Source: Acidimicrobiia bacterium (GTDB lineage Bacteria; Actinomycetota; Acidimicrobiia; Spongiisociales; ZC4RG35). From it: a DNA stretch of 64,000 nt. Below, piece after piece: positions 1 to 64,000 of this stretch (the stretch's first letter is position 1; every line of letters begins with the position of its first letter). A model generated the notes under the pieces. The model saw only the letters and a program-made list of their open reading frames with translations, searched no databases and was not told the DNA's origin. The stretch is taken from contig JACCTH010000082.1 of assembly GCA_013812505.1 (NCBI GenBank), positions 17,242-81,241 of the forward strand. Direction: 5' to 3'. The translations under genes and the position numbers were made by a program.

Positions 1-411
1 TACCCAGTCGAGGGTCTCGTGCTGCTGGCCCCGCACGTATACGTCGAAGATTGCTCGGTGGCTGCGATAGAAGCGATCCGAGGCGATTTTCTCGCCACCG
101 ACCTCGCGGAGAAGATGGCCAAGTATCACCGAGACCCCGCGGCCACTTTCTGGGGCTGGAACGACATTTGGCTGAGCCCACAGTTCCGTGACTGGAACAT
201 CGAAGCGTTCCTAACGACGGTTTCGTGTCCGCTCCTCCTTGTCCAAGGCGAAGAGGACGACTACGGCACCTCAGCTCAGCTCGACGCGATCGAAACCGGT
301 GCCGCGGGACCGGTGGAGCGTGTCATGGTGGCCGAGGCGCGCCACTCGCCTCATTTATCCCATATGGACCCCGTGGTGAGCGCCATCGCGGGCTTTGTGG
401 CGGGTCTTTGA
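1..411 (+). CDS. alpha/beta hydrolase, C-terminal part (5' truncated by window edge)
   Basis: Frame 1 open from base 1; C-terminal region LLVQGEEDDYGT...VAEARHSPHLSHMDPVVSAIAGF is typical of alpha/beta hydrolases (Asp and His of the triad). Confidence 0.75.
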   Translation, partial: YPVEGLVLLAPHVYVEDCSVAAIEAIRGDFLATDLAEKMAKYHRDPAATFWGWNDIWLSPQFRDWNIEAFLTTVSCPLLLVQGEEDDYGTSAQLDAIETGAAGPVERVMVAEARHSPHLSHMDPVVSAIAGFVAGL

Positions 412-415
412 TCGT

Positions 416-464
416 TCTCTGGGCCGGGATCCGTGTCCAGCACGGCTGCGAACCCAGGGTTCGC
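416..464. repeat. intergenic hairpin repeat, copy A (convergent gene junction)
   Basis: ttctctgggccgggatCCGTGtccagCACGGctGCGAACCCAGGGTTCGC; shares arms with copies at 54084 and 62414. Confidence 0.6.
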
Positions 465-896
465 TTAAAGGTCGTCTTCGGAGAGGTCCTCGAGGCCGGC
501 GACCCAGCCGGTGGGGAGTTGCCAGTGGCGGGCACCGGAAACTACTTGGCGCATGTGGTCAGCTGATGGGCGGTTGCGTTCGCTGCTGGCCGGGTAGGCG
601 AACGTTGCCACCGGGTACTTGTTGCCCGAGCGGTCGACCGCTTTGACGTCCTTCAACGGTTTCTGGCCAAACGAAGCTTCGTGGGCGGCGATCGATTTGA
701 GCTCGATGTTCGAGACCTCGAAAACCGCCCCCCAGACGGTGTTGCCCGGGGCGGCCTGGATCGAGGGGCGGCCGTCTGTGGTCGGAAAGGTCAACCGGGT
801 TTCGGGCAGATGAGCGATGAACTGGAAGTTGGCCTTGGGGGCAACGGTTTCCAGCAGCTCAGGGTCCATCATTCCGCTGTAGGCAAAGTAGAGCAT
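465..896 (-). CDS. gamma-glutamylcyclotransferase-like protein
   Basis: MLYFAYSGMMDPELL...GNTVWGAVFEV, GGCT-like fold N-terminus. Confidence 0.6.
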   Translation of the reverse strand: MLYFAYSGMMDPELLETVAPKANFQFIAHLPETRLTFPTTDGRPSIQAAPGNTVWGAVFEVSNIELKSIAAHEASFGQKPLKDVKAVDRSGNKYPVATFAYPASSERNRPSADHMRQVVSGARHWQLPTGWVAGLEDLSEDDL

Positions 897-955
897 CGGT
901 GAGGCCGGAATTGTACCGGGAAGGCATTCGGGCCCAGGGATACACTCGCCCGCCG

Positions 956-1981
956 ATGGACTGGCCGTCGATCCTCTCCCAACTGACTTCCAAAGTCGAT
1001 CTCGACCGGGCCGCCGCCCGAGCCGCGATGGCCGAGGTGATGGCCGGGAGTGCCACCCCCGCTCAGGTCGCAGCGCTCATCGTCGCCTGGCGGATGAAGG
1101 GGGAGACAACCGAGGAGATGACCGGGATGGTGGAGGCGATCCGGGAGGCCGCCGTGCCGGTGCCGGTTGACCCCAATGGCCTGGTCGACGTCGTCGGCAC
1201 CGGCGGCGATCGAGTCGGCACCTTCAACATCTCGACTGCGGCCGCCCTCGTCGTGGCCGGGGCCGGGGCCAAGGTCGCCAAACACGGAAACCGCTCGATG
1301 TCCTCGAAATGTGGATCGGCGGACGTCCTCGAAGAGTTGGGCCTGGTGATCGACTTGCCGGTCGAATCGAACCTGGCCCTGCTCAAGGAGACAAACTTCG
1401 CGTTTTTCTTCGCTCCGCTCTATCACCCCGCCTTCCGTCACGCTGGCCCGGTGCGACGCGAGCTCGGTATCCGGACGATCTTCAACTTCCTCGGCCCCCT
1501 CGCCAATCCCGCCGGCGCCCTCCGACAGGCGATCGGGGTTTCCGACCCGCAGATGGCCGAGCGGATGATCGGCGTGTTACGAGAGCTGGGATCGGTTCAC
1601 TCGTTCGTCTTCAGCGGCGACGGCGGAGTCGACGAGATCGTTCCCACCGGACCCACTTTCATCTATCGCCTGCAGGACGGGGAGGTGACCCACGCCGAGT
1701 TCACGCCCGAGGACTTCGGCGTTAAGCGAATCGAGCTTTCCGCCCTCGCCGGCGGTGACGCTCCCGAAAACGCCCGCATCCTGCGATCCGTCCTCGCCGG
1801 CGAAACCGGCCCTCGTCGGGATACGGTCCTGGTCAACGCGGCGCCGGCGCTAGTGGCGGCGGGACTCGCCTCCGGCTTTGCCGAAGGGGTCGAGCTGGCA
1901 GGACATTCAATCGACAGCGGAGCATCTCAGGAGGTCCTGGAACGAACCACCTCGAGAAGCCGCGACCTCGCCTTAACCTGA
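956..1981 (+). CDS. trpD: anthranilate phosphoribosyltransferase
   Basis: VDVVGTGGDRVGTFNISTAAALVVAGAGAKVAKHGNRSMSSKCGSADVLEELG is a hallmark TrpD motif; start placed at ATG 956. Confidence 0.95.
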   Translation: MDWPSILSQLTSKVDLDRAAARAAMAEVMAGSATPAQVAALIVAWRMKGETTEEMTGMVEAIREAAVPVPVDPNGLVDVVGTGGDRVGTFNISTAAALVVAGAGAKVAKHGNRSMSSKCGSADVLEELGLVIDLPVESNLALLKETNFAFFFAPLYHPAFRHAGPVRRELGIRTIFNFLGPLANPAGALRQAIGVSDPQMAERMIGVLRELGSVHSFVFSGDGGVDEIVPTGPTFIYRLQDGEVTHAEFTPEDFGVKRIELSALAGGDAPENARILRSVLAGETGPRRDTVLVNAAPALVAAGLASGFAEGVELAGHSIDSGASQEVLERTTSRSRDLALT

Positions 1982-1985
1982 ACCT

Positions 1986-2438
1986 GTGCATGTCAACGCC
2001 TCCGACATGGTTGAGGCACTTCGGCGCTCAGGTCTGAGGATCACCGTCTCCCGGCAGGCGATCTGCGAGGTATTGGCCACCGATCATCACAACCATCTCA
2101 CGGCTAACGACCTTCTCGCCAAGGTCAATCAAAAGCTCAGGGGCAAGGTGGCGCCGTCCACCATCTACCGGACGATCGATGCCTTGGAGGCGGAGGGGTT
2201 GCTCGAGCATGTCCATCTTGGCCACGGGCCTGCGGTCCTCCATCTGAGCGACGACTCTTCCCACCATCACCTGGTTTGTGAGAGCTGTGGACGGACGATC
2301 GACGTCGACACGGGCGCCTTCGATGCCGCGATCGGGCTTCTTGCGGCAAAAAACGGGTTTGTGGCGAGCTCGGTCCATTACGCCCTCATCGGGCAATGCG
2401 AGGAGTGTGCGGCTATCATTGCAAGTCACTTGCAATAA
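1986..2438 (+). CDS. Fur-family metalloregulator, probably nickel-responsive (Nur-like)
   Basis: Winged helix plus HHHLVCESCGRTIDVD and C-terminal CEEC; followed by an ECF Ni/Co transporter and a Nur-type palindrome. Confidence 0.85.
   Translation: MHVNASDMVEALRRSGLRITVSRQAICEVLATDHHNHLTANDLLAKVNQKLRGKVAPSTIYRTIDALEAEGLLEHVHLGHGPAVLHLSDDSSHHHLVCESCGRTIDVDTGAFDAAIGLLAAKNGFVASSVHYALIGQCEECAAIIASHLQ
2418..2436. promoter_or_regulatory. candidate Nur-type operator ATTGCAAG-TCA-CTTGCAAT
   Basis: Perfect 8-3-8 inverted repeat overlapping the fur-family stop codon, 26 bp before the transporter ATG; fits TTGCAA-N5-TTGCAA. Confidence 0.6.
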
Positions 2439-2462
2439 GCAGCATCCCTCGGAGGCGGACTC

Positions 2463-3434
2463 ATGCATATGCCCGACGGCTACATCAACCTTGCTACTTC
2501 GGCTGGCGCAGCCGTGGTGGCCGCCGGCGGGGTGGCAACCTCGCTTCGCAACAGCGGAAAGGAGCTTGCCGAGCGCCAGGTCCCTCTGGCGGGGTTGACC
2601 GCGGCGTACGTCTTTGCCGTGCAGATGCTCAACTTCCCGGTCGCGGCCGGAACCTCGGGCCATCTGCTCGGCGGCGCGCTCGCCGCGATCCTGCTCGGCC
2701 CGACTCTTGGCGCCTTGGTGGTGACCGTGGTCGTGGTGATGCAAGCTCTGCTCTTTGCCGACGGCGGGGTGAGCGCGCTCGGTCTCAACGTGCTCAACAT
2801 GGCGCTGGTTACCCCGGTCGTCGGGTGGCTGGTGTTCCGGTGGCTGATGAAAGTGCTGCCAGCGAGGACCTCGTCGGCGGTCGTCTCCTCGATGGTGGCC
2901 GCGGCCGTTTCGGTGGTCGCTTCCGCTACGGCCTTCGTCATCGAGTACTCGCTCGGTGGTCAAGGAGGAGTGGCGGTGGGGACCGTGCTCCAAGCCATGG
3001 TCGGGGTGCATGCGTTGATCGGCCTTGGTGAGGGCCTGATCACCGCGCTGACCGTCGGAACGGTTCTGGCCGTTCGACCTGACCTGGTCAAAGGTGCAGC
3101 CGATCTACCGCTCGTGACAGATCGCACTGCCCCCAGCCGGGCGACGACGGTGACCTTCGTTGTCGGCGGCTTGGTGGCCGCGCTGGTCCTGGTGTTCGTG
3201 CTGGCGCCGATCGCTTCTTCTGCGCCCGACGGGTTGGAAAAGGTCGCCCTCGACACGGGGTTCAGCGAGGCGGCCACCGACCATCCGGTTGGCGGCCCTT
3301 TGGCCGACTATGGCGTGAGCGGAGTCGACAGCGAACGAGCAGGGACCGTGCTCGCCGGGACCATCGGAGTTGCCGCCACCTTCGCCATCGGCCTAGCGAT
3401 CGCGACTCTCTTGCGGAGACGCCGCGCGACTTGA
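2463..3434 (+). CDS. ECF transporter substrate-binding protein, CbiM/NikM domain fused to a C-terminal PDGLE (NikN/CbiN-like) domain
   Basis: N-terminal MHMPDGYI (Met-His metal site) and C-terminal APDGLEKVALDTGF. Confidence 0.9.
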   Translation: MHMPDGYINLATSAGAAVVAAGGVATSLRNSGKELAERQVPLAGLTAAYVFAVQMLNFPVAAGTSGHLLGGALAAILLGPTLGALVVTVVVVMQALLFADGGVSALGLNVLNMALVTPVVGWLVFRWLMKVLPARTSSAVVSSMVAAAVSVVASATAFVIEYSLGGQGGVAVGTVLQAMVGVHALIGLGEGLITALTVGTVLAVRPDLVKGAADLPLVTDRTAPSRATTVTFVVGGLVAALVLVFVLAPIASSAPDGLEKVALDTGFSEAATDHPVGGPLADYGVSGVDSERAGTVLAGTIGVAATFAIGLAIATLLRRRRAT

Positions 3435-4192
3435 GCGGTTCTCACGCTCACGCCCTCCACTATCACGGGCACAGCCCGGTTCATCATCTGCCCGCCGAGA
3501 CCAAGCTCGTTGGGCTCCTCGTTTTCGTGCTCAGCGTCGTGTCGACGCCGCCCACGGCCATTTGGGCTTTCTGCGGCTATGCCCTGATTCTGATGATCGC
3601 CCTGGGCCTGTCCGAGGTTCCGGCTCGGTTCTTCATCACGAGGATGGCGATCGACCTGCCTTTTGTGCTGTTTGCATTACTCATTCCCTTTGTCGGAGTC
3701 GAGCCGAAGATCGCCATCGGCCCGTTTGCTATTTCCGAGCCGGGGTTGCTCAGTGCCTGGAACATCCTCGTAAAAGCCACGCTGGGAGCCGGTGCATCCG
3801 TGATGCTGGCGGCGACGACGGAGGTGCCGGACCTGCTCAGAGGGCTCCAGCGATTGAAGGTGCCGGTGGTTCTAGTGGCGATCGCTTCGTTCATGATTCG
3901 CTACCTCGACGTGGTGGCCGGTGAGTTCCGACGGACGCGGGTGGCCATGGCCGCTCGTGGGCACAACCCGCGCACTGTGTTTGATGCCAAGCCGCTGGCG
4001 GTGGCCAGCGGGGCACTCTTTATTCGCTCGTATGAACGCGGCGAACGGGTTCATCAAGCGATGCTCGCACGCGGTTACGACGGAACCTGGCCATCAAGTG
4101 GCAACGAGCGAATAGCGGCGAAAACTTGGATTGTCGGGCTGACGCCGGCACTGTTTGCCGTCATCGTGGCGATTGCGGCCAGACTGTTGTGA
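3431..4192 (+). CDS. ECF transporter T component, CbiQ/NikQ family
   Basis: ARGHNPR and ERGERVHQAMLARGYDG motifs; TTG start overlapping the preceding stop. Confidence 0.9.
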   Translation: MSGSHAHALHYHGHSPVHHLPAETKLVGLLVFVLSVVSTPPTAIWAFCGYALILMIALGLSEVPARFFITRMAIDLPFVLFALLIPFVGVEPKIAIGPFAISEPGLLSAWNILVKATLGAGASVMLAATTEVPDLLRGLQRLKVPVVLVAIASFMIRYLDVVAGEFRRTRVAMAARGHNPRTVFDAKPLAVASGALFIRSYERGERVHQAMLARGYDGTWPSSGNERIAAKTWIVGLTPALFAVIVAIAARLL

Positions 4193-4932
4193 TTGGCCTC
4201 AAGGTCACAGACCTCTCCTTCCATTACCCCGATCGCACGCAAGTACTTAATGGGATCAACTTTCAGATAGAGCCTGGGGAACGCGTTGGCCTATTGGGTC
4301 CGAATGGGGCCGGCAAGACCACCTTGTTGCTCCATCTCAACGGTCTCCTGCGCGCCGCGGAGGGCACCATCCAGGTAGGTGATCTGACCTTGAGCGACGA
4401 AGTGCTTTCCGAGGTGCGGCGCATGGTGGGCTTTGTGTTTCAGGACCCCGACGACCAACTGTTCATGGCAACCGTCGCCGAAGATGTCGCCTTCGGTCCC
4501 CGCAACTTTGGTTTCGGCCAGGCCGAGGTCGACCGACGCGTCGAGTCAGCGCTTGAGGCGGTGGGGGAGAGCGACCTTGCCCCTCGGGCCCCTCATCATC
4601 TCTCAGGAGGGGAACGACGGAAGGTGGCTATCGCCACGGTTCTGTCTACCGATTCGGCGTTGCTGGTCCTCGACGAGCCCACCTCGAACCTCGATCCGGC
4701 TGGTCGCCGCGAGCTGGTCAACCTCCTCGCGTCGCTGCCCGCCACCCTCCTGGTCGTCAGCCACGACCTGCCATTTGTGTTGGAACTCTGTCCGCGATCC
4801 CTGATCATCGACCAAGGGAGGATCGTGGCCGACGGCGAAACTCGTCAGCTGCTGCTGGATCGAGAGCTGTTGGCCAAGCACCGGCTCGAACTGGCTTACG
4901 GGTTCGACCCTGCCAACATCGCCGATCGTTGA
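4189..4932 (+). CDS. ECF transporter ATPase, CbiO/NikO family
   Basis: Walker A GPNGAGKTT, FQDPDDQLFMATVAEDVAFGP, LSGGERRKVAIATVL; GTG start at 4189. Confidence 0.92.
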   Translation: MIGLKVTDLSFHYPDRTQVLNGINFQIEPGERVGLLGPNGAGKTTLLLHLNGLLRAAEGTIQVGDLTLSDEVLSEVRRMVGFVFQDPDDQLFMATVAEDVAFGPRNFGFGQAEVDRRVESALEAVGESDLAPRAPHHLSGGERRKVAIATVLSTDSALLVLDEPTSNLDPAGRRELVNLLASLPATLLVVSHDLPFVLELCPRSLIIDQGRIVADGETRQLLLDRELLAKHRLELAYGFDPANIADR

Positions 4933-6311
4933 GACCTCTCGAAACGGTGTTGGCGCTCGTGGGCGCAGCCGCCGTGATCTGGCCCACTGCCTTCGGCTCC
5001 CGATCTCGCCGGGGAATCGTTTTCGCCGCCTCGACGCTTGCGGTCAGCGCCCAACTCATCTTGGAGGGTTTCCGCTGGCAGTTGATTCCGCTTTATCTGG
5101 TGGTGATCGCCATGGGAGTTGGCGACTTGGTCTCGATGGAACGAGAGCTTCCCTGGTGGCGTCGCGTCTCGCGCACGGCCCTCGGGTTGATTGGCGTGGG
5201 GATGATGACTGCTCCCCTTGTTGCCCTTCCGGTTCCGGTTCTGCCGCTCCCGTCTGGCGAACTGGCGGTGGGCTCGGCGACCTTCAGCCTCGTCTTTCCT
5301 GACCGCCTCGACCCATACGGCCCGCAGCCTGACGTAGTGCCGAGACGGATCGCGGTGCAGGTTTGGTATCCGGCTGAGGGCGACGGCGATCTACCGTCGA
5401 TTTGGACCGAAGACTTTGATCTCATTGGGCCTCGCCTCTCACGCCGACTTGGCTATCCGGGATTCTTCCTCGCCCACACCCGGCACACGCTGAGCCACGC
5501 CCGTCCCGGTTCGACGCCGCTGCCCGGGACGTTCCCCGTAATTCTTTATTCGCACGAGCACGGCGACTTTCGATCGGTCGCAATCAACCAGGCGGAGGCG
5601 CTCGCCAGCCGCGGCTACTTCGTCGTGGCTCCCGATCACGCTTACGTCGCCCTGGTTTCACGGCTCGACGATGGCACCATTCTCGAACTCGATCCGGAGG
5701 TGATCCCGGCCACCGCCGACGAAGAGACTATGGCGATTCGGGCTCGACTCCTGCTCGAAACGATGACCGGCGACCTAACCGGAATCCTCGATGCGCTCGC
5801 CGAGCCGGACGGGCCCTTCGGCGAGCTCGCCTCGCACGCCGACCTGGGAGCCGTCGGCGCTTACGGGCGAGGTGCCGGAGGAGGAGCCGCCCTGTGGCTC
5901 TGTCTCACTGATCCCCGCTGCCAGGGAGCATTGGGATTCAACCCGTGGGTCGAACCGATCCCCGATCGGGTTGTCGCCACCGAGACCACTCTGCCGATGC
6001 TTTTCATGCGCTCTTCTGAAGTCCAAGGAACTGATAACGATGGACGATTGCGAGGCATCGCCGAACGCAACCAAGGATCTGCCTTCTGGCTTGGCGTCGC
6101 CGGCGCCGAGCCCAACGACTTCGTCGTGGCGCCGGTCTTCTCGCCAATCGGGGAGCGTCTCGGAATCAATGGACCAATCCCGGCCGACCGCATCCTGTCC
6201 ATCGTCGACCGTTACCTGGCCGGATTCTTCGACCATTCGCTTCTTGGCAGCGGCACGGCGGCGCTCGAACGCAACCCCTTTCCTGAAGTCAGCCTTGAGG
6301 TGCTCGATTAA
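4929..6311 (+). CDS. membrane-anchored alpha/beta hydrolase, PAF-acetylhydrolase-like
   Basis: N-terminal TM segments followed by VQVWYPAEGDG...YSHEHGDFRS...GAYGRGAGGGAA. Confidence 0.65.
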   Translation: MRPLETVLALVGAAAVIWPTAFGSRSRRGIVFAASTLAVSAQLILEGFRWQLIPLYLVVIAMGVGDLVSMERELPWWRRVSRTALGLIGVGMMTAPLVALPVPVLPLPSGELAVGSATFSLVFPDRLDPYGPQPDVVPRRIAVQVWYPAEGDGDLPSIWTEDFDLIGPRLSRRLGYPGFFLAHTRHTLSHARPGSTPLPGTFPVILYSHEHGDFRSVAINQAEALASRGYFVVAPDHAYVALVSRLDDGTILELDPEVIPATADEETMAIRARLLLETMTGDLTGILDALAEPDGPFGELASHADLGAVGAYGRGAGGGAALWLCLTDPRCQGALGFNPWVEPIPDRVVATETTLPMLFMRSSEVQGTDNDGRLRGIAERNQGSAFWLGVAGAEPNDFVVAPVFSPIGERLGINGPIPADRILSIVDRYLAGFFDHSLLGSGTAALERNPFPEVSLEVLD

Positions 6312-6322
6312 CGCTTCCGCCT

Positions 6323-6940
6323 CTCGCCGCGTTGGCGGGATCGTTTGCGTTGTTCTTGGTCTGGCGATGGCTTCGTGCCAACAACCCGAGATCCATTAAC
6401 CACAACAGCGGCGCAGGCTGATATCGGACCAATCCTCGAACAGGTCCCGGCCAATCCCCGGCAAATAGTGATCATGCGCCCCGGCCCGCACACGCCACCC
6501 AACGCCATCCACCAAGAGTTCCTCGAGGAGCAACCCGGCTATACAGCGGGGTCGGGCAATGTGGGCGCGATTCATCTGGGCGCGGCGACGAGGTCTACAT
6601 CCTCGAGTGGCAAGTCGAAGAGCCTGTTGGCGGTCTCGTGCTATGTAGTGGCGCGGCTACTCGGGCGAACTGGCCGGACGGCTGGAGCTGTGGCGCAGAG
6701 AGCGGGGAAAATTTCACAACAGTCGGTGGGTGGTTCCGTGGATTGGGCGGGACTGAGCAGTTGCTCATTAGGCACACACCCGATGCCGTCGCGGTTGTCA
6801 TCGATTTGGCCGACGGTGGCTTCTATGTTGTACGGAGCGCGGGGTCGACCTATTCGTATTACCGCTGGGATGGCGCGGCTCCCGTCAGCTTCACGGTTTT
6901 CTGGGCAGACGGCACTACTCGCTCAGAGGCCATCCCCTAA
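6323..6940 (+). pseudogene. putative lipoprotein gene broken across frames
   Basis: Signal/lipobox GIVCVVLGLAMASCQQ stops early; continuation TTTAAQADIGPILEQVPANPRQIVIM... in another frame, then GDEVYILEWQVEEPVGGLVLCSGAATRANWPDGW...SEAIP in a third. Confidence 0.4.
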
Positions 6941-6962
6941 GGCACGGGCCCAGTGGTCGCCT

Positions 6963-6984
6963 ACCTGCCGATAATTCGGCAGGT
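6963..6984. terminator. bidirectional terminator-like hairpin
   Basis: ACCTGCCGA-TAAT-TCGGCAGGT perfect 9-bp stem between convergent genes. Confidence 0.45.
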
Positions 6985-7087
6985 TGCGAACACCGCCACC
7001 GTGATTTGGCACCAGCGGCACGGATTCCGGCTCGCTGGTACCGAATTAGCTCAGAGGCGTTCCTCACGTGCCAAAATTTTGGGGGCG

Positions 7088-7675
7088 TCAGCTTCCGGGC
7101 CCGTCGAAGGTTTCGCCCAGTACCTGTTGGCCGGGGCGCTCACCGGCCAGAACGGCGTCGATGGTGCTGCCGAGGACAAGTGCGTCGGTGGCTCCAAGCG
7201 CCTTGCCAACGACGGTGCCGTCGGTGGCGACAAAGAACGTCTCGGGGATGCCGAAGACGCCGAAGGCGATCGCGGCTCGTCCATCGGGGTCGGCGAGATA
7301 GATCGCGTCTGGCGACGCGCCGGTCTCGTTCAGGAAGGCGAGCGCGTTCTCGGCAGCATCCTGATAGGCGATCTCCACGACGATGACTTCGCGGGACGCG
7401 AAGGCGTTAGCGGTGGCGGTTAGGTCGACCTGCTCCTCTCGACAGGGGACGCACCAGGAGGCGAAGAAGTTGACCACCACCACTCGCCCTTCAAGAACCG
7501 ATGGATCGAACTGCCCCGAACCGTCGAGCAACGGGAGCGCGAGCGTGGGGGCGGGCTGGCCCAACAGCGGCGAGGGCACGAGGTTGGGATCGTTGCCGAA
7601 GCGAGTGGAGAAGATCACCGCCAACACCACCGCCCCCGCGGCGAGGGCAAGAGCGCCGATCCGGGCCCATCTCAT
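7088..7675 (-). CDS. ccmG: thiol:disulfide interchange protein, CcmG/DsbE-like
   Basis: VVNFFASWCVPCREEQ thioredoxin motif; within ccm cluster. Confidence 0.88.
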   Translation of the reverse strand: MRWARIGALALAAGAVVLAVIFSTRFGNDPNLVPSPLLGQPAPTLALPLLDGSGQFDPSVLEGRVVVVNFFASWCVPCREEQVDLTATANAFASREVIVVEIAYQDAAENALAFLNETGASPDAIYLADPDGRAAIAFGVFGIPETFFVATDGTVVGKALGATDALVLGSTIDAVLAGERPGQQVLGETFDGPGS

Positions 7676-8691
7676 TGGCAGTCCTCGCCGGCGGCGGCCG
7701 CGGCGAGATCAGTTTCGACTCGGTCTTGGATCTCTGCGTCGAGCCCTGTCGACGAGAGCACCGACGAAAAAAGGTCCGCGGCGGTGTCGGCATCACCCTG
7801 GCCGCACCAAATGATCCGGCCCTTGAGATAAATCGCAAACGCATCGTTGGGAACGAGCTCGAGCCCTCGATCGATCAGCTCGATCCCCAAGTCAGCCTCA
7901 CCGTTGCCGTCAAAGACCATCCAACCGAGCCGGGTGAACGCGTTCGCCGCCTCGTTGGGGGCGGGCTGATTGTCGAGGACGATCTCGTAGTGCCCGAAGG
8001 CTTGCTGGTAATTGCCTTCCTCGAAATACCGGTTGGCGAGAGCGAGGCGCATGCCGTTGATGGCCGGGTTGTCGGCGTTGGCGGCGACGACCGCCTCGAG
8101 GGTCTCGTTCGAAACCGAGTCAGGATCGAAGTCCTCGCCCGCCACCCCGGAAAGGCTCTGATCTTCGGGTCGGGCTTGTTGGAACTGCCCGACCGTGGCG
8201 ACCGCGACGGCTCCCCCCAACACGAGCACCGCCGCCCCCCAGATCCAGCGACGAGAAAGAGTCGGAGAAACTGGCGGTGCGGCGGCAGCCGGCAGAAGAT
8301 CTGCTGGCGCCGCGTGAAAGCGTCGAGCCACCATCGCTGTCCCCACCCCGAGCGCCACGAGCGGCGCCAGCCAGAGCCAGAGCGTTGCCCCCCGCGCCGG
8401 TGGGTTGAGAAGGAGCGAGCCACCGTAGGAGGTGAGCAACTCGTCGATGATCTGCTGATCGGTCAATCCCTCGTCGATGCGCGCCCTCACCAGATCCATC
8501 ATGTTGCGAGCCGTTTCGGAAGGGGAGTCGACGATGGCCTCCCCCTGACAGACCGGGCAGCGGACCTGGCTGCCGATGGCTTGCGCCCGGTCCTCCGCCG
8601 GAGGCGGGGCGGTTACGACCACCATCGCGACGCCGACCGCCAAAAGGGCGAGCACCAACCACGAACCGGTTCGCCGCGAGGGACTAGGCAA
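7672..8691 (-). CDS. ccmH: cytochrome c maturation protein CcmH with C-terminal TPR (CcmI-like) region
   Basis: RCPVCQGEAIVDSPSETA...LLTSYGGSLLLNPP; TPR-like tail; TTG start at 8691 proposed, alternative ATG at 8748. Confidence 0.88.
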   Translation of the reverse strand: MPSPSRRTGSWLVLALLAVGVAMVVVTAPPPAEDRAQAIGSQVRCPVCQGEAIVDSPSETARNMMDLVRARIDEGLTDQQIIDELLTSYGGSLLLNPPARGATLWLWLAPLVALGVGTAMVARRFHAAPADLLPAAAAPPVSPTLSRRWIWGAAVLVLGGAVAVATVGQFQQARPEDQSLSGVAGEDFDPDSVSNETLEAVVAANADNPAINGMRLALANRYFEEGNYQQAFGHYEIVLDNQPAPNEAANAFTRLGWMVFDGNGEADLGIELIDRGLELVPNDAFAIYLKGRIIWCGQGDADTAADLFSSVLSSTGLDAEIQDRVETDLAAAAAGEDCQ

Positions 8692-10687
8692 CGAGGGACG
8701 GCTCCCGTGTGCGGCGACGGGCCGATAGCGACCAGATTCCTCCGGCACCGACGGTGAGCCCTCCCATCCACAGGAGCCAGATCCCCGGCGAGGTGTTCAG
8801 TCGCAACAGGATCCCCTCGCCGTCGATGTTGAGCAGCGTCAAGTAGAGATCCCCCTTCCAGGTCGAGTGCACGGCCGGAGTGGTGATCCCAGAGGTGTCG
8901 GCGCCGAAGTAGTTGGCCCGCGGGGCCAGTTCGGTGACCGGGTTGCCTGCCCGATCGGCAACCGCAATCGTCGCACCTTGGACCCGCCGATTGGGTTCGG
9001 TGAAGAGGAAGGGCGACCGGTACGTGAGCTCGTATCCGCCGAAGTCGACGGTGTCACCGGGAGCCATGGTGACATCGGTCTGCAAACCGAGATTTGCGGC
9101 TAAGGCGAGCCCGATCACCGTCAGAGCCACCCCGCAATGCGAGAGCTGACCGGCCCAGAACGAGGGCTCACTCGTCAGCTGCCGCCGCACCCCGGCGAAG
9201 AGAGGCTCGCCGCGGATTGCCGAGCTCTTCGCCGATCGCTCGACGAGATTGGTGACGGCGACCGCGATCACGTAGGTGCCGATCACCACGGCGAGCACCA
9301 CATAACCGAGACGGCTGATGGTGACTGCGGCGATCAGACCAGTGAACAAGGCGATCCCGACCGGCAGCCGAAGACGGTCAGCGACCGCCACCGGGTCGGC
9401 TTGGCGCCAGGGAAGCAACGGGCCCACCCCCATGGCAAGCAACAAGCCGAAGCTTAAGGGCACCGCCAGCCGGTTGAAGAACGGCTCGCCCACCGATACC
9501 CGAGCGCCGGTCACGGCTTCGAGGACGATTGGATAGAGGGTTCCCGCCACGACCACGAACGCGTAGACACATAGAAGCAAGTTGTTGAGTAGGAAGCCGC
9601 CTTCCCTGCTTACCAAGGTCTCGAGGCGGGCTGCCCGGTCAAGCATCGGGACCCGGGCTGCAAAGAGCGTCAATGAACCAACCAAGACCAGGAAGAGGAA
9701 GCCCAACAGCACCGGCCCGATGGCCGACTGCGTGAACGAGTGGACCGACGCGACTGTCCCCGATCGGGTGAGGAAAGTACCGAGAATCGTCAGGGCAAAC
9801 GCGGTGATGACCAGCACAAAATTCCAGGATTGCAAAGCCTGGCGACGCAGTTGGACGAGCGAGGAGTGGAGAAAAGCGGTGGCGATCAACCACGGCATGA
9901 ACGAGGCGTTCTCGACCGGGTCCCACGCCCAATAGCCACCCCACGACAAAACTTCATAAGCCCACCAGGCGCCAAGCACGATGCCCATCGAGAGGAAAGT
10001 CCAGGCAAGGAGGCTCGATCGACGGCTGAGCCGCAGCCAGTCGGTGCCGGGCTGGCCAAGGGCGAGGGCGCTGATCGCGTAGGCGAAGGGAACCGTGAGC
10101 CCGACATAACCGAGATAGAGCATCGGAGGATGCACCGCCATCAGGATGTGGTTCTGCAGGAGCGGGTTCGGACCGGGGCCATTTGGTGGGGCAATCGCGG
10201 CCGCCCAAGGAAACGGGCTCGAAGCGACACAGCCGTTGGCTACGGCGTCAACACAGATGCGGAAGGGATCGGCGACCGTGAGTTGGAGCCCGAAGAAGAA
10301 GATCCCGACTGCCCCCATCACTGCCATGGCGCCCGCCCCGAGACGGCTGGGTTCGCGCAAGTAACGCCGGAGGACGCCCCAGGTGAAGACGGCAAGGACC
10401 AAACCCCAAAGCACGATTGAACCTTCGAGGGCGGCCCAGCCGGTTGCCAGGTTGAACGGGAAAGGAGTGTCGCGGGAATGATGGTTAGCGACGTACTCCA
10501 AGGTGAAGTCGTTGGCGAGGAGGGCAGCTTCCAGGGCGAGAAAGGCGACCCCGCCGCCGATGAGGACAAAACGAGCGGCGACCTTCAGTGACGAGGGCTC
10601 GGCTCGGCGCCTAGTCCCGTGCCACACCAACGCGACCGAGCCACCCAGGGCGATGAGGATGCCGAGCAAACCGGCGAAAGCGAACAT
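8684..10687 (-). CDS. ccmF: heme lyase CcmF/NrfE family
   Basis: WAYEVLSWGGYWAWDPVENASFMPWL WWD domain. Confidence 0.95.
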   Translation of the reverse strand: MFAFAGLLGILIALGGSVALVWHGTRRRAEPSSLKVAARFVLIGGGVAFLALEAALLANDFTLEYVANHHSRDTPFPFNLATGWAALEGSIVLWGLVLAVFTWGVLRRYLREPSRLGAGAMAVMGAVGIFFFGLQLTVADPFRICVDAVANGCVASSPFPWAAAIAPPNGPGPNPLLQNHILMAVHPPMLYLGYVGLTVPFAYAISALALGQPGTDWLRLSRRSSLLAWTFLSMGIVLGAWWAYEVLSWGGYWAWDPVENASFMPWLIATAFLHSSLVQLRRQALQSWNFVLVITAFALTILGTFLTRSGTVASVHSFTQSAIGPVLLGFLFLVLVGSLTLFAARVPMLDRAARLETLVSREGGFLLNNLLLCVYAFVVVAGTLYPIVLEAVTGARVSVGEPFFNRLAVPLSFGLLLAMGVGPLLPWRQADPVAVADRLRLPVGIALFTGLIAAVTISRLGYVVLAVVIGTYVIAVAVTNLVERSAKSSAIRGEPLFAGVRRQLTSEPSFWAGQLSHCGVALTVIGLALAANLGLQTDVTMAPGDTVDFGGYELTYRSPFLFTEPNRRVQGATIAVADRAGNPVTELAPRANYFGADTSGITTPAVHSTWKGDLYLTLLNIDGEGILLRLNTSPGIWLLWMGGLTVGAGGIWSLSARRRTREPSLVA

Positions 10688-10713
10688 CTAGGAGAGATTC
10701 ATCAAGTACGAGC

Positions 10714-11121
10714 TCACGGCGTTTCCGGCGGCTGGTAATTCTCGTCATGGCGCACCACGGCGAGGCTGGCATCGAAGAGCCAGGTGCCATCGGTCAGGGA
10801 CCGCCAGTGGCCCTCGACCACGACCCCTATGCCCTCGGCAAAGAGGGGTGGGGTGGCGGGTGGGGTCAGCGCAACTTCCACGGTTTCGGCTCCATCGGTG
10901 ACACTGAAGCGTTTGACGTCGCCATCCTCGCTCAAAGATCCATCCACCACCTGGCCGCCAAGGCGGAACCGCGATAACTCACCGGTGACCGATCGCTGAG
11001 CGACCGCCTCCGACGGCGTTAGGTAGTAGGTGAGGTTGTCGCCGATGCTGGTGACAACCAAGCCGACCACCGTCGCCGCCACCAATGCGAGGGCGGGCCA
11101 GAGAAACTTCCGGTAGGGCAT
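10714..11121 (-). CDS. ccmE: cytochrome c maturation heme chaperone CcmE
   Basis: YYLTPSEA and VVRHDENYQPPE heme-binding His motif. Confidence 0.93.
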   Translation of the reverse strand: MPYRKFLWPALALVAATVVGLVVTSIGDNLTYYLTPSEAVAQRSVTGELSRFRLGGQVVDGSLSEDGDVKRFSVTDGAETVEVALTPPATPPLFAEGIGVVVEGHWRSLTDGTWLFDASLAVVRHDENYQPPETP

Positions 11122-11124
11122 CGC

Positions 11125-11226
11125 TCAGGTGCGGCGGCGGAGCCGCAGGAGCAAGCGGCCTACGTACCAGACGAGCAGGCCATAGGTGATCGCGTAGGCG
11201 ATGCCGACGACAACCCCTTCAGGCAT
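11125..11226 (-). CDS. ccmD: CcmD-like small membrane protein, 33 aa (not in supplied ORF track)
   Basis: Translation MPEGVVVGIAYAITYGLLVWYVGRLLLRLRRRT: one TM helix plus basic tail, exactly between ccmE and ccmC. Confidence 0.7.
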   Translation of the reverse strand: MPEGVVVGIAYAITYGLLVWYVGRLLLRLRRRT

Positions 11227-11950
11227 CTCCCCAACCTCCGGCTGCCTGCGATTTGGGAGCAATCACAGCCGTGCCCGCGATGGGGCTGGTCGCCCGGGCT
11301 TCGGACTCGACTCGGGCCAGGATCATGCGGGTGAGCAAGAGGCTGAAGTAGATCATGTTGAAGGCGACCAGGTTGACGAGCAGCGCACGCAACATCGGCG
11401 GTGCCATCGTCGTCCCGTCAGGCCGGATGCTCTGGGTCTGGTGAAGGCTGCGGAAGAGGTTCACCGAGAAGTAAACCAGAGGGACTTGCACTACCGCCAC
11501 GATCCCCAGGATCGAGGCACGGTTGGCCGCCACCACCGGGTTGACGTTGAACCGCCGCAGCGCCAGATAGCCGCAGTAGACGAGGAACATCACCGCGGTC
11601 GAGGCCATGCGCGGGTCGGCCCAGTCGAAGAACACTCCCCAGACCGGGCGGCCCCATATGGCGCCCGTGAGCAGGGCCAAGCCGGTGAAGAGGACGCCGA
11701 TCTCTGCCGACGAAGCCGCCAGGCGATCCCACCAGAGGTTCTTTCGTATTCGCCAACCGATTGATCCGAGCGCGGTGATCCCGAAGGCGAGAAAAGCCAG
11801 CCACGCAGTCGGCACGTGGATATAGAGGATGCGGGCGTAGGTGCGTTGGACTGCGTCCGGGGGAGCAGTGAGGGCCAAGAGAAGGCCGAGCCCGACCGCC
11901 AGGAGGGTCAAACCGAAAAGCAGCTTGTGCCCAACTTTGAACCTGGTCAT
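11219..11950 (-). CDS. ccmC: heme exporter protein CcmC
   Basis: ILYIHVPTAWLAF...WGRPVWGVFFDWADPRMASTAVMFLVYCGYLALR. Confidence 0.93.
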   Translation of the reverse strand: MTRFKVGHKLLFGLTLLAVGLGLLLALTAPPDAVQRTYARILYIHVPTAWLAFLAFGITALGSIGWRIRKNLWWDRLAASSAEIGVLFTGLALLTGAIWGRPVWGVFFDWADPRMASTAVMFLVYCGYLALRRFNVNPVVAANRASILGIVAVVQVPLVYFSVNLFRSLHQTQSIRPDGTTMAPPMLRALLVNLVAFNMIYFSLLLTRMILARVESEARATSPIAGTAVIAPKSQAAGGWGDA

Positions 11951-12630
11951 CCGAGGGTCTCCTCGAGGGGTCTTGCGGTCAACACGCCGGCGATGATTCC
12001 GATGAGGTCGATGAGGACCAGAACCAGCACCCAGGTGAGGATACCGCCCGGCCGGAGTTGGCCAGAAACTGTCGCCGCTTGGCCGACCTGAGCGGCGGCC
12101 ACGACGAGGGGGATCGCCAGCGGCCCGACGAGGAGGGCCGCGATGGCTCCACGGGACCGCAAGCCGATCGTCAGGTCGGAGATCACGGTTGCAATCACTG
12201 CCAGTCCGATCGCGAAGAGCAATACGCCGGCCCCCAACCAATGGGCCGCCGCGATCGGCGGTGGTGAAAAAAGAACGATCGTCCCCAACAGGCTGATCGT
12301 CATGAGCAGCACCAGCAGGATCAGGTTGGCCAGGAACCGGCCGAAGAATGCCGACGCCGGATCGATCCCGGACAGCCGTACCTGGTCGGTGACGGCCCGG
12401 ACGTGACCGGTCGCCTGCCGCCACGCAATCTGTCCACCAAAGAGGAGAGAGATCATCCAGAAGGCGGCGAAGCCAACCCGGCTGGTGGTGGCTTGATCGA
12501 TGCCCAGCGCGATCGGCAGGACGAGAAGCGCGGCGAGCGCGAATGGCGTGACCAAGCCAACAACTTCGGCCGCCCGACGCTCTACCGCGAGCTCGTGGCG
12601 AACGATCAGAAGGATGTGGTGAAGGTTCAT
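11947..12630 (-). CDS. ccmB: heme exporter membrane subunit CcmB
   Basis: Hydrophobic CcmB-like protein; start MNLHHILLIVRHELAVERR; order between ccmC and ccmA. Confidence 0.88.
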   Translation of the reverse strand: MNLHHILLIVRHELAVERRAAEVVGLVTPFALAALLVLPIALGIDQATTSRVGFAAFWMISLLFGGQIAWRQATGHVRAVTDQVRLSGIDPASAFFGRFLANLILLVLLMTISLLGTIVLFSPPPIAAAHWLGAGVLLFAIGLAVIATVISDLTIGLRSRGAIAALLVGPLAIPLVVAAAQVGQAATVSGQLRPGGILTWVLVLVLIDLIGIIAGVLTARPLEETLG

Positions 12631-13268
12631 CGCAGGACCCCGCCATCGAGATAGTGGATACGAGTCGAGGTTTCGGCGAGGTTGGACGCGTCGTGAGAAA
12701 CCACGACCGCGGCGCCGTCGCGCTCCAAACACGCCTCAATCGCGGCTGCGACCAGGGGGCGGGCGTCCTGGTCGAGGCCGTCGGTGGGCTCGTCGAGCAA
12801 CAACAAGTCGGGCGAGTGGAGGAAGAGCCGGGCAAGGTCGGCTCGGCGCAGCATGCCCGCCGAACAGTCGATCGCCCGTCGATCCATAGCTCCCTTCAAC
12901 CCGACCGTCTCGAGGACCTCTTCGGCCGACTTAGTTGATCCGCTGCGCAGCCGAGCGTGAAAACGGAGGTTGTCGAGCAGGCTCAGCTCCGGGGCGAGGG
13001 CCGGCTCGTGTCCCAGCAAACCGATTCGGGGGCGAATGTTCCGTACCCCCGGCCCTCCCAGCGCCTCGCCGAGCACCTCCCCTTCACCGCGGTCGGGGGG
13101 GCGGAGCGTGGCCAGGACGCGCAGCAAAGTCGTCTTCCCCGAACCGTTGGGGCCGGAGATCCCGACGCATTCCCGGGGCGCGACTTCCATGCTGGCCGAG
13201 GCCACGATGGGAACCAGGCCGGCAGAGACCGCCACCTCGCGCAGCCGGAGCAATGTCTTGGTCGCCAC
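12627..13268 (-). CDS. ccmA: heme exporter ATPase CcmA
   Basis: GPNGSGKTTLLRVLATLRPPDRGEGEVLG ABC ATPase; gene context. Confidence 0.9.
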   Translation of the reverse strand: MATKTLLRLREVAVSAGLVPIVASASMEVAPRECVGISGPNGSGKTTLLRVLATLRPPDRGEGEVLGEALGGPGVRNIRPRIGLLGHEPALAPELSLLDNLRFHARLRSGSTKSAEEVLETVGLKGAMDRRAIDCSAGMLRRADLARLFLHSPDLLLLDEPTDGLDQDARPLVAAAIEACLERDGAAVVVSHDASNLAETSTRIHYLDGGVLR

Positions 13269-13291
13269 ACGACCAAAGCTACATTCGACTC

Positions 13292-14752
13292 GTGGAGCGT
13301 TACACGAAGATCGTCGCCACCATCGGACCGGCGGTCGCGAGCCCCGAAGGGGTGATGAGCCTGATCGAGGCCGGCATCGATGTCGCCCGGCTCAACTTCT
13401 CCCATGGCGACCACGAGGTCCACCAGCGTTATGCCGAATGGGTCCGAGCCGGCGCCGCTGCCACCGGACGCAACGTCGCGTTGCTACAAGACGTCCAAGG
13501 TCCCAAGTTGCGAGTGGGCTCCTTTCCCGGCGGGAGCCTGGTCCTGTCGCCGGGGTCGACCGTTCGTTGTTTTCAGGGCCGCATGCTGTCGGAGGAGCCC
13601 GACAAAATCTTCGTCGACTACCCCTACCTCCTCGAAGACGTCGACGTTGGGGAAGACCTGCTCCTCGCCGATGGGCTTATCCACCTGGTCGCCACCGCCA
13701 AAAAGGAGGACCATCTCGAGGCGAGAGTTGTCGTTGGCGGGCCGCTGGGCGATGGAAAAGGGGTTGCTTTCCCTCGCACCAATCTGCGGATGGCGGCAAT
13801 CACCGAGAAAGACGAGCTCGACTTGAAGTTTGGGGTGGAGCTGGGAGTGGACTGGGTAGCCGCCTCCTTTGTCCGCAACGCCAGCGACGTTCGCCGGGTA
13901 AAGGAGCTGGCGGGCTCGGCCCCGGTGATCGCCAAGATCGAGCTCGCCGCTGCCTATGAGAATCTCGACGAGATCCTCACCGAAGCCGATGGGGTGATGG
14001 TGGCCCGCGGCGATCTCGGGGTGCAGCTGCCTTTGGAACGGATCCCGTTGATCCAGGCCGACATCCTCCGGCGGGCGAACGCGGCTGGGACGATCACGAT
14101 CACCGCCACCGAGATGCTCGAGTCGATGACCCACTCGTCGCGCCCGACCCGGGCCGAGGTCACCGATGTCGCCAACGCGGTGCTAGCCGGCACCGATGCG
14201 GTGATGCTCTCAGCCGAGACCGCGGCAGGCGCTCATCCCCGGGCGGCAGTCGAGGCCATGGCCCGCATTTGCGCAACGGTGGAAAGCGAAACGTCGAAGA
14301 ACACGGTGGTGCAGTCGTACCTCAACCAACAGGCGGCGGTGGCGTCAGCGATCGCCCAAGCCGCGGTCGATGCCGCCGCCAACCTCTCCTGCGACACCAT
14401 CGTTGCCTTCACCGAGTCGGGCTCGACTGCCCGCTTGCTTTCAAAGTATCGGCCCAACGCCCGCATCGTCGGTTTCACCCCGGTTGAGACCACCCGCCGA
14501 CGAATGGCGCTCTATCGGGGGGTGGTGGCCTACCCGTTCGAGCGCCGCGACTACACCGACCACATGATCGCCGCCGCCGAGAAGTTCCTCGAGAAAGAGA
14601 AGCTTTCGAAGCGGGGTGACACCGTGGTGATGGTGGCGGGGATACCCCCTAACCAACAGGCCGCGACCAACCTGCTCAAGATCCATGTGATCGGCGACCG
14701 CGACGGCGGGATGGTCTCCCAGCGATCAGGCCGAATGTCGCCGGAGAAATAG
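13292..14752 (+). CDS. pyk: pyruvate kinase
   Basis: TKIVATIGPA...DVARLNFSHGDHE...IAKIE...VMVARGDLGVQ...TATEMLESM; GTG start. Confidence 0.95.
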   Translation: MERYTKIVATIGPAVASPEGVMSLIEAGIDVARLNFSHGDHEVHQRYAEWVRAGAAATGRNVALLQDVQGPKLRVGSFPGGSLVLSPGSTVRCFQGRMLSEEPDKIFVDYPYLLEDVDVGEDLLLADGLIHLVATAKKEDHLEARVVVGGPLGDGKGVAFPRTNLRMAAITEKDELDLKFGVELGVDWVAASFVRNASDVRRVKELAGSAPVIAKIELAAAYENLDEILTEADGVMVARGDLGVQLPLERIPLIQADILRRANAAGTITITATEMLESMTHSSRPTRAEVTDVANAVLAGTDAVMLSAETAAGAHPRAAVEAMARICATVESETSKNTVVQSYLNQQAAVASAIAQAAVDAAANLSCDTIVAFTESGSTARLLSKYRPNARIVGFTPVETTRRRMALYRGVVAYPFERRDYTDHMIAAAEKFLEKEKLSKRGDTVVMVAGIPPNQQAATNLLKIHVIGDRDGGMVSQRSGRMSPEK

Positions 14753-14793
14753 ACCCGAAGGCCGGAAGATCGGAAGATCGGAAGAGGAAGACT
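14751..14793. repeat. short tandem repeat, ggaagatc units
   Basis: gacccgaaggccggaagatcggaagatcggaagaggaagactc directly after pyk stop. Confidence 0.7.
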
Positions 14794-15104
14794 CAGTCGG
14801 GGTAAAAGCGGAAGAAGGTCGAAATCGCGTCGGTAGATTGCGAAATTGACGACTCGTCCCACCCGCCGGTGCGGCGCAACGCGACTGTGTTCGACATCAC
14901 ATAGATGTGATTGATCGCTGGATCAACCTCGAACAGACGAACGGCCAGCTGTCCCGGGAACGTCGCCGGGTTCTCGGGAGCCGCGGAGTAAGTCTCCCCG
15001 TCCTGTCCCGAAAAGGACCTGTCCGCGTTGACCATGAGCACGTCGTCAACCTCAGAATGGTCGATGATGCCGATCGTTTGACCCATGCGACCGATGGTAC
15101 CCAT
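14793..15104 (-). CDS. hypothetical protein, about 103 aa
   Basis: MGTIGRMGQTIGIIDHSEVDDVLMVNADRSFSGQDGETYSAAPEN...FFRFYPD; compact globular-looking ORF, start uncertain (15104 or 15086). Confidence 0.5.
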   Translation of the reverse strand: MGTIGRMGQTIGIIDHSEVDDVLMVNADRSFSGQDGETYSAAPENPATFPGQLAVRLFEVDPAINHIYVMSNTVALRRTGGWDESSISQSTDAISTFFRFYPD

Positions 15105-15109
15105 CTCCG

Positions 15110-15187
15110 TTTCGGGTCTTCCGATCTTCGGGTCTCTCGAGCCTTCGGCTCTTGAGTCTTCGGGCCTTGAGTCTTCGGGTCTTATCC
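15110..15187. repeat. degenerate tandem repeat, cttcgggt / cttgagt units, inverted relative to 14751 repeat
   Basis: ttcgggtcttccgatcttcgggtctctcgagccttcggctcttgagtcttcgggccttgagtcttcgggtctt. Confidence 0.7.
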
Positions 15188-17119
15188 CGTCGTAGTGGTC
15201 GGGACGGTGTCGCTCGGGATGGTCGTCGGGGTGAGCGTCGTCGTTGGACAGGAAACTCCCGACCCTTCGATTTGGCACGGGTGGACCAGGATGATCTCCT
15301 GGCGCGGCGAGTAGACCACGGTCCAATCCTGTTGAATCGTCTGGTCGCCAACTGTGATGAAGCGGGTGACGTCGACCTTGTAGCCCTGGGCCGCTGATTG
15401 CTCGCGCTTTTGCTCGGGGAAGGCGATGGCAAAATCGCCGATGTAGCGAGGCGGGGCGGGGTCGCGGTAGTCGTAACGATCGGATACCTCGGCGCTGACA
15501 TGGCGAGCGTCCGGCCCGCCCTCCGCCGTGGGTACGACGTGGAGATTGCCACCGCTCTGTTCCCCGACGAGGATCCGCCCGTCGTTGTTGCTGTAGAAGA
15601 CAACGGTGATCGACGTGTTGGTGTAAAAGGTCCTGATCAGGATGGCGTTTCCGGTGTTGTTGCCGAATTGGATATCGGGCAATGGCCACGAGATCGTTGC
15701 TTCAATCCCGAGCGGGTAACGGCTGAAGTAGAAGCTGTGCGGCTTGTGGGCAATATCCTCGTAACCGCCCCAGAAAACGGCGTTGTAAAAGGTGGTTGCG
15801 AACTGGCTCACCCCGCCGCCGATTTCCTTTTCGAGTCGGCCAGCGACGATGGCGCCGTCTTCCAGGTAGCCCTTCTCGATGGTCCGCTCGCCAACGGTTT
15901 CGTTGAGAGAGAAAGTGGCGCCGGCCGGGACAATGATCCCGTCGACTGCGTCAGCGATGAGATGGATGTTCTCGACCCGGTTCTGGCAGCAGTCGTGATA
16001 GGTGGTGAACTCGCTCACCTTGTGGTCGATGTTGAGCGCCTCGAGCTCCCTAGTGGTCACGTCGGGGTCGACAGACTCATCGATCGGCAGCAGGCCCGAA
16101 CGGGCGGCCGATCGGGCCGCTACTAACGCACTCTCGGCGGTTGCCTCCGGGTTGAGATCTGTGCCCTTCCTTCCCGGAATGACCAGCACAAAGTCGCCAT
16201 CCACCTGCAGCTCTGCATCGACCGGCGGATCTTCCAGGTCGGCACGGAGTGGTTCCAAATACCCGGCGAAAGCCTCGGGGTCGAAGGCGAAATCGACCGC
16301 GGTCTCACCGATAATCGGTTGGAGCGCCGCCGCCAGTTGCTCGATCGAGAACGTGACTTGTCTCTCCCGTTCGGGGTTGCGAAGCGTGATCGGTCCCGCG
16401 AGCAACAATTCGCCGGTCCGCACTCCCGCTTCGATATCTGCGATCGTCAGCGTCGGCAGCTTCTCGACCACCGGCAAAGGGGTGGGGGCGCGGAAGCTCG
16501 TCGAGGCCTGGGCGAGAACGAGGTTAGGAGCCTGGTTGCGGTCGATCTGCCGGCCCGACCGCGGCGGCTCCCCGAGCACCTCGGTGCCCTCGATGGTGAT
16601 GGCGCCGGGAAACGGTGGACTGGCGATCGCTTCGTCGTCCCAGGTGAGCAGCACTGTCTCGAGCGCTGCTGGGTCGATCCGTGCTTGCACGGGAATCTCG
16701 GTTGAGGAGAAGAGACGGCTGAGCCACCACCAGAACTCGCCAAAAGGATTCCCGCTCCGCCCAACGCTGAGCGCCGCTTGGGTCATCACCCTTTCGTTGA
16801 CGTCAAAGCCGATGCTGAGTGGTTCCAATTCGAGCTCGATGCCCTCGACGACGAACACGGCTGGGCTTTCGCCCAGGGTGGCCTCCAATTCGGCCAAGGC
16901 GGACTCGGTTTCAGAAGCCGTGAGACCACCGAGCTGGGTGCGGTCGGCTGTCACCGAGCCGAGGACCTGTCCCGCCGAAGCCAGACGGGAGATTCCGTAA
17001 ATCAGAAGGACCAGAGCGAAAAGGCCGGCCGCAAGCAGCCACCAGCGGTAGCGCGTCACAAAACTCACCCGAGTGGCCGGGCTGACAGTGGTGGTGGGCG
17101 CGGACAGTTTGGACGACAT
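15182..17119 (-). CDS. VanW family protein with putative peptidoglycan-binding domain, membrane anchored
   Basis: TTYHDCCQNRVENIHLIADAVDGIIVPAGATFSLNETVGERTIEKGY...GGGVSQFATTFYNAVFWGG. Confidence 0.9.
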   Translation of the reverse strand: MSSKLSAPTTTVSPATRVSFVTRYRWWLLAAGLFALVLLIYGISRLASAGQVLGSVTADRTQLGGLTASETESALAELEATLGESPAVFVVEGIELELEPLSIGFDVNERVMTQAALSVGRSGNPFGEFWWWLSRLFSSTEIPVQARIDPAALETVLLTWDDEAIASPPFPGAITIEGTEVLGEPPRSGRQIDRNQAPNLVLAQASTSFRAPTPLPVVEKLPTLTIADIEAGVRTGELLLAGPITLRNPERERQVTFSIEQLAAALQPIIGETAVDFAFDPEAFAGYLEPLRADLEDPPVDAELQVDGDFVLVIPGRKGTDLNPEATAESALVAARSAARSGLLPIDESVDPDVTTRELEALNIDHKVSEFTTYHDCCQNRVENIHLIADAVDGIIVPAGATFSLNETVGERTIEKGYLEDGAIVAGRLEKEIGGGVSQFATTFYNAVFWGGYEDIAHKPHSFYFSRYPLGIEATISWPLPDIQFGNNTGNAILIRTFYTNTSITVVFYSNNDGRILVGEQSGGNLHVVPTAEGGPDARHVSAEVSDRYDYRDPAPPRYIGDFAIAFPEQKREQSAAQGYKVDVTRFITVGDQTIQQDWTVVYSPRQEIILVHPCQIEGSGVSCPTTTLTPTTIPSDTVPTTTTG

Positions 17120-17232
17120 GATGGATTCCCCCGCATGCGAAAGTGTAGAAGGGCTAGATGCCTACCCCGGACCAGCCGTTTGCAGTTGAAGAGGTCTAGA
17201 ACTGTCGGCCCTGAGCCGTACGATTTGAGTCT

Positions 17233-18018
17233 GTGATCGACATTCCGCGTATGCGAGCCGGGCCTCCGATCAAGGTCTCGGCCACGTCCTACATGGCGTT
17301 CCTGAGATGCCCTGCGCAGGCCCAGGCGCGGTATGACCAAAAGGCTTTTCCGAAAGAAACCGTCGACTCATTCCGGGGGGCGCTAGTTCACCGACTCATC
17401 GCTCGGCGCCTGCGCAGCGGTCCTTTCGAGGATGTTGAACACGCGGCGCGGGTCGAGATCGGCGAAGCCCTCAACGAGAAGATGGTGGCTCTCGGCGTCA
17501 ACCGCCCTTCTCTGCTGGCCCCGATCATCGCCGAGGCCGCGGACCTATTTCACCGTTTCTGTCGCTTTCCGATCGTTGGCTTCGAGGAGGCCGAGATCAC
17601 TATTGGTCACGAGCTCCCCGACGACGTGACACTCGTCGGCAAGATCGATGGCGTGTTCGTCGACGGCCAGGCCAAGGTGCTCCGCGATTGGAAGACCGGA
17701 CCGTTAGGGGAGCCTTTCAACCAACTGCTGTTCTATGCCCTCGTTTGGCTCCTCGCCCGCGGCGAACAAGCGAGGGTGGAAGCGTTCTCCCTGCAAACCG
17801 GAGAGCAGGCTCGGAAGGAACCCTCGCTGGCCGACCTGCAAATGGTCGGTGAGCGGTTGGCCGACCTCGTCAATCAAGTTCGATCGGTTTGGGAGGGCGA
17901 GGCAACCCCTCGCAAAGTTGCAGGTCCATGGTGCGCGCATTGCCCGGTGCTCGCCAGCTGCACCGAAGGGCAAGAGGCCTCGCTGATGTTGGTCTCGGGT
18001 TACCGTGCCCGGCAGTGA
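17233..18018 (+). CDS. PD-(D/E)XK (RecB/Cas4-like) nuclease family protein
   Basis: VGKIDGVF...VLRDWKTG and C-terminal CAHCPVLASC cluster-like cysteines. Confidence 0.75.
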   Translation: MIDIPRMRAGPPIKVSATSYMAFLRCPAQAQARYDQKAFPKETVDSFRGALVHRLIARRLRSGPFEDVEHAARVEIGEALNEKMVALGVNRPSLLAPIIAEAADLFHRFCRFPIVGFEEAEITIGHELPDDVTLVGKIDGVFVDGQAKVLRDWKTGPLGEPFNQLLFYALVWLLARGEQARVEAFSLQTGEQARKEPSLADLQMVGERLADLVNQVRSVWEGEATPRKVAGPWCAHCPVLASCTEGQEASLMLVSGYRARQ

Positions 18019-19079
18019 GTCGGCGGCGATCACGTCTCCATAACGAGCTCGCCCTCCTGGCCGGTGAGCTCGAGACGCTCGCGCCAATCACCAGTGAGTC
18101 GCTGGAGATCGAAGCCATGAGGTTGGTCGCGTTGCAAACCCTGCGCGACTTTCTCCTGCCACGCCTCGCGCTATCGCAACCCCCGGTCTTGGTTGCGCTC
18201 GTCGGTTCGACCGGGGCAGGAAAATCGACTTTGCTCAACTCGATCGCGGGAGAGGTCATCTCGCCGGTGGGTGCTCTGCGACCAACGACCAAGGTCAGCC
18301 GTTACTGGTCATCGAAAGACAACGCGCTGTCGTTAACCCCCAACAGCAACCATGTCGAGATCGGCACGCACCCTCTCCTCCAGACGATGGTCTTGGTGGA
18401 CACTCCCGATCTCGACTCCGACGTGGTCGAGCATCGCACTGAAGCGCTCGCTGTTGCCGATCGGGCTGACGCGATCTTGTTCGTGACCACCGCCAATCGC
18501 TATGGCGACGCGATTGTCTGGACAACCCTGACCAGCCTGGCCGCCAACCGTCCGGTCGCCGTGGTTCTCAATCGGACACCAAGCCGAGCTACCGGCGCCC
18601 GCAACGACCTGCAGGCGAGGCTTCGCCGCGCAGGGCTCAGCGACGTTTCCTTGTTCACAATCAGCGAACAACGAATTGAATCAGCTCGCCAACGGTTGTC
18701 GCCGCAAGCGTTGCAGCGAGTGTCGGCATATCTCCGCGGACTTTCACCCACGGCGGCGCGCCTCGAACGCGCGGCGGAGACCATCGTTGACGCCCTCACC
18801 GGTCTCCTCGATTGGCTTGGGGGTTGGAATCAGGAACAGACCGCGCGGGCAGCCGCGATCGAGGCCAAGGCGCGGCGAGTTCAGGCCGAGGTCGATCAGT
18901 TTTCGCTGAAGCGGCGACGGTGGCGGCGTGACCGACCCCTTCCGCCTGAGATCGAGGCGCGGGTCGACAATTTGGCCGAGGAGAGGGTGAGCATCCGTCA
19001 GCCGGTGCCGTTGGATCGATTGCGTCATGGATGGCAAGTGCTGGTCGACGCCGACTTCGACGGGACCTGGAGTGATTGA
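18015..19079 (+). CDS. dynamin-like/YfjP-type GTPase (1 of 2)
   Basis: GSTGAGKSTLLNSIAGEVISPVGALRPTTK, LVDTPDLDS; GTG start. Confidence 0.75.
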   Translation: MSRRRSRLHNELALLAGELETLAPITSESLEIEAMRLVALQTLRDFLLPRLALSQPPVLVALVGSTGAGKSTLLNSIAGEVISPVGALRPTTKVSRYWSSKDNALSLTPNSNHVEIGTHPLLQTMVLVDTPDLDSDVVEHRTEALAVADRADAILFVTTANRYGDAIVWTTLTSLAANRPVAVVLNRTPSRATGARNDLQARLRRAGLSDVSLFTISEQRIESARQRLSPQALQRVSAYLRGLSPTAARLERAAETIVDALTGLLDWLGGWNQEQTARAAAIEAKARRVQAEVDQFSLKRRRWRRDRPLPPEIEARVDNLAEERVSIRQPVPLDRLRHGWQVLVDADFDGTWSD

Positions 19080-20151
19080 CCAGATCGGCTGGCTGGACCT
19101 GCTGGATCGGTTGTTGGCGAGCGCCAGCTCGCATCTGCCTGCTGATTCGCTCGCCCTCCTCCAGCATGCGGGTCGGAGAATGCGTCGGCGCCGCCACTTT
19201 GCGGGCTTCACCTCCCTGGTCGGCCTCGCCGGAGGTACCGGATCGGGCAAGTCGAGTCTCTTCAATGCGATCTCAGCAACGGAACTCGCCGAGCCTGGAG
19301 CCAAGCGACCAACCACCGCGAAACCGTTGGTGCTGGTCCCGTCGGATCAGGGGAGTCGGCTGGCCAACCTTTGGGTCGAGCTCGGCATCGCGCAGGTCGA
19401 AGCGGCCGCGGACGATCTCGACTTTGTCTTGATCGACCTGCCGGACGTCGATTCCTTGGACCCATCCCACCGCCAGCAAGTGGATGAGCTGCTCTCCGAC
19501 CTTGATCTCGTGGTGTGGGTGACGGACCCGGAGAAATACCGAGATCGGGTCTTGCACGATCAGTTCCTGCGACCGCTGGCAGGCCACGCAGGACGATTCC
19601 TTTTCGTCCTCAACCAGATCGACCGACTGCGCCCTTCAGAGCTCGAAGAGGTCCTGATCGACTTGGAATCAGCCCTGCGCCAGGACGGCTTCGCTGATCC
19701 TTCGGTCTGGCCGGTCGCGGCCGACCCGCCGATCGGTCCCCCTCTGGGAATCGACGAGTTGCGCGCCGGCATTCGAGCTGCTTGCAGCGAACAAGGTGAG
19801 CGGCGGGTGCGCGTCGAGATCGCCCGGCTTCTCCGGTTGATCGATCGTGACCTTGCGCCAGTTGATTTCAACCGGCGATGGGAGAAAGTACGCAACGACG
19901 CCGCCGCGAGGTGGCCGCAGGGTCGCGACGAGATCCTCGAGTTCGTGGAGGTGCTCAGGGCCGATGCGCCCGAGGTATCGATCATCGAACCACTGGCCGT
20001 AATCGGAGTGGTAACCGCTTCTACGCCGGAGGAAATCGCCCGCTATCTCGATCAAACCTTGGGCCGGGCGCTACGCGAGATACTGCGACCACGCGCTCTG
20101 AGCAAAGCCATCGCGGCAGAGCTCCAGTTGGCGCTCGCGGAACCGAGTTAG
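19072..20151 (+). CDS. dynamin-like/YfjP-type GTPase (2 of 2)
   Basis: GGTGSGKSSLFNAISATELAEPGAKRPTTAK, LIDLPDVDS, LNQIDRL; GTG start overlapping upstream gene. Confidence 0.75.
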   Translation: MIDQIGWLDLLDRLLASASSHLPADSLALLQHAGRRMRRRRHFAGFTSLVGLAGGTGSGKSSLFNAISATELAEPGAKRPTTAKPLVLVPSDQGSRLANLWVELGIAQVEAAADDLDFVLIDLPDVDSLDPSHRQQVDELLSDLDLVVWVTDPEKYRDRVLHDQFLRPLAGHAGRFLFVLNQIDRLRPSELEEVLIDLESALRQDGFADPSVWPVAADPPIGPPLGIDELRAGIRAACSEQGERRVRVEIARLLRLIDRDLAPVDFNRRWEKVRNDAAARWPQGRDEILEFVEVLRADAPEVSIIEPLAVIGVVTASTPEEIARYLDQTLGRALREILRPRALSKAIAAELQLALAEPS

Positions 20152-20162
20152 CCTCGCTCAGC

Positions 20163-20681
20163 ATGAATCAATGGCTCGACGAGATCGTCGCCAGCGCCGT
20201 GATTGCTGCCGTCTTTCTCATCGGCTATCTACTTGTTGCCCGGCTCGGGTTCAGGTTCGTCAGACGCTACGGCGAGACCGGGAACAGGGCAGCAACGCTT
20301 TGGTCGATGCTGCGACGCGTGCTGGTAGTTGCGATTTGCATCGTGGCTCTCCTTACGATTCTCTCCGGAGTCTGGGGCCTGCCGATCACTCCGCTGCTCG
20401 GCGTCGCCTCAGTCATTGGGGTGGCCCTGGGGTTCGGCGCCCAAAAGCTCGTGCAGGACGTGATCGCCGGCTTCTTCATCCTGCTCGAAGATCAGTTTCG
20501 GATTGGAAGCTTGGTCTCGATCGCAGGGGTGACCGGTGAGGTGCAGGATGTCAGGCTGCGAGTCACCGTTCTCAGGGGTGGCGATGGCAGCATCCACTAC
20601 GTGCCAAATGGCGAGGTGAAGGTCGCCACCAACCTCACCAACTCTCGGTTGGAACCACCAACTGAATCGCCTCGGCCGTAA
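20163..20681 (+). CDS. small-conductance mechanosensitive channel, MscS family (short)
   Basis: GVALGFGAQKLVQDVIAGFFILLEDQFRIGSLVSIAGVTGEVQDVRLRVT. Confidence 0.88.
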   Translation: MNQWLDEIVASAVIAAVFLIGYLLVARLGFRFVRRYGETGNRAATLWSMLRRVLVVAICIVALLTILSGVWGLPITPLLGVASVIGVALGFGAQKLVQDVIAGFFILLEDQFRIGSLVSIAGVTGEVQDVRLRVTVLRGGDGSIHYVPNGEVKVATNLTNSRLEPPTESPRP

Positions 20682-21576
20682 AGCTCCCGTTTCCTTCTTT
20701 CCAGGTTCCCGTCAACTCGCCATCTGCCTGCCCTTCGGCGGGTGGGTCGGCCGCGATGGAAAACTGGTCGACTCCCTCCCAGACCGTAAGGCCGGGAATC
20801 GCCCCCAGGTTTCGACGGGCGAGGATCGAGGCGGTGATCCGTGGAAGCCGGCGCATCGGAAGGCCCTCGGCGATCAGCAACGTCATCGGAGCGGGAGGTT
20901 GAGTGGCGAGGGTCAGGGCGAGGCGTCCAAAGTAGGTGTAAAAGGGGTGAAACTGGACCAACACGGCCACCGCCTCGGCGGTTCGTCCATCCGCGGCGAT
21001 GCGGATGTTCGGTTGCCGACCGCGGAATTCCCGAACCAGCGTGGTGACGGCACTGCGGGCGTAGTGGAGACCGCCAAACCAGTATTTTCGATACGGCTCA
21101 CCTTCCGCTGCCTTGACCACTTCGGCATCGAATCCAAACCCTGCCGCAAAAAGCACATGACGCCGCGATGGGCCGGCGTCGTTGATCCCTTCGATGCTCA
21201 GCACTGGGACTTGAACCCGGCGGTTGTCGCTTTGTAACAGGCGTGCAGCCGGGGCCGGTTTTCGAGGGATTCCGTAGAGGCGCGAATAGACATTGGTGGT
21301 TCCGGTGGGGATGACCGCAAGCGCGGTGTCCGTTCCGACGAGGGCTTGGCCGACGTGATGGACGACCCCGTCGCCGCCCATCGCTGCCACGACATCGATT
21401 CCATCAGAAACTGCGTGCTCGGTGAGCTGGCGAGCGTGGAGGGGCGACTGCGGCCAGACCGCTTCGACTTCGAACGTCCGAGAAAGGATGCGAGCGACCG
21501 TGCGATGGACGCCTCCGGTGAACTGGCTCGAAGCGGGGTTGGCAAGCAAAAGCAGACGTTGCATGGATGTGGTCAA
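20635..21576 (-). CDS. diacylglycerol/lipid kinase family protein
   Basis: LLANPASS...VVAAMGGDGVVHHVGQALVGTDTALAVIPTGTTNVYSRLYGIP. Confidence 0.88.
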   Translation of the reverse strand: MTTSMQRLLLLANPASSQFTGGVHRTVARILSRTFEVEAVWPQSPLHARQLTEHAVSDGIDVVAAMGGDGVVHHVGQALVGTDTALAVIPTGTTNVYSRLYGIPRKPAPAARLLQSDNRRVQVPVLSIEGINDAGPSRRHVLFAAGFGFDAEVVKAAEGEPYRKYWFGGLHYARSAVTTLVREFRGRQPNIRIAADGRTAEAVAVLVQFHPFYTYFGRLALTLATQPPAPMTLLIAEGLPMRRLPRITASILARRNLGAIPGLTVWEGVDQFSIAADPPAEGQADGELTGTWKEGNGSFTAEAIQLVVPTESW

Positions 21577-21605
21577 AGAGGGTAACGGACTAGGCTCCGC
21601 CGGGT

Positions 21606-22559
21606 TTGTCCGACCCGATTGTCCCTCTGTTTTCGCTGGTCAACGGGGAAGGCGCAGGAGCGCTCCTGGCAGCTGCGGCGGGGGACGTTGCCGGCGGCGC
21701 CAGCCCTCTGGGGTATTCCGCCCTCACCCAGCAAGCGACGGTGGTTTCCTACCACCTGTTGGTTAGAAACGGGATTTCGGGGCCTGATCTGGCGAATGAG
21801 TGGGCCGAGCTCGGTGCCGACGGCACCAATCCCACAGTGTTCAGGACCGCGAGCCCAGAGTTTGAAGAGTGGCTTGCCGGGGTCAACACGCCGACGCAAC
21901 GAAGGGTGCGCCGTCCCGACTGCGAGCCTGCAGCTCGGGCTTTCCCGATCGGGATCTGGTTTCGCCGCGACCCTTCCAACCTTGTGACTGCCGCCCTCGA
22001 GGTTTCCCGACTGACTCACATGGATGCCACCACGGCGGTAGCGACTGCGGCCCTCGCCGGGGCAATGGCGGCGAGTGCTTTCGGCCAGACCGGCATGGAT
22101 TTCTTGGCGGCAGTCAGGGAGATCGCCGAGGTTGCTTCCGCCCGCGTCGTCAATGAGACAGAGGGCTTTGTCGATGCGGCGGCGCTCCCGGGATTTGTCG
22201 ACCAACTGTCCGATCTCAAGGCCGCGGGAGGAGTGGAGGAGCTGGGGCCTCCGGGACCCAACTGGGTGAGTGCGGCGATTCGGTTAGCCGCCGACGCTAG
22301 CTCAGATCCGGCGGGCCAGATCAGTCGCGCCGTTCAGCTCGGTGGCAGTATGCTCGGGACCATGGTCGGGGGATTGGTGGGCGCCCGCGCCGGGCTACGG
22401 GCCTGGCCATGGGCTGTGCCTAACTCAACCTGGTTTGCCGAGCTCGGGGTGCGGCTGGTCAGCGGCAAACGCGAGGTCTTGGATCTCCCCGTTCCCTATT
22501 ACGTCGAGGAAACCCTCACCTACGGCATCGAGCGAGACCTTGGTCGCCCCTTTGGCTAG
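21606..22559 (+). CDS. ADP-ribosylglycohydrolase-fold protein (divergent)
   Basis: GALLAAAAGDVAGGASPLGYSALTQQATVV...AARAFPIGIWFR...VSRLTHMDATTAVATAALAGAMAAS. Confidence 0.65.
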   Translation: MSDPIVPLFSLVNGEGAGALLAAAAGDVAGGASPLGYSALTQQATVVSYHLLVRNGISGPDLANEWAELGADGTNPTVFRTASPEFEEWLAGVNTPTQRRVRRPDCEPAARAFPIGIWFRRDPSNLVTAALEVSRLTHMDATTAVATAALAGAMAASAFGQTGMDFLAAVREIAEVASARVVNETEGFVDAAALPGFVDQLSDLKAAGGVEELGPPGPNWVSAAIRLAADASSDPAGQISRAVQLGGSMLGTMVGGLVGARAGLRAWPWAVPNSTWFAELGVRLVSGKREVLDLPVPYYVEETLTYGIERDLGRPFG

Positions 22560-22600
22560 TTGCGCCTCTGTCACAATTTGGTCTGAGTTGCGTTTCTAAG

Positions 22601-22619
22601 ACAACATAGCTAATGTTGT
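22601..22619. promoter_or_regulatory. candidate operator ACAACAT-AGCTA-ATGTTGT upstream of SatD-family gene
   Basis: Perfect 7-5-7 inverted repeat 4 nt before the GTG start of a protein with a C-terminal HTH. Confidence 0.5.
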
Positions 22620-22622
22620 TCT

Positions 22623-23261
22623 GTGCAAGCAACTATACTGGGGACGCGGGCTGCCGTCATTGGAGATCTGGTCAGTTCACGGACCGTTGGAGTCCGGAGC
22701 GAGGTTCAGGAGCAAATCGACGCTGCCCTCGGACGGGTGAATGCGCGTTTCGAACCCGAACAACCCTTTCGGTTCACGGTTGGTGATGAGTTCCAAGGGT
22801 TGCTGGGCTCGGTCGAAGCCGCGGTGTTGGCCGCACTCTGGATCCGCCTGGAGACGACCGGCGTGATCGGAGTTCGCATGGGGATCGGTTGGGGAGAGCT
22901 TGAGATTCTCGATGCTGCTCGCAGCCCGATCCTCCAAGACGGCCCGTGTTGGTGGCGGGCACGAGAGGCGATCAAGATGGTGGCCAGCTGGGAGGATGCC
23001 AATCAGTCGCCCAACTCGACATCGACTTTGGTGGTGACGGGTGACGATCGCCAGGATTCGTTCAACGCCGGTCTCGTTCTCGGCGATTTCATCCTCGACG
23101 GTTTCGATCGGGCCGACGCCTTGATTGCAACGATGCTCCTCGACGGCTCGACTCAGGAGCAAGCTGCTGTTCGGCTGAAGGTCAACAAGAGCTCGGTCAG
23201 CCGGCGCATGCAAAGCCATGGCATCGCCGCGCTGCTCACCTCCATGCGGATGTTCTCGTGA
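22623..23261 (+). CDS. SatD family protein with C-terminal HTH
   Basis: AVIGDLVSSRTV...FRFTVGDEFQGLL...RMGIGWGEL...EQAAVRLKVNKSSVSRRMQSHG. Confidence 0.8.
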   Translation: MQATILGTRAAVIGDLVSSRTVGVRSEVQEQIDAALGRVNARFEPEQPFRFTVGDEFQGLLGSVEAAVLAALWIRLETTGVIGVRMGIGWGELEILDAARSPILQDGPCWWRAREAIKMVASWEDANQSPNSTSTLVVTGDDRQDSFNAGLVLGDFILDGFDRADALIATMLLDGSTQEQAAVRLKVNKSSVSRRMQSHGIAALLTSMRMFS

Positions 23262-23599
23262 GAGGTGCTCTGATAGTTGCAGGTGGCGCCCTGCTGCTCA
23301 CGTTTCCTTCCAACTACGCAGTCCGGTTCGTGCTTTCGCGCGCGCGTGGCGTACGCGTCCCGGCGGAGATCGGTGCCGGTCGTTGGATCGGAACCATGGA
23401 ACGACTAACGATCTATCTGCTGGTGTTGAGTGGAGAAGCGGCTGCTGCGGGTTTAGTCGTGGCGGCGAAGAGCCTTCTCCGGTTTCCGGAGATCACGGGA
23501 CCCGACAGCCGCTTGTCGCCGGAGTATGTCTTGGTTGGCTCACTCGCTTCGTGGCTTTGTGCATTTGCGATCGGAGCTGGCGTATCCCTTCTGATTTAA
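23258..23599 (+). CDS. small integral membrane protein co-encoded with SatD
   Basis: Hydrophobic 113 aa; VAAKSLLRFPEI...SPEYVLVGSLASWLCAFAIG; 4-bp overlap with SatD gene. Confidence 0.65.
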   Translation: MRGALIVAGGALLLTFPSNYAVRFVLSRARGVRVPAEIGAGRWIGTMERLTIYLLVLSGEAAAAGLVVAAKSLLRFPEITGPDSRLSPEYVLVGSLASWLCAFAIGAGVSLLI

Positions 23600-23610
23600 T
23601 CTGGCGTCCG

Positions 23611-23672
23611 ATTGCCGAATTCCGGCAATGGGACGACGAATTTGCCCAGATGTGTGAATGAGACGGCAAATT
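23611..23672. terminator. two consecutive hairpins between convergent genes
   Basis: ATTGCCG-aattc-CGGCAAT (23611-23629) and AATTTGCC...GGCAAATT (23639-23672). Confidence 0.45.
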
Positions 23673-23709
23673 TGGTGAGCGGCTGCGACCTCCGTGGACG
23701 CTTGAAGCC

Positions 23710-24891
23710 TCAACGTCGAAGAACCCACCAACCGGCTAGAACGAAGCCGGCGAGTGCAGCCATCGCAACCATGCGGCCGAGGCCGAGCACGTCGACGATC
23801 AGCGCCCAGAGCAGCGGGCCGAGGATCGTGGCGAAGCGGCCCATGATGGCGTAGAGGCCGTAGAACTCCCCGACGCGATCTGGCGGGCTGAGCTCGAGCA
23901 TCAGGACTCGGTCGCTGGCCCAGGTTGCTCCGAGGGCAACTCCGCCGACGACGCCGACGATCCAGACTAGATCCGGCAGGTCGAAGACGGCGGCGAGGAT
24001 GCCGGCGATGATCGCCGCGGCCCAAAGGAGGAGCACGAGCCGCAGGCTGCGGCGCGGGCCCCAGATCTCGGTTAAGCGTCCGCCCAGGAAGCCCCCGGCG
24101 ATGGCTGCAGCGATGGCAATGGTGAGCAAAGTGTTGACCGCAGAAGTGCTCAGCCCGAGCTCGGTAATCACGAACAACGCCAAAAACCCGCCGATGAGAG
24201 TGTTGATTGCGTCGGTGTAGAGAAAGCGACCGATCAAGAACCGCACCATTCCCGGGACCGAGCGGGCTGCGCGCCAGGCCGCCAGCAGCCCGACCGGCCG
24301 CTCCACCCGGTTGACAGGCGGTGACTCCTTGACCCAAACAAAAATCGGTACGGCGAAGAGGACAAAGGCGCCTGCCAGAGAAACAAAGACCCCGCGGTAA
24401 TCACCGTCGAGTACTTCGAGAACGAAGCGTCCCAGCCCTAGGCCGAGGAATGATCCGAGATAGCCGATCCCAACCCCCATGCCGGAGATGCGCGCCCTCG
24501 TCTCGACGGTGCTCACCGACGGCAAGAGGGCGTCGTAGAGCGCTGATCCAAGGTTGAAACCGATGAGCCCCACGGCGAGCAGGAGCAGTGAGCCGAACAG
24601 AGGGACCGAACCGAGGAGGGCCGTGGTGACGACGGCGACGCCAGTCGTGACTGCCAGCCAGGGAAGTCGACGCCCGCTTCGATCGGTGATGCCTCCGATC
24701 CAGGGAGCGAGGAAGATCACCGCGATCCCTGCCCCCGCCTCGGCCAGAGCAAGAGCTCCATCGCGGCCGCCTGAGGCGTGGAGGAAAGCTGGGAAATAGA
24801 GACCGATGACCCCGAGGGCGAAAACGGTGTTGGCAAGGTCGTAGAGGACCCAGCCAGTTGTGGGCCGAGACTTCAGCTGCGACCGAATCAG
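23710..24891 (-). CDS. MFS transporter (Atg22/UMF1-like); proposed CTG start
   Basis: In-frame extension upstream of the listed ATG: LIRSQLKSRPTTGWVLYDLANTVFALGVIGLYFPAFLHASGGRDGALALAEAGAGIAVIFLAPWIGG. Confidence 0.7.
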   Translation of the reverse strand: MIRSQLKSRPTTGWVLYDLANTVFALGVIGLYFPAFLHASGGRDGALALAEAGAGIAVIFLAPWIGGITDRSGRRLPWLAVTTGVAVVTTALLGSVPLFGSLLLLAVGLIGFNLGSALYDALLPSVSTVETRARISGMGVGIGYLGSFLGLGLGRFVLEVLDGDYRGVFVSLAGAFVLFAVPIFVWVKESPPVNRVERPVGLLAAWRAARSVPGMVRFLIGRFLYTDAINTLIGGFLALFVITELGLSTSAVNTLLTIAIAAAIAGGFLGGRLTEIWGPRRSLRLVLLLWAAAIIAGILAAVFDLPDLVWIVGVVGGVALGATWASDRVLMLELSPPDRVGEFYGLYAIMGRFATILGPLLWALIVDVLGLGRMVAMAALAGFVLAGWWVLRR

Positions 24892-25964
24892 AAAGTCACG
24901 GCCACCGACAGGAGCTCGTCATGTCCGAGCATGCCGGCGGCGGCTTGCAGCGCACGGTTGCTCTCGGTGAGGGGGAATTGATGGGAAACCAATTGGTCCA
25001 TCGACGGGTCGGAAGCGATCTGAGCCGAAGCCCACCGATAACCGGCGCTGGTGGCCCCCAGCGCCCCCCGCAGTGTCAATTGCTTGGTCACCAACAGATC
25101 GGAGAAAAACTGGACCGGGCGATTGCCCTTCATCGATGCCAGCACCACCGTCCCTCCCGAGCGGACGAGATCGAGCGCAGTGAACATCGCCTCGGGATCA
25201 TCGGAGGTCACGTCGACGACGATATCGGGACGGGTGCCGAGATGATCGGCGACGGCCGCGGGAACGTCCTCGGTGGTGGCGTCGATGATGAGATGAGCCC
25301 CGAGTTTCTGGGCAACCGCCAATCGGTCGTAGTCGGAGTCGAGACCGCTGACGCCGACCCAGGAGGCGCCGGCCGCGAGAGCGGCGATGACACAGGCGAG
25401 GCCGCGCGGTCCCGGGCCGAGCACCATCACGGTCTGGCCCTCAGCCAGCGCCGGCAACTCCACTGCCCAGGTGTACCCCGCGGCTAGCGGGTGAACAAAG
25501 GTGGCCAGCTCGGCCGAGATGTCGTCTGACACAGGATGAAGAACTGAGCTCGGATCGAGATAGAGATATTCGGCGAGACCGCCCCATAGGCCGGGCGGTT
25601 CGGTGGAGGGAAGCCGGCCGTAGCTATTGACAGGAACTCGCTGCCTGCAACCGCCGATCCCATTCTGACAACGCCGGCACACGCCGCACCGAAGGTCGGG
25701 CTCCACCACCACTCGCGTCCCCACCTCGAAGGGAAGCGACTCGTCGGCCACTGCTACGCGGCCGACGACCTGGTGGCCCAGCACCAGCGGATAGAGGACG
25801 TCGTTGCGATCGCCTTTCCAAATCTGGACGTCGGCGCCGGAGATGCCGGTCGCCTCGATGGCGAGCCATCCGCCGTTCGGCATGGTGCGGATCGGGAGAC
25901 GATGGCAAGTCAACTGCCTGGGCTCAACCAACAACATCGCTTTGGCGAACGTTGGTGTATCCAC
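24888..25964 (-). CDS. zinc-binding alcohol dehydrogenase family protein (MDR)
   Basis: VEPDLRCGVCRRCQNGIGGCRQR structural zinc cysteines; VMVLGPGPRGLACVIAALAAGA Rossmann. Confidence 0.88.
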   Translation of the reverse strand: MDTPTFAKAMLLVEPRQLTCHRLPIRTMPNGGWLAIEATGISGADVQIWKGDRNDVLYPLVLGHQVVGRVAVADESLPFEVGTRVVVEPDLRCGVCRRCQNGIGGCRQRVPVNSYGRLPSTEPPGLWGGLAEYLYLDPSSVLHPVSDDISAELATFVHPLAAGYTWAVELPALAEGQTVMVLGPGPRGLACVIAALAAGASWVGVSGLDSDYDRLAVAQKLGAHLIIDATTEDVPAAVADHLGTRPDIVVDVTSDDPEAMFTALDLVRSGGTVVLASMKGNRPVQFFSDLLVTKQLTLRGALGATSAGYRWASAQIASDPSMDQLVSHQFPLTESNRALQAAAGMLGHDELLSVAVTF

Positions 25965-25997
25965 TTCCCAGCGAGTGTATAGGTCGCTTCCCCGCGG

Positions 25998-27209
25998 TCA
26001 GATCGGCCGGGTGGCGAGCGCCTTTGACATTCGTTCCATGGCGATTTCGAGGTCGTCATCAGCCAAGGCATAGGAGAGCCGGGCATATCCGTCGAGTCCA
26101 AAAGCCTCGCCTGGAACGACCGCGACGTCCGCCTCTTCGAGGAGATAGCTGGCGGCCGCCATTGACGAGTCGAAGCCGCCGATGGCCGGAAACGTGTAAA
26201 ACGCCCCCTCGGGCTCGAGGCATTCGACCCCATTCATCTCGTTCAGCCAGCCGACCATTGCTTGGCGCCTCTTGTCGAAGGAGAGTCGCATGTCTTCGAT
26301 CGGCTCGCGCGGCCCGTTCAAGGCCGCCACGGCCGCCTGCTGGGCGATGTTGTTCACGTTCGAGGTGAGATGTGATTGATAGTTGGACGCCGCCTTGATC
26401 ACATCGGCGGGGCCGACCAGCCAGCCCACTCGCCAGCCAGTCATGGCGAACGTCTTGGCCACCCCGTTGACGATGAGCCAGCGATCACCCAGCTCAGGAA
26501 CGGCTGCGATCGAAGGAGCGGAAACCAATCCGTTGTAGATCAACCGCTGGTAGATCTCATCGGTGATGACCCAGATCCTTCGCTCGGCCGCCCAACGGCC
26601 CACCGCTTCCACCTCGGCGGCGGTGTACACCGCTCCCGTAGGGTTCGATGGGGAGACAAAGATCAGCGCCTTGGTCCGGTCGGTGGTCGCTTTGTCCAGT
26701 TGATCGACAGTGACCTTGAAGCCGGTCTGGGAATTGGTGTCAACCACGACCGGGCTTGCTCCAGCTAACCGGCTCGCCTCGGGATAGGTCACCCAGTAGG
26801 GAGCCGGGATTAGAACCTCGTCGCCTGCGTCGAGGATCGCGGCCAGACCCAAGTAAACCGCTTGCTTGCCACCGTTGGTGATGAGGGTTTGGTTCGCGCT
26901 GACCGCCGGCCCCGAAAACTCGGTCGTGTAGTGCGCGACTGCCTCGCGCAGCGCCGGCAGTCCGCTGTTGGGGGTGTAGTGATGATTAGCGGGGTCGAGC
27001 GCCGCCTGGCGAGCGGCTTCGACGATGTGTCCGGGGGTGGCGAAGTCGGGTTCCCCGGCCCCGAGGCTGATGGTCGGCCGACCGGCGGCTTTGAGCTGGC
27101 GGGCGCGCTCGGTGATCGCCATCGTCGAGGATTCGGCAATGGCGCTGACCCGACCGGAGATTCGGTCAGAGACCGTCTTTGACCTCTTCGACGCCTTCTT
27201 CGACAGCAT
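25998..27209 (-). CDS. pyridoxal phosphate-dependent aminotransferase (aspartate aminotransferase type)
   Basis: AGEPDFATPGHI...TPNSGLPALREAV...VSPSNPTGAVY...VNGVAKTFAMTGWRVGW; start uncertain (27209 or 27122). Confidence 0.9.
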   Translation of the reverse strand: MLSKKASKRSKTVSDRISGRVSAIAESSTMAITERARQLKAAGRPTISLGAGEPDFATPGHIVEAARQAALDPANHHYTPNSGLPALREAVAHYTTEFSGPAVSANQTLITNGGKQAVYLGLAAILDAGDEVLIPAPYWVTYPEASRLAGASPVVVDTNSQTGFKVTVDQLDKATTDRTKALIFVSPSNPTGAVYTAAEVEAVGRWAAERRIWVITDEIYQRLIYNGLVSAPSIAAVPELGDRWLIVNGVAKTFAMTGWRVGWLVGPADVIKAASNYQSHLTSNVNNIAQQAAVAALNGPREPIEDMRLSFDKRRQAMVGWLNEMNGVECLEPEGAFYTFPAIGGFDSSMAAASYLLEEADVAVVPGEAFGLDGYARLSYALADDDLEIAMERMSKALATRPI

Positions 27210-27624
27210 CTTTGGCGTCGGCCGTCGTGTCCTTGGCCTCTTCAACGACGTCGGACGCTTTGTCCTTGACTTCATCGGCGACGTCGGCCGTTGCGTCCTT
27301 GGCCTCGTCAACAACATCGGCCGCTTTGTCCTTGACTTCATCGGCGACGTCGGAGACGGCTTCGCCTGGGCTCGACGACCGCATCTCGCTCAGCTTCTCT
27401 TTGCCCTTCTCCCAGGCATCCTCGGCCACGTCCTTGCCTTTCTCCCAAGCCTCTTCGGCCGCGTCCTTGATCTTCTCCATCACGGGTCCGGCCTTCTCGA
27501 GGGCATCGCCCGCGACTTCCTTTGCTTTCGCGAGCAAAGGGCCGGCCTTTTCGGCGGCGTCGTCGGCGAGCTCTTTGCCCTTCTGGGCAGCGTCCTTCAT
27601 CGTGTCCTTGATTGACACTTGCAC
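27166..27624 (-). CDS. LEA-/apolipoprotein-like amphipathic repeat protein
   Basis: DVADEVKDKAADVVDEAKDATADVADEVKDKASDVVEEAKDTTAD; 66-bp DNA tandem repeat; low-complexity helical. Confidence 0.7.
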   Translation of the reverse strand: MQVSIKDTMKDAAQKGKELADDAAEKAGPLLAKAKEVAGDALEKAGPVMEKIKDAAEEAWEKGKDVAEDAWEKGKEKLSEMRSSSPGEAVSDVADEVKDKAADVVDEAKDATADVADEVKDKASDVVEEAKDTTADAKDAVEEGVEEVKDGL

Positions 27625-27637
27625 CCTCCTGTGGTGA

Positions 27638-28357
27638 TTAGGGGTAACGGTAGACGCTGACGATCCGCCCGGCAGCGTCGAGAAGCAGCGCCGTATCGCC
27701 GTTGTTGTTCCACACAGAAGACGTCAAGACCACGGTTTCGCTCCCGGCCGGCATTGTGAACTCACCCAGCTCGATCCGATTGACCGATGATTCGTCGCGC
27801 AGGACAAATCCGGACAGATCGACCGCTCGCCTTTCCAGGTTTCGAATCGTCACGGCCTCATCGGTGTCTTCGCCCGGCGGATTGAAGACGACGTCCACAA
27901 TTGCAACATGAGGGAGAGGGTCGTTGACGCCGCAGATCCCGATGGCCCACATACCCCGAGCGTCGATTCGAGCGTCTCCCTCCGCATCGAGGAGCTCGGT
28001 TGCGCTCGAGCTCAACGCCAGGGCGTGGCCGCTGCGGACCAGCTCCTGGTTGATCCAACTGTCCTCGAAGTAAACCTCGGCCAGGCTCCGATCGAACTGG
28101 TCGACGTCGACGATGACCAACTCGACCATTCGGTCTGCGATCTCGTTCTGAAGCCATTCGCTTGCCTCGGCTCCGTAGCACTCGTCAAGCTCGGGAGCGT
28201 TCACCCCGACCAGACGAACCTCGAGGTCACCGGCCCGAAAGCTGTCCCCGTCGGCGACCCGGTCAACCGTGGCCCCTATTCGATTGGAGGCGAGCGTGGT
28301 GTCCGGGGAATTGGTTGTGACACAGGCGGCAAGGCCGAGCAGGAGGACGAGGCGCAT
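27638..28357 (-). CDS. secreted thermonuclease (SNase) domain lipoprotein with C-terminal lamin-tail domain
   Basis: VDRVADGDSFRAGDLEVRLVGVNAPELDECYGAEASEWLQ plus IVDVVFNPPGEDTDEAVTIRNLERRAVDLSGFVLRDES. Confidence 0.8.
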   Translation of the reverse strand: MRLVLLLGLAACVTTNSPDTTLASNRIGATVDRVADGDSFRAGDLEVRLVGVNAPELDECYGAEASEWLQNEIADRMVELVIVDVDQFDRSLAEVYFEDSWINQELVRSGHALALSSSATELLDAEGDARIDARGMWAIGICGVNDPLPHVAIVDVVFNPPGEDTDEAVTIRNLERRAVDLSGFVLRDESSVNRIELGEFTMPAGSETVVLTSSVWNNNGDTALLLDAAGRIVSVYRYP

Positions 28358-29701
28358 TCACGCCCTGGCTTCAGCGGCGCGGCGGGAGGCGATGTGGATG
28401 AGGTCCCAGACGCCCGAGAATGGAGGCGCGTAGGCAAGGTCGACCCACGCCAGGTCCTCGACCGCCATCTCGGTCCATAGGGCCATGGCCAACCCATCGA
28501 TCTTCTTCCCGGAGCCGGGACCACCAGCGATCTGCGCCCCGACCAGCCGACCCGTCGCGCGGTCGGCGATCACCTTGAGCTCAACTGGCGCGGCATTCGG
28601 CCAATAACCGGCGGTATTGGTGCCGTTGACCGTCCCCGACACCACCTCGAGACCGGCCGCTTCCGCCTGCCGCGAAGTAAGACCCGTCCGAGCCAGCTCC
28701 ACCTCGCCCACTTTGGTGATGGCGGTGCCCAGCACGCCGGGAAATCTCGCTTTGGCCGAACCGTTCATGGAAGCGGCGATGTTGGCGCCGGCAATCCGCC
28801 CGGCCTTGTTGGCCACAGTGCCAAGGGCAATGTTGACTTGGCGCCTGCTGATGCGGTGGGTGGCCTCCGCACAGTCGCCGGCCGACCAGACACCTTCGAG
28901 GTTCGTCTCCTGAAATTCGTTCACCGCCACCGCCCCGCTGTCGCCGAGGGCGATGCCTGTTTCGCGGGCAAGCTCGACTTCGGGGTCGGTCCCAACGCCG
29001 AGCACCACGAAGTCGGCGGGGATCGTGTCGCCACCGGTGGCCACACCCTCGGCGGTTATCCCGTACACAGGCGCCGAGAGCACAAGCTCGATTCCCAGCC
29101 GGCGGCACGCTTCGTTGGCGGCGGCTCCGATGTCGGGGTCGATCGTCCGCGAAAGCACATGGCTGCCAGAAGTAACGAGTGACACGTTGACTCCCCGATG
29201 ACAGAGTGCTTCGGCCGCTTCGAGCCCGATGTAACCGCCGCCGACTACTGCGGCCTTCTTGACTCCGCCATCGACCACGTCGCGTAGTTGGGCGGCGTCG
29301 TCCAAGGACCGCAGTCCGTAAGCGCGGTCGGCGCCGATGATCGAATCTGGCCGCGCCGGTGCGGCGCCGGTCGAATACATGAGAAAGTCGAATCCAATCC
29401 GCGTGCGCTCGCCCTCTTTCTCCACCACGACCGAGCGCCGATCGAAGTCGATGCCACGGACCGTGGTTTGGAGCTGTACGTCGATGCCTTGATCGGCAAA
29501 CTGTTGCGGGGTCCGTGCCACCAATCGGTCGATCGAGGACACTTCCCCTCCGATCAGGTAGGGCTCGCCGCAGGCTGAATAGCTGACGTGGTTGCCCCGC
29601 TCGAAAGCGATGACCTCCAAGTCGGGGACGAGTCGCTTGGCGTGACTGGCCGCCGACATCCCGGCAGCATCGCCGCCCACGACCAGAAGCCGTTGTGTCA
29701 T
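28358..29701 (-). CDS. FAD-dependent pyridine nucleotide-disulfide oxidoreductase (CoA-disulfide reductase/NADH oxidase-like)
   Basis: VVGGDAAGMSAASHAKR...AVVGGGYIGLEAAEAL...VWSAGDCAEATHRISR. Confidence 0.88.
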   Translation of the reverse strand: MTQRLLVVGGDAAGMSAASHAKRLVPDLEVIAFERGNHVSYSACGEPYLIGGEVSSIDRLVARTPQQFADQGIDVQLQTTVRGIDFDRRSVVVEKEGERTRIGFDFLMYSTGAAPARPDSIIGADRAYGLRSLDDAAQLRDVVDGGVKKAAVVGGGYIGLEAAEALCHRGVNVSLVTSGSHVLSRTIDPDIGAAANEACRRLGIELVLSAPVYGITAEGVATGGDTIPADFVVLGVGTDPEVELARETGIALGDSGAVAVNEFQETNLEGVWSAGDCAEATHRISRRQVNIALGTVANKAGRIAGANIAASMNGSAKARFPGVLGTAITKVGEVELARTGLTSRQAEAAGLEVVSGTVNGTNTAGYWPNAAPVELKVIADRATGRLVGAQIAGGPGSGKKIDGLAMALWTEMAVEDLAWVDLAYAPPFSGVWDLIHIASRRAAEARA

Positions 29702-31062
29702 CGGTCAACGCCGGCCGACGCGCCCTCAAACGTCCAGTTGTTCTTGGCTTCGCGGGCGCGGTCGATATCGACGAACGCGAGGAGGATGAAGCCGAGAACG
29801 AAGAGCACGATGAGCGAAAGGATTGCGTTGCGGCTGCTCCCTGTCATCTGGTTGACGATCCCGAAGAGCAAGGGACCCCAGATCGCGGCGAACTTCGAGA
29901 ACACCGAGTAAAACCCGTAGAACTCGGCCGAGGCTTCTTCCGGAATCATCGATCCGTAGAGGCTGCGAGACAACGCCTGGGTGGCGCCCAGCACCAGGCC
30001 GACCGAAGCCGCCAGACCCAGGAAGGGGATGAACTCGCCGTCGGGCAGCCGATAGCCGAGCACCGAGACGCCGATCCAGAGAACGAGGGAGATGAGGATC
30101 GCCCTTTTGGGGCCGATCCGGTCAGCGATCCACCCGAAGGTGAGCGCGCCGACAAACGCGACCGCCTGCACGACCAGAAAGGCGATCGCCACGTCGCCCG
30201 TCTCCAAGCCCAAGGTCTCGGTGGCAAATGCCGACGAGATCGAGATGATCGTTTGGACTCCGTCGTTGTAGAGCAGGAAGGCGAGGAGGAAGAGCAAGAG
30301 GTGGGGAAAGTGCCGCAGCCTTCGCACTGTGCTCCAGGTGCGTCCGAAACCGATCCGCGCATAAGTCAGGAACCGGTTGCCGCCCCCGGGAGGAAGTTGT
30401 TCAGCGACTCCTGGCTCGCGCAGACGCCGGAATGAGAAGATCGCAAAACCGAGCCACCAAAGCCCGGCCGCCACGATGGCGATGCGGGCGGCCGTGGCGG
30501 TGAAGCTGTCCGGGCTGAACTGGATGAGGAGCAGGGAAAGCAGGAACTGCAATCCCCCCCCGAGGTAGCCGAAGGCGAATCCTTTCGAGGAGACGCGATC
30601 GATCGTGTCTGCGGTGGTGAGGTGGGGAAGGAAGCTGTCGTAAAACACGGCGGCGATTGCCCAACACGTCTCGACCACCAAGAAGAGGATCACAGTCGGC
30701 CAGACCGCTCCTGGCCCGACGAACGCAAACCCAATCGAGAGGATTGCACCGGTGTAGGCGAATATCCGCAGGAACCGAAGTTTGGAGGCGGCGAAGTCGC
30801 CGACAGCGCCCATCACCGGGGAGACGACGAACGCGATTATCGCCGCCGCGCTCACCATGAAGCTGAACATCGATTCTCCGTCGACCAGGCGGCCGAACAG
30901 AAGCACCCCGCCTTCGGGCATGATCTCGCCGGTGAAGATCGCCGGGAGCAACACCGCCAAGATGGTGGTCGTGTAGGCGGAGTTCGCCCAGTCGTACATC
31001 GCCCAGCCGAAGATCGATCGCCGGTCGTTTCTCATCGGGCGCGACATTACGGCCGGGGCCAT
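29698..31062 (-). CDS. MFS transporter, UMF1/Atg22 family
   Basis: IFGWAMYDWANSAYTTTILAVLLPAIFTGE; start probably internal (MRNDRRS, 31035). Confidence 0.85.
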   Translation of the reverse strand: MAPAVMSRPMRNDRRSIFGWAMYDWANSAYTTTILAVLLPAIFTGEIMPEGGVLLFGRLVDGESMFSFMVSAAAIIAFVVSPVMGAVGDFAASKLRFLRIFAYTGAILSIGFAFVGPGAVWPTVILFLVVETCWAIAAVFYDSFLPHLTTADTIDRVSSKGFAFGYLGGGLQFLLSLLLIQFSPDSFTATAARIAIVAAGLWWLGFAIFSFRRLREPGVAEQLPPGGGNRFLTYARIGFGRTWSTVRRLRHFPHLLLFLLAFLLYNDGVQTIISISSAFATETLGLETGDVAIAFLVVQAVAFVGALTFGWIADRIGPKRAILISLVLWIGVSVLGYRLPDGEFIPFLGLAASVGLVLGATQALSRSLYGSMIPEEASAEFYGFYSVFSKFAAIWGPLLFGIVNQMTGSSRNAILSLIVLFVLGFILLAFVDIDRAREAKNNWTFEGASAGVDR

Positions 31063-31077
31063 TACTTTGAGGCGTCG

Positions 31078-32298
31078 ATGAAATTTGTCTACTTGTTTGG
31101 GATTGTGTTCTTCGTTGTTTCCTGTAGCGGCAGCGGCGAGCCGATTTCAACTACATCAACGGCCACAATCGAGCCTTCCGTGACATCCACGCCCTCCGCG
31201 GTGACGACTGCCACATCGGGCCAGAGCACTCCCGGCCAGTCCACAACAACGGCCGAGCCGTTGCCGGCATTGCAAGCGCTGACCTACACCGAAATTGCCG
31301 CCGGGCTGCCGTTCCCAACCATGATCAGCGCCCGTCCGGCCGATGGGGCGTTGTTCTTCATTACTAAAGACGGGCAGGTTTGGGAGTTTGCTGAAGCTGC
31401 GCCGGAGCCGGTGATGGACATCTCCGACCTGGTTGTCAATCGCGGCGAACAGGGCTTGCTGGGCATGGCCTGGCATCCAACCGATGCCTCCCGGCTCTTC
31501 CTCCATTATTCCGACGTCAATGGCGACACCACGATCGTCGAATACACCGATCTCGACGCGGCCCAGAGTCGAATGTTGCTCAGCGTCGACCAGCCGGCCG
31601 CCAACCACAACGGCGGCACCATCGAGTTCGGCCCCGATGGTTTTCTGTGGATTGCGCTCGGAGATGGCGGAGGTGCTGGAGACACTTTTCAGACCGGGCA
31701 AACCACCGACGACCTGTTGGCCGGCCTGCTCCGCATCGACGTCGACGGTGATCCGTACGGGGTCCCAGCTGACAATCCCTATGTCAACGGTGGAGGCGCC
31801 CCGGAAGTCTGGGCGACGGGCCTCCGCAACCCCTGGCGCGTCTCTTTCGACGAGGGTCTCGTCTATATCGGCGATGTCGGCCAGGGCGCCTATGAAGAGA
31901 TCAACGTCGCTTCCGCCAGTGAGCCCGCCCTCAACTACGGATGGAACCTCACCGAGGGGCTCCATTGCTACGACCCGCCCCAAGGTTGCGACACGGCCGG
32001 GCTCACGCTGCCGGTGGTCGAGGTCGCACACTCGGATTCCGGCACCTGCTCGATCACCGGCGGTGTGGTGTACCGCGGCACGGCCATCCCCGAGCTCGAC
32101 GGCCACTATTTCTATTCCGACTACTGCGGAGGCTGGTTGCGAAGCTTCCTCTTCGACGGGAGCGCCGCCACCGGCCTCGCGGATTGGACCGAACAAGTAG
32201 GACTCCCTGGCGGGGTGGCCTCCTTTGGCGCCGATGCTGCCGGCGAGATCTACGTCCTCACCAACGAACGCATCCTCCGGATCGACCCCGTCAGATAG
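31078..32298 (+). CDS. PQQ-dependent sugar (glucose/sorbosone) dehydrogenase, lipoprotein
   Basis: Lipobox FVVSCSGSG; RGEQGLLGMAWHP, ATGLRNPWRVSFDEGLVYIGDVGQGAYEEI, GGVVYRG. Confidence 0.88.
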   Translation: MKFVYLFGIVFFVVSCSGSGEPISTTSTATIEPSVTSTPSAVTTATSGQSTPGQSTTTAEPLPALQALTYTEIAAGLPFPTMISARPADGALFFITKDGQVWEFAEAAPEPVMDISDLVVNRGEQGLLGMAWHPTDASRLFLHYSDVNGDTTIVEYTDLDAAQSRMLLSVDQPAANHNGGTIEFGPDGFLWIALGDGGGAGDTFQTGQTTDDLLAGLLRIDVDGDPYGVPADNPYVNGGGAPEVWATGLRNPWRVSFDEGLVYIGDVGQGAYEEINVASASEPALNYGWNLTEGLHCYDPPQGCDTAGLTLPVVEVAHSDSGTCSITGGVVYRGTAIPELDGHYFYSDYCGGWLRSFLFDGSAATGLADWTEQVGLPGGVASFGADAAGEIYVLTNERILRIDPVR

Positions 32299-32304
32299 CC
32301 GGTT

Positions 32305-32329
32305 TTACGCTACCGAACCGGCACTTTTG
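32305..32329 (+). terminator. hairpin after sugar dehydrogenase
   Basis: GCCGGTT-ttacgctaccg-AACCGGC followed by acttttgg. Confidence 0.4.
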
Positions 32330-32411
32330 GGTGACCGGTTTGGTCGCGAAAACGGCTTCGGGCGCGCCGTGATCCCCGATTCTGTCGGTACCAGTTGATA
32401 GCCTCGGCAGG

Positions 32412-34094
32412 GTGGATGGAAATGGGATTTCGGGGCCCCCGGTTGGCCGGGTAATCGGGACCGAGGACGCCACCCCGCTCGAGTTTTGGGTGGGGGTGGC
32501 GCCCGATCGTTTCCTCCAGCTCGACGACGTGGTCGCCCTCAGCCGGCCCCTTCCCGGCGGGCAAGTGGTGCATATTTATGGGATCGTCGCTCAGGTGCGA
32601 GCGCGCTACGAAGGCGCCAACTTCGACTCCGACGTTTTCCTGATCGAGAGCGGGCTCCTGCCTGCCGAGGTGTTCGAAACCGCGCAAGTGACCGCGACTC
32701 GCTTCGAGCCCGAGGTGTTCGTCCCTCCGCGCCCCGGCCAAGAAGTTACGGTCGCCCAAGGGCCCGATCGTGATAAAGCCTTGTTCTTCGACCGGATGAC
32801 CGAACGGCTCCCTGTCGGTCTCTCGCGCAACGGAGAGCCGCTGTTCGTCAACCTGGAATTCCTGGACGGACGCCGTGGCGCCCACGTCAACATCTCGGGG
32901 ATCAGCGGGGTAGCGACCAAGACCACCTACGCCACCTTCCTTCTCCATTCTCTTTACAACTCGGGCGTCCTCGGCAATCGCAGCGTCAACACCAAAGCGT
33001 TGATCTTCAACGTCAAGGGCGAGGACCTGCTTTTCCTCGACAAGCCCAACTCGGCGATTGACGACGAGCAGGCCGCGCTGTACAGCAAGCTCGGACTGCC
33101 GGCCGAGCCGTTTCGGTCTTTCCAGATCTTTGCTCCGCCTCGCAAGGGCGGCGACGTGGTTGTCCCTGACGTCGCCAGCCGGGTCAAAGGTGTCACCCCC
33201 TTCTTCTGGACGCTCGAAGAGTTCTGCCACGAGGGTCTCTTGCCGTTTTTGTTCGTCGAGTCGGAGGACGAACGATCCCACTACACGATGGTGGTGCACA
33301 ACGTCATGGTTCAACTGCAGAAAGCGACACCGATCGGGGAGGGTGCCGTCCGAGTCGAAGACCGCGAGGTCCGTACCTTTCGTGAACTGGTCGATGTGAT
33401 CACCTTCAAGGTGCAGAACGATCAGGAATGGTCGGGTCCGGCGATCGGCGCCGGCACCGTCAACGCTTTCGTGCGGCGGTTGTACGGAGCGGTCCGGCAC
33501 GTCGAGCCCCTCATCCGCGGCGACCAGACCGCGCCCGAGAAGAATCGGATCAACCTCGACCATCAGGTGACGGTGGTTGACATTCACAACCTGCACGACC
33601 GGGCCAAGCGCTTCGTCGTCGGGGTCACGATCCGCAAGGCGTTCGATGAAAAAGAGAGCTCCGGACAGTCGAACGAGTTGCTTTTCCTGGTCCTCGACGA
33701 GCTCAACAAGTATGCGCCCCGGGAAGGGGCCAGCCCCATCAAAGAGATCTTGCTCGACGTGGCCGAACGCGGCCGCAGCCTCGGTGTAATCCTGATCGGA
33801 GCACAGCAAACCGCGAGCGAGGTGGAGCGGCGGATCATCGCCAATAGCGCCATCCGAGTCGTCGGCCGGCTCGATCCGGCCGAGGCATCGCGCGAGGAGT
33901 ACGGGTTCCTCCCCGCGGTCCATCGGCAGCGCGCGACGATCATCAAGCCGGGGACGATGCTGCTTTCCCAACCGGAGTTGCCGATCCCACTGGTGCTCGA
34001 GTTTCCCTTTCCGGCGTGGGCGACGAGAGCGGCCGAGGCTGGCAAAGCAGATGACGACGATGAGCTGGCCGACCCATTTGCCGGTCTGGATTGA
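32412..34094 (+). CDS. herA: HerA-like ATPase
   Basis: Start of SbcD/SbcC/NurA operon; N-terminal barrel IYGIVAQVRARYEG, P-loop region GISGVATKTTYA, Walker B LLFLVLDELNKYAP, ILIGAQQTASEVERRIIANSAIRVVGRLDPAEA. Confidence 0.8.
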   Translation: MDGNGISGPPVGRVIGTEDATPLEFWVGVAPDRFLQLDDVVALSRPLPGGQVVHIYGIVAQVRARYEGANFDSDVFLIESGLLPAEVFETAQVTATRFEPEVFVPPRPGQEVTVAQGPDRDKALFFDRMTERLPVGLSRNGEPLFVNLEFLDGRRGAHVNISGISGVATKTTYATFLLHSLYNSGVLGNRSVNTKALIFNVKGEDLLFLDKPNSAIDDEQAALYSKLGLPAEPFRSFQIFAPPRKGGDVVVPDVASRVKGVTPFFWTLEEFCHEGLLPFLFVESEDERSHYTMVVHNVMVQLQKATPIGEGAVRVEDREVRTFRELVDVITFKVQNDQEWSGPAIGAGTVNAFVRRLYGAVRHVEPLIRGDQTAPEKNRINLDHQVTVVDIHNLHDRAKRFVVGVTIRKAFDEKESSGQSNELLFLVLDELNKYAPREGASPIKEILLDVAERGRSLGVILIGAQQTASEVERRIIANSAIRVVGRLDPAEASREEYGFLPAVHRQRATIIKPGTMLLSQPELPIPLVLEFPFPAWATRAAEAGKADDDDELADPFAGLD

Positions 34095-34097
34095 GCG

Positions 34098-35222
34098 ATG
34101 GTCAAAATTCTCCACACCGCCGATTGGCATGTTGGACGAACGATAAGGGGTCTTTCGCGCGAGGATGAGCATCGGGCCGTCTTGGCTGAGATCGCGGAGA
34201 TCGCGGCGCAAGAAGAGGTCGACCTGGTGTTGTTGGCGGGCGACGTGTTCGACGCCCCCGCCCCGAGCCCGATCGCCGAAGAAATCGTTTATCAAGCCCT
34301 GCTTGCTCTCGCCGAAACCGCACCGGTGGTGTTGGTCGCCGGCAACCATGACAGCCCCGGAAGATTGGAGGCGATAGCGCCGCTCCTGCGCCTGGGTCGA
34401 GTACGAGTGGGCGCCAAAATCTCCTCCGAGGGCATCCTCGACTTCAACGCTATGGCGACGAGGGTGGCGCTGGTCCCCTTCATCACCAAACGGGGAATCA
34501 TTCGCGCCGAGCAAATCCTCAACCTCGACAGCTCCGAACTGCGGAGCGAATACATCGATCGGGTTCAGAAGATCGTAAGAACCCTGTGTGCCGGGATGAC
34601 TGCGGACACCGTGAACGTCGTCCTCGGTCATCTAATGGTTAAAGGCGGAGTCACCGGTGGCAGCGAGCGGGCCGTGCATCTCTTCGATTACGCGATTCCC
34701 ACCAACAGCTTTCCTGGCCACTTCAACTATGTGGCACTCGGACACTTGCATCGCCCGCAGCGAATCCCCGCCCCCCAGCCCATTTGGTACGCGGGTTCTC
34801 CGCTGCAGCTCGACTTCGGCGAGGAGAAGGATCGCAAGGCGGTGATGATCGTCACCGCCGAGCCCGGTCTCCCGGCCCAGGTTGAGTCCCGAGCTCTCAA
34901 CGCGGGTCGCAAGCTCAAGACGCTGCGCGGCACTCTGGAGTCACTCCGCGATGCAGATGTGGGCGAGGCCTATTTGCGAATTGAGCTCGATGATCCGTAT
35001 CGGGTCGGCCTCTACGACGAGGTACGAGAGATCTTTCCGAATGCGGTCGATGTCAAGTTGCGTACTCAGTCCGCGGCGGCAGGGGCGCGGGCGCTAGGTC
35101 GCATCGGCCGTCCGCCACAGGAGTTGTTTGCCGACTACCTGGAAGGCAGATCGATCAAAGACGAGCGGCTCAACGGCTTGTTCGCCGAGCTCTTGGCCGA
35201 AGCCCAGGAAGCCGCCTCGTGA
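34098..35222 (+). CDS. sbcD: exonuclease SbcD / Mre11-type phosphoesterase
   Basis: ILHTADWHVGRTIRG...LLAGDVFDAPAPSP...VLVAGNHDSPGRLEA...VALGHLHRPQ. Confidence 0.93.
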   Translation: MVKILHTADWHVGRTIRGLSREDEHRAVLAEIAEIAAQEEVDLVLLAGDVFDAPAPSPIAEEIVYQALLALAETAPVVLVAGNHDSPGRLEAIAPLLRLGRVRVGAKISSEGILDFNAMATRVALVPFITKRGIIRAEQILNLDSSELRSEYIDRVQKIVRTLCAGMTADTVNVVLGHLMVKGGVTGGSERAVHLFDYAIPTNSFPGHFNYVALGHLHRPQRIPAPQPIWYAGSPLQLDFGEEKDRKAVMIVTAEPGLPAQVESRALNAGRKLKTLRGTLESLRDADVGEAYLRIELDDPYRVGLYDEVREIFPNAVDVKLRTQSAAAGARALGRIGRPPQELFADYLEGRSIKDERLNGLFAELLAEAQEAAS

Positions 35223-37546
35223 GACCGCTGACCCTGAATATGCGTGGGTTCGGGATCTTCTCCGAGCCGACTGAGATTGACTTCACCGACGTAGAGCTCT
35301 TTGCCCTGACCGGACCTACCGGCTCTGGCAAGACCACCGTCCTCGACGGTATCTGTTTCGCCCTTTATGGCGCGATCCCCCGTCACGGTGAGGGATCGGT
35401 GGCGCCGGTCGTGAATCAACAAAAGAACGAAGCGTCGGTGGTGCTCACGTTTGCGTTCAACGACGCCACCTACTCGGTGGCGAGGCGAGTGAGGCGCACG
35501 GCGAAAGGAGCCTCCACTCCCGACGCCAGCCTCGAACGCGATGGCACGGTCTTGGCGGCCAACGCTTCCGCCGTCACTGCCAAGGTCCAAGAACTGCTCG
35601 GCCTCGACTTTCGTCAGTTCACCACGTGTGTGCTGCTGCCGCAGGGCGAGTTTGCCCGCTTCCTGAACGAGAAACAGGGAAAACGCCAGGAGCTGCTCGG
35701 GGCGTTGCTCGATCTCGGCCTCTATGACGTCATCGCCGGCTTGGCCACCGGGCGGGCGCGCGAAGCCGAGGGAAAACTGGCGGTCTTGTCTCAGCAACTG
35801 GTCGAACTGGCCCGAATCACGGAGACCGATCTCGAAGGGCTTCGCACCCGCCAGAAAGAGTTGGATGCGCTCAGCAAGACGCTGGGCAAGTCGCTCGCCC
35901 AGCTCGAGCAATTGGGCATCGACGCGACGAAGCAACGAAACGCCCTCGAGACACTGACTGCGACCCGTTCGGTGCTGGTTGGCCTCAAGCCACCCCGCGG
36001 TTGGAAGGAGATCGGGGACCTGGGCAAGCGGCTCGCGGCGAGCAAGGACACGGTTGCAACCGAGATCGAAGCGGCTGCACAGGAGCACACCGAGCTCCTG
36101 GCGGTGGCCCACCCGGCTCGCACGCAAGTTGCCCGCTACCTCGAAGCTCGTTCCAAAGAGGCGGCCACCACGGTACGCATCACCTCGCTTGTGAACGAGG
36201 TCATCCAAACCAAGGCCGTTGCCGTCGCGGAAGCCGAAGCGCTCGCCCTCGCCGAGAGAGCGCTTGAAGCCGCGATCAACGAGGATCGCGCCGCCCACAT
36301 CCGAGCCGGTCTCAAGCTTGGGGATTTATGCCCGGTGTGTGGGGAGAAGATCACTACCCTTCGCGCCTCCGCTTCGGGCGGGATTCTCGACACGCGGAGC
36401 AAAGAGGCGGACAAGGCGCGGGCGCGCTCCAACAAAGCGGCCGCAACCCTGCAAACGTTCGAATCCGAGCTGACGCGCGAAGAGGATCGACTCCGTGACC
36501 TCGCGGCGGAGCTGGAGGGGATCGATCCTGCGGATGCCTTGGCGAGCCAGCTCCACGCGATCGACGATCACAAAGCCGGGCTGGATCGGGCCCGCGATCG
36601 CCTGGCGAATGCCCGCTCCACCGCCGAGTTCCTAGATAAAAAAACCGTCGAGCTGAATCGCCGTCTCGAGGAGGTGCGCGAGGGGCTTCAAGCCGTTTGG
36701 CATGATCTCACGCCGCTCGGGCCGCCGCTGCTCGACCTCGCCCAACCCGTGGAAGCCTGGGACGCGATCCTCACTTGGCGTGAGATGCGCCTGCCCGCGC
36801 TCGACTTGGAAGGCGAACAGGGCGGCCAGCGTCTGGCGGCCATCAATGCCGAGATCGACGAGGCCCAAGCCCAGTTGGGGTCGGATCTCGAAGCGGCAGG
36901 GCTTGACACCGACCTGGCGGGAGCGCGCGAAGCTTTGGCGGTCGCCCTCACCACTGTCACGTCTGACATCGCCGGCGTCGAGGAAGCGCGCGAGGCCGTC
37001 GAGCAGGTTGGCTTAGAACGCGATCGCGTGAACGCCGAGCGCGAGCTCGCCAAGAAGCTTGCAGGTGAGTTGGCTGCCAACAAGTTCAAGAAGTGGATCT
37101 TCGATGAGGTGTTCCGAGCGTTGGTGGAGGGAGCGAACCTGCGCCTCGCCGATCTGACCTCGGGGCAGTACGAGCTGGCCGTCACAGATAATGATTTCGA
37201 AGTCATCGACCGTTTCGCAGCCGACAAACGTCGCGGGGTCAAATCGCTCTCGGGAGGAGAAACCTTTCTCGTCTCGCTGGCCCTGGCGATCGCCCTCGCC
37301 GACGAGGTGGCGGCGGCCGCGGGGAGTCACGTCGCTCTCGACTCGTTCTTTCTCGATGAGGGGTTTGGCACGCTCGACACCGAGTCGCTCGACGTGGTCG
37401 CCCGAGTGATCGCCGAGCTCGGAGCCGCGGGGAAAACTGTAGGCATCGTCACTCACGTCGAGGAGCTGGCCGATCAGATGCCGGTGCGATACGAGGTGCG
37501 CCGGGTCGGTGGCTCTGGCACCGTGACCCAGGTTGGTGCCGCATGA
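35219..37546 (+). CDS. sbcC: SbcC / Rad50-type SMC ATPase
   Basis: LTGPTGSGKTTVLDGICFALYGAIPR, zinc hook CPVCGEKI, SLSGGETFLVSLALAIALAD. Confidence 0.93.
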   Translation: MRPLTLNMRGFGIFSEPTEIDFTDVELFALTGPTGSGKTTVLDGICFALYGAIPRHGEGSVAPVVNQQKNEASVVLTFAFNDATYSVARRVRRTAKGASTPDASLERDGTVLAANASAVTAKVQELLGLDFRQFTTCVLLPQGEFARFLNEKQGKRQELLGALLDLGLYDVIAGLATGRAREAEGKLAVLSQQLVELARITETDLEGLRTRQKELDALSKTLGKSLAQLEQLGIDATKQRNALETLTATRSVLVGLKPPRGWKEIGDLGKRLAASKDTVATEIEAAAQEHTELLAVAHPARTQVARYLEARSKEAATTVRITSLVNEVIQTKAVAVAEAEALALAERALEAAINEDRAAHIRAGLKLGDLCPVCGEKITTLRASASGGILDTRSKEADKARARSNKAAATLQTFESELTREEDRLRDLAAELEGIDPADALASQLHAIDDHKAGLDRARDRLANARSTAEFLDKKTVELNRRLEEVREGLQAVWHDLTPLGPPLLDLAQPVEAWDAILTWREMRLPALDLEGEQGGQRLAAINAEIDEAQAQLGSDLEAAGLDTDLAGAREALAVALTTVTSDIAGVEEAREAVEQVGLERDRVNAERELAKKLAGELAANKFKKWIFDEVFRALVEGANLRLADLTSGQYELAVTDNDFEVIDRFAADKRRGVKSLSGGETFLVSLALAIALADEVAAAAGSHVALDSFFLDEGFGTLDTESLDVVARVIAELGAAGKTVGIVTHVEELADQMPVRYEVRRVGGSGTVTQVGAA

Positions 37547-38451
37547 AGTTCTCGGTCCAGGCGTGGGCACCCGAGTACGGGCCGACGGCCGGCCAGGAGC
37601 TCGGCGAAGGTGACACGGTCGATGTCAACCCCGAGCTCCGCGAGAGCGATTGGCGTCCGCTCGCAGTCGGCACCGACCCGGCTCCCGAAGCCCTCTTCGT
37701 TGACGGTGTCAGAAGAGTTGACGCCAACCTCTGGATCGAGAGCCCGGAAGGGGCAATCGTGCTCGCTCTGGCCGCGAGCTATGCCGCCGGGGCTGTGCTC
37801 AGCAACCATCGGGCGACGGTCATCGCCGAGGAGGTCAGGCGGGGCATCTTCACCTCGGCGCCGAACGCCGAATCGGTTACCACCCGCTATGGCGACTATC
37901 AGGTCCATCTCACCGAGGGAGACCTGCCCGAGAAGCTGTGGCTCGGTCTGCAAGGCCAGATGTCGGTGCTGGAGGGAATGGTGGCGGCGGCGCACATCGA
38001 CGTCCCACTAATTGTCGTGGACGGGCCGTTGTCGCACCGGCGCCATGTTCCCGGGGCGGTGGGATACATCAAGACCCAACATGTCCATTACCTCCCGGAG
38101 CCGCTCCGTCCGATCCTTGGCCGCCTCCAAGCCGGCGAGCGCACCCCGATCTTTCTTATCGGCGGGGGAGCTTGGAACCGGCTGTCCTGGTACGCGAAGC
38201 TTCCTCTCAAGTCGTCTACCTCCGTCGACGGGCTGATCCGGGCAGAAGTGGCAGCCGCGGACCTCGATTCGGCCCGTCGGGTCGCCGACCTGATGACGGC
38301 CACGATCCTCCGCTTCGCCTCGGAAGCCCACAAAGACCCGCGAGCGCCACAGAACCTTTATCCGATCGGCGGTCTCGAGCGACGCCTGCGCCACCGCCTT
38401 GGAGATCGCGAGCTCATGATCAGAGGTTTGCGGCGACTGGCGACGAGTTAG
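37543..38451 (+). CDS. nurA: NurA-like 5'-3' nuclease
   Basis: ALFVDGVRRVDANLWI, IVVDGPLSHRR, GYIKTQHVHYLP, HKDPRAPQNLYPIGGLERRLRHRLGD; 4-bp overlap with sbcC. Confidence 0.75.
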   Translation: MKFSVQAWAPEYGPTAGQELGEGDTVDVNPELRESDWRPLAVGTDPAPEALFVDGVRRVDANLWIESPEGAIVLALAASYAAGAVLSNHRATVIAEEVRRGIFTSAPNAESVTTRYGDYQVHLTEGDLPEKLWLGLQGQMSVLEGMVAAAHIDVPLIVVDGPLSHRRHVPGAVGYIKTQHVHYLPEPLRPILGRLQAGERTPIFLIGGGAWNRLSWYAKLPLKSSTSVDGLIRAEVAAADLDSARRVADLMTATILRFASEAHKDPRAPQNLYPIGGLERRLRHRLGDRELMIRGLRRLATS

Positions 38452-38460
38452 CGTTGCCTC

Positions 38461-38907
38461 ATGTTTAGCTCTATTTCTGAACTTGACGATGCGGTTGGGA
38501 CCCATCTCGGTTACTCGGATTGGATCGATATCACCCAGGAGCGCATCAACCTTTTCGCCGAGGCCGCGAGTGATCATCAATGGATCCATATCGACCCTGA
38601 GCGGGCCGCGCAGGGACCCTTCGGCACAACGATTGCCCACGGCTACTTGACCTTGTCGCTGGCGGTCCCGGCCACAAAGGACCTTCTCCATGTTGAAGGC
38701 GCCCAGATGGGGATCAACTACGGCGCCAACAAGGTTCGTTTCATCTCCCCGGTCCCGGTCGACTCGCGAGTTCGGGCGGGAGCGAGCGTCGCCGCCGTCG
38801 AGGATTTCGGCGGCGGCCGGGCGGTCACGCTCGACGTGACGTTCGAGATCGAGGGCGCCGAGAAACCGGCCTGCGTTGCCCAGGTGATCTTCCGAATCTA
38901 CGGCTGA
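38461..38907 (+). CDS. MaoC-like (R)-specific enoyl-CoA hydratase
   Basis: FAEAASDHQWIHIDPERAAQGPFGTTIAHGYLTLSL. Confidence 0.93.
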   Translation: MFSSISELDDAVGTHLGYSDWIDITQERINLFAEAASDHQWIHIDPERAAQGPFGTTIAHGYLTLSLAVPATKDLLHVEGAQMGINYGANKVRFISPVPVDSRVRAGASVAAVEDFGGGRAVTLDVTFEIEGAEKPACVAQVIFRIYG

Positions 38908-39903
38908 CTAGCTCTCCGATTTAGAGGCGCGGGTCATCAAGGTCATGACAGCTTGGCGCGGGTGGTGACCTTCGTAGAGCACCTTGCCGACTTGCTGGGC
39001 GATCGGCATCTCGACTCCCGCCCGGTTCGCCAGCTCCAGCACTGCTTTGGTGGTCTTGATCCCTTCGGCCACCATGTTCATCTCGCCGGTGATCTGTTCG
39101 AGCCTTTTCCCGGCCGCCAATCCCACTCCCACCCGATGGTTGCGGCTTTGCGACGACGTGCAGGTGGCAATTAGGTCACCCATGCCGGCCAGGCCGGCGA
39201 ATGTGGCAGGTGCGCCTCCCAACGCGACGCCGAGCCGGGTGAGCTCGGCCAAGGCTCGGGTGATCAGCGCGGCGCGGGTGTTGTCGCCAAAGCCGAGCCC
39301 GGTTGACATGCCCGCCGCGATCGCCATCACGTTCTTCAAGCTGCCGGCGAGCTCGCATCCCACCACATCGTCATTGGTGTAGACCCGGAACGTCGGACCG
39401 GCAAAGGTGGCTTGGACCTGTTTGGCGGCCTCCTGATCCTGCATTGCCACTACCGCCGCGGTCGGGCTCCCCGCCATCACCTCTGCCGCCAGGTTGGGAC
39501 CGGTGAGCACGCCGACCCGGTCGGAGACGTGCGTTGGGAAGCCCTCCGCGATGATCTCGGTCATGCGACAAAGTGTCTCGACTTCGATGCCTTTGGTCAG
39601 CGAGATGATCGGAACCTGGGCGGGGACCGATCTGATCTCATCGACTATGGCCCGAAATCCGTGGGATGGAACTGCCAGGGCGAGGATGCCCGCACCGGCC
39701 ACCGCCTCCGCTAGATCTGCGGTCGACCGAAGTCCAAAGGGAAGCCGCACGCCCGGTAAATAGTCGGGGTTCTCGCTCTGACGATTGATCGCCTCGGCCA
39801 GCTCGGACCGGCGAGCCCAGAGTGTCACCGCATTCTCCCGAGCCGCCAGCGCCGCGACGGCAGTGCCCCACGATCCTGCCCCAATGACGGTCACCTGCTC
39901 CAT
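38908..39903 (-). CDS. gpsA: glycerol-3-phosphate dehydrogenase [NAD(P)+]
   Basis: VTVIGAGSWGTAVAALAA...LTGPNLAAEV...AGLAGMGDLIATCTSSQSRN. Confidence 0.93.
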   Translation of the reverse strand: MEQVTVIGAGSWGTAVAALAARENAVTLWARRSELAEAINRQSENPDYLPGVRLPFGLRSTADLAEAVAGAGILALAVPSHGFRAIVDEIRSVPAQVPIISLTKGIEVETLCRMTEIIAEGFPTHVSDRVGVLTGPNLAAEVMAGSPTAAVVAMQDQEAAKQVQATFAGPTFRVYTNDDVVGCELAGSLKNVMAIAAGMSTGLGFGDNTRAALITRALAELTRLGVALGGAPATFAGLAGMGDLIATCTSSQSRNHRVGVGLAAGKRLEQITGEMNMVAEGIKTTKAVLELANRAGVEMPIAQQVGKVLYEGHHPRQAVMTLMTRASKSES

Positions 39904-39937
39904 TCGTTCGCAAATGTAAGCCACAATGCCCGGCTCC

Positions 39938-40966
39938 ATGGAACGGCTCGGCATCGTCGGATTTCCCAACTCGGGCAAGACCACCCTTTTCAACGCTCTT
40001 ACCGGGCTCAATGCGGCAACCGCGCCCCATGCCTACACCACCGTCGAGCCCAACATCGGGGTGGCGCGGGTTCCGGATGTGCGGCTCGAACAAATCGCCG
40101 TGATCGAAGGATCAGCCAAGGTGACGCAGGCAACGATCGAGTTGATCGACCTTCCCGCCTGGTCCAGGGCGGGAATCGGTGGTCAATTCCTGGGCCGGCT
40201 CCGCGACGTGGAGGCCTTGGCAGTGGTATTGAGAGAAGACCCGCTGGGCCAAGCGGAAGAGCTGCTGCTGGAGCTCACCGTGGCTGATCACGACGTGTTC
40301 GCCAAGAAGCACGAGCGGTTGGTCAAAGAGGCGGCAGCCGATAAAGCAAAAGCGGGGGCCGTGGCGGCGATTGCCGAGGCGAGCGAGGTGCTGGCGGGTG
40401 GTGAAGCACTCCGCCTGCGGGAGTGGAGCGACGGGGCGCGCACGGCATTTCGGGACCTCGCACCGTTGACCCTAAAGCCTGTGCTGTGGGTGATCAATGT
40501 CGACGAGGAAACCACCGAAGCAGAGAACTTGCGAGCGTCATTGCGGTCGGTGGTGCCTCCACAAGACGTGGTCGTCGTGATCAGCGCCAAGCTCGAGGAA
40601 GAGGGAGCGCAGTTGCCGGAGGCGGAACGGGCGGAGCTTTTCGCGGGCTTGGGGCTGGGCGAAGGAGCCCTGGCCACGATGGTGCGAGCCACCTATCAGA
40701 GCCTCGGCCTTATCTCGTTTTACACCGTCGGGCCCAAGGAGTCCCGGGCGTGGACCGTCAGGGCAGGCGCACTGGCGCCGGAGGCGGCGGGAAAGATCCA
40801 TTCCGACCTCGAACGGGGATTCATCCGGGCCGAGGTCGCGTCGATCGACGACGTGATTGCCGCTGGGGGCTGGGATGCCGCCAAGCGTGCCGGGTTAGTG
40901 CGTGTCGAGGGAAAGTCGTATGAGGTGGCCGGCGCCGATGTGTTGCTCATCCGCTTCTCGGTTTGA
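39938..40966 (+). CDS. ychF: YchF/OLA1-type GTPase
   Basis: GIVGFPNSGKTTLFNALTG, PNIGVARVPD, TVGPKESRAWTVRAGALAPEAAGKIHSDLERGFIRAEV (TGS domain). Confidence 0.92.
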   Translation: MERLGIVGFPNSGKTTLFNALTGLNAATAPHAYTTVEPNIGVARVPDVRLEQIAVIEGSAKVTQATIELIDLPAWSRAGIGGQFLGRLRDVEALAVVLREDPLGQAEELLLELTVADHDVFAKKHERLVKEAAADKAKAGAVAAIAEASEVLAGGEALRLREWSDGARTAFRDLAPLTLKPVLWVINVDEETTEAENLRASLRSVVPPQDVVVVISAKLEEEGAQLPEAERAELFAGLGLGEGALATMVRATYQSLGLISFYTVGPKESRAWTVRAGALAPEAAGKIHSDLERGFIRAEVASIDDVIAAGGWDAAKRAGLVRVEGKSYEVAGADVLLIRFSV

Positions 40967-41010
40967 GTTGAATCTGGAGGCAATCTTCACGTATGATCGG
41001 GTCACTAGCT

Positions 41011-41152
41011 GCCAGATGCCCCCACATCTGGCGGCGTACCCCCACGACAGGGTTTTGAGCGGGAACCCCCCTGGCGCCCGCCCGATGGAGTCCCTGTCGG
41101 CTCTTCGAAAGAAGGGCGAGCGGGGCTCCGGTTTCCCCCTTGCCGGAGCCCC
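41011..41152 (+). promoter_or_regulatory. structured gcvP leader (three stems), candidate cis-regulatory RNA
   Basis: GCCAGATG/CATCTGGC (41011-41032), CGACAGGG/CCCTGTCG (41045-41099), GGGGCTCCGG/CCGGAGCCCC (41122-41152) just upstream of the RBS. Confidence 0.45.
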
Positions 41153-41175
41153 GCACACCTTTGAGGAGGAGAACC

Positions 41176-44001
41176 TTGGAACTACTCACCGAGTTTTCCC
41201 GCCGCCATATCGGGCCGCGACCCGCGGATGTCCAAAAGATGCTGGCAGAGATCGGCGCCGATTCGCTCGACGAGCTCATTGCCCAGACTGTGCCGGGTGG
41301 GATCAGGTCGAGCGAGGACCTTTTGCTCGACGCTCCGCTCACCGAACCGCAGGCGATGGCGGAGCTCACACGGCTCGCGGCCGAGAACCGGGTGCTCACT
41401 TCCATGATTGGCCTCGGCTATTACGACACCTTCACGCCCGCGGTGATCAGGCGCAATGTGCTCGAGAACCCGGGTTGGTACACCGCCTACACCCCCTACC
41501 AGCCCGAGATCTCCCAGGGCCGGCTGGAGGTGATGCTCACCTTTCAGACAATGGTGTCGGATTTGACGGGGCTCGACATCGCCAACGCATCGTTGCTCGA
41601 CGAAGGAACCGCGGCGGCCGAAGCCATGACGATGTGCCGGCGGCTCGCCAAGACTGAATCCAAAGTGTTCTGGATTGACCGCGATTGCCACCCACAGACG
41701 ATCGCCGTGGTGGCCACCAGGGCCCAGCCGGTTGGCATTGAGCTTCGGGTGGCGGATCCCGCAGAATTTGACCTCAGCGATGCCTTCGGCGTGTTGCTCG
41801 CCTACCCAGGATCTTCAGGTGAGATCTGCGACCACGAGCAAACAGTCGCTGCTGCCCATGAGGCCGGGGCGCTAGTGGCAGTGGCGACCGACTTGCTCGC
41901 CCTCACCCTCCTCCCGCCGCCGGGCGCTTGGGGCGTCGACGTTGCGGTCGGCTCGACCCAGCGATTCGGGGTCCCGCTCGGGTTCGGCGGCCCTCATGCC
42001 GCGTTCATCGCCACCCGCGAGGCGCATGTGCGAGCGCTGCCGGGGCGGCTGGTGGGGGCGGCCAAAGACCGGGCAGGGCGGACGGCTTTTCGTCTCGCTC
42101 TCCAGACCCGCGAGCAACACATCCGACGAGAGAAGGCGACTTCGAATGTTTGCACCGCACAGGTGCTGCTGGCGGTGATGGCGGCGCTCTACGCGTGCTG
42201 GCACGGGCCGGAAGGCTTGGTAGGTATCGCTCGCAAGATCCATCACTTGGCGGGACGTTTGGTGGCGTCGCTGCAGAACGCTGGCTTCGAGGTCGAGAAC
42301 CGTCATTGGTTCGACACGATCACGGTCAAGGTCGAAGGGAAGGCTGACGACATCATCGCGACAGCTGGCTCTGCGGGAATCAATCTGCGCCGAGTCGATC
42401 CCGACCGGGTGGGCATCGCTTTCGATGAGACCCATGACGAGGAGATCCTCGACCGCCTGGTGGGGATCTTCGGAGTTGAGCTCGTCGAGCGCGGCGAGGA
42501 AGGGATCAGCGAGTGGAGGACGGGCGAGTTCCTGACTCACGAAGTGTTCCATCGATATCGATCGGAGCATGAGATGCTCCGCTACCTCCGTCGCATGGCC
42601 GAGCGCGACCTAGCTCTTGATCGAACGATGATCCCGTTGGGATCCTGCACGATGAAGCTCAATGCGACTACCGAGATGCTGCCGATCACCCTCGAAGGCT
42701 TTGCTCGCATGCATCCGTTCGCACCCAGCGAGCAGACCGCGGGCTACCGCCAGCTGATCACGGAGTTGGAGTCCTTTCTGGAGGCGATAACTGGCTATGA
42801 CCGCGTCTCCCTGCAACCGAATGCCGGATCGCAGGGTGAGCTGGCTGGTCTCCTGGCGATCAGGGCGTATCACCGTTCGCGAGGAGACGAGGCCCGCGAT
42901 CTCTGCTTGATCCCCTCATCGGCCCATGGGACCAATGCAGCTTCGGCGGTGATGGCGGGGATGCGGGTTCTGGTAGTGGCCTGCGACGAGCAAGGAAATG
43001 TTGACCTTTCCGATCTCGAAGAAAAGGCGGCGGCTCAGGCCGAGCGACTGGCCGCGGCCATCGTCACCTATCCGTCGACCCACGGAGTCTTCGAGGAGGG
43101 GATCAGCCGGCTGTGCGAGATCGTCCATGAGCACGGGGGTCAGGTCTATGTCGACGGCGCCAATCTCAACGCGCTTGTGGGTCTCGCTCGGCCCGGGCGG
43201 TTTGGGGCCGACGTCTCGCATCTGAATCTGCACAAAACCTTCACGATTCCCCACGGCGGTGGCGGTCCGGGGATCGGCCCGATTGGGGTGGGAGGCCATC
43301 TCAGTCCCTTTCTTCCCAACCATCCGCTGATCCCTGACGCCGGCCCCGAAACCGGGATTGGGCCGGTCTCATCGGCGCCTTGGGGATCGGCCGGCATTCT
43401 TCCGATCCCCTACACCTACATCCGGCTCATGGGCGCGGCCGGCCTCCGCCGGGCGACAGAAGTGGCGATCCTCAATGCCAATTACCTCGCCCACAAACTT
43501 CATCCCCACTTTCCCGTGCTTTACACGGGGCGGGCGGGGCGGGTGGCTCACGAGTGCATCCTCGACCTCCGACCGATCACGCGGGCGACGGGCATCACTG
43601 CCGAAGACGTGGCGAAGCGGTTGGCGGACTATGGATTTCATGCGCCCACCCTCAGCTTTCCCGTTCCTGGCACTCTGATGGTCGAGCCCACCGAGAGCGA
43701 ATCCCTCGAGGAGATGGACCGGTTTTGCGAGGCCATGATTGCGATTCGGGCGGAGATCGCCAAGGTGGAAAGCGGGGAGTGGACCGAAGCCGAAAGCCCG
43801 CTCCGTAATGCTCCCCATACCGCGGACGATGTCATTCGGGACGGCTGGGATCTGCCTTACAGCCGGGAGCTGGCTGCTTTTCCGGTCGATCGATTGCGCC
43901 GGGCGAAGTACTGGCCGCCCGTGTCAAGGGTCGATGGCGCTGCCGGCGACCGGAATTTGATCTGCGCCTGCCCGCCGCTGTCGGAATACAGCCCCGACTA
44001 G
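41176..44001 (+). CDS. gcvP: glycine dehydrogenase (decarboxylating), single-chain P protein
   Basis: [74 protein letters not shown] start after GAGGAGGAG. Confidence 0.95.
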
Positions 44002-44082
44002 GCCTTTAGTGATGATCCCCTACAGCGGTAGGTGCGCAATTCCGATTAAGTACTAGTCCTGACGGTTGCCCGAGAGGATCAC

Positions 44083-45120
44083 TTGCAGTTCAAGGGTTCA
44101 TTGCGCTCACCCGGTGACCGTGGTCCCGGGATCAGAGTTTCCCTAGAGGTGGACTCCTACCACCTCCAGATTCACCGCGGCTCAGAGCTGATGGGTCGTT
44201 GGTACCTGGCCGATGTCGAGGCGGTTCGAGACGTCGCCGAACGTTTCACCCTTTTCCTCGGCGAGGATGAGATGCAGTTTCTTGCCGATGACGCCCTCGT
44301 CTTTGCTTACGAAGGGCTAACCCAAATGCAGCAAGCCTGGGTCAACGCCCAGAAGCGGAAGCGCCGGCACCGCCGCGCCGCTGAGGAGTCCGCTCGCCGC
44401 AAAGACGAGGCCCCAGAGGAACCAACGCCACCTCCGGAGCCAAGCACACGTCGGGTCAAGCCACCGACTTCGGAGCTAGCCAAGAAACTGGCGGCGATTG
44501 CGGCTGCGGAGGATGCCGCCGAGGTCGGACAAAACGGAGGTTTCGGCCTTCCGTCGGAAGAAAGCGGCGGCGGGAACGGCAGGGCGCTGCGCCGCCGATA
44601 TGAAGCTCTGGGCATCGCTGCCCGCCAAGTGCAGGAAGTCGTCATCCCGGTGGAACCGGACTCTGAGGTTGCCGTACCTGTCGAGCCGCTTGTAGTTGTG
44701 GAGCCGCTTGTAGTTGTCGAGGCGGTTGTACCTGTCGAGCCGATTGCGCCCGTCGAGCCGGCCGTCGAACTTGTAGAACCGGTTGCACCCGTCGAGCCGG
44801 CGATCGCACCTGTCATCCCGGTTGTACTCATAGAGGCGGCCGCACCGGTCGAGCCGATTGCACCCGTCGAGCCGGTTGTACCGGTCGAGGCGGTCGTTAA
44901 GCATTCCGACAATGTCGAGCAGGCCCAAAAGCCCCTCGAGCTTCGCAACTATGGGCACCATCCACTCGAGAGCAGCACCGGCCTGTTGGGCAAGCTACGC
45001 CGGGCACCCAAGATCGCCGAGGGCCACGAGCACATTTATCAGGAGTCACGCTCTGTCTTTGGACTGATGCGACGCGTCTGTGTCGAGTGCTCGTACGTCT
45101 CGATCAGCACATACGACTAG
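44083..45120 (+). CDS. hypothetical protein with central PVEP/VVEP tandem repeats
   Basis: Conserved-looking N- and C-terminal segments ([15 protein letters not shown]) around a repetitive [10 protein letters not shown] linker. Confidence 0.75.
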
Positions 45121-45530
45121 TCCAGTGTTCGCAGCGGTCCCCAATTTTTGGACAGCGTCCAGTTGGGTGTCGCCCTCGTGGGCGTGAATGGCCTGGTCAG
45201 GACTGGTTAGGTGGTAGGTATCCAGCAAATCAACGGGTAAGAGGCCGCGATTAGGGTTCCGACCTCCCGGCCTCAGCCTCGATCACCGCATCAACAAGGA
45301 AAAGGAAACCAGCTGGGGTCGGCCGGCGCGAGATGGAACCGCCTCGATCGAGCGTCCATCGCCCCTCGCGGGCACATTCACCGAAATTTGTCCCCACAGG
45401 AAACCTCAAAACGTAATTCGTCGTCACAAGCACTAGTACGACACGCTATGGGACAAATTATGAAAACTGGTTTCTTGTCGGGACAAATTAGGTGCGCCCC
45501 CGACGAGCCGGCCGCTCTACGCAAGAATGA

Positions 45531-45560
45531 AAAGAGGACCGGCGGGTGCCGGTCCTCTTT
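45531..45560 (-). terminator. rho-independent terminator of the H1-like gene
   Basis: Perfect 13-bp stem AAAGAGGACCGGC-GGGT-GCCGGTCCTCTTT followed by T-rich on the minus strand. Confidence 0.85.
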
Positions 45561-45580
45561 CGTTTCCCTACTAAGGGGAT

Positions 45581-45760
45581 CTACTTCTTCTTGGCGGTGC
45601 TCTTTCGTGCAGCCTTCTTGGCTGGAGCCTTCCTTACCGCCGCCTTGCGAGCGGGGGCCTTCTTCTTGGCAGTTGTCTTCTTTGCCGCCTTCTTGGCCGG
45701 AGCCCTCTTAGCTGCAGCCTTCTTGGCGGGCCTCTTAGCCGCTGCCTTCTTCGTAGCCAT
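45581..45760 (-). CDS. histone H1-like Lys/Ala-rich DNA-binding protein, about 59 aa
   Basis: MATKKAAAKRPAKKAAAKRAPAKKAAKKTTAKKKAPARKAAVRKAPAKKAARKSTAKKK. Confidence 0.75.
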   Translation of the reverse strand: MATKKAAAKRPAKKAAAKRAPAKKAAKKTTAKKKAPARKAAVRKAPAKKAARKSTAKKK

Positions 45761-45843
45761 CTGTCCTCCTGTCGAAGCGTGTCTTAGCGACACGTGCACT
45801 TAAGTAGAACATTCAAGTCGATTGTCAAGATATTCGTCAAGAG

Positions 45844-46971
45844 TTAGTTAACAGGGTTAAGCATTGCTTTTGTGATCATGGCTTCGATGTACTCGATAGC
45901 GTGGGTATATCCCTTTTCCACTTCGAAAGCGTTGAAGTGGAGGACCCGAGCCACCCAAAGTTGGAACGCGACCGTCTGCCAATCAAGATCCGACGGGACT
46001 GCTCGAGTTATCAACACCCTCAAGATGTCGAGCCACCTGGTGGTGTCAAACGTCTCCAACTGCTTCTTATTCAACGCTTCCGCATACTCGGGTTTGAATT
46101 GGGTCCGGAGTAGTTCGCGCTGGGAAGCCGTCAACGGCTTTTGCAAGATCTTCTCGGAAGCCGGCGCATCGAATGCCACGACATTGAGCAGATCCAGCGT
46201 GGGAGGGGAATGCGAGTCGGTGTGGTGCGCTACTTGTTGCGGCTCGGAGTCCCGCATCAGCAGTTGCAAAGCCCCCAGGCATTCCCAAAACATGGTCTTG
46301 AGCTCTGCGAGGCTCCCATAAAGTTGGTGATCTTTGCCTGCGACGACGTAGTTCTCGTATATCGAGAATCCCAGGTGAGCAGTGATCCCGGTGATGGCGG
46401 TGTCGATGCCCCAGTCGCTTTGCTCGCGGACCAACCGCTCGCTGGCGATCGCGGTCGCTGATCGACGGGTGAAGGCGATTTCCCCAGAGAGAGGTTGCTT
46501 GAGGCGGGCGAGCGCCGTGTATGGCCAGCGCATGGCCAAGGCCGGCCGTACCAGCATCGCCGTAACCATCCCGTCCGTGGCGGCGCGGGGGTAAAAGTGA
46601 CGGACCGTGTCAAAACCGAGGTCGAGGCCGGATTCGGCTTGATCGATCCAGCTCATCTCAAACGTTTTGATATCCGCGTCGTAGAAGTGGAGACGATCAC
46701 ATTTCGACCGAAGGAAGTAGTCGAACCCGGTGTTGATGGCGTCTCCTTTGCCCGCACGCAGACGGCCGATCCGCCGTTGGGGAATGATCCGGAGGCCGCT
46801 CGCCAGGGCCTTGACGGCGCGGACAGTCTCAGGATCATCGCCGTGGATCCCTACTACCTCTGAGACCCGCGGGTGCGTTGCCGCCAGCTCGAGAGTACGA
46901 ACGACTAGCTCAGGATCTTCGGCCAGGAATGGGACCACCACCATCGTCGACGTTGGGGTCGATGGGCTCAC
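45844..46971 (-). CDS. mgs: mannosylglycerate synthase (GT78 family)
   Basis: Resembles Rhodothermus marinus Mgs from memory: RIGRLRAGKGDAINTGFDYFL, HFYDADIKTF, DTVRHFYPRAATDGMVTAML, SDWGIDTAITG...IYENYV..GKDHQLYGSL; GTG start 46971 or ATG 46944. Confidence 0.8.
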   Translation of the reverse strand: MSPSTPTSTMVVVPFLAEDPELVVRTLELAATHPRVSEVVGIHGDDPETVRAVKALASGLRIIPQRRIGRLRAGKGDAINTGFDYFLRSKCDRLHFYDADIKTFEMSWIDQAESGLDLGFDTVRHFYPRAATDGMVTAMLVRPALAMRWPYTALARLKQPLSGEIAFTRRSATAIASERLVREQSDWGIDTAITGITAHLGFSIYENYVVAGKDHQLYGSLAELKTMFWECLGALQLLMRDSEPQQVAHHTDSHSPPTLDLLNVVAFDAPASEKILQKPLTASQRELLRTQFKPEYAEALNKKQLETFDTTRWLDILRVLITRAVPSDLDWQTVAFQLWVARVLHFNAFEVEKGYTHAIEYIEAMITKAMLNPVN

Positions 46972-46997
46972 AAGCACTCCGCGATACGCTACCGACG

Positions 46998-48017
46998 ATG
47001 TCTTCCATCGTGCCCGTCGTCCTCTCGGGCGGCGTTGGTACCCGCCTCTGGCCGCTGTCCCGGCAAGGAGAACCGAAGCAATTCCAAACTTTGATCGGAT
47101 CCGACAGCATGCTCGCCCAGACCCTCGCCAGGGTCGAAGGCCTGGGCGACCGAACGTTGATCGTCGCCGGTCTCGCTCACGTTCCCGAACTTCAGGCCAC
47201 GGATGCACAGATCCTGGCGGAGCCGGCAGGCCGCAACACGGCGCCGGCAGTGGCGGCGGCAGCACTCTCTTGCAGCCCCGATGACATTTTGATCGTGATG
47301 CCTGCCGACCATCACATCTCCGACCTCACTGCGTTTCGCGGCGCCCTGGAGCACGCCATCACCGCGGCCCGGGACGGCTGGCTGACCACCTTCGGGATCG
47401 TTCCCGACCGACCCGAAACCGGCTACGGATACCTGGTTCCGGAAAGTTCCGAAGACTCCCCAGCACGCCGGATCGTTGAGTTCATCGAGAAGCCCAATTC
47501 AGAAACCGCCTCTCAGCTCATCGCTAAGGGGGCGTTGTGGAACAGCGGGATGTTCGTTTTCCCGGTTGCCGTCCTCCTGGCAGAGCTCGAGAGGCTGCAA
47601 CCGGAGCTGTTGACTGTCGTCCGGGCCGCCGTCGCCTCGGCGACAACACACTCATGGGGGAGACAGTTGGGCACCGACTTTCTAACGGCACCCAACTTGT
47701 CGATCGACGTGGCGGTCATGGAGAAGACCCCGCAGGCGGCGGTGGTGCGCCTGAAAGCGGGTTGGAGCGACATCGGCTCTTGGTCGGCAGTTTGGGACTT
47801 AGGAGCAAAGGATCGCTCCGGCAATGTGGTTGTCGGGCCGGTGACGATGCTCGACTCGGCGCGGAACTATTTGCGCTCGGATGGACCTCCACTGGCGGTG
47901 AGCGGGGTCGAGGACCTGATCGTGGTGGCGACGCTGTCGGGAGTTCTGGTGACCAAACGCGATCGTGCGCAATCGGTGAAGGATCTATTCGAGCTGATCG
48001 ATCCCGAGGACCGTTGA
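46998..48017 (+). CDS. manC: mannose-1-phosphate guanylyltransferase (GDP-mannose pyrophosphorylase)
   Basis: VPVVLSGGVGTRLWPLSRQGEPKQFQTL, FIEKPNSETASQLI..GALWNSGMFVF. Confidence 0.92.
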   Translation: MSSIVPVVLSGGVGTRLWPLSRQGEPKQFQTLIGSDSMLAQTLARVEGLGDRTLIVAGLAHVPELQATDAQILAEPAGRNTAPAVAAAALSCSPDDILIVMPADHHISDLTAFRGALEHAITAARDGWLTTFGIVPDRPETGYGYLVPESSEDSPARRIVEFIEKPNSETASQLIAKGALWNSGMFVFPVAVLLAELERLQPELLTVVRAAVASATTHSWGRQLGTDFLTAPNLSIDVAVMEKTPQAAVVRLKAGWSDIGSWSAVWDLGAKDRSGNVVVGPVTMLDSARNYLRSDGPPLAVSGVEDLIVVATLSGVLVTKRDRAQSVKDLFELIDPEDR

Positions 48018-48316
48018 GTGTGGCGAAGTTGGGAGCTCTTCTTTTGGCATTCTTGGCAGTCAGTTGCGTCGGCCGTCCCCCGCCGGAGGCGACCGGGACT
48101 GAGATCTACGAACAGGTTTGCGCCCGCTGCCATGGCGATGATCTGAGCGGTGGCCTCGGCCCCGCGCTCGGACCCGAGTCGAACTCTGCCGAGCAGGACG
48201 CCGAGTTTCTGCGCCTCACCATTGCTCATGGCAGAGGTCGGATGCCTTCGTTCCGCAACACTCTCACCGCAGAGCAGATCGACCGGGTCATCGAATTCAT
48301 AAGGTCGAAGCAGTGA
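48014..48316 (+). CDS. small cytochrome c lipoprotein
   Basis: Lipobox LAVSCVG, heme motif CARCHG, distal Met in RMPSF. Confidence 0.85.
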   Translation: MSVAKLGALLLAFLAVSCVGRPPPEATGTEIYEQVCARCHGDDLSGGLGPALGPESNSAEQDAEFLRLTIAHGRGRMPSFRNTLTAEQIDRVIEFIRSKQ

Positions 48317-49269
48317 CCGATCTTGAGTTCCTCGAGCTCTATCCGGTCTCGATCCCGATGCTGCACCGTTTTCGAAGGGTCGATCGGCGGGAGGCGGTGC
48401 TTATCCGCGGGCCGGCCGGTTGGGGCGAGTTTTCACCATTTCCCGACTATCCCGTTGAGGTCACTACCAGATGGCTGGCCGCTGCCCTCGAGGCCGCCTG
48501 CAGCACCTGGCCTGAACCGCTGCGCGACCGAGTTCCAGTGAACGTGACCGTGCCAGCCGTTGATTCGGTGGTCGCCTGGCGCATGGTGAAGGACTCGGGT
48601 TGTCGAACTGCGAAGGTGAAGGTCGCCGACCCGGGGCAGCGATTCGTCGACGACTACACCCGATTGGAAGCAGTCCGCGACGCTCTCGGCCCTGCGGGAA
48701 AGCTGCGAATCGACGTCAACGCCGCCTGGAGCCTTGACGAGGCAACCGAGAGACTGGAGAGCTTTGCGACCTTCGATCTCGAGTACGCCGAACAGCCGGT
48801 GCGCTCGCTGGAGGACATGATCGAGCTGCGCAGGCGGGTGCCGGTGAGGATCGCCGCCGACGAGGCGATCCGTCTCGCCGCCGATCCGCTTGAGGTGGCC
48901 GAACGGGGAGCGGCCGACGTGATCGTGGTCAAGGTTCAACCTCTGGGCGGGATCGGGCGCGCGCTTGACCTGGCGCGGCGGTCTGGCCTCCCCATCGTCG
49001 TCTCCTCGGCACTGGAAACCTCAGTCGGCATCGCCGCCGGACTCGCTGCGGCCGCCGCCCTTCCGGAGCTGATGTTTGCCTGCGGTTTGGGGACCGTCAC
49101 CCTGCTGGTCGGCGACGTGGTCGAAGATTCGCTTGTGCCCGTCGACGGTGAGCTCACGGTGCGCCGGCCCGAACCCACGCTCGAGCTACTCGAGCGTTAT
49201 GCCCCCGAGCGCGACGTCGCCGCCGGTCTCCTGCGCCGCGTGCGCTGGGCGGCCGAGGTGCTGGCATGA
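48313..49269 (+). CDS. menC: o-succinylbenzoate synthase
   Basis: Enolase-superfamily motifs KVKVAD, LRIDVNAAWSLDEA, IAADEAIR; adjacent to menD. Confidence 0.9.
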   Translation: MTDLEFLELYPVSIPMLHRFRRVDRREAVLIRGPAGWGEFSPFPDYPVEVTTRWLAAALEAACSTWPEPLRDRVPVNVTVPAVDSVVAWRMVKDSGCRTAKVKVADPGQRFVDDYTRLEAVRDALGPAGKLRIDVNAAWSLDEATERLESFATFDLEYAEQPVRSLEDMIELRRRVPVRIAADEAIRLAADPLEVAERGAADVIVVKVQPLGGIGRALDLARRSGLPIVVSSALETSVGIAAGLAAAAALPELMFACGLGTVTLLVGDVVEDSLVPVDGELTVRRPEPTLELLERYAPERDVAAGLLRRVRWAAEVLA

Positions 49270-49279
49270 AGCTGCTGGC

Positions 49280-50944
49280 ATGACGATGCCGAACCCATCG
49301 TGGGCGATGGCGACAGTGATCATCGACGAGCTGGTGCGCAACGGGATCGAGCAAGTAGTGGTGGCCCCCGGGTCGCGTTCGGGGGCACTGTCGATGGTGG
49401 CCGCCGGAGATTCAAGGCTCCGCCTCACGGTGGCAATCGACGAACGATCGGCGGGCTTTTGGGCGGTCGGGTATGCGAAGGCGGCAGGTCGCGCGGCCGC
49501 GGTTCTAACGACCTCGGGGACGGCGGTCGCCAACCTGTTTCCCGCGGTGGTCGAGGCGAGCGAATCGCTGACGCCGCTCGTAGTCGTTACCTCAGATCGA
49601 CCCTTCGATCTGCGGTTCACCGGGGCGAACCAGACCATTGACCAGTTCGAGATCTTTGGCCGGTATCCGCGCTTTTTTGCCGACGTATTCGAAGCAGTCG
49701 ACGTTCCGGGCGAGAACGCCGAGTGGCGGGCCGTTGTTTGCAACGCGGTCGCTGCCGCGGTGAATGGCCCTGTGCACCTCAACGTTGGTTTTCGCGAACC
49801 GCTGGTGCCGGCCAGCGACGACGGCCGCGATGTCGCCATTCCCTATCAAAACGATGTCGTCGGCCGCCCGCAGGGCGAGCCCTGGGTTCGACCCGCGGAA
49901 GCGGTCCCGGCGGTTGACGTTCTCGAGCTCGGTGGACGCGATCTGGTGGTTGCCGGCGGCGGCGCCAGCCAACACCTCGTCGATGACGCGCTCGATTTCG
50001 GCATCCCGATCGTCGCCGAAGCCCATAGCAATTGTCGAGTTCCCGGCACTATCACCACGGCCCATCATTTGTTGAGCGGGGGCTTTAGGGAGTTGGTTCC
50101 GAGGAGGGTGATCGTTCTCGGGAGGGCGGGACTTTCTCGCCCACTGAGTCTGCTTATTCGACGCGTTCCGACCTTGTTGGTTCGTCCGGCGGCTGGCGAT
50201 CCAACGCGCAAGAAGCTGCCGCTGGTTGAAGTCTCCGCCTTTGCTCCGGCTGAAATCGATCATTCCTGGCACTCGGCGTGGCTTGGGGCGGAGGAGGCGG
50301 CACGGCTCATCGTGGATGCCGAGCTCGACCGCGACTCGATCCTTACTGAACCGAGGGCGGCGAGAGACCTCTGGTCCACGGTTCCGGCCGGTTCGGTCCT
50401 CGCTGTCGGGTCATCGATGCCGGTTCGTGATCTCGATTGGTTTGCGCCCCCGCGGAACAACCTCCACGTTGTCTCCAATCGAGGCGCGTCGGGGATCGAC
50501 GGTTTCATCTCCCTGGCTCTCGGAGCGGCAGCCGCGCGGCAGCCGGCCTATGGCTTGGTGGGAGACCTTTCGTTCTTTCACGACAGCAACGGCTTCCTCT
50601 CCACTCCGCGCCCCGATCTCACATTGGTTGTGATCAACAACCAGGGCGGCGGAATCTTCTCGTTCCTGCCCCAAGCCGAATTTCCCGAACACTTCGAGCG
50701 GGTCTTTGCAACTCCGGCGCCCGTCGATCTGGAGGCGCTCGCCCGTGCATATGGGTTGGAGCACGGAATGGTCAGAACGGCGGCCGAGCTGGGCGAAAGG
50801 TTGCAGGAGCGACCGACGGGGGTGTCGATCCTTGAAGTCAGGACCGACCGCAAAGACAATGTTGCCGTCCATCGCCGAATCACTCAGGCGGTGGTTGCGG
50901 GAGTGGGAGCTATTCGAGGGCTGACAGCATCGCCGCCAGCTTGA
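49280..50944 (+). CDS. menD: 2-succinyl-5-enolpyruvyl-6-hydroxy-3-cyclohexene-1-carboxylate synthase
   Basis: VVVAPGSRSGALSM, LTTSGTAVANLFPAVVEAS, TSDRPFDLRFTGANQTIDQ, SNRGASGIDG. Confidence 0.95.
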   Translation: MTMPNPSWAMATVIIDELVRNGIEQVVVAPGSRSGALSMVAAGDSRLRLTVAIDERSAGFWAVGYAKAAGRAAAVLTTSGTAVANLFPAVVEASESLTPLVVVTSDRPFDLRFTGANQTIDQFEIFGRYPRFFADVFEAVDVPGENAEWRAVVCNAVAAAVNGPVHLNVGFREPLVPASDDGRDVAIPYQNDVVGRPQGEPWVRPAEAVPAVDVLELGGRDLVVAGGGASQHLVDDALDFGIPIVAEAHSNCRVPGTITTAHHLLSGGFRELVPRRVIVLGRAGLSRPLSLLIRRVPTLLVRPAAGDPTRKKLPLVEVSAFAPAEIDHSWHSAWLGAEEAARLIVDAELDRDSILTEPRAARDLWSTVPAGSVLAVGSSMPVRDLDWFAPPRNNLHVVSNRGASGIDGFISLALGAAAARQPAYGLVGDLSFFHDSNGFLSTPRPDLTLVVINNQGGGIFSFLPQAEFPEHFERVFATPAPVDLEALARAYGLEHGMVRTAAELGERLQERPTGVSILEVRTDRKDNVAVHRRITQAVVAGVGAIRGLTASPPA

Positions 50945-52037
50945 GCCTGGTCTCCTCGAGCTCGTCTTCGGGAATCGACCCCTCGACGATCCCGTTTCCG
51001 GCGAAGAGGCGAGCCCGGGCTCCCGAGAGCTCGGCGCACCGCAGTGCGATTGCGATTTCGCCATCCCCGTTGGCCCGGAAATAGCCAACCGGCCCCGCAT
51101 AACGATTCCGATCCATCGCCTCGAGGTCTTTGATAATGCCTTCGGCGGCTGCGGTTGGAACCCCGCCGACCGCCGGAGTGGGGTGGAGCCGGGCCACCAA
51201 TTCGAGGACGTGCTCATCGGAGTCGAGATGGCCACTGAAAGGCGTCGCCAGGTGCTGCACGTTGGCGAGGCGCATCAGCTCGGGGCTGGCCGGATGCGAT
51301 AGGTCCGATGCGATTGATCTGAGGATCGCTCCGACGGGCGCGGCGGCAAGGCGATGCTCGGTCAGAGCTTTGGGATCGGACAGCATCTCCTTGCCGAGGA
51401 TCTCGTCGTCTTCGTTGGTGAGGCCGCGGGCGGCGGTCCCAGCCAGGGTGACCGACTCGATCGCCAAGGCGGTCTTTCTGATCAGCAGCTCGGGGGAGGC
51501 GCCCACCAGGCCTTCGATCAGAAAGCGAAAGCAATCCGGAAAGCGATCGCTGAGGCGGGCGAGGATGCGGTGCGGGTCAAATCGTTGCTTCGACCACAAC
51601 GCATGGTCGCGAGCCAGCACCACCTTTTCCACCTCTCTGCGCTCGATCATTTCGAGAATCGATCCAATCGCTTCCAACCACAAGTGATCGGGGAGGGAAG
51701 AGCCGGCGAACCGGGGACGGTCACGCTCGGGGGGAACCGCCACCGGTGCCGGTGGCATCAACGACGAGTCGCCGTGAAGGGTGGTTTCACCATCGGCCAC
51801 CTCCACCACCAGTTCGGGCACGATCACGAGCGACCCCGAGGCCTCGCCATCGAAGGTGAAGCTGGCAAAAGTCACTGGCGCCGACACTGCGCGTGCCCTT
51901 TCAAAGCGTCCGTCTCCGGTCCCCGGATCGAAAATCGCCAAGCTGCCAAAACCCGCCAAGGTGATTGTTGGGCTCGCCCACCACACCCGCGGATGGCGGG
52001 CGAGGATCTCGGCGGGGTCCAACTGATCAGCGGTCAA
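50910..52037 (-). CDS. menF: isochorismate synthase (MenF/EntC family)
   Basis: KVVLARDHAL, ASPELLIRK, LAGTAARG, HLATPFSG, LHPTPAVGGVPTAAA, FAGNGIVEGS. Confidence 0.92.
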   Translation of the reverse strand: MTADQLDPAEILARHPRVWWASPTITLAGFGSLAIFDPGTGDGRFERARAVSAPVTFASFTFDGEASGSLVIVPELVVEVADGETTLHGDSSLMPPAPVAVPPERDRPRFAGSSLPDHLWLEAIGSILEMIERREVEKVVLARDHALWSKQRFDPHRILARLSDRFPDCFRFLIEGLVGASPELLIRKTALAIESVTLAGTAARGLTNEDDEILGKEMLSDPKALTEHRLAAAPVGAILRSIASDLSHPASPELMRLANVQHLATPFSGHLDSDEHVLELVARLHPTPAVGGVPTAAAEGIIKDLEAMDRNRYAGPVGYFRANGDGEIAIALRCAELSGARARLFAGNGIVEGSIPEDELEETRLKLAAMLSALE

Positions 52038-52515
52038 CTTGCAGGCGCCGCTTAGCGCCTTCGAGGAGGAGCGCCCGAAAATGGTGCTCAACCATCGTCC
52101 CTGCCGCCGGCAGCATGGTCGAGAACGCCCTAACGAGTCGCTCGGCTGCCTCGGCATCGCTTTCGGAGGTGACTTCCACGGAGTCGCGCACGAAGCGCGA
52201 GAAGATTTCGATCGACTGCTCGGCAATGGGTCGCATCGCCGCATCCATTTGGCGAGCGAGGTCAAGGAGCTCGCCCAAAGGCAGGCCGCTTTCCACGAGT
52301 TCCATCCCCGACCTGATCGGTTCGACATCGGCGGGGTCGAACAGGATCTCGGGTTCGTGTCGGGCCGGCTTGAGGAATCCCTCGCGCACCACCACCTCGA
52401 GCAGAGTGGGAGGCAGCTCGGTTCGGGCGGCGAGCTCGTCGAGGGTCAAAAGCTCGCTGGTCGGCAGGAGGGCATCGCGCAACGCCAAATCCCAAGGGTC
52501 GAGGGCCATTGGCAT
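52027..52515 (-). CDS. MerR-like HTH regulator
   Basis: LLTLDELAARTELPPTLLEVVVREGFLKPAR...LFDPADVEPIRSGMELVESGLPLGELLDLARQ. Confidence 0.6.
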   Translation of the reverse strand: MPMALDPWDLALRDALLPTSELLTLDELAARTELPPTLLEVVVREGFLKPARHEPEILFDPADVEPIRSGMELVESGLPLGELLDLARQMDAAMRPIAEQSIEIFSRFVRDSVEVTSESDAEAAERLVRAFSTMLPAAGTMVEHHFRALLLEGAKRRLQVDR

Positions 52516-53276
52516 CAGGTTATTGCCGACACTTGCTCATCCCAACCAGTGAGGCGTCGCATAGTCGTCTGCACCTGGACGGCGTCGCCCGTCGTGCGAA
52601 TCCGAATCCGACCTGATCCACGACCGGTGGCCAACCGGCCGATTTGCCGAGCCACGGCGGGCGCCGGGTCGACAATCACCACCTGCGCGCCGGCGAGATG
52701 ATGGAGCACCGGGAGCAGAAACGGGTAATGGGTGCAGCCGAGGACAAGGGTGTCGGCGCCGGCTTCGAGAACCGGATCGAGGTGCATCGCGATGGCAGCT
52801 TCGACCTCAGGGCCAGCCACTTTGCCCGCCTCGACCAGGTCTGCCCACCCCGGGCAGGATCGGGCGACGATCTCGACGCCATCGGCGAAGCGCCCGACAA
52901 CCGACGCAAACAACTCGCCTTGGAAGGTGGCATCAGTGGCGAGGACCCCGATGACTCCGCTTCTCGTGTAAGCCCGGGCCGGTTTCACCGCGGGCTCCAT
53001 TCCGACGAACGACACCCCCGGATGGACGCGCCGGAGATCGTTGAGCGCGGCCGCCGACGCGGTGTTGCAGGCGATGGCAATCACGTCGGCTCCTTGCGCG
53101 AGAAGCCACCCGACATTGCGATGGCTCAGCTCTGCCACTTCGGTCAACGAGCACTGACCGTAGGGGGCATGCGCCGAGTCGGCGAGATAGAGCACATCGA
53201 GCCGGGGGTGGAGTCGGCGTAGCTCCCCCAGAACCGAGAGGCCACCGACGCCGGAGTCGAACATGCCGATCATCAA
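52515..53276 (-). CDS. murI: glutamate racemase
   Basis: [46 protein letters not shown]. Confidence 0.95.
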
Positions 53277-53317
53277 GGGGGAAGTATCGTCGCCGTTCCG
53301 TCGAACAAGGAGATGTC

Positions 53318-54079
53318 GTGGAGCTGTCAGGTGTGTCGGCCATCGTCACTGGCGGAGCCTCGGGCCTTGGCGCTGCCACCGTCCGTCGTTTGTCGGCTGC
53401 CGGTGCATTTGTGGTCGTGGCCGACCTCCAAGATGACAAAGGTGAGGCGACCGCTCGCGAAGTCGAAGGCGCCTACATCCACACCGACGTCACCAAAGAG
53501 GACCAGGTGCGGCAGGCTGTTGACGTGGCTATGGCCGCGAACCCGCTCCGGGCCGTTGTCAACTGTGCCGGGATCGGGCCTCCGGGTCGCACCCTCAACC
53601 GCGACGGAACCCCTCACGACCTCGATCACTTCCGCACCCTGATCGAGATCAACCTCATCGGCACCTTCAACACGATCCGCCTCGCGGCAGCGGCGATGGC
53701 CACTACCGAGCCGCTCGAGAACGGCCAGCGCGGGGCGATTGTCAATACGGCGTCCGTCGCCGCCTTCGACGGCCAAATCGGGCAGGCGGCATATTCGGCT
53801 TCGAAGGGCGGCATCGTCGGCATGACCCTGCCGATCGCTCGCGACCTGGCCTCGGTAGGCATCCGCGTCAACACCATCGCCCCCGGCATCATCGACACTC
53901 CGCTCTTGGCGGGATTGCCCGAACCGGCCCGGCTCTCGCTTGGCGAGCAGGTGCTCTTTCCGAAACGGTTGGGCCAACCCGATGAGTTCGCCGACCTCGC
54001 CCTGCTCCTAGTCACCCACGACTACATGAACGCCGAGACCATCCGCATGGACGGCGGCATCAGGATGGCGCCGAAATAG
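53318..54079 (+). CDS. SDR family oxidoreductase (3-hydroxyacyl-CoA dehydrogenase type)
   Basis: [50 protein letters not shown]. Confidence 0.92.
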
Positions 54080-54083
54080 CTCG

Positions 54084-54134
54084 TTCTGTGGGCTGCGGTC
54101 GTTGTTGTACAACGATACGAACCCTGGGTTCGCA
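54084..54134. repeat. intergenic hairpin repeat, copy B (convergent gene junction)
   Basis: ttctgtgggctgcggTCGTTGTtgtACAACGAtacGAACCCTGGGTTCGCA. Confidence 0.6.
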
Positions 54135-54137
54135 GTT

Positions 54138-54563
54138 TTAGGCGGCGAGACCGGAGACCTGGTGCTTCAGATGCGCGAGGATTGCGCCCATGCCGCGGAC
54201 TCGTTGGGGGGTGACGACCTCCTCAAGGCCCATCTTCAAGTAGAAGTCGTTATCGACCTCGAGGATCGATTCCGGGTCCTCGCCGTCGAGCCCAGCTGAC
54301 AGCAAGCCAGCGAAGCCGCGGACGGTTGGCGACTCCGGGGGAGCATCGAAGAACAGCTTGACCTTGCCCTCGTCGAGCCGGGTGGCCAGAAAGAAAGGCG
54401 TCTGGCATTCGTGCACCTGCTCGAGCTGGTCGCGATCGGAAGCCAGCTCGGGGGGCAAGGCAGGCAGGCGTCTGGCGAAGTCGAGCAACGCCTCAAGGCG
54501 AAACTGCCGGGGTGAGCTCGCGAATGCTTCGACGATCTGCTCGAGACGAGCGGGGAGTGACAT
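54138..54563 (-). CDS. sufE: SufE family Fe-S cluster assembly protein
   Basis: [42 protein letters not shown]. Confidence 0.92.
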
Positions 54564-54639
54564 CAGCCGCAATTCTACGGAAGGGGTTTTCACTACGGTG
54601 ATAGTGTTAATCGTTGCGACGAAGAGTTGGGAGGAACTC

Positions 54640-55518
54640 ATGACAGTTACGGCCGATCCCGCCGAGAAGTTTCAGTCTTACGCCCACCCTGAGCGTTTGG
54701 TGACGACTGACTGGGTGGCCGAACACCTCGATGATCCATCAGTGGTGATCGTCGAATCGGATGAGGACGTGCTCCTTTATCACACCGGCCATATCCCCGG
54801 CGCCATCAAGATCGACTGGGTGGCCGATCTCAACGACCAGTTGATGCGCGACTATCTCGACGCCGACCAGTTCGCGGCGCTCATGTCCCGTCATGGCATC
54901 AAGCCAGATTCGACGGTCGTGTTCTACGGCGACAACTTCAACTGGTGGGCGTCGTACGCGCTCTGGGTCTTTGAGCTCTTTGGCCATGCCGACACCCGAG
55001 TCCTTGATGGAGGACGGGCGAAGTGGGTCGCTGAAGGCCGAGAGATGACAACCGAAGAGACGGAGCGAAAGGCAAGCGATTATCCGGTACCGGTCCGGAG
55101 CGATCGCCGCATCCGCGCTTTCATCGGCGATGTCCTTCCCCATTCGAAGGAAGGCAAGCCGCTCATCGACGTTCGCTCACCGGAAGAGTTTCGCGGCGAA
55201 CGGCTGCACATGCCTGAGTATCCGAACGAGGGCGCCCTTCGTGGCGGTCACATCCCCGGGGCACGCAACGTGCCGTGGAAGAAGGCAGCTAATGACGACG
55301 CCACGTTCAAGACTTACGATGATCTGCGCGACATTTACGTCGAGCAGGTCGGGCTCGACCCCCATGACGATGTCATCGCCTATTGCCGCATCGGGGAACG
55401 TTCCTCGCACACCTGGTTCGTCCTGACCCAGCTCTTGGGCTTTCCCACCGTCCGCAACTACGACGGGTCGTGGACTGAATACGGCAACGCAGTCCGGGTG
55501 CCGATCGAGAGACCCTAG
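54640..55518 (+). CDS. thiosulfate/3-mercaptopyruvate sulfurtransferase (tandem rhodanese)
   Basis: [26 protein letters not shown]; active-site region [17 protein letters not shown]. Confidence 0.93.
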
Positions 55519-55520
55519 AA

Positions 55521-55594
55521 AGACATCAGATATCAGACATCAGATTTCAGATCTGAACGGGGATCGGTCTGATGTCTGATGTCTGATGTCTGAT
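55521..55594. repeat. heptamer tandem repeat arranged as a large hairpin
   Basis: atcagac-type units on one arm, four exact gtctgat units (55567-55594) on the other. Confidence 0.85.
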
Positions 55595-57086
55595 GCCTAT
55601 CGGAAGCGGCGGTCGTCTCTCGTAGCCGCGTGAGGACGTGGTCCGGCAAAGGCCCATCCATCCTCCAAACCCAGTTGCCCTCCTCTTTTCCGGGGGTGTT
55701 CATCCGCGCTTCCGAACCGAGACCCAGCAGGTCCTGCACGGGGACGATTGCGGTCTCCGCTTTCGAGGCCATCACCAGCTCGATTAGGTCCCAGTTGATC
55801 TCCTCGCCGCGGGTGCCGACGCGTTCTAGCAACCGTCGGCGATGACGAGTGAGCCGCCGGCGATCATGGCGGCGGTTGTTCCCCCAGAACCAGCCGACAG
55901 TGGTGTCGTTGTCGTGGGTCCCGGTGTAAGCCACTACGTCAGGAGGGAAGTTGTCAGGATTGTGGAGGGCGGTCTCCGGCTCGTCGTCAAAGCCAAACTG
56001 GCCGACCCGCATGCCCGGGAATCCAAATCGCTGACGGAGAGCGGTGACGTCTGGAGTGATGACTCCGAGGTCCTCGGCGATGATCGGGAGCTGGCTCTGG
56101 CCTGCCAGCTCTTGGAAAAGGCCCACGCCCGGACCCGGAACCCATCGTCCTTTGACGGCTGTGACCTCGGTGGCCGGGATCTCCCAGTAGGCGCAGAAGC
56201 CGCGGAAGTGGTCCACACGGACCAAATCGAAACGAGACAAGGACGCCGTCATGCGCTCGTTCCACCACTTGTAACCGTCAGCCCTGAGCAGGTCCCAGCG
56301 GTAAAGCGGATTTCCCCAGCGCTGGCCCGTCTTGGAGAAATAGTCGGGCGGAACCCCGGCCACCACGGTCGGGTTGCCGCGGTCGTCAAGCTCGAACAAA
56401 TCCGGTTGCGACCAGACATCGGCCGAGTCGTGCGCCACAAAGATCGGCACGTCGCCGATCAACACGACACCGAGCTTGCGGCAATGGGCGCGCAAGGACT
56501 CCCACTGCTGGTGGAATAGATACTGGATGCCGACCTCAAGCTCCATTCGCCTGCGGACCTTGGCGATTGCCCGTGACAGCTCGGGTTGCTGCCGGAGCGC
56601 CAGCGCGCCGGGCCAGTCGGTCCAGGAGCGCAGGTCATTCGCTTCCTTCAACGCGGTATAGGCCGCGTAATTCTCCAGCCAGGGAGTTTTCAGAAACGAG
56701 GCGAGGCCACGATCGACTTCTTGTCGCGACGCCGCCTTGGACAACAGCTTCGACTTCTGTTTGATCAGCGGTCCGAATGCCACCTGATTTTTCGGAAGCT
56801 CGGTCAGGGGTTTGATCTCCCGGGCCGCGAGCAAGCCTCGTTCGACCAAATCGGGGAGGTCGATGAGTAACGGGTTGCCCGCGAAAGTCGAGGGTGATTG
56901 ATAAGGCGAGTCGCGATATCCGGTGGGACCAACCGGAAGCATCTGCCAATAGCGCTGCCCAGCCTCGGCCAGGATGGTGGCGAGCTGTCTCGCCTCGTTC
57001 CCGATGGTCCCGATCCCATGGGGCGACGGAAGCGAGCTCACATGCACCAGGACTCCGCCTGCCCGAGGCGTCCGAATCCGAGCCAA
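55533..57086 (-). CDS. malQ: 4-alpha-glucanotransferase
   Basis: GVLVHVSSLPSPHGIGTIG, YWQMLPVGPTG, RVDHFRGFCAYWEIPA, IAEDLGVITPDV, YTGTHDNDTTVGWF. Confidence 0.95.
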   Translation of the reverse strand: MARIRTPRAGGVLVHVSSLPSPHGIGTIGNEARQLATILAEAGQRYWQMLPVGPTGYRDSPYQSPSTFAGNPLLIDLPDLVERGLLAAREIKPLTELPKNQVAFGPLIKQKSKLLSKAASRQEVDRGLASFLKTPWLENYAAYTALKEANDLRSWTDWPGALALRQQPELSRAIAKVRRRMELEVGIQYLFHQQWESLRAHCRKLGVVLIGDVPIFVAHDSADVWSQPDLFELDDRGNPTVVAGVPPDYFSKTGQRWGNPLYRWDLLRADGYKWWNERMTASLSRFDLVRVDHFRGFCAYWEIPATEVTAVKGRWVPGPGVGLFQELAGQSQLPIIAEDLGVITPDVTALRQRFGFPGMRVGQFGFDDEPETALHNPDNFPPDVVAYTGTHDNDTTVGWFWGNNRRHDRRRLTRHRRRLLERVGTRGEEINWDLIELVMASKAETAIVPVQDLLGLGSEARMNTPGKEEGNWVWRMDGPLPDHVLTRLRETTAASDRHQTSDIRHQTDPRSDLKSDV

Positions 57087-57704
57087 TCAGCCCACCAGGG
57101 CGAAACGAACCGTGAGATTCACTACGACCTCTGCCGCGCCGGCTTCGACCGGCATCGAATCGGAGGCCAGCTTGGCCATCGCCCTTGGCTCCGGCGAGCG
57201 ACCATCCGCCTCGACGATCGCCGTCACCGACCCCAACCCGCGGCCGGCCAGAGCTGCGAGCTGCTCGGCCTTGGCTCGCGCTTCCTGGAACGCCATGTCG
57301 CGCGCCTGCGCGGCAACCGCCGATGGATCCCTGAGCGAGAACTCGATGCCGTTCATCTCGGCGCCGTTGCCAAGCGCGCTGAGCCCTGCCTGCAATTTCT
57401 CGCCTACCCGCTCCACCTCATCGAGGGCGACGCGCAGGGTATTGCGAGCGCGATAGCCGGCCGGGGCACCGTTGCGGTCGGTCTCCGCCCACAATGACAA
57501 GTCGGAGGTTTGCAGCGAGTCCCGAGTCACGCCGAGGCTGACCAGCACCTCGATCAGTCGGTGGGTCTTCTCGCCAACTTCGGCCAGGGCCGCGCCGGCT
57601 TCGGGTCGCTGCGCCGAAACGCCGAGGTTGATGGCGGCGCGGTCGGGGGCGGCCGAAGCCCGACCGGTGGCGGTGACGATCAAGCCGTTCTTCACTGGAG
57701 CCAA
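57087..57704 (-). CDS. SIMPL domain (DUF541) protein
   Basis: IVTATGRASAAPDRAAINLGV...DLSLWAETDRNGAPAGYRARNTLRV...ARAKAEQLAALAG. Confidence 0.88.
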   Translation of the reverse strand: MAPVKNGLIVTATGRASAAPDRAAINLGVSAQRPEAGAALAEVGEKTHRLIEVLVSLGVTRDSLQTSDLSLWAETDRNGAPAGYRARNTLRVALDEVERVGEKLQAGLSALGNGAEMNGIEFSLRDPSAVAAQARDMAFQEARAKAEQLAALAGRGLGSVTAIVEADGRSPEPRAMAKLASDSMPVEAGAAEVVVNLTVRFALVG

Positions 57705-57715
57705 GATAGGGACAA

Positions 57716-58867
57716 ATGGGACCCCTTCATGGATTGCGCGTTATCGAGATGGCGGGCATCGGCCCCATTCCCTTTGCGGGCATGATGCTCGCCGACTTCG
57801 GGGCCGACGTCATCAGAGTCGACCGACTGGCCTTGCCGACTCTGGCAGAGGTCGTGGGGGCCGACCCAACCGGCCGCGGCCGGCGATCGATCGCACTCGA
57901 TCTCAAAAAACCCGAAGCCAACGAGATCGCCCTCCAGCTGGTCGACACCGCCGACATCTTCATCGAGGGTTTTCGGCCCGGCGTGATGGAGCGGCTGGGC
58001 TTGGGACCTGAGGTTTGTCTCCGACGGCGTCCCAGCTTGGTCTACGGACGGATGACCGGTTGGGGACAAGACGGCCCCCGCGCCAAAACCGCTGGCCATG
58101 ACATCAACTATCTGTCGTTGACCGGGGTGCTGGCCGCGATTGGGACCAAGGAGCATTCGCTGCCGCCCCTCAATCTCATCGGCGATTACGGCGGGGGAGC
58201 CATGCTCCTCTTGGTGGGCGTCCTCGCCGGTGCCCTCGCCGCGCGCGGCGGTGGCGGGGGGCAAGTGGTCGACGCCGCCATGGTAGACGGGGTGTCGCTT
58301 CTCGCCTCGCTGGTTCACGGGCAGCTCGTCAACGGCGGCTGGGTCGAAGCAAGGCAGTCGAACCTCTTGGATGGCGGCGCCCCGTTTTATCGGACGTATC
58401 GGACGTCCGATGGCGAGGAAATGGCAGTTGGCGCCCTCGAGCCGCAGTTCTACGCCGACCTGCTGGCAGGTTTGGGTTTGACCGAGGCCGATCTGCCATC
58501 CCAACATGACCGAGACGGCTGGCCCGAGCTCACCCGCCGGTTTGCCGCCTCATTCGGTGCTCAGCCGCGAACTCATTGGGTCGAGGTTTTCACCAGAACC
58601 GACGCCTGTGTTTCCCCGGTGTTGAGTTGGAGCGAAGCCGTCGACGATCCGCACTTGCGGGCGCGTAGCGTCATGATCAGCGAGAACGGGATGCTTCAGG
58701 CTGCCCCGGCGCCTCGGTTCAGCGCCACTCCGCTTGATCCGATAAGGCCCTTGGTGAATGCCGGCGACGACACGAAGGTCATCTTGGCCAGCCTCGGTTA
58801 CGACGAGGACGCCATCGTTAAGCTCATTGCCGACAAGGTCGTCGGAGCGCCCAAAGCGAGGAATTGA
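57716..58867 (+). CDS. CaiB/BaiF CoA-transferase (alpha-methylacyl-CoA racemase-like)
   Basis: LRVIEMAGIGPIPFAGMMLADFGADVIRVDR...GRMTGWGQDGPRAKTAGHDINYLSLTGVL. Confidence 0.93.
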   Translation: MGPLHGLRVIEMAGIGPIPFAGMMLADFGADVIRVDRLALPTLAEVVGADPTGRGRRSIALDLKKPEANEIALQLVDTADIFIEGFRPGVMERLGLGPEVCLRRRPSLVYGRMTGWGQDGPRAKTAGHDINYLSLTGVLAAIGTKEHSLPPLNLIGDYGGGAMLLLVGVLAGALAARGGGGGQVVDAAMVDGVSLLASLVHGQLVNGGWVEARQSNLLDGGAPFYRTYRTSDGEEMAVGALEPQFYADLLAGLGLTEADLPSQHDRDGWPELTRRFAASFGAQPRTHWVEVFTRTDACVSPVLSWSEAVDDPHLRARSVMISENGMLQAAPAPRFSATPLDPIRPLVNAGDDTKVILASLGYDEDAIVKLIADKVVGAPKARN

Positions 58868-60711
58868 TGGTCCCAAGAAACGTCGCCGCCGAAAGCGCGG
58901 CGATTGATGCCGCAGTCGAGGGCAAGACCCTCATCGCTCTTTTTGATCGAAACGCCAACACCTATGGCGACAAAGCTGCGTTCCACTGGAAGGAAGGCGA
59001 TCTCTGGCGTCACCTCACCTGGGCGCAATATCGCAAAGCGGTCCACGAAGCAGCGGCCGGTCTGATCTCCATCGGAGTCAGCCCGAATGACTTCGTCGCC
59101 ATCATGTCCGGCAACCGTCCCGAGCACGTCATCGCCGACTTGGCCGCGATCCATGCGGGCGCCGCCGGCGTGACGATCTATTCGACGCTCGCTCAGAACC
59201 AGATCCAATACGTCGCCTCTAACTGCGCGGCCAAAGTGGCGATCCTCGAGGACCTCTCGTTCATGAAACGGTGGGAAGCGATCAAAGACGAGCTTCCCGA
59301 TCTGCAGTATGTCGTCTTGCTGGAAGGCGCCGAGAATTACGACACCGTCGATTGGGTCCTGCCCTGGGACGACCTTCTCGAACGGGGGCGCCAGGCACTG
59401 GCCTCTGACCCCGAGATAGTCGAACGCACGGCAAGCGGGGCGCGTCCCGACGGGCTTGCCACGTTGATCTATACCTCGGGCACCACCGGCGTTCCCAAAG
59501 GAGTGATGATCAGCCACCGCAACGTCGTGTGGACCGCCGAATGCCTACGGCGAGGGGCAAAGCTCGGCGACAACCCCCGCATGGTCTCGTACCTGCCGCT
59601 CGCTCACATCGCCGAGCGGATGTCAACTCACTATCTGGGCGTGTATCTCGCCGGCGAGGTTTGGTACTGCCCCGACATTGGTCTCGTCCTCGAGTATGTG
59701 CAGAAGGCTCGCCCAACGATGTTTGTCGCCGTCCCACGGGTGTGGGAGAAGTTCCACAACCGGCTCCAAGCTCGATTCGGCGAAGACCCCAAGCGCGAGA
59801 AGCTGATTCGCAACGCCGCTGCCCACGGGGCCGAGATGATGCGGCTCCAGCAATCGGGCAAGTCGATGGGGTTGCTCGATCGGGTCAAGCATGTGCTGTT
59901 CGAACGGGTCATCTATTCGAAGATTCGTCACGGGCTCGGGATGGACGCGCTCGAGGTGGCGATCACCGCCGCGGCCCCGATCAGCCCCGACCTCATCTAC
60001 TTCTTCCGCGGCATCGGAGTGCCGCTGTTCGAGCTCTACGGGATGACCGAATCCACCGGCCCCGCCACCAGCAACCTCCCCGGCGAAGAAAGAATCGGCA
60101 GCGTCGGCAAGCCCTTGCCGGGGGTCGAGATCGCTCTGGGCGAGGACGGGGAGATTCTTATGCGCGGCGGCGTGATCACCGGCGGCTACTACCAGATGGC
60201 GGAGGAGTCGGCGGAGACCTTCGACTCAGAAGGCTGGCTCCACTCGGGCGATCTCGGCCGCTTCGATGACGACGGCTTTCTCCATATCGTGGGCCGGAAG
60301 AAGGACATCATCATCAACGCCGCCGGCAAGAACATCGCCCCGGCGAAGTTGGAAACGTCGATGAAGAACCATCCTCTGGTAGCGCAGGCGTGCATGGTCG
60401 GGGACGGCCGTCCCTTTATGTCGATGCTGCTTGCTATCGATTCCGAGGAAGCACCTGGCTGGGCAGGGAAGAACGGCGTTGTCTTCACCGACCTGCAGTC
60501 ATTCAGCGAGCTGCCCGAGGTCCGCGCTGAGTTGCAGACAGCGTTGGACCTGGCCAACCAAGAGGTGTCGCGGGTCGAACAGATCAAGAAGTTCACGATC
60601 GTGTCCGATATTTGGACTCCTGACAGTGGTGAGATCACGCCGTCGCTCAAGCTCAAGCGCAATGTCGTGCTCGACAAGTACAAGAGCGCTATCGAAGGCA
60701 TGTATTCCTAA
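58864..60711 (+). CDS. long-chain acyl-CoA synthetase
   Basis: LIYTSGTTGVPKGVMISHRNV, ELYGMTESTGPATSN, GWLHSGDLGRFDDDGFLHIVGRKKDIIINAAGKNIAP. Confidence 0.93.
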   Translation: MMVPRNVAAESAAIDAAVEGKTLIALFDRNANTYGDKAAFHWKEGDLWRHLTWAQYRKAVHEAAAGLISIGVSPNDFVAIMSGNRPEHVIADLAAIHAGAAGVTIYSTLAQNQIQYVASNCAAKVAILEDLSFMKRWEAIKDELPDLQYVVLLEGAENYDTVDWVLPWDDLLERGRQALASDPEIVERTASGARPDGLATLIYTSGTTGVPKGVMISHRNVVWTAECLRRGAKLGDNPRMVSYLPLAHIAERMSTHYLGVYLAGEVWYCPDIGLVLEYVQKARPTMFVAVPRVWEKFHNRLQARFGEDPKREKLIRNAAAHGAEMMRLQQSGKSMGLLDRVKHVLFERVIYSKIRHGLGMDALEVAITAAAPISPDLIYFFRGIGVPLFELYGMTESTGPATSNLPGEERIGSVGKPLPGVEIALGEDGEILMRGGVITGGYYQMAEESAETFDSEGWLHSGDLGRFDDDGFLHIVGRKKDIIINAAGKNIAPAKLETSMKNHPLVAQACMVGDGRPFMSMLLAIDSEEAPGWAGKNGVVFTDLQSFSELPEVRAELQTALDLANQEVSRVEQIKKFTIVSDIWTPDSGEITPSLKLKRNVVLDKYKSAIEGMYS

Positions 60712-60724
60712 CAGGGGAGGACGC

Positions 60725-62410
60725 TTGGGGGAGAGCAAACCTTTGCAGTCGGTCGCGACCCTTCTCACGCTTGCCGCCCTGTTGCTCGCCACTCCTGCGG
60801 TCGGGCAAACCATCGACCCCTATGCCTCGGACCCGGTCGATCTAATCGCTTTGCGCGAGGAGACGCAGACCTACTCGAGTGGCATCGACATTTGGGAGGT
60901 CTGGATCTGCCAGGTCCCCAATGGCACCGTGCCCCTCACCGCGGCTGGGGTGGCGGCCACCGTCGAGGGCGGGGTTCGACCCTATTTTGAGTCAATCTCG
61001 GGCGGGAATTACGCCTCCAGCTTTCGAACAGGCGGAGTGGTGACGGCCTCCTCACCTTCGAGCTGGCCCGACAACCCGTTCATCTATCAGACCGAATGTG
61101 AGGACCTGGCCGCGGCGGCGGCGAACCCGGGTGCGTCCGGGGTGATCGTCGTGGTTAACGTCGACTACTCGGGTGGATATGCCACTGGCGGATTCCCCTG
61201 CCTCCCGGGGTTTCTCTGCCCCGAGACGTTCCCGGCCAACGGCCGCATTGCCGTTGTGGGCGCTGCCACGGTCGCGGTAATCGGCGGTTTTCCGCCCGCA
61301 CTGCGAACCATTGCCCACGAAATCGGTCACACCGTTTTTTGGCCGCATTCATATGGCGGCTTGCTCGACTTCGAGAACGGCGTGGTCTACGAGTACGACA
61401 ACCCGATGGACGTAATGAGCGGCGGGGACCACGAGACCCTCGACATCGGCACGATCGCCATCAACCGCTATGCCGCGGGCTGGATCGGGCCTGACAACGT
61501 CATCTTCCACCGCGGTGGCACGCTCACCTATCAGATTGGCTCGTCGAGCGGAGTGCAGATCCTGGTGCTTCCCACCGAGGTAACCGGCATCTATGAGACG
61601 GTCGGGGTCAGGTTCGCGTCGGGATACGACAGCGGGTTACCCGCCGAGGGAGTCGAGGTTTACCGAGTCGACCAATCGGCCGCGGTCTGTGACTTCGTGA
61701 TCGCCGGGCAGTGCTCGGGCCCTGATCGAAGAATTAGTCAAGTTCCCGCCCTCGAAGATCCCGCGGCGACCGCTCACGTCTATCCGGAGGGCGCAACTTT
61801 TGTCGTCCGCGGGGTGACGATCACCGTCGGGACCCGGTTCGGAAACGCGTTCAATCTCCTCGTCAGCGGCGCCGCCGTGGCCGAGCGCTTTATCGATGAA
61901 AACGGCAACCCGCACGAATCAAACATCGAGTTCATTGCAGAGCACGGGATCACCCGTGGCTGCAACCCGCCGGTGGTCGACCGATTCTGCCCGGCGGGCA
62001 TCGTCACTCGAGCAGAGATGGCGGCGTTCTTGTTGAGCGCCATCGGCCAGTCCCCGGCGACGAGTTATCAGGGCACCTTCAGCGACGTCCCGGCCGGCCT
62101 CTGGTACACGCCATATGTGGAGGCGCTTGCCGCCCTCGGCTACACGACCGGTCTGGGAGACGGGACCTACGCCCCGAACCAAGCGGTGTCGCGCGCTGAG
62201 ATGGCTGCCTTCCTCGCCCGCGTCTTTGCGCTGGCGCCGGCTTCGAGCTCGGGCTTCTCCGATGTCGCAGCGGGGGAGTGGTACGCGAGCGCGGTGGACT
62301 CGATCCGCGCCGCCGGCATCACTACCGGCTGCACGCCGTCCACCTACTGCCCCCACGACGCCGTCCTCCGCGAACAGATGGCCACGTTCCTCGCCCGCGC
62401 ATTGGGTTAA
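60725..62410 (+). CDS. secreted zinc metalloprotease-like protein with C-terminal SLH domains
   Basis: Signal peptide; HEIGHTVFWPH and MDVMSGG (metzincin-like zinc site and Met-turn); three SLH repeats (TRAEMAAFL..., SRAEMAAFLARVF, LREQMATFLARALG). Confidence 0.8.
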   Translation: MGESKPLQSVATLLTLAALLLATPAVGQTIDPYASDPVDLIALREETQTYSSGIDIWEVWICQVPNGTVPLTAAGVAATVEGGVRPYFESISGGNYASSFRTGGVVTASSPSSWPDNPFIYQTECEDLAAAAANPGASGVIVVVNVDYSGGYATGGFPCLPGFLCPETFPANGRIAVVGAATVAVIGGFPPALRTIAHEIGHTVFWPHSYGGLLDFENGVVYEYDNPMDVMSGGDHETLDIGTIAINRYAAGWIGPDNVIFHRGGTLTYQIGSSSGVQILVLPTEVTGIYETVGVRFASGYDSGLPAEGVEVYRVDQSAAVCDFVIAGQCSGPDRRISQVPALEDPAATAHVYPEGATFVVRGVTITVGTRFGNAFNLLVSGAAVAERFIDENGNPHESNIEFIAEHGITRGCNPPVVDRFCPAGIVTRAEMAAFLLSAIGQSPATSYQGTFSDVPAGLWYTPYVEALAALGYTTGLGDGTYAPNQAVSRAEMAAFLARVFALAPASSSGFSDVAAGEWYASAVDSIRAAGITTGCTPSTYCPHDAVLREQMATFLARALG

Positions 62411-62413
62411 TTT

Positions 62414-62464
62414 TGCGAACCCTGGGTTGGTATCCGTGCGGGACACGGATACCAGCCCACAGAA
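62414..62464. repeat. intergenic hairpin repeat, copy C (opposite orientation to A)
   Basis: TGCGAACCCTGGGTTGGTATCCGTGcgggaCACGGATACCAGCCCACAGAA; 16-bp stem with one G-T wobble. Confidence 0.65.
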
Positions 62465-62483
62465 TGAAAAAGCGGAGGCGAAC

Positions 62484-63794
62484 TTGATCGATTTCATTGG
62501 GCGGGTGGCCATCGTCACCGGCGCCGGCGGGGGATTGGGACGGAGCTACGCCTGGGAGCTGGCGTGGCGCGGGGCGAAGGTCGTGGTAAACGACCTCGGC
62601 GGATCGGTCGATGGGACCGGAGCTTCGACCAAGGCTGCTGACGTTGTGGTCGAGGCGATCACTCAGGCCGGTGGAGAGGCGGTCGCCAACTACGAATCGG
62701 TCGCGACGGCTGCGGGGGGAGAAGCCATCGTCGAGGCTGCCCTCGAAAGCTTTGGACAAGTTGACATCGTCATCAACAATGCCGGCATCCTGCGCGACCG
62801 GAGCTTTGCCAATCTGACCTGGGAGGAGATCGACGGCGTCGTCAACACGCATTTGCTCGGCGCCTTCAACGTTTCCCAGCCCGCATTTCGGGCGATGAAG
62901 GAAGCCAACTATGGGCGGTTCGTTTTCACCTCATCGAACGCTGGGCTCTTTGGCAACTTCGGGCAGGCAAATTACGGCGCCGCCAAAGCCGGCCTCGTCG
63001 GCCTTTCCAACGTCATCGCCATCGAGGGCGCCAAATACGGGATCCAATCGAATGTAATCGCCCCGGTGGCGAGAACTCGCATGACCGAACAGTTGCTCGG
63101 ACCGATGGCCGAATTGGTCGAACCTCTCCAGGTAACGCCGATGGTGGTCTTCCTCTGCTCGGAGCAAAACCCATTCACGCATGAGATCTTCACGGCTGGC
63201 GGCGGCCGCTACGGACGCATCTTCATCGGGACCAACAACGGGTGGTTCGCCGGCCGCGGGGTCTTTCCCACCGTCGATCACATCGCCTCCCACCTCGACG
63301 AGATTCGAGACATCAGCTCGTATGAGATTCCACTCTCATCTAATGAGGAGATCATGATCATCGGCCGGGCCCTCGCTGCTCCTCCGAGCGGAGTGATTCC
63401 TGATGCGCGGCGCTGGGTCGAGGTCAATATCTCGAGGGATCTGTTCGCAGATCAGATGGAGCCAGGCGAGGAAGCTAACGAAGGTTTTACCCATTGGGTT
63501 TCTTTGCCCGACTACCTACCCAATATCCTCAAGGACCCAGACCTCGCTCAGGATCTCACCCCGCTACTGGACGAGCTCAAGAAGCACCCCGAGATCTCAC
63601 AAGCTGTCCATTACGATCGTGAGGTCGTGGCGGTGACGACCTCGATGGCAAGTGAGGACCTTCGCAGCCTCGTCGCCGCGTTTTTGCAACCGCATATTGC
63701 CGTCGACTGGCAGAAGGCAGATCGTCGTCCCTTCGACCTTGATGGCAGCACCTTTGCAGCCGGATACCCTGGTCCCCGGACGACTATCGAATAG
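62484..63794 (+). CDS. SDR family dehydrogenase (MFE-2-like) with C-terminal extension
   Basis: VAIVTGAGGGLGRSYAWELAWRGAKVVVNDLGGSVDGTG...NNAGILRDRSFANLT...FTSSNAGLFGNFGQANYGAAKAGL; TTG start. Confidence 0.88.
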   Translation: MIDFIGRVAIVTGAGGGLGRSYAWELAWRGAKVVVNDLGGSVDGTGASTKAADVVVEAITQAGGEAVANYESVATAAGGEAIVEAALESFGQVDIVINNAGILRDRSFANLTWEEIDGVVNTHLLGAFNVSQPAFRAMKEANYGRFVFTSSNAGLFGNFGQANYGAAKAGLVGLSNVIAIEGAKYGIQSNVIAPVARTRMTEQLLGPMAELVEPLQVTPMVVFLCSEQNPFTHEIFTAGGGRYGRIFIGTNNGWFAGRGVFPTVDHIASHLDEIRDISSYEIPLSSNEEIMIIGRALAAPPSGVIPDARRWVEVNISRDLFADQMEPGEEANEGFTHWVSLPDYLPNILKDPDLAQDLTPLLDELKKHPEISQAVHYDREVVAVTTSMASEDLRSLVAAFLQPHIAVDWQKADRRPFDLDGSTFAAGYPGPRTTIE

Positions 63795-63813
63795 ACCGGA
63801 TAGGCTCTTCTGC

Positions 63814-64000
63814 ATGTCCACCAACCAGCAAGTCGACGCTGCGATCGATCGGCTACTGGCCGAATCGCCGCCCCGCGACCTCCCGCCGACGGAGTTCTGG
63901 GGCCATCAGTTCGACGCCGGATTGGCCTTTGTGCATTTCCCGCAAGGCGACGGTGGCCTCGGCCTCGCGCCCGGAGTGCAGCGGCATATCAACGAGCGTC
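63814..64000 (+). CDS. acyl-CoA dehydrogenase-like, N-terminal fragment (cut by window end)
   Basis: MSTNQQVDAAIDRLLAESPPRDLPPTEFWGHQFDAGLAFVHFPQGDGGLGL. Confidence 0.6.
   Translation, partial: MSTNQQVDAAIDRLLAESPPRDLPPTEFWGHQFDAGLAFVHFPQGDGGLGLAPGVQRHINER

Follow-up and report, generated by a model that had tools for sequence, protein, structure and literature searches.

Locus Organization

The analyzed window (the whole stretch of 64,000 nucleotides of Acidimicrobiia DNA) contains four contiguous genes on the same strand, together spanning positions 32412–38451 and encoding HerA, SbcD, SbcC and NurA (Table 1). A spacer of 3 bp (34095–34097) separates herA from sbcD, and the sbcD-sbcC and sbcC-nurA pairs overlap by 4 bp each; the arrangement described in an earlier note made on this DNA is thus reproduced by the open reading frames in its coordinates as well as in its gap and overlaps. 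The overlaps suggest that herA-sbcD-sbcC-nurA are probably co-transcribed. The scan for promoters and terminators gave no signal above chance, and no SOS (LexA) box was found near or upstream of herA.

Table 1. Predicted genes of the herA-sbcD-sbcC-nurA cluster (positions within the window).
Gene	Position	Strand	Product	Predicted identity
herA	32412..34094	+	560 aa, GTG start	bacterial (Deinococcus-type) HerA/FtsK-superfamily hexameric DNA translocase
sbcD	34098..35222	+	374 aa	Mre11-type phosphoesterase nuclease
sbcC	35219..37546	+	775 aa, GTG start	Rad50-type SMC ATPase, CPVC zinc hook, short coiled coil
nurA	37543..38451	+	302 aa	NurA-family RNase H-like nuclease

HerA and NurA

Homology to the solved HerA-NurA complex of Deinococcus radiodurans (PDB 7f6d) is decisive for the predicted identities of HerA and NurA, in the latter case with a structure model in addition to sequence comparison. 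In a phmmer search of the sequences of solved structures, HerA residues 9–543 aligned with D. radiodurans HerA (drHerA, 7f6d_B) at E=5.2e-150, and a HerA profile matched drHerA (7f6d) at E=3.9e-191, the homology being full-length (HAS barrel and RecA-like domain). Residue equivalences for both proteins were counted along the alignments, with the D. radiodurans residue list taken from PMC9960219. By this count drHerA K175, T176, K217, D220 and D487 correspond to K170, T171, K202, D205 and D429 of the window HerA, and E488, R495, R513 and R552 to E430, R437, R455 and R494; all nine of these mapped ATPase/translocation residues are invariant across 11 aligned sequences. The P-loop SGVATKTT occupies residues 165–172, and D429/E430 belong to the Walker B motif LVLDEL. 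The trans-acting R154 of drHerA, a residue that is not family-defining and whose role was assigned from the structure (PMC9960219), is absent, its position being taken by E149. The P-loop core SGVATKT is without the usual glycine before the lysine; since it is common to drHerA and to all of the extracted HerA sequences (119/119), sequence comparison presents the glycine-less P-loop as a family trait and not as a defect.

The NurA product matched D. radiodurans NurA (drNurA, 7f6d_H) at E=7.6e-20 and TM1739 (1zup) at E=1.9e-4 by phmmer, and at E=1.1e-43 and 2.2e-19, respectively, in a profile search. Its AlphaFold2 model (pLDDT 87.7) has an RNase H-like NurA fold, which Foldseek paired with 7f6d_G (E=1e-18) and 1zup (E=1e-15). 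Residues D53, K201 and R309 of drNurA correspond to D54, K177 and R267 and are invariant in 13 sequences, as is W8, equated with drNurA W8 by position (the pairwise alignment stops short of it).

The earlier note had expected matches to the Pfam families NurA (PF09376) and DUF87, neither of which was matched by the window proteins themselves. The window HerA and NurA received no confident family call in Pfam or NCBIfam (HerA_Thermprot of NCBIfam reached E=0.19 with HerA); among the aligned proteins, PF09376 matched 11 of 13 NurA sequences (best E=9.1e-6) and the Pfam HAS-barrel model weakly matched 4 of 11 HerA sequences. The window pair is missed because the models only just extend to this bacterial family.

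SbcD and SbcC

SbcD scored 182.6 bits (E=1.1e-53) against TIGR00619 (sbcd, cut-off 77.65), was above the cut-off for PF12320 (SbcD_C), and carries the motifs HTADWH (residue 6), GDVFD (48), GNHD (82), GH (177) and GHLH (215). SbcC scored 280 bits (E=3e-83) against TIGR00618 (sbcc), under the curated cut-off of 478.5, and contains the Pfam domains AAA_23 and SbcC_Walker_B together with Walker A (GPTGSGKTT, residue 32), signature (SGGE, 678) and Walker B (LDSFFLDEG, 707) motifs; the CPVC zinc hook that had been noticed earlier is present at residues 371–374. The coiled-coil arms appear shorter than those of a typical SbcC (775 aa with the hook at 371, vs. 1043 positions in the SbcC model), and a longer SbcC match of about 2.7 kb is seen where the same cluster occurs in several loci from Gemmatimonadota.

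All four gene identities initially proposed are thereby backed, by D. radiodurans homology on the one hand and by the SbcD and SbcC models on the other, and gene content supports the proposal that the set for end processing is complete. The label "archaeal-style" fits the gene content but not the descent of the proteins: judged by scores against models and structures, each of the four is closest to a bacterial family. For SbcD and SbcC, the bacterial models outscore archaeal Mre11/Rad50 by far, and no structure of an archaeal HerA was matched by the HerA profile at E<=0.01.

Distribution and Gene Order

Presence and absence were scored in a set of 60 genomes, made up of that of the window and those of its relatives. 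HerA, NurA and SbcD are all present in 49 of them and all absent in 8, i.e., they are co-present or co-absent in 57 genomes, and two of the three mixed genomes are about 80% complete. The four-gene set is not a product of chance, since HerA, SbcD and NurA each occur in 50 to 53 of these 60 genomes. Of 297 genomes sampled across the phylum, 56 contain a HerA of this type. Scanning the GTDB genomes revealed at least 529 relatives; the 80 that were retained are mostly Acidimicrobiia, accompanied by Nitriliruptoria, Micromonospora, Virgisporangium, Gemmatimonadota and Dehalococcoidia as well as by metagenome bins with other (and perhaps in some cases wrong) labels.

Among the loci with at least 5 kb of sequence after HerA (n=53), SbcD-SbcC-NurA follow in this order in 47, SbcD-SbcC alone in 4, and neither in 2. 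Thus, a survey of gene order, as the earlier note had recommended for Acidimicrobiia, established the arrangement as standard in the clade and common beyond it, the 47 loci covering (among the matches listed) Acidimicrobiia, Nitriliruptoria, Micromonosporaceae, Gemmatimonadota and others. The median gaps in HerA-SbcD-SbcC-NurA are 52, 11 and 46 bp. Micromonospora lupini (L162) is among the carriers of all four genes. A second layout, NurA-HerA-SbcD-SbcC, is found in 15 loci of a sister lineage; the HerA tree contains one layout change, placed on a near-unsupported branch where long branches meet. HerA distances correlate with those of SbcD (Spearman 0.87) and NurA (0.84), as calculated without an unrelated control gene. 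One genome (G336, contig C1) contains two complete clusters, one per layout (L195, L196), and three loci (L121, L135, L198) contain related HerA genes with no SbcD, SbcC or NurA within the flanks examined.

In some relatives of the window, herA and sbcD lie as much as about 7 kb apart, with metabolic genes between them and sbcD-sbcC-nurA staying together, and therefore the herA and sbcD halves need not be co-transcribed. These intervening genes were considered as extra parts of the system and rejected as such, being ordinary metabolic genes in appearance (as judged by reading). The flanking genes examined are also metabolic, some of them (gpsA and ychF) being syntenic within the order.

As to whether this arrangement had already been described, a point on which the earlier note had made its proposal depend, the same four genes are on record for a bacterium, Oceanithermus profundus (PMC5448004), which counts in part against the proposal, whereas no description was found of the gene order of this clade. 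A mention of HerA and NurA in Actinobacteria is contained in a review (PMC8708640); our literature search, with incomplete coverage of older work, found no description of herA-sbcD-sbcC-nurA in Actinomycetota, and an earlier one is possible. The cluster is a well-populated branch of the already known bacterial HerA-NurA/SbcCD sets, to which the present analysis adds their breadth, the fixed order of a second layout, the loss of the genes together, and their coexistence with AdnAB.

AdnAB and Other Resection Enzymes

The host genome encodes an AdnAB pair in two adjacent genes (L193, 2985–5960 and 5891–9016), each combining a UvrD helicase with PDDEXK_1. Because this pair is found in the same genome, we place the four-gene module beside AdnAB; of the two options raised at the outset (acting in place of RecBCD/AddAB/AdnAB or beside them), the first is not supported for this genome and the second is retained. 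PDDEXK_1 proteins are present in 60/60 genomes, the 8 that lack the cluster among them; the frames mostly have a length of about 1000 aa, the size of an AdnAB subunit. Within the window's order, AdnAB is present wherever it was properly looked for. Two genomes of this order (G049 and G055, genus g20), which have the cluster and in which no full-length AdnB was found, were considered as cases of AdnAB replacement; they were dropped because neighbors of the AdnAB locus are missing as well (both of those tested in G049, one in G055), and missing assembly is as likely here as a true absence of AdnAB.

The RecJ model (TIGR00644) had no match in the host genome (estimated to be 93% complete) but matched in 13 of 14 controls; this would leave AdnAB and the HerA-NurA module as candidate 5'-strand resection enzymes. 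A stand-alone PDDEXK_1 nuclease gene is located just upstream of adnA-adnB (L193 948–1889, G000:C101), many relatives have a similar extra short-frame PDDEXK_1 match near AdnAB, and the window itself encodes a single-domain RecB-like PDDEXK_1 nuclease at 17275–17961 (+).

Discussion

The window SbcD and SbcC are members of the bacterial SbcCD family, whose usual operons are without HerA and NurA; the window operon adds both. To our knowledge, the Deinococcus/Thermus phylum is without RecBCD/AddAB, whereas the window host has AdnAB. A comparison with NurA-HerA of D. radiodurans (PDB 7f6d, 7wrw, 7wrx; PMC9960219) reveals the same families with the translocation, Walker and nuclease residues kept; the D. 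radiodurans herA-nurA genes lie apart from the Mre11/Rad50 homologues (PMC8708640), whereas all four genes are clustered in the window. The nurA-hepA-sbcD-sbcC genes of O. profundus (PMC5448004) represent the same four types in a bacterial host, in the order of the sister-lineage layout, whereas the window and most of its relatives place nurA last. The archaeal herA/mre11/rad50/nurA operon (Sulfolobus; PMC4351679, PMC2288612) is likewise clustered, with the same content and a probable pathway in common, but the window proteins are bacterial-type, and archaeal and bacterial NurA-HerA are reported to share below 20% sequence identity (PMC9960219).

Overall, homology with conserved catalytic residues, gene overlaps, conserved linkage in two gene orders, joint presence or absence, and the parallel HerA, SbcD and NurA distances make it fairly likely, in our assessment, that the cluster couples SbcCD end processing to HerA-NurA resection as a second route beside AdnAB. 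Recognition and nicking of DNA ends are known activities of SbcCD; in the window host, SbcC-SbcD would nick or clear DNA ends, hairpins or protein-blocked ends once it has recognized them. A HerA ring hexamer would then pump duplex DNA into a dimer of NurA; the dimer would unwind the DNA and digest its 5' strand to provide a 3' single strand for RecA. Such pumping and 5'-strand digestion were shown for the D. radiodurans homologues (PMC9960219), and homology together with conserved catalytic residues suggests the same step here. The module would constitute a second route beside AdnAB as the main resection enzyme, probably for those ends that AdnAB handles poorly. We infer the order of action, a physical handover from SbcCD to HerA-NurA, and the in vivo role; the linkage of the genes in this clade and the binding of HerA to Rad50-Mre11 in Sulfolobus (PMC2288612) speak for this order and for the handover. 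The role of HerA-NurA is itself disputed. The damage resistance of herA or nurA deletion mutants (D. radiodurans, Thermus thermophilus) is modest or is even improved (PMC9960219), which counts against the resection reading, as does the lack of an SOS (LexA) box near herA, and a 2026 study found 3'-overhang formation difficult to reconcile with the Thermococcus kodakarensis complex (PMC12977600).

It is rather unlikely that SbcCD and HerA-NurA are independent repair machines with different substrates and no handover, sharing a transcript for regulation only. Two such machines are favored by the separate location of the D. radiodurans genes (PMC8708640), by the metabolic genes that part herA from sbcD in several relatives, and by the ability of HerA-NurA to resect DNA in vitro by itself (PMC9960219); nevertheless, the binding of Sulfolobus HerA to Rad50-Mre11 (PMC2288612) speaks for contact between them. 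Moreover, HerA, NurA and SbcD share their gains and losses, and in nearly all herA-sbcD-sbcC-nurA loci NurA adjoins SbcC and not HerA.

An antiviral role, in which the HerA-NurA half would degrade foreign DNA with SbcCD supplying the ends, appears improbable. HerA-Sir2 and HerA-DUF4297 are known antiphage machines and, like TdpAB, combine a HerA-type ATPase with a partner effector. In favor of such a role, a profile search linked HerA weakly to the HerA structures 8xau and 9c1m, and Foldseek gave a weak fold match of the NurA model to the TdpAB complex (E=0.011). The sequence and fold similarity to these systems is, however, very weak, and the Sir2 and DUF4297 partners are absent from the cluster. 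Antiviral DNA degradation was proposed for T. kodakarensis HerA-NurA (PMC12977600), but here HerA-NurA is linked to SbcCD and to no known defense effector, the flanks examined are metabolic and partially syntenic, and PADLOC gave no NurA match and only weak HerA matches. The cluster also differs from patchy defense genes: some 85% of the 60 close relatives have it, and its rare losses affect it as a unit. Recent transfer of an archaeal operon into the window bacterium is hardly credible despite the equal gene content and the archaeal origin often ascribed to bacterial herA-nurA (PMC5448004, PMC12977600), given the drHerA match (5e-150 vs. E=0.19 for HerA_Thermprot), the bacterial affinities of SbcD and SbcC, and the spread of the cluster through Actinomycetota and beyond.

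Returning to the coupled end-processing and resection reading, we tentatively extend it, with distinctly less confidence, to several phyla: the cluster may be a bacterial counterpart of the archaeal resection operon that is old and has been maintained by vertical descent, and a second, physically coupled resection machine beside AdnAB. If this is true, bacterial HerA-NurA would not be a recent archaeal import confined to bacteria without RecBCD/AddAB. Most work on HerA-NurA has dealt with archaeal thermophiles, Deinococcus and Thermus, and it is disputed whether the pair generates 3' ends for recombination or degrades foreign DNA. Cultivable carriers (the mesophilic Micromonospora, and Virgisporangium) may offer a genetic test bed for this role, and the fixed SbcCD linkage in many bacteria, with AdnAB alongside in the window's order, ties HerA-NurA to DNA-end processing.
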